Shown here piece after piece: positions 1-33,344 of a stretch of 33,344 nt of DNA. The notes beneath the pieces were generated by a model. That model did no database searches, had not been told where the DNA came from, and saw only the letters and a program-made list of their open reading frames with translations. Both the position numbers and the translations under genes were made by a program. The DNA is from Halocatena pleomorpha (lineage in GTDB: Archaea > Halobacteriota > Halobacteria > Halobacteriales > Haloarculaceae). The first letter of the stretch is position 1; every line of letters starts with the position of its first letter. The DNA lies in NCBI RefSeq assembly GCF_003862495.1, contig NZ_RRCH01000045.1, forward strand, positions 1 to 33,344. The letters run 5' to 3'.

Positions 1-3000
1 GGTCTCGGACGAACTGCACTCGAAGGAGAGCCTGATGTCCAGCAGGTCGTGGTCGCGCCGTCCGACGGTTGTGACGCGGAAACGTTCGATCGCCGGCTGT
101 ACGTCGGGCGTCGCGCGGTCGAAACCGAGATCGAGAGCGCGCAACTGGACGACACCGGTCAGTTTTATATCTGCTCGCTCGACCGGAAGACGCTGGTGTA
201 CAAGGGGCTACTCACGGCCGAACAGCTCGCTGACTACTATCCGGACCTCCGCGACGAACGGCTGAAATCGACGTTTGCAATGGTGCACGCACGGTTTTCG
301 ACGAATACACTCGGTGCGTGGCACCTCGCACACCCCTACCGGACAGTGATCCACAACGGCGAGTTCAACACCATACAGGGTAACATCAACTGGATGCGTG
401 CGCGAGAGAACGATCTCGCACACGAGGCGTTCAGTGAGGAACGCCGTTCCGCAGACACTGTAAGCGGTGACAGCGACGAGCCGCAAACGAAGCTCGACGC
501 GCTGAAACCGGTCATCAACGACGCCGAGCAGTCCGACACCGCAAGCGTCGACAACGCGCTCGAACTCCTCATGAAAACCGGCCGGGATCTCCCACACGCG
601 CTCCGGATGTTGATCCCGGAAGCGTGGCGCGGCGACGCAACGGGGGTCGAACAGCACCGCAAGGACTGGTATGACTTTCACGCCTCACTCATCGAGCCGT
701 GGGACGGTCCCGCGTTGGTTGCTGCGACCGACGGCGAGCGCGTCGGGGCGGTGCTGGATCGCAACGGTCTCAGGCCGTGTCGGTACGACGTACTCGAAGA
801 CAACACGCTCCTCATGGCCAGCGAAGTCGGGGCGCTTGCGGCCCAACACGACGCGAGCAACATCCGCAAGCGGGGCCGCCTCCAACCGGGACAGCTGTTT
901 CTCGCTGATCCCGAGGAGGGCCGCGTCGTCCCCGATAACGCGGTGTTCGAGGACCTCCTCGATGAGAAGTATGGCCGGTGGGTTGAAAACGAACAGCAGC
1001 AACTCGACGCGCTCGCAGACGACCAGACAGATGTCCGCGAACCGGTCGGGGAACTTCGCTCCAAGCAGGCGCTGTACGGCTACACGCACGACGAACTCGA
1101 CCATCTGATCGAGCCGATGGCCCGCGACGGGAAGGACCCAGTCGGATCGATGGGCGACGACACTCCGCTGCCGGTGCTCAGCGAGTACAATCGACCGCTG
1201 GCGTCGTATTTCAAGCAGTTGTTCGCACAGGTGACGAATCCGCCGCTGGATTACATCCGCGAGGAACTTGTCACGTCAATGGAGTGTCGACTCGGCAATC
1301 AGCGCAATCTACTCGATGAATCCCCGGCCCACGCCCGCCAGCTCGTGCTGGAGTCACCACTTCTCACCGACAGGGAGCTGGCAACGATCACCGAACTCGA
1401 CGGGCAACTCTCCAGTGCTGTCGTCGATATCACGTATCCAGCCACCGGTGATCTCGAAACGGCGATGGAGAACGCGCGATCGCGGGCCGCAGAGCTCGCG
1501 GACGACCACGATGTGCTCGTGTTGTCCGACCGAGACGCCGGTCCGGAGCGACTGCCGATTCCGAGCCTGCTCGCCACGGCTGGCGTCCACCATCATCTGG
1601 TCCGGACGGGCCAGCGCAACCGTGTCGGGCTGGTCGTCGAATCCGGTGATCCGCGCACAGTCCATCAGATGGCAACGCTCATCGGCTACGGAGCAGGAGC
1701 CGTCAATCCGTACCTCGCGTTCCAGACGATTGAGGAGATCGTCGCCGGACCGGACGGAGCCGACACTGAGACAGCCATCGACGCGTATCTCGGCGCGCTC
1801 GAAGATGGCTTGCTGAAGACGATGGCGAAAATGGGCATCTCGACCGTCGAGAGCTACCGCGGGGCGCAGATCTTCGAAGCGGTCGGATTAGATTCCTCAT
1901 TTGTCGCGGAGTATTTCGAGGGCACGACGGCCAGAACAGGCGGCATCGGTCTTGCAGAGCTCGAAGCCGACCTTCGACAGCGACACGCGAGCGCGTTCCC
2001 CGATGCTACCGACACGGACGCTGATCTCGAACGACAAGGCATCTTCGAGAACCGGTCTGACGGCGTGTACCACCAGTGGAATCCCCAAACTGTCGGGACG
2101 CTCCAGAAGGCTGTCAGGCAGGGCGACTACGACCAGTATCAGGAGTTCGCGAGCACGATCAACGACCAGAACGAACGCCTCCAAACGCTCCGTGGGCTGT
2201 TGGCGTTCGACTCCGACCGCGATCCCGTTCCGATCGAGGAGGTCGAACCGGTTTCGGAGATCGTCACTCGGTTTTCGACGGCGGCGATGAGCCTCGGATC
2301 GCTCTCGCCGGAAGCTCACGAGAACAACGCCATTGCGATGAATCGGTTGGGCGGGAAATCCAACACCGGTGAAGGCGGAGAGCCACCCGAACGGTTCGAC
2401 ACCGAACGGGAGTGCAACGTCAAACAGGTGGCGTCCGGTCGGTTCGGTGTGACGAGTCAGTACCTCGCCGCGGCTGAGGAACTCCAGATCAAAATGGCAC
2501 AGGGATCGAAACCCGGAGAGGGCGGCCATCTCCCCGGCAGAAAGGTCAACGAGATGATCGCTAACGTCCGGTGTTCGACGCCAGGCGTCGGTCTCATTTC
2601 CCCGCCGCCGCTCCACGATATCTACTCCATCGAAGATCTCAAACAGCTGATTCACGACCTCAAAACGGCTAGCCCCGAGGCGGACATCAACGTGAAACTC
2701 GTCTCGGAAGCAGGGATCGGGACCATTGCCGCCGGGGTAGCCAAGGCTAACGCCGACGTGGTCCATATCTCCGGGCATTCGGGCGGGACCGGTGCGTCGC
2801 CAAAAACGTCGATCAAAAACGCTGGCCTGCCGTGGGAGCTGGGGCTCGCGGAAGCGAACCAGATGCTCCGGCACACAGATCTCCGTTCGCGCATCAGGGT
2901 CACTGTGGACGGTGGGATGAAAACCGGCCGCGATGTCGCGATTGCCGCGCTGCTTGGGGGCGAAGAGTACGTGTTCGGAACAGCGAGTCTCGTCACGTCT

Positions 3001-4188
3001 GGCTGTGTGATGGCGCGTCAGTGTCACGAAAACACCTGTCCGGTCGGCGTCGCCACCCAAGATGAGGATCTACGGAAACGGTTCCCAGGACAACCCCAGC
3101 ATGTCATCAACTACATGACGTTCATCGCTGAGGAACTGCGCGAGATCATGGCTGAACTCGGCTTTCGTTCTCTTGCGGAGATGATCGGCCGCGTGGAGTG
3201 TCTCACCCAATGCGAGGATGTCACCCACGAGAAGGCCCAACAGCTCGATCTCTCGGCAGTGCTCGCACCCACACCGGGTGCCCGAACGAAATCGGTCGAG
3301 CAGTCGCATGATCTCGATACGGCACTCGATCACGAACTCATTGCTGAGGCAGCCCCCGCGTTGGACCGGGCGGAGCCGGTAGCCATCGACGCCGACATCA
3401 ACAACACCCACCGCGCGGTAGGGGCGATGCTCTCCAATCGCATCTCGAAGGAGTACGGCGGCGATGGATTACCCGACGACACCATTGCGATCGATTTCGA
3501 CGGCGTTGCGGGCCAGAGCTTCGGCGCGTTTCTCACGTCGGGCGTGACGATGGCGCTCACCGGAACAGCAAACGACTACGTTGGGAAGGGACTCTCCGGT
3601 GGGAAGCTCCTCGTTCGGACGCCCGAGGAAGCCCCCTACGAACCCGAAGATAACACCCTCATCGGCAACGTCGCGTTGTACGGCGCGACCGACGGTGAAC
3701 TGTACGTTAACGGCATGGCTGGTGAACGGTTTGCCGTGCGCAACTCCGGCGTGAAAGCCGTCGTCGAAAGCGTCGGTGACCACGGCTGTGAGTACATGAC
3801 CGGTGGCGTCGTTGCCGTCCTCGGAGAAACCGGCCGGAACTTCGCCGCCGGAATGTCCGGCGGAATCGCGTACGTCCTCGACCGCGACGGCGACTTCGAG
3901 GATCGCGCCAACCACGGTATGATCTCGACGACGCGCGATCTCGATCCCGAAGACGAGAAAATGGTGCGCCGGCTGATCGAAAACCACGTCACCTACACCG
4001 ACAGCGATCGTGGCCGGTACATCCTTGATCACTGGGACGAGGAACTGACCCACTTCGTGAAGGTGATGCCCGACGCGTACGCCGACATCATCACTGAACG
4101 GGAAAGCGAGGACGTGAGACACGACCTCCCCGAAAGCCCCTCATATGCTGTCAGTGATTCGACCGCTCTCTGGGGCGGGGCCGACTAA
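1..4188 (+). CDS. gltB: Glutamate synthase large subunit, 5' truncated by window edge
   Basis: This enzyme makes glutamate from glutamine and 2-oxoglutarate. The frame is open from base 1 and ends at TAA 4186-4188, giving 1395 residues. The first residues (GLGRTALEGEPDVQQVVVAP) already lie inside the N-terminal class II glutamine amidotransferase domain. About 100 residues, including the catalytic Cys, are therefore upstream of the window, and the GTG at 49 is only an internal codon. The remainder of the amidotransferase domain is followed by the central domain. The FMN-binding synthase domain covers roughly residues 750-1110 (GGKSNTGEGGE, then GHSGGTGASP). The 3Fe-4S ligands C1002, C1008 and C1013 have the family spacing C-x5-C-x4-C. 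The GXGXG beta-helix domain (about 1140-1380) has repeated GGK/GGV/GMSGG turns. Domain order and size match single-chain GOGAT. No small subunit is visible downstream. Confidence 0.96.
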   Translation, partial: GLGRTALEGEPDVQQVVVAPSDGCDAETFDRRLYVGRRAVETEIESAQLDDTGQFYICSLDRKTLVYKGLLTAEQLADYYPDLRDERLKSTFAMVHARFSTNTLGAWHLAHPYRTVIHNGEFNTIQGNINWMRARENDLAHEAFSEERRSADTVSGDSDEPQTKLDALKPVINDAEQSDTASVDNALELLMKTGRDLPHALRMLIPEAWRGDATGVEQHRKDWYDFHASLIEPWDGPALVAATDGERVGAVLDRNGLRPCRYDVLEDNTLLMASEVGALAAQHDASNIRKRGRLQPGQLFLADPEEGRVVPDNAVFEDLLDEKYGRWVENEQQQLDALADDQTDVREPVGELRSKQALYGYTHDELDHLIEPMARDGKDPVGSMGDDTPLPVLSEYNRPLASYFKQLFAQVTNPPLDYIREELVTSMECRLGNQRNLLDESPAHARQLVLESPLLTDRELATITELDGQLSSAVVDITYPATGDLETAMENARSRAAELADDHDVLVLSDRDAGPERLPIPSLLATAGVHHHLVRTGQRNRVGLVVESGDPRTVHQMATLIGYGAGAVNPYLAFQTIEEIVAGPDGADTETAIDAYLGALEDGLLKTMAKMGISTVESYRGAQIFEAVGLDSSFVAEYFEGTTARTGGIGLAELEADLRQRHASAFPDATDTDADLERQGIFENRSDGVYHQWNPQTVGTLQKAVRQGDYDQYQEFASTINDQNERLQTLRGLLAFDSDRDPVPIEEVEPVSEIVTRFSTAAMSLGSLSPEAHENNAIAMNRLGGKSNTGEGGEPPERFDTERECNVKQVASGRFGVTSQYLAAAEELQIKMAQGSKPGEGGHLPGRKVNEMIANVRCSTPGVGLISPPPLHDIYSIEDLKQLIHDLKTASPEADINVKLVSEAGIGTIAAGVAKANADVVHISGHSGGTGASPKTSIKNAGLPWELGLAEANQMLRHTDLRSRIRVTVDGGMKTGRDVAIAALLGGEEYVFGTASLVTSGCVMARQCHENTCPVGVATQDEDLRKRFPGQPQHVINYMTFIAEELREIMAELGFRSLAEMIGRVECLTQCEDVTHEKAQQLDLSAVLAPTPGARTKSVEQSHDLDTALDHELIAEAAPALDRAEPVAIDADINNTHRAVGAMLSNRISKEYGGDGLPDDTIAIDFDGVAGQSFGAFLTSGVTMALTGTANDYVGKGLSGGKLLVRTPEEAPYEPEDNTLIGNVALYGATDGELYVNGMAGERFAVRNSGVKAVVESVGDHGCEYMTGGVVAVLGETGRNFAAGMSGGIAYVLDRDGDFEDRANHGMISTTRDLDPEDEKMVRRLIENHVTYTDSDRGRYILDHWDEELTHFVKVMPDAYADIITERESEDVRHDLPESPSYAVSDSTALWGGAD

Positions 4189-4667
4189 CGCGTCTCCACG
4201 ACGGACCAGAATCCAGCCACAGCTACGCTCAGCACCATCTGAATGCTGATTGCTTACCATCTACGTATCACAATCATTTATCTTTATATTATCAATAATA
4301 GCAATATTTTTACCCGTGGAGGTGATGAATATGTGATGAAGCGCGTGAGCGCTCCGGGAGGAACATTCCAGGTCAGATCAGCCAGATCAGATCACAATGA
4401 CACACGCTAGTGGGGTAGAAAGGTCGGAACGGACCTTGCCCCGCGTTGTCTACTTCGTGCATTCAGCGGTTCATGGTCAGTGGTTCAGGAGGTTGGTGCC
4501 CCTCTCTGGGCTATTGGTTTACTGGATTCTTACCTATTACCTATTATTCATTTTGGTGGAGTTTGAAAGCGACGGCTCTCGACGCTTCTTGATTCACAGT
4601 TCGGACGCCGGGCTCCGGGTAGCCAGCGTTTGGGAGGCTTTTTGCCGTCGCGGTTGCAAGCGGGGAT
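4189..4667. other. 479-base intergenic region with AT-rich promoter-like tract
   Basis: No convincing gene lies here. 4265-4315 is very AT-rich and contains TTTATATTATC, a plausible archaeal TATA region. It is followed by the perfect Shine-Dalgarno GGAGGTGA at 4318-4325. A short hairpin AAGGTC-GGAACG-GACCTT lies near 4421-4438. A tandem TTACCTA occurs near 4530. An open frame at 4397-4690 can be read but overlaps the oxidase start and has no family features, so it is not called. Most likely this is a promoter plus a long leader for the oxidase gene. Confidence 0.5.
4336..4410 (+). CDS. Possible 24-residue leader peptide after a perfect Shine-Dalgarno
   Basis: The frame begins MKRVSAPGGTFQ and ends at TAG 4408-4410. 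GGAGGTGA (4318-4325), complementary to the archaeal 16S 3' end, lies 10 bases before this ATG and 5 bases before an alternative ATG (4331) that stops at once. Strong Shine-Dalgarno sites are uncommon among the leaderless genes of this window, so the signal stands out. There is no homology that I recognise. It could be a regulatory leader of the downstream oxidase gene, or chance. Confidence 0.25.
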   Translation: MKRVSAPGGTFQVRSARSDHNDTR

Positions 4668-5534
4668 ATGGCAATGGAGACAACGGATGATCACGGTGAC
4701 CAGCACCACCACCTGCCAGCGACGGAGGACTGGCCTCGTGGCTTTGGGGAAGCAAGCTGGTGGCCGTTCATCGCCGCACTCGGTGGAGCCGGTCTCTACA
4801 TAGGGGCTGGACTGTTCCTCCTCAGCAACGGTGATGAACCACTCGTCGGTCCGCTCGCCGGTCCGGCCGTATTCATCGCAAGCACGTTCCTCTTCCTCGC
4901 CGGTCTCTATGGATGGTTGTACCACGCGTTCGTCACCGACTTTTGGAGCGGGGAGGTAGCCGAATCGAGCGTTCGCGGACTCCGGATGGGGATGTTACTG
5001 TTCCTCGGCAGTGAGATCGCAACGTTCGGCGCTGGCTTCGTCTATTACTTCTTCGTCCGTGCGGGCGGTAGTTGGGCGGGCGCACACGTACCGGAGGGAT
5101 TACTCGGCGCACTCGTACTCGGCAATACGGCAATCCTAGTCGTGAGCAGTATCACGCTCCATTTCGCGCACCTCTCGCTGTTGCGCGGCAATCGATCTCG
5201 GTTCCTCCAGCTACTCGGACTGACGCTGGCATTAGGGATCATCTTCATCGGCGGACAGGTGTATGAGTACTACGAGTTCATCGTCCACGAAGGATTCACG
5301 CTCACCGAAGGCGTCTTCGCGAGCGCCTTCTTCGGTCTCACGGGACTGCACGGACTCCACGTCTCACTTGGTGGCGTCCTGTTGGGAATCATCTTCGTTC
5401 GGGCGCTGTACGGCCAGTACTCCGCGGAACGCCACATCTCAGTCAGCACTGTCTCGATGTACTGGCACTTCGTCGACGCCGTCTGGATCTTCCTTGTTAT
5501 CGTTATCTACGCCGGCTCGGTCGTCAACCTGTGA
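4668..5534 (+). CDS. coxC: Heme-copper (cytochrome c type) oxidase subunit III
   Basis: This 288-residue integral membrane protein is the third core subunit of a terminal respiratory oxidase in the cytoplasmic membrane. It stabilises subunit I and carries no redox metal. Seven hydrophobic segments follow a short His-rich N-terminus. Family signatures are present: LFLGSEIATFGAGFVYYFF in the third helix, FFGLTGLHGLHV near residue 220, and the C-terminal YWHFVDAVWIFLVIVIY. The length matches bacterial and archaeal CoxC. The start at 4668 is preferred over the ATG at 4674. A T-rich element (CTTTTTG, 4639-4645) sits about 26 bases before it, as for a leaderless transcript. Subunits I and II are not in the window, so this gene stands apart from its partners, at least locally. 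Confidence 0.93.
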   Translation: MAMETTDDHGDQHHHLPATEDWPRGFGEASWWPFIAALGGAGLYIGAGLFLLSNGDEPLVGPLAGPAVFIASTFLFLAGLYGWLYHAFVTDFWSGEVAESSVRGLRMGMLLFLGSEIATFGAGFVYYFFVRAGGSWAGAHVPEGLLGALVLGNTAILVVSSITLHFAHLSLLRGNRSRFLQLLGLTLALGIIFIGGQVYEYYEFIVHEGFTLTEGVFASAFFGLTGLHGLHVSLGGVLLGIIFVRALYGQYSAERHISVSTVSMYWHFVDAVWIFLVIVIYAGSVVNL

Positions 5535-5776
5535 ACGGACGGTTTCTGACTGTACTCCCTTCTGCGCGAATCGCCCTCACGACCGCCACCGACAGTACTC
5601 TCACCCCATAATAATTGTGCTAATATAGTTGACGAAATGTAGAGAAGCATCTATCTACCATCGTATCTAACACGAACGAACACCACCTTTCATTACTGAG
5701 AACATCAAACACCATCTGTGATGTATTCCGTCGGAAAGCGCGTCAAACGTCGTATTTCAGCGGATAATCCTCGACA

Positions 5777-6832
5777 ATGACACCAAACACACAATACATA
5801 ACGAGAGAAATGTTCCAATTGAGAGATAGAAACGTGTTAGGAGACATACTATCACAGATAATATCATATATTCCACAGCTGATTGCAGCACTCATTGTAT
5901 TACTCGTGGGATGGATCGTCGGCCGTCTATTGGGGCGGATCGTGACCACGGTGCTTAAAAAGGCAGACGTTGAGCGATTCGTTCCGGGAGGAGACGGAGA
6001 CGGCCGGGACGGGACCGACGGTGGCGGTGTGGGACTCGCGCGTGGTCTCGGCAAACTGGTGAAATACTACGTGTACTTCATTGCCGTGTTGGCCGCCGCG
6101 GAGATCCTCGCCATCCCGATGCTCACGGAGTTGCTCTCGGATGTCGGTGCGTACCTTCCGGTCATTCTGGCCGCAGTGGTGATTCTTCTTGTCGGGTTCA
6201 TTATCGGGCGTGTTCTTGAGGATATCATTGCGGATCTCATCGGTGGGCTGGGATTCGATATGCACCTTACGGGAACGCCACTCGAACGGCTCACCGAACG
6301 GCGTGGCATCGGTGGCCTTATCGGACAGCTCGTGGCGCTGTACGTGTACTTCATCGCGTTGGTGGCAGCCGCAGACACCCTCAACATCTCGGTCCTCTCG
6401 AACCTGTTGAACACCATCACGGTGTACATTCCACAGCTCATCGGCGGAGCGGCGGTGTTGTTGGTCGGGATCTGGATCGGTGACTGGCTCGGAACACAAG
6501 TCGCAGAGACGGACCACAGCAAGCTGACTGACTACGTCGGTATCGGGGTGAAGGTGATCGTGTACTACCTCGTGATCACGATGGCGTTACAGACAGCGGG
6601 ATTCAACGCGTCGATCCTGAACACGCTGTTCGTTATTGCGATGGCTGCGTTGTTCGGGTCGCTTGCGATCGCGTTCATCATCGCTGCCGGCGTCGGTGGC
6701 GCGCTCGGATCGAAGGATTACATCGCGGACAACATCGCTGATTGGATGCGGAACGCTCGTCAGTCCATGTCGTTCGAAGACGAGGGGTCGGATACGTCGG
6801 GAGAGTCGGGCTTCGAGCCGCCGAGCGACTAA
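5777..6832 (+). CDS. Membrane protein with three TM-helix repeats, MscS-superfamily-like without the channel beta domain
   Basis: This 351-residue protein has three near-identical modules. Each has one helix of the form IPQLIxxLIVLLVGWIxGR (residues about 32-53, 127-148 and 218-239). A second helix rich in aromatic residues follows, such as VKYYVYFIAVLAAAEIL (about 95-111, 186-204 and 258-277). This resembles the conserved TM-helix repeat family (Pfam TM_helix) that accompanies some small mechanosensitive channels. The soluble MscS beta domain is absent and the protein ends in an acidic tail. A Gly/Asp-rich loop lies at 70-88. A channel or osmotic role is inferred only from the family. ATG 5777 is used; ATG 5810 is possible. 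TATTTC at 5753-5758 may be its TATA box. Confidence 0.85.
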   Translation: MTPNTQYITREMFQLRDRNVLGDILSQIISYIPQLIAALIVLLVGWIVGRLLGRIVTTVLKKADVERFVPGGDGDGRDGTDGGGVGLARGLGKLVKYYVYFIAVLAAAEILAIPMLTELLSDVGAYLPVILAAVVILLVGFIIGRVLEDIIADLIGGLGFDMHLTGTPLERLTERRGIGGLIGQLVALYVYFIALVAAADTLNISVLSNLLNTITVYIPQLIGGAAVLLVGIWIGDWLGTQVAETDHSKLTDYVGIGVKVIVYYLVITMALQTAGFNASILNTLFVIAMAALFGSLAIAFIIAAGVGGALGSKDYIADNIADWMRNARQSMSFEDEGSDTSGESGFEPPSD

Positions 6833-6927
6833 GACCCGCGCTCAATTCCTCGCTAGTTGATCGTTCTCCCCGGCATCATTGTTCGGTGTCGCAATCTGGA
6901 TGTATCTCACGCGCGTAGCTGTGGGTA

Positions 6928-7398
6928 GTGACACTCTCTGAGAAAGCGAAAGAGCGGCTCACGGATGTCGTGGAACTGCAACCAACGAAAAACAAGGAAC
7001 TGCAGGAACGCTGGGGGATCGACAGCGGGAGCGAGATCCATCAGTATCTCGAATCGGAGCTCAAAGAGTACTACTACCGGGATGAGAGCAGCTTAATTCG
7101 TGCGACACCGGAGGCAGCCGAGCTGGTCGGGATCGACACCGATGAGACGACGCTCAGCGTCCCACCACTACAAGCGCAGATCATCGACATCATTGCGGGT
7201 CCTGACGAGGAGCCGGAAAGCGTCGTTTCGGTGCTCCACGCGGTGCAAGAGACGGAAGCTGATCCGACGGCGGATGAGGTCCGTTCGAGTCTTCGGAAGC
7301 TTCAGGATCGGGGCGTCGTCGAGGTGGTACAGACGACCGTTCCGACGTTCCGACTCGCCGTCGAGCACGAGGAGATCTCCGTCGACGTGATCGAGTGA
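6928..7398 (+). CDS. Conserved haloarchaeal protein, DUF5797-like
   Basis: This is a 156-residue soluble acidic protein. The N-terminus (MTLSEKAKERLTDVVELQPT, then KNKELQERWG) and the motif YYYRDESSLIRATPEAAEL are what I recall as typical of haloarchaeal DUF5797. The C-terminal half (EADPTADEVRSSLRKLQDRG, then VVEVVQ) looks like a winged-helix unit: a helix, a recognition-like helix and a beta wing. A DNA-binding or regulatory role is therefore possible but inferred. The GTG start at 6928 is supported by ATGTATC at 6899-6905, about 26 bases upstream, consistent with a leaderless transcript. The gene converges on the DUF5787-like gene with 23 bases between stops. Confidence 0.8.
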   Translation: MTLSEKAKERLTDVVELQPTKNKELQERWGIDSGSEIHQYLESELKEYYYRDESSLIRATPEAAELVGIDTDETTLSVPPLQAQIIDIIAGPDEEPESVVSVLHAVQETEADPTADEVRSSLRKLQDRGVVEVVQTTVPTFRLAVEHEEISVDVIE

Positions 7399-7421
7399 CG
7401 CCTCGACAGCGACAGGGGCGA

Positions 7422-8483
7422 TCACTCTCCGAGACCAATGCGGTGGCGGCGTCGCTGCTCGTCGAGGAGTCGTTTGATGGCGGCACCCGGACCACCCGCA
7501 AGCGGCCAGCCGCGAGTCCGCCAATTGGGTGGTTCCGGTTCGAAGGATGGACAACGGCCGGAGCACTCCGCAGACGATTGTGAACACGCGTTGGCACCAC
7601 ACCACGGGAGGACATCGCCGTCGATCGACCGGAGCGAAAACCACCGGCAATCCGGACGCATCGAATCGACGTACGAACGCCATCCGCGTTCGTAGGCTCG
7701 TTCAGCGATTTCGAGTCGTTTGGTGGCTTTCCACTCCGGATCGGCGTACTCGAACCGCGCCACCGATAGATCTGACTCGTTGTCCGCGGATCGGTCGAGA
7801 ATGCGGGTTCCGACAGCCGTTCGGTCGAGCGACCGAGGGTGCCACACCACGCTCGCGTCGGTCCCCCTGTCCGTCGATGCTCGGTCATCGTCGGTTGCCA
7901 CAGTGAGAATGCCGGTCTCAACAGGGAGCTGTTCGAGCAACGCCGGTTCGACCGTCTCCCCGGTTGCTCGGGTTGCGACCCACACCGCGTCAGCGAGTGC
8001 GAGCGCAACGTCGTGTTGGAGCTGTTCGGTGAGCGTTCGGGCGGCACTCGCGTCGAGATCGGGCTTGTTCTCGATCGCTACGATCCGGTCGACCCAGTCG
8101 GGATACTCCCACTTGCGCCGGATCTCGACGCGGTTTCCCCGTCGTCTCGTTTCGAGAATGCCGCGGTCCGTGGCGGTGTGGATCGCGTCCCGAACGTATC
8201 GCCACGGATAGCTAGGCTCAGGAAGCACATCCCGGTAGTATGCCCATTCCGTCGGCGCGTTCCGAACCACACGCAACAGATCACCGTCAAGACGGTCAGC
8301 TCCGAATCGCGCCCGTTCAGCGAGCCGGCGGCGATCGGTTTCGATGACGATCGTGTCCCATCGACGGTGGTTCGTGCCGAGCTGTCGGGCGATGAGCACA
8401 CACTTGTCGCTACTGTCGCCGGTGGGCGGCCAGTGGCGCTCGGCCCACTGACAAACACGAAGCTCGAACGTGAACTCGGTCAC
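7422..8483 (-). CDS. DUF5787-like protein with ExK and Cys-cluster motifs, candidate Fe-S nuclease
   Basis: This is a 353-residue protein conserved in haloarchaea, with no assigned function that I know of. GTG 8483 (MTEFTFELRVCQWAE) is chosen over GTG 8495 because family members begin close to this sequence. C11 stands at the N-terminus. A strand RWDTIVIETD (41-50) is followed by a winged-helix-like segment (about 68-122). Then comes IVAIENKPDLD (134-144), which has the hydrophobic-ExK pattern of PD-(D/E)XK nucleases. A Cys cluster near the C-terminus (C279, C295, C300, C307, C311) precedes FEPEPPNWRTRGWPLAGG. A lone N-terminal Cys, nuclease strands and C-terminal cysteines recall Cas4/AddB-type Fe-S nucleases, but this is inference. 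It lies 85 bases downstream of the Nudix gene on the same strand. Confidence 0.8.
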   Translation of the reverse strand: MTEFTFELRVCQWAERHWPPTGDSSDKCVLIARQLGTNHRRWDTIVIETDRRRLAERARFGADRLDGDLLRVVRNAPTEWAYYRDVLPEPSYPWRYVRDAIHTATDRGILETRRRGNRVEIRRKWEYPDWVDRIVAIENKPDLDASAARTLTEQLQHDVALALADAVWVATRATGETVEPALLEQLPVETGILTVATDDDRASTDRGTDASVVWHPRSLDRTAVGTRILDRSADNESDLSVARFEYADPEWKATKRLEIAERAYERGWRSYVDSMRPDCRWFSLRSIDGDVLPWCGANACSQSSAECSGRCPSFEPEPPNWRTRGWPLAGGPGAAIKRLLDEQRRRHRIGLGE

Positions 8484-8568
8484 GGTCGGGCACACTCCGG
8501 CTCGATCAGGAATCCGTGTTTCGGTCCGACATCACCGCCCGTGATGGAGGGGTGTCGGACGAGACGTT

Positions 8569-9003
8569 TCAGAAATGTCCGTACAGCCCCCCGTTGTCGA
8601 GAAACGAGTGGGCGTGTTTGAGGACTGATCGCGGCCCTTTCTGAGTCAGGGTGTTAACCGCTTGTTCGTAATCGCGCCACTGCAGATCGTTGTGTTCCGA
8701 GGAGAGTTCTGCAGTCGCCTGAAACGACTTCGCAATGAACAGGTGAACCGTTTTGTGGATCGTCGAACTCCCCGCCTGGAAAACGTAGTCGTAGTCCTCG
8801 CGGAAGCCATCAACGAGTCTGATGTCGTCGATACCAGCTTCTTCCTCAATTTCACGAATGGCCGTCTGCTGTAACTCCTCTGTTCCCTCAACGCCGCCCT
8901 TTGGGAACTCCCAATCGCCGGTGCGGCTTTTGAGAAGCAGATACTCTCGACGGCCACGTGTATCACGGAACAAGATTGCTCCGGCGCTCGTGGCCTCAAT
9001 CAT
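8569..9003 (-). CDS. Nudix hydrolase, Ap4A-hydrolase-like
   Basis: This is a 144-residue hydrolase of nucleoside diphosphate-linked compounds. The full Nudix box GX5EX7REUXEEXGU is present as GGVEGTEELQQTAIREIEEE followed by AGI, preceded by WEFPKGG. The family reaction is divalent-metal-dependent pyrophosphate hydrolysis. WEFPKGG with a short C-terminal domain is typical of diadenosine-tetraphosphatase-like and MutT-like members, but substrate specificity cannot be read from sequence. The start MIEATSAGAILFRD at 9003 is preferred over an upstream ATG at 9078. A TCTTAA box (9027-9032) lies 24-29 bases upstream of 9003, and the extra N-terminus would be non-family sequence covering the promoter. 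Confidence 0.9.
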   Translation of the reverse strand: MIEATSAGAILFRDTRGRREYLLLKSRTGDWEFPKGGVEGTEELQQTAIREIEEEAGIDDIRLVDGFREDYDYVFQAGSSTIHKTVHLFIAKSFQATAELSSEHNDLQWRDYEQAVNTLTQKGPRSVLKHAHSFLDNGGLYGHF

Positions 9004-9308
9004 GCATACTGATACTCTATCCGGAGTTAAGAGAATGTCGGCCTGTCTGTTTCTTCTCGGATTGATATAACATATCATGATAAGATACGATCACGTCATC
9101 ACTGTCAGCTAGTTAGTGAGCGTTCTATCCGATCGAACAGGCGGCAGCCACCGGTTCACTCCATCAGTACGCCGGTCGTTGAGTACTATCTATCTATTTC
9201 CACATACGTCAAATCGAGCGTGATGACAGATGTAGTGTTTGATGGCGTCGGTCGTGTTGGAGTACCGGCTGTGTGGGTAGATCGTACAGACACCGAGACT
9301 CAAAGAGA
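9004..9308. other. Intergenic region, 305 bases, no gene seen
   Basis: The region holds the Nudix promoter at its left end and otherwise AT-richer sequence with TATCTATCTATTTCC near 9185-9199. No tRNA-like arms, family-bearing ORF or strong hairpin could be found. It separates the Nudix gene and the small universal stress protein gene, which run in the same direction, and probably includes terminator sequence of the latter. Confidence 0.5.
9027..9032 (-). promoter_or_regulatory. TATA box of the Nudix gene
   Basis: TCTTAA on the minus strand, 24-29 bases before the ATG at 9003, is the expected position for a leaderless haloarchaeal transcript. Confidence 0.45.
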
Positions 9309-9710
9309 TCACACTGAGAGGACGGGAGCAGTAGCGTACTGGACGACGTAGTCAGCGGCTTGACCGAGTGCGTTCGGTGCACGGTCGCGCGGAAGGACGA
9401 TGAAGTCGGCTCCGATGTCGTTGCTCGCGTCCAAAACGACGCTGCCAGGATGGTGTGTGAGATGCTCGGTCGAGAAGCCGTAAATGATCGAGTGTGAGAG
9501 CGAAATAGCAACCTCACCGATGACTGTCTGGGTCGCCTCCATGAGCTGTTGACTCAGGGCGTCGGCGTCGATGTCGGTCGCGTCGTGGTCGAGAACGTAC
9601 AGCATGTGAATTCCTGCGTCGTACTGTTCTGCGATCGCAACCGCGGGCGCAATCACCTGTGGCACGGTATCGGTTTCAGCGATCGGAACCAGCACGGTGT
9701 CGATCTCCAT
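9309..9710 (-). CDS. Universal stress protein family, lacking the ATP-binding loop
   Basis: This is a 133-residue UspA-fold protein. The N-terminal strand MEIDTVLVPIAETDTVPQ and the second strand GIHMLYVLDHD fit the family. Where ATP-binding members carry G-x2-G-x9-G-S/T, this protein reads FIVLPRDRAPNALGQAADYV and lacks that glycine pattern. It is therefore probably a non-nucleotide-binding member or a partner for a heterodimer. It is divergent from a canonical Usp gene starting at 9780, with 69 bases between the starts, so the two may be controlled together. Function is inferred from family only. Confidence 0.82.
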   Translation of the reverse strand: MEIDTVLVPIAETDTVPQVIAPAVAIAEQYDAGIHMLYVLDHDATDIDADALSQQLMEATQTVIGEVAISLSHSIIYGFSTEHLTHHPGSVVLDASNDIGADFIVLPRDRAPNALGQAADYVVQYATAPVLSV

Positions 9711-9779
9711 ACGTAGAATCTCACACAGCGGGCAGAAAAACCCACGGAGTACTTGATTGGGCGGACAGTAGTCGATGAC

Positions 9780-10205
9780 ATGTTCGAGACGGTGGTCGTC
9801 GCAACGGACGGGAGTGAGTCCACTGAGCGAGCGGTCGAGGCGTCGTTCGATCTGTCAGACCGGTTCGACGCGGAGCTGCACGCGCTCACTGTCGTTGAAT
9901 CGAACAGCGCGGCGGCCCACAACAGGGCACAAGAGCTACTCCGCGATCTCGCTGACCGAGCCGACAGAACGGTTACTACCGTCATTGAAGACGGTGCACC
10001 AGCCACCGCCATCAGTTCCTACGCGACGCGGATTGACGCCGACGTAGTCATTATGGGGATTCGAGGACGAGACGGTCCATACCGCTACCACCTCGGAAGC
10101 GTGGCCGAAACGGTCGTGTATGAGTGTCCGGTGCCCGTGCTGACGGTCCATCACCTCGATGGTGGAGTCGACGAAGAAACGGAAACAGGAACGGAAACGG
10201 AGTAA
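9780..10205 (+). CDS. Universal stress protein (UspA family), ATP-binding type
   Basis: This 141-residue protein has the Usp fold: MFETVVVATDGSESTERAVE at the start and the loop GIRGRDGPYRYHLGSVAETV, which fits G-x2-G-x9-G-S for ATP binding. The C-terminal strand CPVPVLTVHH is followed by an acidic Glu/Thr-rich tail. ATG 9780 is chosen over an upstream TTG at 9753 because family proteins begin at the first beta strand. Usp proteins form dimers and help survival under stress; the exact trigger here is unknown. It lies 48 bases before the DHH phosphoesterase gene on the same strand, so co-transcription is possible. Confidence 0.9.
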   Translation: MFETVVVATDGSESTERAVEASFDLSDRFDAELHALTVVESNSAAAHNRAQELLRDLADRADRTVTTVIEDGAPATAISSYATRIDADVVIMGIRGRDGPYRYHLGSVAETVVYECPVPVLTVHHLDGGVDEETETGTETE

Positions 10206-10253
10206 GCAGGTCGAAACCACGGGGTTCATTGGCTCCTATCACCTCTGCGTTGT

Positions 10254-11471
10254 ATGAACGAGTCGCTTATCGACGCCGATCAGCTTCCGCTCGCACGGAA
10301 GTCCCTCCTCCCCGGAACCGGGTTCTTCGTCTCCGATTCGGATGAGGATGAACCGAGTTCCGAGCGGATCGAGGCGCTCACACGAGCCGAAGCGGTCGTT
10401 ATTGCCGACAGCGACGCTGACGGACTCGGGTGTGCGTCGCTCATTCGAGCCCACCATGACGACGCGCTCACAGCCGATGTCGATCCGACGATGGCGGCGC
10501 ACGAACTGCCCGACCACGACGTTGCGATCATCCCCGCCGCGCCCCACAGCCTCACCGACGCCCAAGAGCAAGTCATCGAATACGCGTCAGAGGGTGTGAC
10601 GGTCTACGTCTGTGATCTCTGTCCGGACCGCGACAGCGACATCGAACCGCTGTCGGAACTGGTCGACCACGCCGACAGCGTGCACTGGTTCGATCACCAT
10701 CAGTGGACCACGGAGTACGAGCGCCGCGTTCAGGCGGCAGGCGTCGATCTCGTTGTCGGTGACTCAGAAACGGAGTGCTCGACCGACGTTGCGCTCAACA
10801 GTCTCGATGAGACGTTTTCGCCGCAGTTCCAAACGCTGGCAGCAGTCACGCGCGATCACGATCTGTGGCTGCGCGAGGATCCACGGAGCGACGACCTCGC
10901 GGATTTTGCCCAGTGGATCGCTCCGGAGATCTACGTCGCGACCGTTCGCCACCACGGCGTCGACTTCCCCGACGCCGTCGACGCGTACATCACTCGCCGT
11001 CGGGTGGAAAAAGAACGACTCATCGAGAAGGCCGTCGAACGCGCCGAGCTGCGCGAGCTGACCGTTCCGGTCGCTAGTGGCGGATCACCAGACAAAACTG
11101 ATCCGGCTGAAACGGAAGACGATGAGACCGAGGACACCACGCTCACAGTCGGTCTGACGTACGGTCGCTGTTCACAAAACGAGGTCGCAGAAGCGCTCCG
11201 GGAACAGGGCGCGGACGCGGCGGTCGTCGTCAAGCCCAGCGGCCCAGTGAGTATCCGAGGGACGGAGACGTTCGCCCGGTGTCACGAGGTCGCAAAAGCG
11301 GTCGGGGGGGGCGGCCATCCGAAAGCCGCGGGCTGTAAACCCGACATCTACGACGACATGCTCGATTACGCCCATCACTGGACGACTCGGGGTGCGATCG
11401 CCAAACGGTTGATCATTGATGCGTTCCGGTCGCTTCCATCAGAACTCCCCGACGACGACGCCACCGCCTAA
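10254..11471 (+). CDS. DHH-family phosphoesterase, archaeal RecJ/NrnA-like
   Basis: This 405-residue metal-dependent phosphoesterase has the DHH motifs in order: IADSDADGLG (D52, D54, D56), VCDLCPD (D121), FDHHQW (D147-H148-H149) and VTRDHDLW (D201, D203). A DHHA1 substrate-binding domain at the C-terminus contains VGGGGHPKAAG, the RNA/DNA-binding GGGH motif. Relatives degrade short single-stranded nucleic acids, act in replication or repair with the GINS complex, or cleave cyclic dinucleotide products. The sequence does not choose between these. An acidic Asp/Glu/Thr-rich linker (about 275-295) joins the two lobes. It follows a Usp gene closely and precedes the MinD-like gene by 91 bases. 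Confidence 0.9.
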   Translation: MNESLIDADQLPLARKSLLPGTGFFVSDSDEDEPSSERIEALTRAEAVVIADSDADGLGCASLIRAHHDDALTADVDPTMAAHELPDHDVAIIPAAPHSLTDAQEQVIEYASEGVTVYVCDLCPDRDSDIEPLSELVDHADSVHWFDHHQWTTEYERRVQAAGVDLVVGDSETECSTDVALNSLDETFSPQFQTLAAVTRDHDLWLREDPRSDDLADFAQWIAPEIYVATVRHHGVDFPDAVDAYITRRRVEKERLIEKAVERAELRELTVPVASGGSPDKTDPAETEDDETEDTTLTVGLTYGRCSQNEVAEALREQGADAAVVVKPSGPVSIRGTETFARCHEVAKAVGGGGHPKAAGCKPDIYDDMLDYAHHWTTRGAIAKRLIIDAFRSLPSELPDDDATA

Positions 11472-11531
11472 CGCCAGCGGGCGTACACCAGAGCGGTGTC
11501 GAGTAAGAAACAGGATGAGCCGCACGAGGAC

Positions 11532-11537
11532 TTATAT
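11532..11537 (+). promoter_or_regulatory. TATA box of the MinD-like gene
   Basis: TTATAT lies 26-31 bases before ATG 11563. It favours this ATG as a leaderless start over the GTG at 11557. Confidence 0.55.
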
Positions 11538-11562
11538 GTGAAGCGCCGGCGAAACTGTGCCA

Positions 11563-12330
11563 ATGGTCGAAGCGTTCGCCGTCGCAAGCGGGAAAGGTGG
11601 CGTTGGCAAGACGACGAGCACGCTCGCGCTCGGAATGGCGCTGGCCAAAGAGTACGACGTTACAGTCGTCGACGCCGACACGGGGATGGCGAACATCCTG
11701 TTTCACACCGGCTTGGCCGACGCGGATACGACGTTACACGACGTGCTTCGAGACGATGCCACAGTGTTCGAGGCGGCGTACAACCGGTTTGGGCTGCGCG
11801 TCGTACCGTGCGGAACGAGCTTAGCGGGGTTTCGGGACGCCGATCCTACTCGGTTGCGCAACGCAGTCGCTGCACTCGCACGCGACACGGACGTACTGTT
11901 GCTCGATTCGGCTGCCGCCTTAGGGAGCAAAGGCGCGGTGTTGCCCGTCGTGCTCGCAGACCGCGTAATCGTGGTGGTCGAGCCGACGATTCCATCGGTA
12001 TCGGACGCGCTGAAGGTACAGGAGTACGCCACCTCGTACGGAACGGGCGTTGCGGGCGTCCTGTTCAACCGCGTTCGAGACGACGACGCCATCGACGCCA
12101 TCGAAGAGAAAGTGACCCGGTATTTCACCGGACCGGTGCTCGGCTCGGTCCCTGAAAGCCCATCGCCCCGGTCGGCGCGACGGGCCAGCGAACCGCTGTT
12201 GGCCCACGCCCCTGACTCGGTTGCTGCACACGCCTATCGGGAGGCCGCGCTGGCGCTCGACGTACAAACCGGCGACTCGGAGACCGTCGCCGATCGGTTT
12301 CGGAGCGCGGTCATCCCTGATCGGCCATGA
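11563..12330 (+). CDS. MinD/ParA-type P-loop ATPase
   Basis: This 255-residue protein is a member of the deviant Walker-A (SIMIBI) class. The motif SGKGGVGKTTS carries the signature lysine K11 and the P-loop K16; Walker A' is VVDADTGMAN (D37, D39). The switch II strand reads LLLDSAAALG rather than the usual D-x-P, a small departure that could alter hydrolysis. Members position proteins or DNA through ATP-driven dimerisation on a membrane or nucleoid; haloarchaeal MinD homologs include ones affecting archaellum and chemosensory placement. No clear amphipathic membrane-targeting helix is seen at the C-terminus. Its stop codon overlaps the start of the next gene (ATGA at 12327), so the two are translated as a pair and probably work together. 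Confidence 0.9.
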   Translation: MVEAFAVASGKGGVGKTTSTLALGMALAKEYDVTVVDADTGMANILFHTGLADADTTLHDVLRDDATVFEAAYNRFGLRVVPCGTSLAGFRDADPTRLRNAVAALARDTDVLLLDSAAALGSKGAVLPVVLADRVIVVVEPTIPSVSDALKVQEYATSYGTGVAGVLFNRVRDDDAIDAIEEKVTRYFTGPVLGSVPESPSPRSARRASEPLLAHAPDSVAAHAYREAALALDVQTGDSETVADRFRSAVIPDRP

Positions 12331-12923
12331 CGGAGTTGGTTCTCCCTCAAGGGAGACTCCTCCGGTCGCGTGTGGTGTCCGACGTTCACACCGTGTTACT
12401 CGCGGCGCTCGATCGGTCCCTGACTGGCTACGCTGTCGTCGTGCCCAGTCGGACCAACGCGGCCGGAAACGGGGCGTTCACATTCGATCAAGGGGTTCCG
12501 GTGCTCGTCTATCACGCCGGTACTGACACCGGTGGTGAACGCGCACTCGCCGCCTTCAAGGACGTTGGACCGTGCCGGATCGATCTGTACGCGCTGTCAC
12601 GGGAGCGACTCCGATCCATCCACGACGGCTCGACCCTGTCCGTCCCACCGGCGTTGCCAGCGACGTATCTCACTGGCGATCGAACGCTCACCGTTCGGAC
12701 GCGCAAGCGAGCGGCGCGACGGAGTGACACCGACATCGATACTGATTCGACTGGAGACGACACCACGCCACCAGCTGACCACGACGCCGTAACGGCGTTC
12801 CTTGCGGACGCCGACCGGATCGAAACGCTCCGGGAACAGGCGCGAGACGAGGCGAGACAGCGCGCCAAGGAGTGGGATCTCGACGAGCAGTTGGTTGACA
12901 ACGAGGACGGCGTTCGATCGTGA
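12327..12923 (+). CDS. Conserved haloarchaeal protein of unknown function, coupled to the MinD-like ATPase
   Basis: This is a 198-residue acidic protein. The N-terminal half is ordered-looking (LLAALDRSLTGYAVVVPSR, then TFDQGVPVLVYHAGTDTGG). A lysine/arginine-rich spot (RTRKRAARR) is followed by a Thr/Asp-rich low-complexity linker (about 130-150) and a charged C-terminal helix with EQARDEARQRAKEWDLDEQL. It has no catalytic motif or membrane segment that I can see. I recall similar proteins beside minD-like genes in other haloarchaea but no named family. The 4-base overlap with the ATPase gene argues that it is a partner or cargo adaptor; that is inference. Confidence 0.75.
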   Translation: MTELVLPQGRLLRSRVVSDVHTVLLAALDRSLTGYAVVVPSRTNAAGNGAFTFDQGVPVLVYHAGTDTGGERALAAFKDVGPCRIDLYALSRERLRSIHDGSTLSVPPALPATYLTGDRTLTVRTRKRAARRSDTDIDTDSTGDDTTPPADHDAVTAFLADADRIETLREQARDEARQRAKEWDLDEQLVDNEDGVRS

Positions 12924-12953
12924 AGCGAGACAGTAGCCCTGCGACCACAGCGA

Positions 12954-13628
12954 TCAGTTGGATCGGATACTGAACTGGGGCGAACCGTTGATGAGCAGCG
13001 TCTCTTTGATGAGCATCTCATGACCACGTCGGAGCCGTTCGGACAGCGCCTGGTGTGAGATGCCCAGTTCCGTGGCGAGTTCCTCGAGATCCACCTCCCG
13101 AGGAACGTCGAAATAACCCGACTCGCACGCGATCGTCAACGCGTCGAACTGTTCCTCCGTGAGACCGTACTGCCCGATGACTTCCTCAGACAGCTCACGG
13201 ATGCGCTCAACGCTGAACGAAATCCGGTGGCGCTCACAGAACTCGTTTGTTTCCGCCAGCTCGCTGCGGTGTGGATACATGATCCGGAGCGTCCACTGCT
13301 CGCTGTTGCCGGCAGCGTCTAACACCGTCGCGTTCGTGCTTGTGAGTATCTGGAGAACGAGCCGCACCTGCCTGATCCACTCCATCCGATACAGCCCCTC
13401 GTTCCCGAGCGACGCCAGACACTCGAACGCGTCGACACTGTGGTCCCGTTCGAACCCCCGCTCAACCGTCTCACGATCGACACCCCGCACCCAGAGCAAC
13501 GGCAGCACGGTCCCGGCTCCGGTCTCGATTATCTGCTCACACTCAAACGTCGCGTCCGGCGCAACGGAGAGGGTTTCGCTGAGTGCGAAATCCGACGCCG
13601 GCAAGGTTACCCACACGACAGTCACCAT
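12954..13628 (-). CDS. Bat-like HTH-10 transcriptional regulator
   Basis: This 224-residue protein has the layout of bacterio-opsin-activator-type regulators. An N-terminal Bat-associated domain (MVTVVWVTLPASDFALSETL; about 1-150) is followed by a C-terminal HTH-10 DNA-binding domain (about 165-215). The HTH-10 domain reads LTEEQFDALTIACESGYFDV, then PREVDLEELATELGISHQAL. These proteins act as gene-specific activators or repressors in haloarchaea; the ligand is unknown. ATG 13628 is preferred over GTG 13637 because TTTAGTACA (13651-13659, minus strand) sits 23-31 bases upstream. It is divergent from the aldehyde dehydrogenase-pyruvate kinase operon and is a natural candidate to regulate it. 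Confidence 0.88.
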   Translation of the reverse strand: MVTVVWVTLPASDFALSETLSVAPDATFECEQIIETGAGTVLPLLWVRGVDRETVERGFERDHSVDAFECLASLGNEGLYRMEWIRQVRLVLQILTSTNATVLDAAGNSEQWTLRIMYPHRSELAETNEFCERHRISFSVERIRELSEEVIGQYGLTEEQFDALTIACESGYFDVPREVDLEELATELGISHQALSERLRRGHEMLIKETLLINGSPQFSIRSN

Positions 13629-13650
13629 TGATGACACGTATTCGGAGGAA

Positions 13651-13659
13651 TGTACTAAA
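13651..13659 (-). promoter_or_regulatory. TTTAGTACA box before the Bat-like gene
   Basis: The nonamer on the minus strand is at TATA distance from ATG 13628. The identical nonamer occurs on the plus strand at 13857-13865 in front of the divergent operon. Confidence 0.45.
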
Positions 13660-13831
13660 TCTTCCTCATTCTACATTAAGCGTTGTATTATCCGGAATTG
13701 GACGACCGTTGTCGGGAAACGAGTGATCGCCGCTCCAGTGATCGTCCCTTATCATTTCCACAATAATGAAAATAAATCAACTTTATACTTCATCATATCC
13801 GTACACGAGTACTGTTCGGTTGTCAGTGGGA

Positions 13832-13842
13832 TGTACGGTACA
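13832..13842. promoter_or_regulatory. Palindromic operator candidate TGTACGGTACA
   Basis: This is an 11-base perfect palindrome (TGTAC-G-GTACA) with its right end 15 bases before the TTTAGTACA box of the aldehyde dehydrogenase gene. An upstream-of-TATA location suits an activator. Another GTAC-N4-GTAC pair lies at 13801-13812. The binding protein is unknown; the adjacent Bat-like regulator is one candidate. Confidence 0.4.
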
Positions 13843-13856
13843 GAGTCTCGAATGCG

Positions 13857-13865
13857 TTTAGTACA
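13857..13865 (+). promoter_or_regulatory. TTTAGTACA box before the aldehyde dehydrogenase-pyk operon
   Basis: This is a TATA-like box 43-51 bases before ATG 13908. It implies a short leader of about 20 bases, unlike most genes here. Confidence 0.4.
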
Positions 13866-13907
13866 ATGTGAGTAAATCTTTTGTGGGTTGGACGGCGAGT
13901 GACAACT

Positions 13908-15338
13908 ATGGCCACTCACTCAGCACGGTACGATCAGCACCTCTACGTCGATGGGGACTGGGAGACCACCCCAGACCGGATCGAGGTCCCAGACCGCGCG
14001 GAAGGTGGAACGTTCGCACAGATCGCGGCCGCAGACGAGGACGACGCTCGGGCCGCGTTGCGCGCGGCCGACCGCGCACAAGAGCCACTGCGCCAGACCA
14101 CGGTTCCCGAGCGTGCGGGGTGGTGTGAGGAGATTGCGGCCGGGTTGCGCGCGCGATCGGACGAACTCGCCACGATTATCGTCCGGGAAGCCGGCAAGCC
14201 CATTTCAAGCGCCCGCGGTGAAGTCGAAAGCGCTGCCGAACGATTCGACCGGGCGGCCCAGGAGATCCGCCACCTGAAAGGTGAGTTCCGCGAGGGAACG
14301 ACCGATGGTCACGAGGGCTGGGAGGCGATCGTGAAACACGAGCCGGTTGGGACGGTGTTGTGTATCACGCCGTACAACTACCCACTTGGAACGACCGCGC
14401 TACAAGTCGCGCCGGCGCTCGCGGCGGGTAACAGCGTCGTGCTCACGCCGTCCAGTAAGACGCCGATCAGCGCGGCCTTGCTCGCGGAGGTTATCAGTGA
14501 CGTGTCTCTGCCACCGGGTGCGTTCAACTTCGTGCCGGGGCACGGAAGCGAGATCGGTGACGTGTTGGCGGGCGATGACCGGATCAACACCATCGCAATG
14601 ACGGGATCCTCGTCGGCTGGCGAACACGTCTCCCGTGTGAGCGGAATGGTGACGCTGCATATGGAACTGGGCGGAAACGCACCCGCTGTCATCTGTGCCG
14701 ACGCGGATCTCAACGATGTCGTCCCCGCCTGCACCAAGGGATCATTGAAGTACGCAGGCCAGCGCTGCTCAGCCGTCAGCCGGATCCTCGCCCACGAATC
14801 CGTCCACGACGAGTTAATCGAACGGCTCGACGCGGAGATGGAGACATGGATCGAGGGCGATCTGTTCGACGAAGAGACGGATTTCGGACCGCTCATCTCA
14901 GAAGCCCAAGCCGAGTGGGTTGATGAGCTAGTCACTGACGCGGTTGATCGCGGGGCGCGGCTGGTCCGCGGCGGGGAGTACGACGGTCGGTATTACGAGC
15001 CGACGCTGCTGGCTGACGTTCCAGACGACGCCCGACTCGTCCACGAAGAGCAGTTCGGACCGGTTGCGACGGTCACGCCGGTTTCTGACACTGAAGAGGC
15101 GCTCGCAATCGCAAACGGGAGCGATCTCGGACTGGACGCGTGCGTGTTCACGCAGGATTACGACCGTGGGCTGTCGATCGCTGACCGACTCCAAGCAGGA
15201 TCGGTTCGTATCAACGGCGCACCGAGCCACGGTCTCGGTGATATCCCGTTCGGTGGGATCAAACAGTCGGGAATCGGCCGAGAAGGGATCGACGCCTCGA
15301 TCCACGCAATGCTCAGAGAAAAGAGTGTCATCCTCTGA
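13908..15338 (+). CDS. NAD(P)-dependent aldehyde dehydrogenase, GapN/lactaldehyde-dehydrogenase-like
   Basis: This 476-residue ALDH-superfamily enzyme oxidises an aldehyde to an acid via a thiohemiacetal. The cofactor-site strand ITPYNYP, the general base E253 in MELGGNAP and the catalytic C287 in YAGQRCSAVSR are all present. E and C are 34 residues apart, as in the family. The GQRC(S/T)A context and C-terminal FGGIKQSGIGREG recall non-phosphorylating glyceraldehyde-3-phosphate dehydrogenase (GapN) and lactaldehyde dehydrogenases. Pyruvate kinase follows after 16 bases on the same strand, so a glycolytic substrate such as glyceraldehyde 3-phosphate is the favoured guess, not proven. ATG 13908 is chosen over a TTG at 13881. 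Confidence 0.9.
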   Translation: MATHSARYDQHLYVDGDWETTPDRIEVPDRAEGGTFAQIAAADEDDARAALRAADRAQEPLRQTTVPERAGWCEEIAAGLRARSDELATIIVREAGKPISSARGEVESAAERFDRAAQEIRHLKGEFREGTTDGHEGWEAIVKHEPVGTVLCITPYNYPLGTTALQVAPALAAGNSVVLTPSSKTPISAALLAEVISDVSLPPGAFNFVPGHGSEIGDVLAGDDRINTIAMTGSSSAGEHVSRVSGMVTLHMELGGNAPAVICADADLNDVVPACTKGSLKYAGQRCSAVSRILAHESVHDELIERLDAEMETWIEGDLFDEETDFGPLISEAQAEWVDELVTDAVDRGARLVRGGEYDGRYYEPTLLADVPDDARLVHEEQFGPVATVTPVSDTEEALAIANGSDLGLDACVFTQDYDRGLSIADRLQAGSVRINGAPSHGLGDIPFGGIKQSGIGREGIDASIHAMLREKSVIL

Positions 15339-15354
15339 ACCGAGACAGTAACTG

Positions 15355-17115
15355 ATGCGCGATACGACCCTGATCTGTACGCTCGGTCCCGCTTCGAACG
15401 ACGAATCGACGATCCGCGATCTCGCAGCGGCTGGGATGGAGATCGCCCGGATCAACACCAGCCACGGCACTCCTGAACAGTACGCGTCGCTCATCCAGCG
15501 GGTTCGCTCCGTCGAAGCGACGCTCGACCGACCGCTTGCGGTGGTGCTCGACCTTCAAGGGCCGGAAATTCGGACCGCGCCGCTTGATGAACCGATCACG
15601 CTTATGGAGGGATCGATGGTTCAGTTCCGGGCCGGCGACATCGCAACTCCCCAGGAGATCGGTATATCGAGTCCGATTGCTGACGCGGACGTTGGCGCGG
15701 AGATCTACCTCGATGACGGTCGCATCGTAGCAGTCATCGAGCGCGTTGAGACGGAAGGAGTCACGGCACGGATCACGAGCGGTGGCGATCTGGGCGGTCG
15801 CAAGAGCGTCGTCGCGCCGGATATCGCGTTCGATGTGGACGTGGTGACCGACACCGACCGTGCGGCGATCGAAGTCGGGATCGAGCACGGCGTCGATTTC
15901 GTCGCGGCGAGCTTCGTGCGCAACGCGACCGACGTGATGGCCGTCGCGGAAGCGATCGAGTCACGAGGTGCTGATATCCCGATCATTTCGAAGATAGAAC
16001 GCGGCGAGGCCGTCGATTCGATCCACGACATCATCGATGTCTCCTACGGCGTGATGGTCGCACGGGGTGATCTCGGGGTCGAGTGTCCGATCGAGGACGT
16101 GCCGATGATCCAAAAGCGGCTGGTCCGTCGGTGTCAGGGCGCTGGCGTTCCGGTGATCATCGCCACCGAGATGCTCGACTCGATGATTTCCGCAAGCAGA
16201 CCCACACGGGCGGAGGCGTCGGACGTGGCAAACGCCGTTCTCGACGGCGCGGACGCCGTCATGCTCTCTGGAGAAACCGCTGTTGGCGAACAGCCGGTGG
16301 CGGTCGTCGAGACGATGGATCAGATCGTCACCACTGCCGAGGCGAGCGGCGAGGCCGGAGACCGGCGCGAACAACGGGTGCCAGCAGCCAACGGGGCCAG
16401 CACCGACGCGTTGGCTCGCTCAGCCCGGTATCTCGCCCGCGATGCGGGTGCAAGCGCGATCGTCGTTGTGAGCGAGTCGGGGTACACGGCGAGAAAAACA
16501 GCGAAATACCGCCCGGAAGTACCCATCGTGGCGTCTGCGCCGGACGAACGCGTTCGCCGCCAGCTGCTGTTATCCCACGGAATCCTCCCGCGTGCGACCG
16601 AGTACACCACCGGAGGTGCACAAGCGATCATCGAGGGTGCGGTCGAGACCGCGCTCGAAACGCCGGTCGTCGAGAGCGGCGACACGGTGGTCGTGCTCTC
16701 GGGAATGATGACCGATCTGCCCGGCACGGACGCGACGAATCTGCTCAAGCTCCACGTTGCGAGCGAAGTGCTCACTACCGGCCAGTGTGTCGTCGCCGGT
16801 CGCGTCGTTGGTCCTGTCGTGCGGACAGCGGATGGCGATCTGACCGACATACCGACGGGTGCGATCGTTGCGGTGCCCGACTCGTTCGACGCGGAGTTCA
16901 CCGGTGATCTCTCGCGGATCGGTGGGATCGTCGCTGAACGACGCGGTATGACGGGGTATCCCGCGATCGTCGCCCGCGAGTTGGACGTGCCGATGGTGAG
17001 CGGTGTGGCTGTCAACGCTCTCACCGGCTCACCAACGGTCACACTCGATGGCGAACGTGGCGTTGTCTACAAAGGAACCATTCAGGAGTACAGTGAGGAG
17101 CGACGCGTCGAATAG
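15355..17115 (+). CDS. pyk: Pyruvate kinase with C-terminal PEP-utilizer-like domain
   Basis: This 586-residue enzyme converts phosphoenolpyruvate and ADP to pyruvate and ATP, the last glycolytic step. The A domain is complete: ARINTSHG, IISKIERGEAV with catalytic K213, MVARGDLGVE, and ATEMLDSMISASRPTRAE. The B domain is inserted at about 67-160 and the allosteric C domain covers about 340-470. Roughly 110 extra residues at the C-terminus resemble the PEP-utilizer mobile domain found in some bacterial and archaeal pyruvate kinases. In this copy GMTGYPAIVARE (531-542) lacks the phosphorylatable His of true PEP-synthase-type domains, so it is likely structural. It forms an operon with the upstream aldehyde dehydrogenase. 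Confidence 0.96.
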   Translation: MRDTTLICTLGPASNDESTIRDLAAAGMEIARINTSHGTPEQYASLIQRVRSVEATLDRPLAVVLDLQGPEIRTAPLDEPITLMEGSMVQFRAGDIATPQEIGISSPIADADVGAEIYLDDGRIVAVIERVETEGVTARITSGGDLGGRKSVVAPDIAFDVDVVTDTDRAAIEVGIEHGVDFVAASFVRNATDVMAVAEAIESRGADIPIISKIERGEAVDSIHDIIDVSYGVMVARGDLGVECPIEDVPMIQKRLVRRCQGAGVPVIIATEMLDSMISASRPTRAEASDVANAVLDGADAVMLSGETAVGEQPVAVVETMDQIVTTAEASGEAGDRREQRVPAANGASTDALARSARYLARDAGASAIVVVSESGYTARKTAKYRPEVPIVASAPDERVRRQLLLSHGILPRATEYTTGGAQAIIEGAVETALETPVVESGDTVVVLSGMMTDLPGTDATNLLKLHVASEVLTTGQCVVAGRVVGPVVRTADGDLTDIPTGAIVAVPDSFDAEFTGDLSRIGGIVAERRGMTGYPAIVARELDVPMVSGVAVNALTGSPTVTLDGERGVVYKGTIQEYSEERRVE

Positions 17116-17160
17116 CGTCGACAGGGCACAGACTGCGTCGGTTGATCTGCGCCCACGGGA

Positions 17161-17168
17161 TTTTTACT
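17161..17168 (+). promoter_or_regulatory. TATA-like box of the PH-domain operon
   Basis: TTTTTACT, 23-30 bases before ATG 17191, is consistent with a leaderless transcript for the two-gene PH operon. Confidence 0.4.
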
Positions 17169-17190
17169 GACGCTACATATATCGTTCCGT

Positions 17191-17649
17191 ATGGAATCCC
17201 TCCATCCCCGCGTTCGTATTATCTGGGGTCTCGCCGGTCTCCTCAGTGCGGTCGTGGCGGGTCTCGGCGTGGTAATTGTCGATGCGTTTCTGTTCTCGGT
17301 CGGACAGTGGCTGGCCCTCCTCGCGTTCCTCATCGTCTTCTCGTGTGTCGTTCCCTACACCCTGCTCCGGTACCGCGTGTGGCGGTTTGAGATCCGAGAC
17401 GACGCGCTTCATCTCGAACGGGGCGTGTTCACCCGCGTCGAAACCGCGGTGCCGTTCGTCCGCGTCCAGCACGTCGATACACGACGCGGGCCGGTGGCGC
17501 GCCTGCTCGGACTGTCGAGCGTCGTCGTCTATACGGCCGGTTCGCGGGGTGCAGACGTGACTGTTCCCGGTCTCCGATCCGAACGCGCGAACGCGCTCCA
17601 CGATCGGCTTCGGGAGTTGACGATCGAGAGTGAGGAGGATGCGGTGTGA
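17191..17649 (+). CDS. Bacterial PH (bPH2) domain membrane protein, YdbS-like
   Basis: This 152-residue protein has two N-terminal membrane helices (about 9-33 and 37-57) followed by one bPH2 domain. The domain carries the family pattern WRFEIRDDALHLERGVFTR, then VPFVRVQHVDTRRGPVARLL with a conserved RVQHVDT stretch. Its gene overlaps the next by 4 bases (GTGA). The paired short and long PH membrane proteins match the ydbS-ydbT arrangement of bacteria. The role is not established; a membrane-associated stress or envelope function is the usual suggestion. Confidence 0.88.
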   Translation: MESLHPRVRIIWGLAGLLSAVVAGLGVVIVDAFLFSVGQWLALLAFLIVFSCVVPYTLLRYRVWRFEIRDDALHLERGVFTRVETAVPFVRVQHVDTRRGPVARLLGLSSVVVYTAGSRGADVTVPGLRSERANALHDRLRELTIESEEDAV

Positions 17650-19148
17650 AGCTCCATCCCTTAAGCGGCGTCTGGAACGCGCTTAGCCGTGGAATGAACG
17701 GAGGGGCGGTCGGGTTTTTCCTCGGAATGATGGGGATCACAGTGACTGACGGACCGATTTCGATCGTGTTCGTGCTGACCGTCGTGGGGTTCGTCATGGG
17801 CGTCGGATACGGAGCGGCGTTCTACCTGCTGTTCGACTACGAACTCACGGCCGACACGTTCGACGTGACTTCGGGCGTGATCAACCGTCAACACCGCGAG
17901 ATTCCGTTCCACCGCATCCAGAACATCGATGTCACACAGTCGCTCGGAAAGCGGCTGTTCGGGGTCGCTGTCCTCACGGCAGAAACGGCAGGCGGAGGAT
18001 CGACGGAGATAACCCTGCATTTCGTTTCCGAGGAGAAAGCGGCGTGGCTCCAATCAACCATTCGAGATCGAAAACGAGCGACAGGAGGTGATGAGACAAC
18101 AGCGACGGGCGACGCAGGTCGATCACCGACGCAGCTGTTCGCGCTGCGTTCGACGGAGCTTGCCGTTTTGGCGGTCGCGTTTCTCCGACCGGGGGCGCTT
18201 TTCATCGCGCTGTTTGGGATCCCGTTCGTGGCTGATCTCGGACAGTCGCTCCTCCTGTCGATCGCGCGGCCGTTTGGAGGACCAGAACAGCTCTCCGTGT
18301 CCGCATTGTCGCCCGATTCGGCACTCGTCCTCGCGTTGGTGGGTGGTCCGCTGTTGCTCGTCAGTGCGTGGATCGTGAGCGCCCTCGTTACTGTCGTCGA
18401 GTATTTCGGATTTCAGCTCGGACGGGCAGGTGAGGATCTCGTCTACCAGCGAGGGCTGTTGCAGCGCTACAGCGGCACCATACCCGTCGAGAAAGTCCAA
18501 TCGCTCACTATCACTGAGCCGGTGCTCGCCCGACCGCTGGGGTACGCCGGGCTGTCGGTCGAGACGGCCGGATACGCTCCGGGCCAAGCTGACGAACGGA
18601 AATCACAATCAGCGATTCCGCTGTCAAATCGCTCTCGGGTGTTCGAACTCGCCCGCGACATCGAACCGTTCGAGGAACCGACATTCACTCGGCTGCCAAA
18701 ACGCGCGCGGCGGCGGTATTTCGCTCGGTATCTCCTCATCGTCGGTGGACTGATCGCCGTGGGATATCTCCTCTCACAGTTCCTCGGCGGGTTCACGCTC
18801 TGGTATCTGCCGGCGGTGGTCCTCCCGATAACACCGATCGCGGCCCACTACAAGTGGAAACATCGGGGGTATCACGTTGGCACGAAGCACGTAGCGTTCC
18901 GAACCGGCTACTGGCGGCGAACGACGCGAGTCGTCCCCTACTACCGGCTCCAAACTGTCTTCACGAGCCGAACGATCTTCCAGCGCCGGCTCGGTCTCGC
19001 TACGTTGACGGCCGATATCGCCAGTTCGACCTCGTTGAGGGGCGGTTCGCCGGCGGCCTACGACATCGACAGCGATACGGCCGACCGGCTGTACGCCCTG
19101 TTAGGTGAGCGCCTCCAGCGCGCGCTGCGATCGCAGTTAATGGAGTGA
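17646..19148 (+). CDS. Bacterial PH (bPH2) domain multi-pass membrane protein, YdbT-like
   Basis: This 500-residue protein has three bPH2 repeats separated by membrane helices. Repeat cores are visible as EIPFHRIQNIDVTQSLGKRL (about 80), TIPVEKVQSLTITEPVLARP (about 280) and VPYYRLQTVFTSRTIFQRRL (about 430). Each is preceded by a hydrophobic hairpin. Starting at GTG 17646 gives a 4-base overlap with the short PH gene upstream, so the two are translationally coupled and probably form one membrane complex. A Thr/Gly-rich cytosolic loop lies near 145-155. Function unknown. Confidence 0.87.
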   Translation: MKLHPLSGVWNALSRGMNGGAVGFFLGMMGITVTDGPISIVFVLTVVGFVMGVGYGAAFYLLFDYELTADTFDVTSGVINRQHREIPFHRIQNIDVTQSLGKRLFGVAVLTAETAGGGSTEITLHFVSEEKAAWLQSTIRDRKRATGGDETTATGDAGRSPTQLFALRSTELAVLAVAFLRPGALFIALFGIPFVADLGQSLLLSIARPFGGPEQLSVSALSPDSALVLALVGGPLLLVSAWIVSALVTVVEYFGFQLGRAGEDLVYQRGLLQRYSGTIPVEKVQSLTITEPVLARPLGYAGLSVETAGYAPGQADERKSQSAIPLSNRSRVFELARDIEPFEEPTFTRLPKRARRRYFARYLLIVGGLIAVGYLLSQFLGGFTLWYLPAVVLPITPIAAHYKWKHRGYHVGTKHVAFRTGYWRRTTRVVPYYRLQTVFTSRTIFQRRLGLATLTADIASSTSLRGGSPAAYDIDSDTADRLYALLGERLQRALRSQLME

Positions 19149-19172
19149 ACGCTAGCAACCCAGCCACTGCTG

Positions 19173-19178
19173 TTATTT
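19173..19178 (+). promoter_or_regulatory. TATA-like box of the BolA gene
   Basis: TTATTT, 24-29 bases before ATG 19202, supports that start over GTG 19145, which would overlap the upstream PH gene. Confidence 0.4.
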
Positions 19179-19201
19179 CCTGGGAGACCGTTGCGTCGGA
19201 T

Positions 19202-19450
19202 ATGACTCCAGACGATGTCGAACGTCTCATCGAGGCGGAGATCGAAGACGCCAGCGCAACCGTCACCCGCCCGCGAGGCGATCACGACGAGGATCACCTC
19301 GCTGCCGTGGTCGTATCACCGGCATTCGACGGCGAAACGCTGGTCGATCAACATCAGCGCGTGTACGACGCCCTCGGTGAACACATGACACGGGACATCC
19401 ACGCGCTCGAACTGAAAACGTACACCCCAGACGAACACAACAACCAGTAA
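19202..19450 (+). CDS. BolA family protein
   Basis: This 82-residue protein has the class II KH-like BolA fold: [20 protein letters not shown], a variable loop with Asp and His, [13 protein letters not shown], then [16 protein letters not shown] and a C-terminal [11 protein letters not shown]. The conserved His in the IHAL motif is the residue that helps hold a 2Fe-2S cluster with monothiol glutaredoxins in known BolA complexes. No glutaredoxin gene is adjacent. The short start at 19202 is preferred because family proteins begin here and a TATA-like box precedes it. Confidence 0.9.
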
Positions 19451-19491
19451 GGAGACGGCCGCTCACGGCCGAATCTGTCGAACCACCAGCC

Positions 19492-19497
19492 TATATC
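19492..19497 (+). promoter_or_regulatory. TATA box of the serine acetyltransferase gene
   Basis: TATATC, 27-32 bases before ATG 19524, supports a leaderless start at that ATG rather than the GTG at 19515. Confidence 0.5.
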
Positions 19498-19523
19498 CCT
19501 CCGCACCTCCTACTGTGGGTAGC

Positions 19524-20081
19524 ATGTTCGATCGGATTCGGGAGGACGTACAGACGGTATTTACACGGGATCCGGCAGCCAAAAGCGTTCCCGAAGTCCT
19601 GCTGTTTTATCCAGGACTCCATGCGATCTGGATCTACCGTCTCGCACACGCGCTCTGGGAGCGTGGCTTTCTCCTCACCGGTCGGTTTTTGTCTCATCTG
19701 GCGCGCTTTCTGACTGGCGTCGAGATCCACCCCGGAGCCGAGATCGGTCGGCGGTTCTTCATCGACCACGGGGCAGGCGTCGTAATCGGAGAGACCACGG
19801 AAATCGGTGATGACGTGATGTTGTACCACGGAGTGACGTTAGGGGGTGATTCGTTAGAACCCGAGAAGCGCCACCCAACGCTCGAAAACGAAGTAACCGT
19901 CGGCGCGAACGCGACGCTGCTCGGCCCGATCACGGTCGGTCACGACTCCAACGTCGGTTCCGGCTCGGTCGTGCTCGAATCCGTTCCGCCCAACTGCACC
20001 GTCGTCGGTGTGCCTGCGGAACTGGTTGGTGACTGTGGAACCGACTACCTCGCGGAGGCCCAAGAGGAGTTCGGGGAGTGA
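19524..20081 (+). CDS. cysE: Serine O-acetyltransferase, short form
   Basis: This 185-residue enzyme acetylates L-serine with acetyl-CoA to give O-acetylserine for cysteine synthesis. The left-handed beta-helix hexapeptide repeats cover about 65-165 ([20 protein letters not shown], then [20 protein letters not shown]). The catalytic His is in [11 protein letters not shown], and the GVPAELVGD end is diagnostic. It lacks most of the N-terminal helical domain of the approximately 270-residue E. coli type, as in many archaeal and Gram-positive CysE. The partner O-acetylserine sulfhydrylase is not in the window. It converges on the flavoprotein gene. Confidence 0.94.
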
Positions 20082-20145
20082 TGTGGTGCCAGTCAGTGAG
20101 TTTGATTTCAATATTATCTGACGATTGTAGTTGAGAGAGCTGCGA

Positions 20146-20161
20146 TGTGACGTGTGTCACA
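20146..20161. terminator. Hairpin between convergent genes
   Basis: TGTGAC-GTGT-GTCACA is a perfect 6-base stem with a 4-base loop in the 81-base gap between the convergent cysE and flavoprotein stops. No long T-run follows, so it may be a terminator or chance. Confidence 0.3.
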
Positions 20162-20162
20162 A

Positions 20163-21575
20163 TCACCCCGAATCCATCCGAACCCGCTCACCCTCGGCGG
20201 TTTCCGGAAAGATCTTTCCAGGGTTGAGCGTGTCGTGTGGATCGAGTGCGTGTTTGATTCGCCGCATCGCCTCGACACCCGATTCACCGTGTTCGGCCGT
20301 CAGATACTCCCGTTTGCCCAATCCAACGCCGTGCTCGCCAGTCGCGGTGCCGCCACAGTCGATCGCTTTCTCGACGATCTGACGGTACACGTCCTCGCCG
20401 CGGGCCACCATCTCCGGATCGTCGTGATCGACGAACACCGAGTAATGGACGTTGCCGTCGCCCGCGTGGCCAAAGCAGGGAACGAGCAGGTCGTGCTCCG
20501 CAGAAAGCGATTTCGCATACCGGATGATCGCCGGATACTCGCTGATCGGCACGGTCACGTCGCCGGGATGGAGCGGCCTGCGATCGGGATCGTACGTCTG
20601 GAGCGCGATGGCAAGTTCTCGGCGGGCCGTCCACAGGTCATCCATTCGATCGTCGTCTGCGGCGATCTCGAACCTCTCAACGTCGTGTCGCTCGAATACG
20701 GAACGACAGCGCGAGACCGCGGTCTCGACGCCGGGGCTGTGGAACTCCAGAAACACCATCGGAGCGTCCGGGAGGTCCGTGTCGAGGTGTGCGTTCGCCA
20801 TACGAGCACTCAGATCGTCGATGAGTTCGATGGTGGCGACATCGACGCCCGACCGAACCGCGTCAAAGACGGCTTCGGTCGCCGCATCCAGCGTCGGAAA
20901 GATCGCCCGCCCACCGCGCGTCTGCTCCGGCAGCCGTTCGAGTTCGAGGGTTGCGCGCGTAACCACCCCGAGCGTTCCCTCGCTCCCCACGAACAGATCC
21001 AAGAGATTGTAGCCGCTTGAGGTTTTGATCGCCGTGCTACCGGTGGTGATCACCGACCCATCAGCGAGCACCACCTCCAGTTCAAGCACCCAGTCACCGA
21101 CTTCACCGTATTTGACGGTCGTCATGCCGCTGGCGTCGTTGACGATCATGCCACCGATCGTTGCGATGTCGTTGGCGGCTGGCATCGGTGGGAAAAACAG
21201 GCTGTGCTCCTCGACCGTCTCGTTGATCGTAGAGCCGATCACGCCCGGCTCTACGTCGATCTGGAAATCGTCGGGCCGAACGTCAAGTACCGCGTCCATC
21301 TCCATCATATCCATGCTGATCCCCTGATGGGCCGGAACGGGATTGCCTTCGAGACTCGTTCCTCCGGCGTACGGCGTGACCGGAACGCCGTGATCGGTCG
21401 CCGCCGACAGCACGGCCGACACCTCCGCGGTCGAGTCGGGACGGACAACCGCGTCGGGCGTGACAGCGAGATCGAACGCTTCAGCACCGAAGTCGGCTGC
21501 GTGGCTCTGCCGGTCGGCGTCGGTGTAGGAGACAGCCACCCCGAGATCGTCGAGAAACGAACAGTCGTGAGTCAC
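20163..21575 (-). CDS. FAD-binding oxidoreductase, GlcD/D-lactate dehydrogenase type
   Basis: This 470-residue flavoenzyme probably oxidises a 2-hydroxy acid such as D-lactate or glycolate. An N-terminal FAD_binding_4 (PCMH) domain has VTPYAGGTSLEGNPVPAHQG and TIGGMIVNDASGMTTVKYG. A C-terminal FAD-oxidase domain has CFGHAGDGNVHYSVFVDHDD and TATGEHGVGLGKREYL, the His-bearing motifs of the VAO/DLD family, and it ends with HALDPHDTLNPGKIF. GTG 21575 is chosen as the start. TATCTTTAC lies 20-28 bases upstream, and the longer N-terminal reading to 21761 has no family features and crosses the divergent gene. The electron acceptor and exact substrate cannot be assigned. Confidence 0.9.
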   Translation of the reverse strand: MTHDCSFLDDLGVAVSYTDADRQSHAADFGAEAFDLAVTPDAVVRPDSTAEVSAVLSAATDHGVPVTPYAGGTSLEGNPVPAHQGISMDMMEMDAVLDVRPDDFQIDVEPGVIGSTINETVEEHSLFFPPMPAANDIATIGGMIVNDASGMTTVKYGEVGDWVLELEVVLADGSVITTGSTAIKTSSGYNLLDLFVGSEGTLGVVTRATLELERLPEQTRGGRAIFPTLDAATEAVFDAVRSGVDVATIELIDDLSARMANAHLDTDLPDAPMVFLEFHSPGVETAVSRCRSVFERHDVERFEIAADDDRMDDLWTARRELAIALQTYDPDRRPLHPGDVTVPISEYPAIIRYAKSLSAEHDLLVPCFGHAGDGNVHYSVFVDHDDPEMVARGEDVYRQIVEKAIDCGGTATGEHGVGLGKREYLTAEHGESGVEAMRRIKHALDPHDTLNPGKIFPETAEGERVRMDSG

Positions 21576-21594
21576 GATACGTGTCAACAACCTC

Positions 21595-21603
21595 GTAAAG
21601 ATA
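21595..21603 (-). promoter_or_regulatory. TATA-like box of the flavoprotein gene
   Basis: TATCTTTAC on the minus strand, 20-28 bases before GTG 21575, supports the shorter start. Confidence 0.4.
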
Positions 21604-21712
21604 CGTTTGTCGGGAGCTGTGACTGTTGATCTATCTGAGAGGTGGGGTGGTGATACGACACACGAAGGATATTCAGTAGTCCGGACTAACAGGATAATGG
21701 ACGTGATTACCG

Positions 21713-22777
21713 GTGAGTGAAGAGTATTTCCAGCGTCTCGTGGACCCGGATCGGCTCGCAACGTATCTCGAATCCGAACTTGGACCGGTCGAGGAGTACC
21801 AACTCGACCACCATCAGGAGGGCCATTCTAACGAAACCATCTTCGTCACGTGGGGAACGCGTGATCTCGTCGTCCGTCGGCCGCCACCGGGTGATGTGGC
21901 CGAGACGGCCCACGACGTGCTTCGGGAGTACCATGTGCTCGATTCCCTGCAAGAAACGGCCGTCCCGGTGCCGACGACCGTACTGGCGTGTGAGGACCAC
22001 GACGTGTTGGGCAGCGATTTCTACGTGATGGAGCGACTCAGAGGCAACGTCATCCGCTCTGATGAACCCGAGGGGTATCAGCAACCTGCCGCGCGGCAGG
22101 CGATCGGGACTGAACTCATCGATACGCTCGCGGCCATTCACACCGTCGATTACGAGGCGGTCGGTCTCGGTGATCTCGGCCACCCGTCCGGATTCACCGA
22201 ACGGCAGGTGCGGCGGTGGTCCGAACAGCTGATGTGGGCCTTTGAAGTGACGGCCGAAGAACGGGAGGTGACAGCGTTGTACGACGTGATGGAGTGGTTG
22301 CAATCGAACGTCCCGGACTCGACGCCATCGACGCTCGTTCACGGAGATTACAAGCTCGATAACGTGATGTACGCCGGTGAGGACCCCGAAATCGTTGGCG
22401 TGTTCGATTGGGAGATGAGCACGCTTGGCGATCCGTTCACGGATCTGGGGTGGCTGCTGTCGTACTGGTGGGACACCGGTGATCCCGCTCCACCCGAAGC
22501 GACGCAAACGCTGTCAGCGACGTTCATGCAAACAGAGGCGTACCACACGCGCCAAGAACTGATCGATCGCTACGAGGCGGCGACGGGCTTTACGTTCGAA
22601 AACGACCGATTCTACCGCGCGCTCGCCGTGTACAAGCTCGCCGCCCTCGGAGAAATGTTCTTCAGACGATATCTCGACGGCAACTCCGACGATCCGATGT
22701 ATCCGCGCATGCGCGAGGGCGTCCCACAGCTCGCTGAGCGCGCCAAGCGGATCATCGACGGCAACGAGCCGTTGTAA
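21713..22777 (+). CDS. Kinase-fold phosphotransferase (APH family), ACAD10-like
   Basis: This 354-residue protein has the aminoglycoside-phosphotransferase/choline-kinase fold. The nucleotide-binding lobe includes LVVRRPPPGD, and the catalytic loop is LVHGDYKLDNVMY (HGD-x4-N). The metal-binding motif is VFDWEMSTLGDP, followed by FTDLGWLLSYWW. These exact contexts match the kinase domain of ACAD10/ACAD11-type proteins, which phosphorylate 4-hydroxyacyl-CoA during breakdown of hydroxy fatty acids; no acyl-CoA dehydrogenase is adjacent, so that role is inferred. It is not evidence of antibiotic resistance. It is divergent from the flavoprotein gene, starts at GTG 21713, and has no clear TATA box. 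Confidence 0.88.
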   Translation: MSEEYFQRLVDPDRLATYLESELGPVEEYQLDHHQEGHSNETIFVTWGTRDLVVRRPPPGDVAETAHDVLREYHVLDSLQETAVPVPTTVLACEDHDVLGSDFYVMERLRGNVIRSDEPEGYQQPAARQAIGTELIDTLAAIHTVDYEAVGLGDLGHPSGFTERQVRRWSEQLMWAFEVTAEEREVTALYDVMEWLQSNVPDSTPSTLVHGDYKLDNVMYAGEDPEIVGVFDWEMSTLGDPFTDLGWLLSYWWDTGDPAPPEATQTLSATFMQTEAYHTRQELIDRYEAATGFTFENDRFYRALAVYKLAALGEMFFRRYLDGNSDDPMYPRMREGVPQLAERAKRIIDGNEPL

Positions 22778-22788
22778 AGACCCCGGAC

Positions 22789-22794
22789 TATAAC
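22789..22794 (+). promoter_or_regulatory. TATA box of the rhomboid gene
   Basis: TATAAC, 25-30 bases before ATG 22819, fits a leaderless transcript. Confidence 0.5.
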
Positions 22795-22818
22795 ACGGTT
22801 CCCGACCACACCAGTGGT

Positions 22819-24474
22819 ATGCAGCCGTTGCCAGGGCCTGCACTTTTGCTCGGTTCGCTGGGTCCGGTACCCGTGCTGTTTCTCGTGAGCGCCATCGTGT
22901 TCTCCTGTGGCGTGGCGTGGCAGCTGGGCGGTCGGGAACGCTATCGGACTGTCCGAACCCGCTTGTTGTTTGGCGTGCCGTGGGGTTCGCTGTCGGTTGC
23001 GGCGGGACTGCTCGGCGTGTACTGGTTCGTGCAGGGCGGCTGGTCAGAACCACACGCCCCGCTGGTGATCCCGTTTCGGTCGTGGTCGTACTTCGCTCCG
23101 ACGGGGATCGTGCTGTCGTCGTTCACCCACTCGAGCTACAGCCATCTGCTCGGAAATCTCATTGGGACGCTCACGGTGGGAGTGCTGGCGGAGTACGCGT
23201 GGAGCCATTACCCCCGTGGGCGAGGCGTGGGTGTGTTCTCATCGTCGATATGGACCAATCCGTACGCGCGTACACTGGCCTTCGTTAGTGGGTCAGTCGT
23301 CGTCGGACTGGTGTCAGGAGTGTTCTCACTCGGTCCCACGATCGGGTTTTCAGGCGTGGTGTTCGCCTATGTCGGACTCGCACTCATGCGATACCCGTGG
23401 GGAACGCTGCTCGCGCTGCTGTGGAGTCGCGTACTGTTTCTCGTCTATCGGTCGCTCACGAATCCGACAATCATCCAAGGCGGTGGCACTCAGTTCAATA
23501 CGCCGTGGTGGGCAGGAATATCCTTACAGGGCCACGCGTTCGGACTTCTCATCGGGATCGTACTCGGGGTCGTGTTGGTCGAACGCCGATCAGTCGGCGT
23601 AGACCGACTCCGACTGTGGACGGCAGTCATCCTCTTTGCCGTCCTCGAAGGCGTCTGGGCGGTGTATCTCCCCGTGAGCGGTGGTCGATTCATGCTCTTT
23701 CGAGCGATTGGCGTGGGGTTGGTCTTCCTGTTTGCGGCCGTGTTCATGAATATACCCAGACGTGACACCAGCCGTCTTGTGGGCGGAATCGACGTTCGGT
23801 ATGGGACACTGGCACGGCGGATCACGGTCGCGTTCGTACTCGTGCTCGCCATTGTGTCCGTCCCGTACAACGTCTACACGGTGTCCGAATCGACTGCTGG
23901 AATCACCGCTGAAAACAGCATCGAGGTTGGGGAGTACATCGTCGCGTACGCCGAAGAGATTCCGCATCAGTACATCTCAGCCGTCCAGATCGATGCGTTC
24001 GGTGAACCGACGAACGTGACCACGAGCGGCGTCATCGTGATTAACGACCGACGGGAGATCTGGTGGCCGGAGATCTCGAAACGACGCCTCACGTTCGTCG
24101 AGGAGGCCGGCGTCCGCGTCGGCGGCATCGGCGTGCGCGAAACGGTCCGGGCACGCCGTCTCGCGTGGAATCCCGCCGGCAATCACTCGGTGTACACCGT
24201 CCAACTCGTCCACGACGACGACCGATCGACCGTGTACACCTCACAACCGTCACAGGCAAAACCGGTGATCGACGGTCGTCGGATCACGATTGTCCCCGGC
24301 GAGCAGTTTCGCGTTCGTGTCACCCACAACGGCTCTGTCCTCGGGGATACACCGATGCCAGCCCGCAACGAAACTGATTCCATCGGTGGACTAACACTAA
24401 ATCGGACGGAACGGAAACTGTACGCAGAACGCAATAACACACGGGTTCAGGTGGCAAAATACGACCCACCCTGA
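22819..24474 (+). CDS. Rhomboid-family intramembrane serine protease with a C-terminal extracytoplasmic-like domain
   Basis: This is a 551-residue multi-pass protein. Rhomboid signatures are present: HSSYSHLLGN with N113, the catalytic GFSG with S178, and the second dyad residue H239 in LQGHAFGLLIGIVLG. Members cleave substrates within the membrane. About ten hydrophobic segments reach residue 355. A soluble domain of about 190 residues (360-551) follows; it is beta-rich and has NxT/NxS sites, and no family I recognise. Segments after H239 (about 265-350) exceed the six-helix core. The gene ends 8 bases from the convergent small gene at 24483. Substrates are unknown. Confidence 0.87.
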   Translation: MQPLPGPALLLGSLGPVPVLFLVSAIVFSCGVAWQLGGRERYRTVRTRLLFGVPWGSLSVAAGLLGVYWFVQGGWSEPHAPLVIPFRSWSYFAPTGIVLSSFTHSSYSHLLGNLIGTLTVGVLAEYAWSHYPRGRGVGVFSSSIWTNPYARTLAFVSGSVVVGLVSGVFSLGPTIGFSGVVFAYVGLALMRYPWGTLLALLWSRVLFLVYRSLTNPTIIQGGGTQFNTPWWAGISLQGHAFGLLIGIVLGVVLVERRSVGVDRLRLWTAVILFAVLEGVWAVYLPVSGGRFMLFRAIGVGLVFLFAAVFMNIPRRDTSRLVGGIDVRYGTLARRITVAFVLVLAIVSVPYNVYTVSESTAGITAENSIEVGEYIVAYAEEIPHQYISAVQIDAFGEPTNVTTSGVIVINDRREIWWPEISKRRLTFVEEAGVRVGGIGVRETVRARRLAWNPAGNHSVYTVQLVHDDDRSTVYTSQPSQAKPVIDGRRITIVPGEQFRVRVTHNGSVLGDTPMPARNETDSIGGLTLNRTERKLYAERNNTRVQVAKYDPP

Positions 24475-24482
24475 ATCGGTGG

Positions 24483-24743
24483 TCACTCGCTGTCGATCGG
24501 TTCGAGTAGCGTCGCGTTGCCGACGTGCGAATCGGCGTCAAAGCTGTCCACGCGGACCCGAACTCGTGTGCCAACGAGCGCGGGAACACCGTCTGAGATG
24601 TGGATGAAACTGTCTCCGACGCGGGCGATGAGGGTGTCGTCTTCGATGTCAGTAACGAACAACTGCAGTTCCTCACCGGATTCGAACGAGGGGCGATTCG
24701 TCCGGAACCGCCAACCTTTCAGATACTTATCGAACAGGCTCAT
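24483..24743 (-). CDS. Small conserved haloarchaeal protein with OB/TRAM-like segment
   Basis: This 86-residue protein begins MSLFDKYLKGWRFRTNRPSF. A TRAM-like stretch follows: ARVGDSFIHISD, then VGTRVRVRVDSFDADSHVGN. The pattern of G-x-AR, a short turn, RVRVRV and a final VGNATL strand is what a TRAM/OB RNA-binding fold looks like, but the first half is a distinct conserved block. I recall closely similar haloarchaeal proteins, possibly classed as DUF7513; that name is from memory. The ATG overlaps the TGA of the antiporter gene (ATGA), so it is the second gene of that operon. Function unknown. Confidence 0.78.
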   Translation of the reverse strand: MSLFDKYLKGWRFRTNRPSFESGEELQLFVTDIEDDTLIARVGDSFIHISDGVPALVGTRVRVRVDSFDADSHVGNATLLEPIDSE

Positions 24744-26302
24744 ACACGAGTCACCTCCGTCGATTCCCGATCAGAAACGTATTCGAGTCCGAAGCCAGTC
24801 AACGCGGCAACGATGAACACGCCGAACAACAGCCAGCCGTGAAAGACGAGCGGCCAGACATCGATCGGCTCGACAACCATCGACCGCGTGAACCAGTCGA
24901 ACTGCCCCGGCAAATTCTGGATCTGGGCGTAGCCAACGAGCACGCCACCGGCCCACGGGAAGATGTACCCCAGCGCCGTGGTGTTCGCGTCAAGGATATT
25001 GGCCCGACGGTAGCCGTTGATGTTGAACTTCTCTCCGAGGCGGGCGATGTACGGCGCGACAGCGATCTCCGCAGCGGTGTTGATCGTGATCATCGCGTTC
25101 GCGGTGGCGGTGACGAGGACCATCACCGTTTCCGCCCGCCGAACCGACGTAGCGACGGTGTTGAGCAGCCAATCTTGTATCGCGTCGAACCCACCGCCAC
25201 GGATCATGATCCGCGAGCCAGCGACGATCAGCAGTACCAGGATGGCGAGCGGGAAAAAGCCCGCTGCACCGGAGTAGATGCTGCCACTGACGCCTGTCTC
25301 AGCGGGTGCCACCAATTCGATGAACGGAAGCCCCGAAAGCGACTGTGCGAGTCCGAACTGTTCTGAGACCTGAAACACGAGCATGTCGCTCAGGGAAGCA
25401 AGTCCCAACAGCAGGTTGAGCACGACCGCGACAATCAGCCCCCACGAAATCGCTTCGATGATGTGCCGCCCCAAGACGGCGGTGATGATAACGACGAACA
25501 TCGAAACGAGATGCACTAACCCGAGCGGATTGCTGTTTGCCACGAATAGGCTTTGGGCGCTCTGAGAGACCGACTCACCTGACATCATAGAGCCGGCAAT
25601 CAGGTAGCCGATGAACGCCAGTACAGCAGCAATGATCGCGTACTTGAATCGCGAGGCGACCACCCCGCCGATGTCCGACTCCTGAGTGACCGCGCTGACG
25701 ATCGTCGTGTCACTGACTGGTGCGAGGTTGTCACCGAACGCAGCCCCCGAGAGAATCGCCCCGAACAACAGCTCTGGGCTGGCACCGAGCACGACGCCCG
25801 CCGGAAAAACAAGCGTCGTGAACGCGACAGTCGTCCCGTAGCCCGTTCCGATCCCGGTCGCAAGCAGTCCTGCCAAAATGAACACCACTGCCGGAAACAG
25901 CGCTGGGCCGACGTTGAAAACGTCGGCGGCCCACACTAGTCCAGAGACGAACCCGCCCGTTTGGATCGTCTCCGCGAACATTCCGGCCCACAGCCACGCG
26001 ACGATGGCGGTGGCCGCAACGCGCTGGGTCATCCCGTCAAAAATCGTGTTGGCGTACGTCGTCCAATCACCTTTGACGAACAACATGCCGACGATCAGGG
26101 CGATGAGCATCCCCGCAACCAGCCCCGTTGTGTCACTGATGCGAAGGACGCCGCTCTGGACAATCGCCCACACGATGAACAAGACGATCGGCAGCGTGCT
26201 CATCCACTTCCCGCCGTAGAACTCGATCTCTGGCTGGTCCTGCGCTGCCGCTGCCTGAGCTAATTCCGCATCGATTTCTGTGTCAGTCGATTCTTCACTC
26301 AT
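24740..26302 (-). CDS. nhaC: Na+/H+ antiporter, NhaC family
   Basis: This 520-residue transporter exchanges internal sodium for protons, which is central to salt and pH homeostasis. There are about twelve hydrophobic segments after an acidic N-terminus (SEESTDTEIDAELAQAAAAQ). The signature SGAAFGDNLAPVSDTTIVSA (about 190-210) is typical of NhaC with its polar substrate-site residues. The later half has SRIMIRGGGFDAIQDWLLNT and TANAMITINTAAEIAVAPYI, also family features. ATG 26302 is chosen over ATG 26338, which adds 12 non-family residues. It is translated upstream of the small TRAM-like gene with a 4-base overlap. It is divergent from the L10e gene. Confidence 0.92.
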   Translation of the reverse strand: MSEESTDTEIDAELAQAAAAQDQPEIEFYGGKWMSTLPIVLFIVWAIVQSGVLRISDTTGLVAGMLIALIVGMLFVKGDWTTYANTIFDGMTQRVAATAIVAWLWAGMFAETIQTGGFVSGLVWAADVFNVGPALFPAVVFILAGLLATGIGTGYGTTVAFTTLVFPAGVVLGASPELLFGAILSGAAFGDNLAPVSDTTIVSAVTQESDIGGVVASRFKYAIIAAVLAFIGYLIAGSMMSGESVSQSAQSLFVANSNPLGLVHLVSMFVVIITAVLGRHIIEAISWGLIVAVVLNLLLGLASLSDMLVFQVSEQFGLAQSLSGLPFIELVAPAETGVSGSIYSGAAGFFPLAILVLLIVAGSRIMIRGGGFDAIQDWLLNTVATSVRRAETVMVLVTATANAMITINTAAEIAVAPYIARLGEKFNINGYRRANILDANTTALGYIFPWAGGVLVGYAQIQNLPGQFDWFTRSMVVEPIDVWPLVFHGWLLFGVFIVAALTGFGLEYVSDRESTEVTRV

Positions 26303-26496
26303 TCGTAAACAACGATTGTGTGAGAATGGAAGCGACACCTTGAACCTTGTGGAATTTCGAATCGCTCGACAGGTGTATTCGTGGGATAAAGCCCTCCATC
26401 GGTGGGGGATGACCGTACAGCTACAGCTATCGGCAGAACACCGGGTCGGCTCCGCGCAGTAGAGTGAAATCGGCTATCGGACAGCGCTTCGAAGGG

Positions 26497-26502
26497 TTTA
26501 TT
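26497..26502 (+). promoter_or_regulatory. TATA box of the L10e gene
   Basis: TTTATT, 28-33 bases before ATG 26530, marks the true start. An in-frame upstream start at 26464 would include this box. Confidence 0.5.
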
Positions 26503-26529
26503 CCCAATCTGGGCTTGATCTTACGTACT

Positions 26530-27060
26530 ATGGCCGATAAGCCCGCCAGCATGTACCGGGATATCGATAAGCCGTCGTACACGCGACGGGAGTATATCAC
26601 CGGTATCCCCGGTTCGAAGATCGCACAGTACAAGATGGGTGACATCGACGCCGATCCCGATTCCTATCCCATCCAAATCAGCCTTGAGGTCGAAGAGTCA
26701 GTACAACTCCGTCACGGTTCGATGGAGGCGTCCCGTCTGTCCGCCAACCGTCACCTGATCAAAGAGCTAGGCGAAGGCAACTACAAGATGATCCTCCGGA
26801 AGTTCCCCCACCAAGTGCTTCGGGAGAACAAGCAGGCGACCGGTGCCGGTGCGGACCGTGTTTCCGATGGCATGCGCCAAGCGTTTGGCCAGATCGTCGG
26901 AACCGCTGCGCGCGTCCAGAAGGGCGAACGTCTGTTCACCCTCTGGTGTGATCCCGAACAGGCCGATGTCGCCAAGGAGGCGCTCCGTCGCGCGTACAAC
27001 AAGCTGTCGCCCCCGTGCCGCGTCGTCGTCGAACGCGGCGAAAAAGAACTCGTCGCGTGA
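26530..27060 (+). CDS. rpl10e: 50S ribosomal protein L10e (L16 homolog)
   Basis: This 176-residue large-subunit protein binds 23S rRNA near the A-site finger and the tRNA entry, as bacterial L16 does. The N-terminus [31 protein letters not shown] and the C-terminal [20 protein letters not shown] are conserved in archaeal L10e, and the length is normal. The shorter ATG at 26530 is preferred over the upstream start because the family begins at MADKPA and a TATA box lies just before. No other ribosomal protein gene is adjacent. Confidence 0.97.
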
Positions 27061-27379
27061 GCGCCGAAACTGGTTCGACGGGAAACCGAAGTGCATGAGG
27101 CGGACCCTTCGTGACATCTTACTTCACGACGGAGTGCGGAAGACTTCTTACGTAGAATTCGTGGTTACAGTGTGAGTACGCGTCAGTCGAAGAAACGACA
27201 GTCGCGTTCGAAATTCACGACGACAGAACTGTGACGATTCTCGACAAAAATTCGTGAGAACTACTCAACGCCGTTACCGAGACGCAGTGTCGGGTGCATT
27301 GACGCCGGAAGGTACCTGTTGACACCTTGTACACAACACCTTAGTTTTAATTAATTTTATATATCCATCATGGTGTTGA
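27061..27379. other. Intergenic region, 319 bases, no gene seen
   Basis: This region lies between the convergent L10e and hydrolase genes. It holds no ORF with family features. An AT-rich tract occurs at 27340-27366 (TTAGTTTTAATTAATTTTAT), read as A-rich on the hydrolase strand. A T-loop-like GTTCGAAAT at 27206-27214 has no pairing arms, so it is not a tRNA. A terminator or small RNA cannot be excluded. Confidence 0.45.
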
Positions 27380-28141
27380 TCACCGCCTCTCAACTGTTTC
27401 AAGAAACCCGACGATTTCGTCGTTCGTCGGCTTCGAAGATTCGATGAACGCCAGATGTTTGCCGTCCAACGCCTCGAACCGCCCGTTTGGCAACGCAGTC
27501 GCAAGTTCCTGTCCTGCGGCTGGGGGGACCACCGGGTCGTCCGTTCCGTGCAACACGAGCGCGGGGAGCGTGATCTCGTACGGCGCGTTACAGGAAAACC
27601 CACACCACGCCTCAGCTTGTGTCGTCCACGCTGCCGTTCCAGCGTCCTCCTCGCCTCGCCATGTCTGGATCTGCTCGACGATCTCCTGTTGTTCCAGAAA
27701 CGCCCTGCTGAAACACGGTTCGAGGGCGTGTCGTCCGGTCTCGCCCAGCAGATCGAGCGCGTCAGTCGACACTTGGTCCCCGTTCAGGGTGGTCCCCATG
27801 AGCGTGAGACTTCGAGCACGATCGTACTGACGAGCGTATGCGAGCGCGACCGCTCCACCGAATCCCGCGCCGACGAGGTGCGTCCGGCGCACGGAATGGG
27901 CCGACAACACGCGTTCGACATCCCCAGCGAACACGTCGACGGTACTCGCAATCTCGTCGGCAACGGACTGCCCGGTGCCCCGCGGATCGAACACGAGCGT
28001 CTCGAACGGTCCACAGAGGGCGGGGTGTTGCCAGCCCCACAGCCACGCACCGTAGCCAACATCGTTGAGAAACACCACCGTCGGACCGGAACCGCGCGCC
28101 TCGTAGTGCAACGAACATTCCTCAGTGGACACGACCGGCAT
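27380..28141 (-). CDS. Alpha/beta hydrolase-fold protein with Gly in place of the nucleophile Ser
   Basis: This 253-residue alpha/beta hydrolase has the family layout of VVFLNDVGYGAWLWGWQ, FDPRGTGQSV, the nucleophile elbow, the acid loop LHGTDDPVVP (D202) and the base loop GKHLAFIES (H229). The elbow, normally G-x-S-x-G, reads HLVGAGFGGAVAL, with G93 (codon GGA) where Ser, Asp or Cys is expected. The acid and His remain. It may be a non-hydrolytic member, such as a binding or scaffold protein, or use another mechanism. ATG 28141 is preferred over GTG 28159. It begins 47 bases after the alaS stop on the same strand, so co-transcription with alaS is likely. Confidence 0.86.
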   Translation of the reverse strand: MPVVSTEECSLHYEARGSGPTVVFLNDVGYGAWLWGWQHPALCGPFETLVFDPRGTGQSVADEIASTVDVFAGDVERVLSAHSVRRTHLVGAGFGGAVALAYARQYDRARSLTLMGTTLNGDQVSTDALDLLGETGRHALEPCFSRAFLEQQEIVEQIQTWRGEEDAGTAAWTTQAEAWCGFSCNAPYEITLPALVLHGTDDPVVPPAAGQELATALPNGRFEALDGKHLAFIESSKPTNDEIVGFLETVERR

Positions 28142-28188
28142 AGCCACCGTTAGAGCCACCGAGTGACAACGCTTTCGTCGAATCGCTG

Positions 28189-31008
28189 TTACCGAGTTTC
28201 AAGTTTCTGTTGGAGGATCGTCGGGGCGTCCGCCAATGCCGCATCGAGCGCGTCGACATCTGGTCCGCCGCCCTGCGCGAAGTCCGGTGGTCCGCCACCA
28301 CCACCACCGACGCGGTCTGCGAGTTCACGCACCACTTCGCCGGCGTTGACATCTACTTTTTCTGGAACAGCGACCACGAACTGGGCGCTCTCTTGGCCGC
28401 TTCCTAGCACGGCGACCGACTCCTCTTCTGCGATCGCGGTCGCGGTCGCACGAAGCTCCTCGACATCGGCGTCAAACCGTTCGACCACCGCGGTGGTCCC
28501 ATTACCGTTGATGGCAACCTCCTCGGTCGCACCGCCGTGTGCGCGAATCTCGGCTAGTTCCTCTTTCAGCGCGTCGATCCGTTTGCCGCGGTCTTTCCAC
28601 TCCTCGAAGAACCGCTCCGCCGTGTCGGGCACTTCGAGCGGCGAAACGTCCAGCGTTTCTGCGGTCTCAGACAAGGCAGTTTCGACGCGCTGAGTGGCGT
28701 CGATAGCCGCATCACCAGCCGAAAAGACGATTCGCTCGACACCGTCTTGGACGCGTTCGGTCGAACGAATCTTGATACAGCCGATATCACCGGTTCGTCC
28801 GACGTGCGTCCCGGCACACGCCTGCACGTCGTCATCAACGTGGATCAGCCGGATGTTCGTCCCCGGCGGGATGCCACCCTGATAGATATCAAAGCCGTAC
28901 TGTTCTTCGGCCACGTGTCTGTCTGGCCACTCCTGCACGACGGGCGTGTTGTCCCGCACGATCCGGTTTGCGATCCGTTCGATCTCCTGTCGTTGTGCCC
29001 TGGAAATCCGCTCGTAGTGGGTGACGTCCAGCCGCGAGCTGTCGATGCCCTTCTGAGCACCAGCCTGACGGACGTGGTCACCGAGCACTTCTCGGGCTGA
29101 GTGACCGATGATGTGCGTCGCGGTGTGATGGGCCATCAGCCGCTTTCGACGCGTCGCGTCGATCTGTCCCCGGACGAACTCGCCTTTTCCGGGGTCGTCG
29201 TCGGTCCAATGAAGGATGACGCCGTCCCGCTGTTGGACATCGTGGACATTGGCTGACGTATCATCCGTGCTGAGCGCTCCAGTGTCAGCAGGCTGTCCAC
29301 CTCCCTCTGGGTAGAACATCGTCTGATCGAGCACCACGGCGAATCCCTCTTCGCGCTCGATCACGTCGAGGACGATCGCCTCGAACTCCATGCGGTCTTG
29401 ATCGTCGTAGTACAGCTGTTCCGTCGGCGGCAACTCGCTGACGTGCGCTTTGAGATCGTCGTGGTCCGTCTCCTCCTGTGTCGCTGTCGTGTCCGTCTGC
29501 TTTTCGTCCGCTACGGCACTGGACGGCTCGGTGTGGCGAGCGGCGACCAGTGAGAAGAAATCGTCCGGAATCTCGACTGATGCGCCGTGTTCTTCAGCAA
29601 TCTCAGCGACCATGTCAGGCTGCATTCCGTGCGAGTCGTACAGCTCGATGAGTTCCGTCGTCGAAATGGGTTCGTCCGTGTTCGCATACTCCTCAGCGAG
29701 CTGTCTGACCCGGCGACCACCACGGTCAAGGGTTTCGCGGTATTTTTCCAGTTCCGTCCGGACGATATCACGGATGGTGTCACGATTCGTGTATCCGAGG
29801 CGTTCAGCCTGCATGTCAACGAGTTCGTCGAGCGGTGCGCTGACGCCCACCGTGTTGGTGAGCCGCTTGGTTCGTCGGAGCACCATGCGAACGAGATAGC
29901 CGGACTCAACGTTGCTCGGTACGATACCATCGCCAAGCATGTACGCCAGCGTTCGGGAGTGATCCGCGATGGCGTAAATCGTTTCGAGCGGCTCCATCAG
30001 CTCCCGAAGCCGATCGACATCGACACCGAGTTCTTCCGCGATATCCGCGCGAGCACTCTCCATGTCCTCGGCCTCGTCGATGTCGAGGTTGCCAGCCAGC
30101 GTCGCCGCACGGTGGACGAGCGCGTCCTCCTCGTCGGTCAAGTCGATACCCGCGTTCTCCCGCAGGAACGAGATCATCTCGGGATAGACGGCCTCATACA
30201 CCGTCGGCGTCCCCTGACTCACCCACGTCCAGCGCTCCAGACCGTACCCGGTGTCGACGATGTACGTGTCCATCTTCGAATACCGGTTGCCGTCGGGCAT
30301 TTCGTACTCGCCCTCAGGATCCTCTTCCATCGAGAGGAACACGAGTGTCGCCAGTTCGACGCCCCGATAGATGACTTCAAGCGCCGGCCCGGCGTTGCCA
30401 CCGCCAACCCATGGATACTCGATATAGATGAGTTCAGTCAGATCCACGCCCATCGATTCGAAAAACTCATCGCAGTACTGGACTGTTCGGTCCTTCCAGT
30501 ACGTTTCCCCCTGGTAGGCGTAACCCTCTGCGTCTTCACGGGTGTTGAAGGCGTGGTGAGCCATCATTTCGAACGCCATCGTGTGACGCCCCGTTTTGCC
30601 GACGTTTTGGATGTCGTCCATCCGGATGGAGGGTTGGCTGATACACAACGGGTTCGCGGGGGGAGGGGCCTGCCCACTCGTGATGAGCGGCTGGAAATCG
30701 TAGATAGACGCCTGCGTTAACAAGACATCATCCCGCCAGCGATTGGCTGCGACGGGATAGGGATCGATGCGCTCGTGGTCGTTATCCTCGAAAAATGAAA
30801 GGAACTCCTCACGCATCTCTTCGAGCGTGTACGACGCGTCGAATCCGGGGTTGCCGATGAAACTGTACTGTTCACACGGCGGTTCACCACACGTTTTGCG
30901 TGCTTCGTCACGGGTCCAGAAATGCGCGCCACAGGAGACACACTCCTTTCGGGTAAACCCCTCCTGCTCGAAATAGTCGAGCTGATACTCCTCGTCGAGT
31001 TCACTCAT
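28189..31008 (-). CDS. alaS: Alanyl-tRNA synthetase, archaeal type
   Basis: This 939-residue class II synthetase charges tRNA-Ala. The archaeal N-terminus has a Zn-type Cys set C23, C26, C40 and C45 ([21 protein letters not shown]). The class II core includes [20 protein letters not shown]. The editing domain has [19 protein letters not shown] and [11 protein letters not shown], the metal-binding residues that hydrolyse mischarged Ser/Gly-tRNA. The C-Ala/DHHA1 domain ends in [17 protein letters not shown]. Length and domain order match archaeal AlaRS. A TTTTAC box (31034-31039) lies 26-31 bases before ATG 31008. The alpha/beta hydrolase gene follows it. Confidence 0.97.
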
Positions 31009-31033
31009 CGCGTTTCATTTGGCCGACCACCGG

Positions 31034-31039
31034 GTAAAA
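31034..31039 (-). promoter_or_regulatory. TATA box of alaS
   Basis: TTTTAC on the minus strand, 26-31 bases before ATG 31008, is a standard leaderless spacing. Confidence 0.5.
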
Positions 31040-31173
31040 CCCTTCCGAACACCCGTCTTAGACGCTTGTTTATATTTTATTTGTTCTCCTGTTGTCAAAA
31101 TATATGAAAAAGATTATATTTAGTGATTGGTGGCTCAATCACATCTCACAAGCGGAGAAGCAGATCGGAACCG

Positions 31174-32139
31174 TCACTCGTCCAGCGCGAGTCCCGCTAA
31201 CAACGCTTCCAGTTGCACGCGTTCGTTGGCACCGATCGTAAGACGGTAGTCAGTTTCCCCGATCCGATCCATCAGCTGAACCGCCTCGCGTTCTCCGAGG
31301 TCGTACTCCCACACAGACCGGTGGAGTTGGTCGATGATGTCGTCGCCTGCGATCCCTTCCTCGGTGAGCAACGTTTCAAGGGTCGAACGCGCTGCCATGA
31401 AATCGCCCGCAAGCGCGAGTTGAACCATCTCTTTGATTTCCTCTGGGCGGGCGGTGCTGGCGATACTGTACACCGTTTCTTCGTCGACCGTCTCACCCAC
31501 GACGCCCGCCGCCTGTAAGTCGTTGATGGCTTTGCGCATGTCACCCCCAGCAGCGTACACGAGCGCGTCAATCCCTGCGTCGGTGATTTCAATCCCCTCC
31601 GCGCCGGCAATCTGGCGGAGTTGGCCGGCGATCGCGTCGTCTGCCAACGGCGAAAACCGGAACACCGTACACCGTGACTGGATCGGATCGATGATCTTGC
31701 TCGAATAGTTACACGAGAGGATGAACCGTGTATTGTGCGAAAACTGCTCCATCGTCCGCCGGAGCGCGCTTTGAGCGTCAGATGTCAACGCATCCGCCTC
31801 ATCGAGAAATATGATCCTGTAGTCGTACCCGCCGAAACTCGATCGTGCAAAGCTCTTGATACGATCACGCACCACGTCGATCCCCCGCTCGTCGGAGGCG
31901 TTCAACTCCAAGAAGTTTTCCCGCCATTGCTCGCCGTAGATCTCCTTGGCGATCGCCACCGAGCATGTAGTTTTGCCAACACCTGCTGGGCCTGCAAACA
32001 GCAAGTGAGGTAGATCGTTCTGTTCGATGTAATTTTCGAGTCGTTGGACGATGGTCTCGTGTCCAGCGACCGCAGACAGCGATTCGGGGCGGTACTTCTC
32101 GATCCACACCTCCCGACCCTCCGGTGGCGCGTCACTCAT
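31174..32139 (-). CDS. rfcS: Replication factor C small subunit
   Basis: This 321-residue AAA+ clamp-loader subunit opens and loads PCNA on primed DNA together with the large subunit. The RFC N-terminal box is [12 protein letters not shown]. Walker A is GPAGVGKTT (G50-T58), Walker B is [10 protein letters not shown] (D113-E-A-D116), and the sensor strand is [19 protein letters not shown] with the SRC arginine finger R156. The C-terminal collar helices are present. No intein interrupts the Walker A site, unlike in some haloarchaeal homologs. A GTTAAG box at 32163-32168 is 24-29 bases before the ATG. Confidence 0.97.
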
Positions 32140-32162
32140 ACTCGCATCTCACAGCGTCCGGA

Positions 32163-32168
32163 CTTAAC
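32163..32168 (-). promoter_or_regulatory. TATA-like box of rfcS
   Basis: GTTAAG on the minus strand, 24-29 bases before ATG 32139. Confidence 0.4.
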
Positions 32169-32215
32169 TGGCTTGCAGTCCGGTCGTCCGAGTCACTGGA
32201 TCGCTTGCTGCAGCG

Positions 32216-32299
32216 TCAGGATTCGTCTGTGTGCGCGCGAATGTGGCCGACGTGAGCAGCGTATTCCGTTTCGTGGACGGCTTCAATCAGTCGGCCAGT
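32216..32299 (-). pseudogene. Possible C-terminal fragment of a gene cut by the terminal-repeat cassette
   Basis: Reading the minus strand from the left end of the inverted-repeat cassette gives TGRLIEAVHETEYAAHVGHI and then RAHTDES before a TGA at 32216-32218. The peptide is acidic and helix-like, and codon choice resembles neighbouring genes. It looks like the tail of a haloarchaeal protein whose upstream part is missing. I cannot name the family. Joining it to the sequence at the right flank (33270 onward) does not give a continuous frame, so the donor gene was either disrupted imperfectly or this is chance. Confidence 0.25.
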
Positions 32300-32372
32300 C
32301 CCACCTTTTTTCCGCTCGGGTGGCTACGCCACCCTCACGCAAAAAATCTGGACCAAAAAAAAGCCGCTCGCT
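32300..32372 (+). repeat. Left terminal inverted repeat
   Basis: Pairs with 33197-33269. It contains an internal palindrome GGTGGCTACGCCACC (32319-32333) that can fold back, T6 and A6/A8 tracts, and GCCGCTCGCT at the inner edge. Read from the minus strand, GGC followed by T8 could end transcription of the cassette gene. Confidence 0.7.
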
Positions 32373-32411
32373 CCGCTTTGCTACGCTCGCGGTGACTACA
32401 CTTGCATCTCC

Positions 32412-32495
32412 CGCTTCCGCACCGCGACCGCTTCCGCCCCGCTTCCGCACCGCGACCGCTTCCGCCCCGCTTCCGCCCCGCTTCCGCACCGCAAC
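32412..32495 (+). repeat. Nested minisatellite of 17- and 11-base units
   Basis: The order is A-B-A-B-B-A'. A is CGCTTCCGCACCGCGAC (17 bases) and B is CGCTTCCGCCC (11 bases, nearly the start of A). Unit starts are 32412, 32429, 32440, 32457, 32468 and 32479. The last A has GCAAC for GCGAC. The minus strand is G-rich with repeated GCGGAAGCGGGG. It lies just downstream of the cassette gene. Confidence 0.85.
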
Positions 32496-32530
32496 CGTCT
32501 CCGCCGCCGCGACCGCCGACTCTGCTGTTC

Positions 32531-33082
32531 TCAGTCGTCGGCGTGGACGACGGGAGCCTCGCTCACGACACGCGCCACCTCTGGATACTGCTGTCTCAAT
32601 CCGTCGAGATCACCGCGCTGGCGATAGTGGCAGTACTCCGCCAGCATCTCTACTAACCTGGCTGGGGCACTCGTCGCCGCGGGCTGTTCAGTTATCTCGG
32701 TCGGCTCTTGCTCGTCCTCGGGCGTGTACACCGACTGGGCGACGGTCCCATCACGCTGTTCGTGATACCGCACCCGGCCGCCATTCTCGAACCAGCCGGT
32801 GGCGACCATTTCGCCTGTCGCCTCATACCGCGTGATGTTCGCAATCCCGGGGAGATCGTCGTCGTTCACCTGTGACCGGCCAAGCCCGGCCGTCGCTAGA
32901 ATCTCCTCGATCTGCGTGGCGTGGGCGCAGCCGGTACTCCGACAGGGCTTACACCACGTTCCTGTCCCCACGTCCACGACGTAGTACAACTCCGCTTTCG
33001 AGATCCGGCTTCGATCATCAAGAGTCGAGATGTTCACCGATTCGCCCAGCCGGTCCCAGAACTGAAACACTGGCAACGTCAT
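32531..33082 (-). CDS. Cassette-encoded protein with SWIM-like zinc knuckle
   Basis: This is a 183-residue protein not from any family that I can name. An N-terminal beta-rich domain (SKAELYYVVDVGTGTWCKPC) carries C44, C47, C52 and H54, spaced C-x2-C-x4-C-x-H. That is close to the CxC-xn-CxH zinc knuckle of SWIM domains found in DNA-binding and recombination proteins. Residues 70-120 form a second block with GIANITRYEATGEMVATGWF. A Glu/Thr/Pro/Ala linker (121-140) leads to a C-terminal helical segment (ARLVEMLAEYCHYRQRGDLD). ATG 33082 is preferred over ATG 33124: it follows the purine-rich GCGGGGGGAAGAAG, and the upstream extension is repeat-like. It is the only gene between the inverted repeats. 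Confidence 0.65.
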   Translation of the reverse strand: MTLPVFQFWDRLGESVNISTLDDRSRISKAELYYVVDVGTGTWCKPCRSTGCAHATQIEEILATAGLGRSQVNDDDLPGIANITRYEATGEMVATGWFENGGRVRYHEQRDGTVAQSVYTPEDEQEPTEITEQPAATSAPARLVEMLAEYCHYRQRGDLDGLRQQYPEVARVVSEAPVVHADD

Positions 33083-33196
33083 CTTCTTCCCCCCGCGAGC
33101 GAAGTTCCCGCGAGCGGGAGCCAACGAGTCGCAGCGCGAACGAAGTGAGCGACCGGCTCGTCAAACGAGCGGCTTGTTTGGCTATCCCGCGAGCGC
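33083..33196. promoter_or_regulatory. Upstream region of the cassette gene
   Basis: GC-rich, with the hairpin TCCCGC-GA-GCGGGA at 33106-33119 and GCTCG-TCAAA-CGAGC near 33155-33169. No convincing TATA box could be seen. GCGAGCGCAGCGAGC (33189-33203) overlaps the inner edge of the right repeat. Confidence 0.3.
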
Positions 33197-33269
33197 AGCG
33201 AGCGGCTTTTTTTGGTCCAGATTTTTTGTGCGAGCGGTAGCGAAGCTACCCGAGCGGAAAAAAGGTGGG
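33197..33269 (-). repeat. Right terminal inverted repeat
   Basis: Pairs with 32300-32372. It has its own internal palindrome GGTAGCGAAGCTACC (33236-33250) in the same place as the left copy's but with a different sequence, so the two hairpins have diverged while keeping the ability to fold. Confidence 0.7.
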
Positions 33270-33344
33270 TCATCGACGACCCTTCCAGCAATGGACACCC
33301 CCACCCGATGCGCGTGCCGCGACCGAATCGGACGGCCACAGTTT

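Follow-up and report, generated by a model that had tools for sequence, protein, structure and literature searches.

Dispersed palindromic modules flank a gene of a two-gene operon in Halocatena

REP and REPIN elements, which go with RAYT proteins, are intergenic palindromes with fixed flanking bases that occur in inverted pairs, and bidirectional intrinsic terminators place hairpins and T-tracts at the ends of genes, commonly where two convergent genes meet. Haloarchaea carry further small repeats: the SMR-A and SMR-B elements of Haloquadratum walsbyi are free of transposase genes, have inverted repeats unrelated to known transposons and were described with an unknown mobiliser, and the PATEs of Haloquadratum share their ends with IS605-type transposons (PMC3119063). 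Here we analyse a window of 33,344 nucleotides from Halocatena pleomorpha (contig NZ_RRCH01000045.1), in which an earlier note had read positions 32300-33269 as a cassette with inverted, hairpin-bearing ends and one cargo gene. We regard it as reasonably probable that each end is a separately placed copy of a palindromic module dispersed among haloarchaea, and that the presumed cargo is part of a two-gene operon specific to Halocatena.

The inverted ends and the operon they interrupt

A repeat search of the window recovered the inverted ends described in the earlier note as three matching pairs of arms, 32300-32333 with 33236-33269 (34 nt, 91%), 32334-32361 with 33207-33234 (28 nt, 93%) and 32356-32377 with 33192-33213 (22 nt, 95%). 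The perfect 21-base outer block of 32300-33269 and the palindrome that each end holds with bases of its own also agree with that note. The core TTTTTGGTCCAGATTTTT matches the window's genome 16 times, 15 of them exactly, with none for a reversed control, and a query with the whole cassette found about 10 gene-bearing relatives and many end-only fragments in this draft genome, many of whose contigs break at cassette or end matches. The left module (32300-32384, + strand; covariance model match 32301-32384, +) is defined by that match and by the inverted arms, and reads CCACC-T6-hairpin 2-A6-TCTGGACC-A8 followed by the side of hairpin 1. The module is downstream of gene 2 and points hairpin 1 at that gene, the orientation of a terminator. 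Between the two is a 3′ untranslated stretch rich in CCGC/GCGG (32385-32530, − strand), and comparable GCGG-rich stretches adjoin solo modules in other genera. Gene 2 (32531-33082, − strand), delimited by alignment and invariant columns, encodes 183 amino acids beginning MTLPVFQFWD; a TTG start at 33124 was ruled out in favour of the ATG at 33082. A spacer with more small hairpins (33083-33184) separates its start from the right module (33185-33269, − strand; covariance model match 33185-33268, −), which sits between gene 1 and gene 2 with its CCACC end abutting the stop codon of gene 1. The motif ATGAC stands on both sides of this module, at 33078-33082 (− strand) on the side of gene 2 and at 33269-33273 (− strand), where it contains the gene 1 stop TGA, on the side of gene 1.

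The right end had been taken as the boundary of the unit, yet conserved sequence extends beyond 33269 as far as the end of the contig (33344). It consists of the 3′ part of gene 1 (33270-33344, − strand), which encodes a small CxxC...HxxxC zinc-finger protein and is cut by the contig end; full operon copies elsewhere extend about 270-300 bp beyond this point. Compared with intact copies, the remnant at 33270-33344 carries two single-base frame differences, attributable to decay or assembly error. On the other side lies a gene for the replication factor C small subunit (31174-32139, − strand; Pfam Rep_fac_C and AAA), and blastn of the flanks places this flank at the opposite side of the operon in genome G003 (locus L091).

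In several copies, a 48-residue CxxC/HxxxC protein is encoded directly before gene 2. The stop codon of this gene 1 and the start codon of gene 2 overlap as ATGA; a promoter and long leader precede gene 1. Gene 2 proteins share an invariant W-C-x2-C-x4-C-x-H signature, a putative zinc-binding, SWIM-like motif. Searches with the gene 2 protein gave no match in Pfam or NCBIfam, no PDB fold match at E<0.08 by sequence profile and nothing significant in Foldseek with a structure model of mean pLDDT 70, and none of these four resources revealed a fold or motif of a known recombinase or nuclease in the operon proteins. The leader RNA, highly conserved in every subfamily, folds into a three-way junction in which 7 of 21 pairs show compensated changes and one arm carries a hypervariable loop of 6-7 nt (for example, L096:4087-4214); an Rfam scan of the loci returned only tRNAs and no family for the leader. 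A short insert, likely a small hairpin, interrupts gene 2 at the same Trp-Cys codon site in L039:3001-3634, L037, L048, L054, L056 and several copies in G005.

Four Halocatena genomes each hold roughly 16-36 full-length copies of the operon. Among 39 related genomes the gene 2 protein is confined to this genus, and a profile search of named genomes found it only in strains of Halocatena, namely YIM 93972 ('Actinarchaeum halophilum', now Halocatena halophila), YIM A00010 and YIM A00013. A genome-wide scan with a single gene 2 protein as query found nothing; phages yielded no relatives, and plasmids one weak partial match, in Natrinema. The major chromosome carries nearly all copies (p 0.008 to 3e-12); subfamilies A and B of G001 and G004 occupy separate chromosome arcs (p 0.005 and 0.002) with one shared exception. 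Many copies stand at corresponding sites in the window's genome and G003, and same-site copies mostly group together in the tree, a clustering on which whole-genome concerted evolution of the copies was rejected. For operon copies not shared between G001 and G004, the flanks are rearranged or repetitive, so empty sites are unreadable there. Paralogues within a genome show dN/dS of 0.05-0.14 at dS 0.6-1.1, and same-locus orthologues of G001 and G004 0.03-0.12; the low paralogue values indicate copies under purifying selection, not dead cargo. The earlier description of the gene as mobile cargo of paired ends did not hold up: the bracketed gene belongs to an operon of old copies that evolve under purifying selection and in many cases occupy shared sites, and the A subfamily of G001 and G004 has neither hairpin modules nor terminal repeats. 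The operon copies probably make up a functional multigene family, with the three-way-junction leader RNA governing translation, and the spread of the operon is probably older than the modules and separable from them. Amplified and selected only in Halocatena, whose group includes members that form hyphae and spores (PMC10067837), it is a candidate regulatory system of this lineage, made up of two putative zinc-binding proteins and a structured leader RNA of a new type.

Module anatomy, distribution and position at gene ends

Aligned modules share the consensus CCACC-T6-NCG-hairpin-CGN-A6-NNTGGNNN-A6, with a second hairpin next in most copies. The first hairpin covaries: across 50 modules its stem is paired in 98% of cells, against 41-50% in slid controls, and the whole module structure contains 48 two-sided changes compared with 15 ± 2.5 in shuffles. 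These compensatory changes bear out the earlier proposal, made from the two ends of the window, that the fold is kept while the bases change. Every module is by itself an inverted repeat (CCANNT6...A6NNTGG), and the module model spans 85 positions without coding capacity. The 8-base core is conserved in a manner unrelated to pairing, the CCACC end is constant, and the opposite, hairpin-1 end of the insert varies. Further hairpins lie inside the TCTG/GACC core as nested palindromes at L089:3429, L090:3890, L093:4776 and other loci. A literature search with a 13-base core produced a sole, irrelevant match, and the ends are apparently copies of a hairpin repeat not described before.

Among the 342 genomes of the order, 50 carry the 20-base module core; they represent 20 of 89 genera, and a reversed control gave no matches. 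The covariance model gave 80 matches in the window's genome and 85 in G003, which correspond to about 40 modules each as the palindromic modules often score on both strands; it gave 26-37 in each of three other genera and none in G002. Among the matches listed, all those in G003 lie on the main chromosome, and a search of viral contigs returned one unrelated AT-rich match. Between 21 and 53% of modules have a stop codon 0-12 bp, and mostly 0-4 bp, ahead of their CCACC end, compared with about 6% of random positions (16 of 30 in other genera, 13 of 33 in G003, 8 of 25 in the window's genome and 8 of 38 in G005). Detailed sampling of three other genera showed mostly solo modules, often with CCACC just past a stop. 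The expectation that the ends would be found as pairs is thus upheld in part: inverted pairs do recur, but isolated modules predominate in these genera. At L274 and L275, in two other genera, a module and its flank are duplicated in tandem.

Modules have the hairpin and T-tract at gene 3′ ends that characterize intrinsic terminators. Their U-tracts and hairpins may stop transcription on both sides, which would make each module a portable bidirectional terminator. We infer this function from sequence; bidirectional termination would lead to modules being kept where they insulate genes. Two modules at the borders of one gene probably form an inverted pair by virtue of their orientations and not as the ends of a transposon.

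Insertion, target duplication and paired modules

Evidence that modules insert comes from the junction of pheS and pheT, which holds a module in the window's genome and G005 and none in G003, and is also uninterrupted in G001, G002, G004, G007, G008, G018, G058 and G120, representing several genera. The flanks of the G005 insertion overlap by exactly 20 bp (query 599-618), demonstrating insertion with target duplication at this site; presence in the window's genome and G005 and absence from G003 requires precise loss or separate gains. Insertion with long duplications is strongly indicated at further sites. Among modules screened for repeats, direct repeats of 98, 92, 72, 44, 80 and 88 bp end at or within a few bp of CCACC, and among 40 modules chosen blind to repeats, five in G018 have duplications of 99, 92, 60, 44 and 27 bp, two more repeat matches being set aside as tandem module copies; the long duplications come mainly from one other genome, G018, and usually regenerate a gene end.

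Modules have also inserted at the junction of gene 1 and gene 2 in many operon copies. Six operons of G003 (L093, L095, L096, L098, L099 and L100) run directly from gene 1 into gene 2, and operon copies without a module at this junction have one ATGAC each, whereas in other copies a module occupies the junction and ATGAC flanks it on each side, a duplication that splits the overlapping stop and start codons. A longer repeat at this junction of L039 is weak, at about 18 of 24 bases, and inspection of the flanks of the window's own right end found no long repeat. Comparing insertion points for target duplications, as the earlier note had advised, disclosed duplications of 20-99 bp, which regenerate the broken gene end. 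Insertion probably proceeds at the level of DNA, through strand breaks set far apart from each other.

Modules also bracket other genes. In G003 a YgaP-like membrane gene (Pfam PF11127) lies between inverted modules, and the window's genome has the same flanks and the same gene with its orientation reversed. In G058, of another genus, NAC and methyltransferase genes, named from their translations, lie within an inverted pair of modules that have a core variant of their own. Inverted pairs about 0.5-3 kb apart with varied cargo, which the earlier note had anticipated, do recur, and so do relatives without the cassette: in G001, G002 and G004 the site of the G003 cassette is only about 130 bp long, although these are diverged relatives in which exact joints are not readable. 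Three operon loci are reversed relative to G003, but these and the replication factor C flank of the window are at contig ends or in rearranged stretches; the window's genome is a short-read-like draft in which most operon inversions fall at contig ends, the G003-cassette locus being the sole one with both flanks on a single contig of that genome. Recombination between modules may produce such inversions and larger rearrangements. Flanks are swapped between module-bearing loci of the window's genome and G003 (window 28615-32322, L037, L091 and L097), which suggests large rearrangements at modules.

We put forward, tentatively, as a possibility short of an even chance, that these observations describe palindromic elements of about 85 bp found across haloarchaea, operating without a reverse transcriptase or known transposase, which enter gene ends by way of breaks set far apart, deliver a bidirectional terminator there while duplicating 20-99 bp and so restoring the gene end, and, when paired in inverted orientation, form invertible cassettes. 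An unlikely alternative is the one originally envisaged, a non-autonomous cassette that moves with its gene as a unit when a Y1/HUH-type enzyme acting in trans recognizes its hairpin ends. The inverted end pairs, the second cassette with another gene, the structure-conserving hairpins and the seven Y1 transposases of the window's genome would all suit it, although no autonomous element with the same ends came to light. To our knowledge, hairpin-recognising Y1/HUH transposition leaves no target duplication, and the 20-99 bp duplications speak against such an enzyme, as do the mostly solo modules of the other genera sampled, the A-type operon copies without modules, the several copies without the right module and the many operon copies at orthologous sites under purifying selection.

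Retroposition in the manner of SINEs and LINEs, in which nicked target DNA receives a copy of an RNA with ...A6GGTGG at its end, is an improbable source of modules, despite being compatible with the constant CCACC end, the variable hairpin-1 end and the 20-99 bp duplications. A solo module at L045 (2094 onward) carries the last codons of gene 2, as read by eye, and is apparently a 5′-truncated operon copy of the kind that retroposition would leave. A PF00078 reverse transcriptase was nevertheless found in only 1 of 11 module-bearing or related genomes and is missing from the other 10, in a search for which control genomes gave the expected matches. Elsewhere, the last 30 or so codons of gene 2, the 3′ untranslated region and the module are repeated in tandem, each repeat beginning again at almost the same codon (L037:4297-5038, L047:673-1077, L092, L098, L160 and L175).

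It is equally doubtful that the modules are ordinary immobile terminators, alike by convergence or gene conversion. This account would explain the position just past stop codons and the hairpin-plus-T-tract anatomy. It is contradicted by module presence and absence at pheS-pheT with a 20-bp duplication and, among paralogous operons, between gene 1 and gene 2, as well as by long duplications that adjoin the constant end and by an 8-base core unrelated to pairing. Least likely of all is that operon and module together form an active transposon with gene 1 and gene 2 as mobility proteins: the 16-36 dispersed copies with sharp borders and proteins under purifying selection are outweighed by copies at sites common to species, a tree that follows mostly locus, proteins in which no fold or motif of a known recombinase or nuclease was recognized, and A-type copies without terminal repeats.

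Comparison with known systems

Archaeal transcription termination is seldom discussed together with the small mobile repeats of haloarchaea, and the module would link the two subjects if it is a transposable terminator, one that would rewire gene borders and split translationally coupled pairs such as gene 1/gene 2 and pheS/pheT. None of the common transposase families considered matches target duplications as long and variable as those of the module. Relative to bidirectional intrinsic terminators, modules are distinguished by their T6-hairpin-A6 polarity, fixed 8-base core and transposition-like duplications. They resemble REP/REPIN elements as intergenic palindromes with fixed flanking bases and inverted pairing, but no GTAG tag was seen, and they have U/A tracts and the 8-base core. 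MITEs have terminal inverted repeats in common with a full transposon and make target duplications of fixed length, whereas those of modules vary from 20 to 99 bp. IS200/IS605 (Y1) elements have subterminal hairpins on the same strand, no duplication and TnpA; here the ends are inverted, the target is duplicated and no transposase lies inside. With SINE-like retroposons, modules share a constant 3′ end, a variable 5′ end and a variable target duplication, but the reverse transcriptase that would act in trans, PF00078, appears in 1 of 11 genomes.

The closest likenesses are among the haloarchaeal repeats. PATEs of Haloquadratum are, like modules, non-coding, present in many copies and palindromic near their ends, but they lack inverted terminal repeats and target duplications (PMC3119063), whereas each module is itself an inverted repeat and duplicates 20-99 bp. 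SMR-A and SMR-B are alike in size (about 110 bp, compared with the 85 positions of the module model), inverted repeats, freedom from transposase, tens of copies per genome and variable presence between strains. SMR-A is reported to target PATE/IS605 palindromes, while the CCACC end of modules often adjoins the stop codons of ordinary genes, and no target duplications are reported for SMR-A/B (PMC3119063); as described, these are set apart from modules, with their duplications of 20-99 bp.
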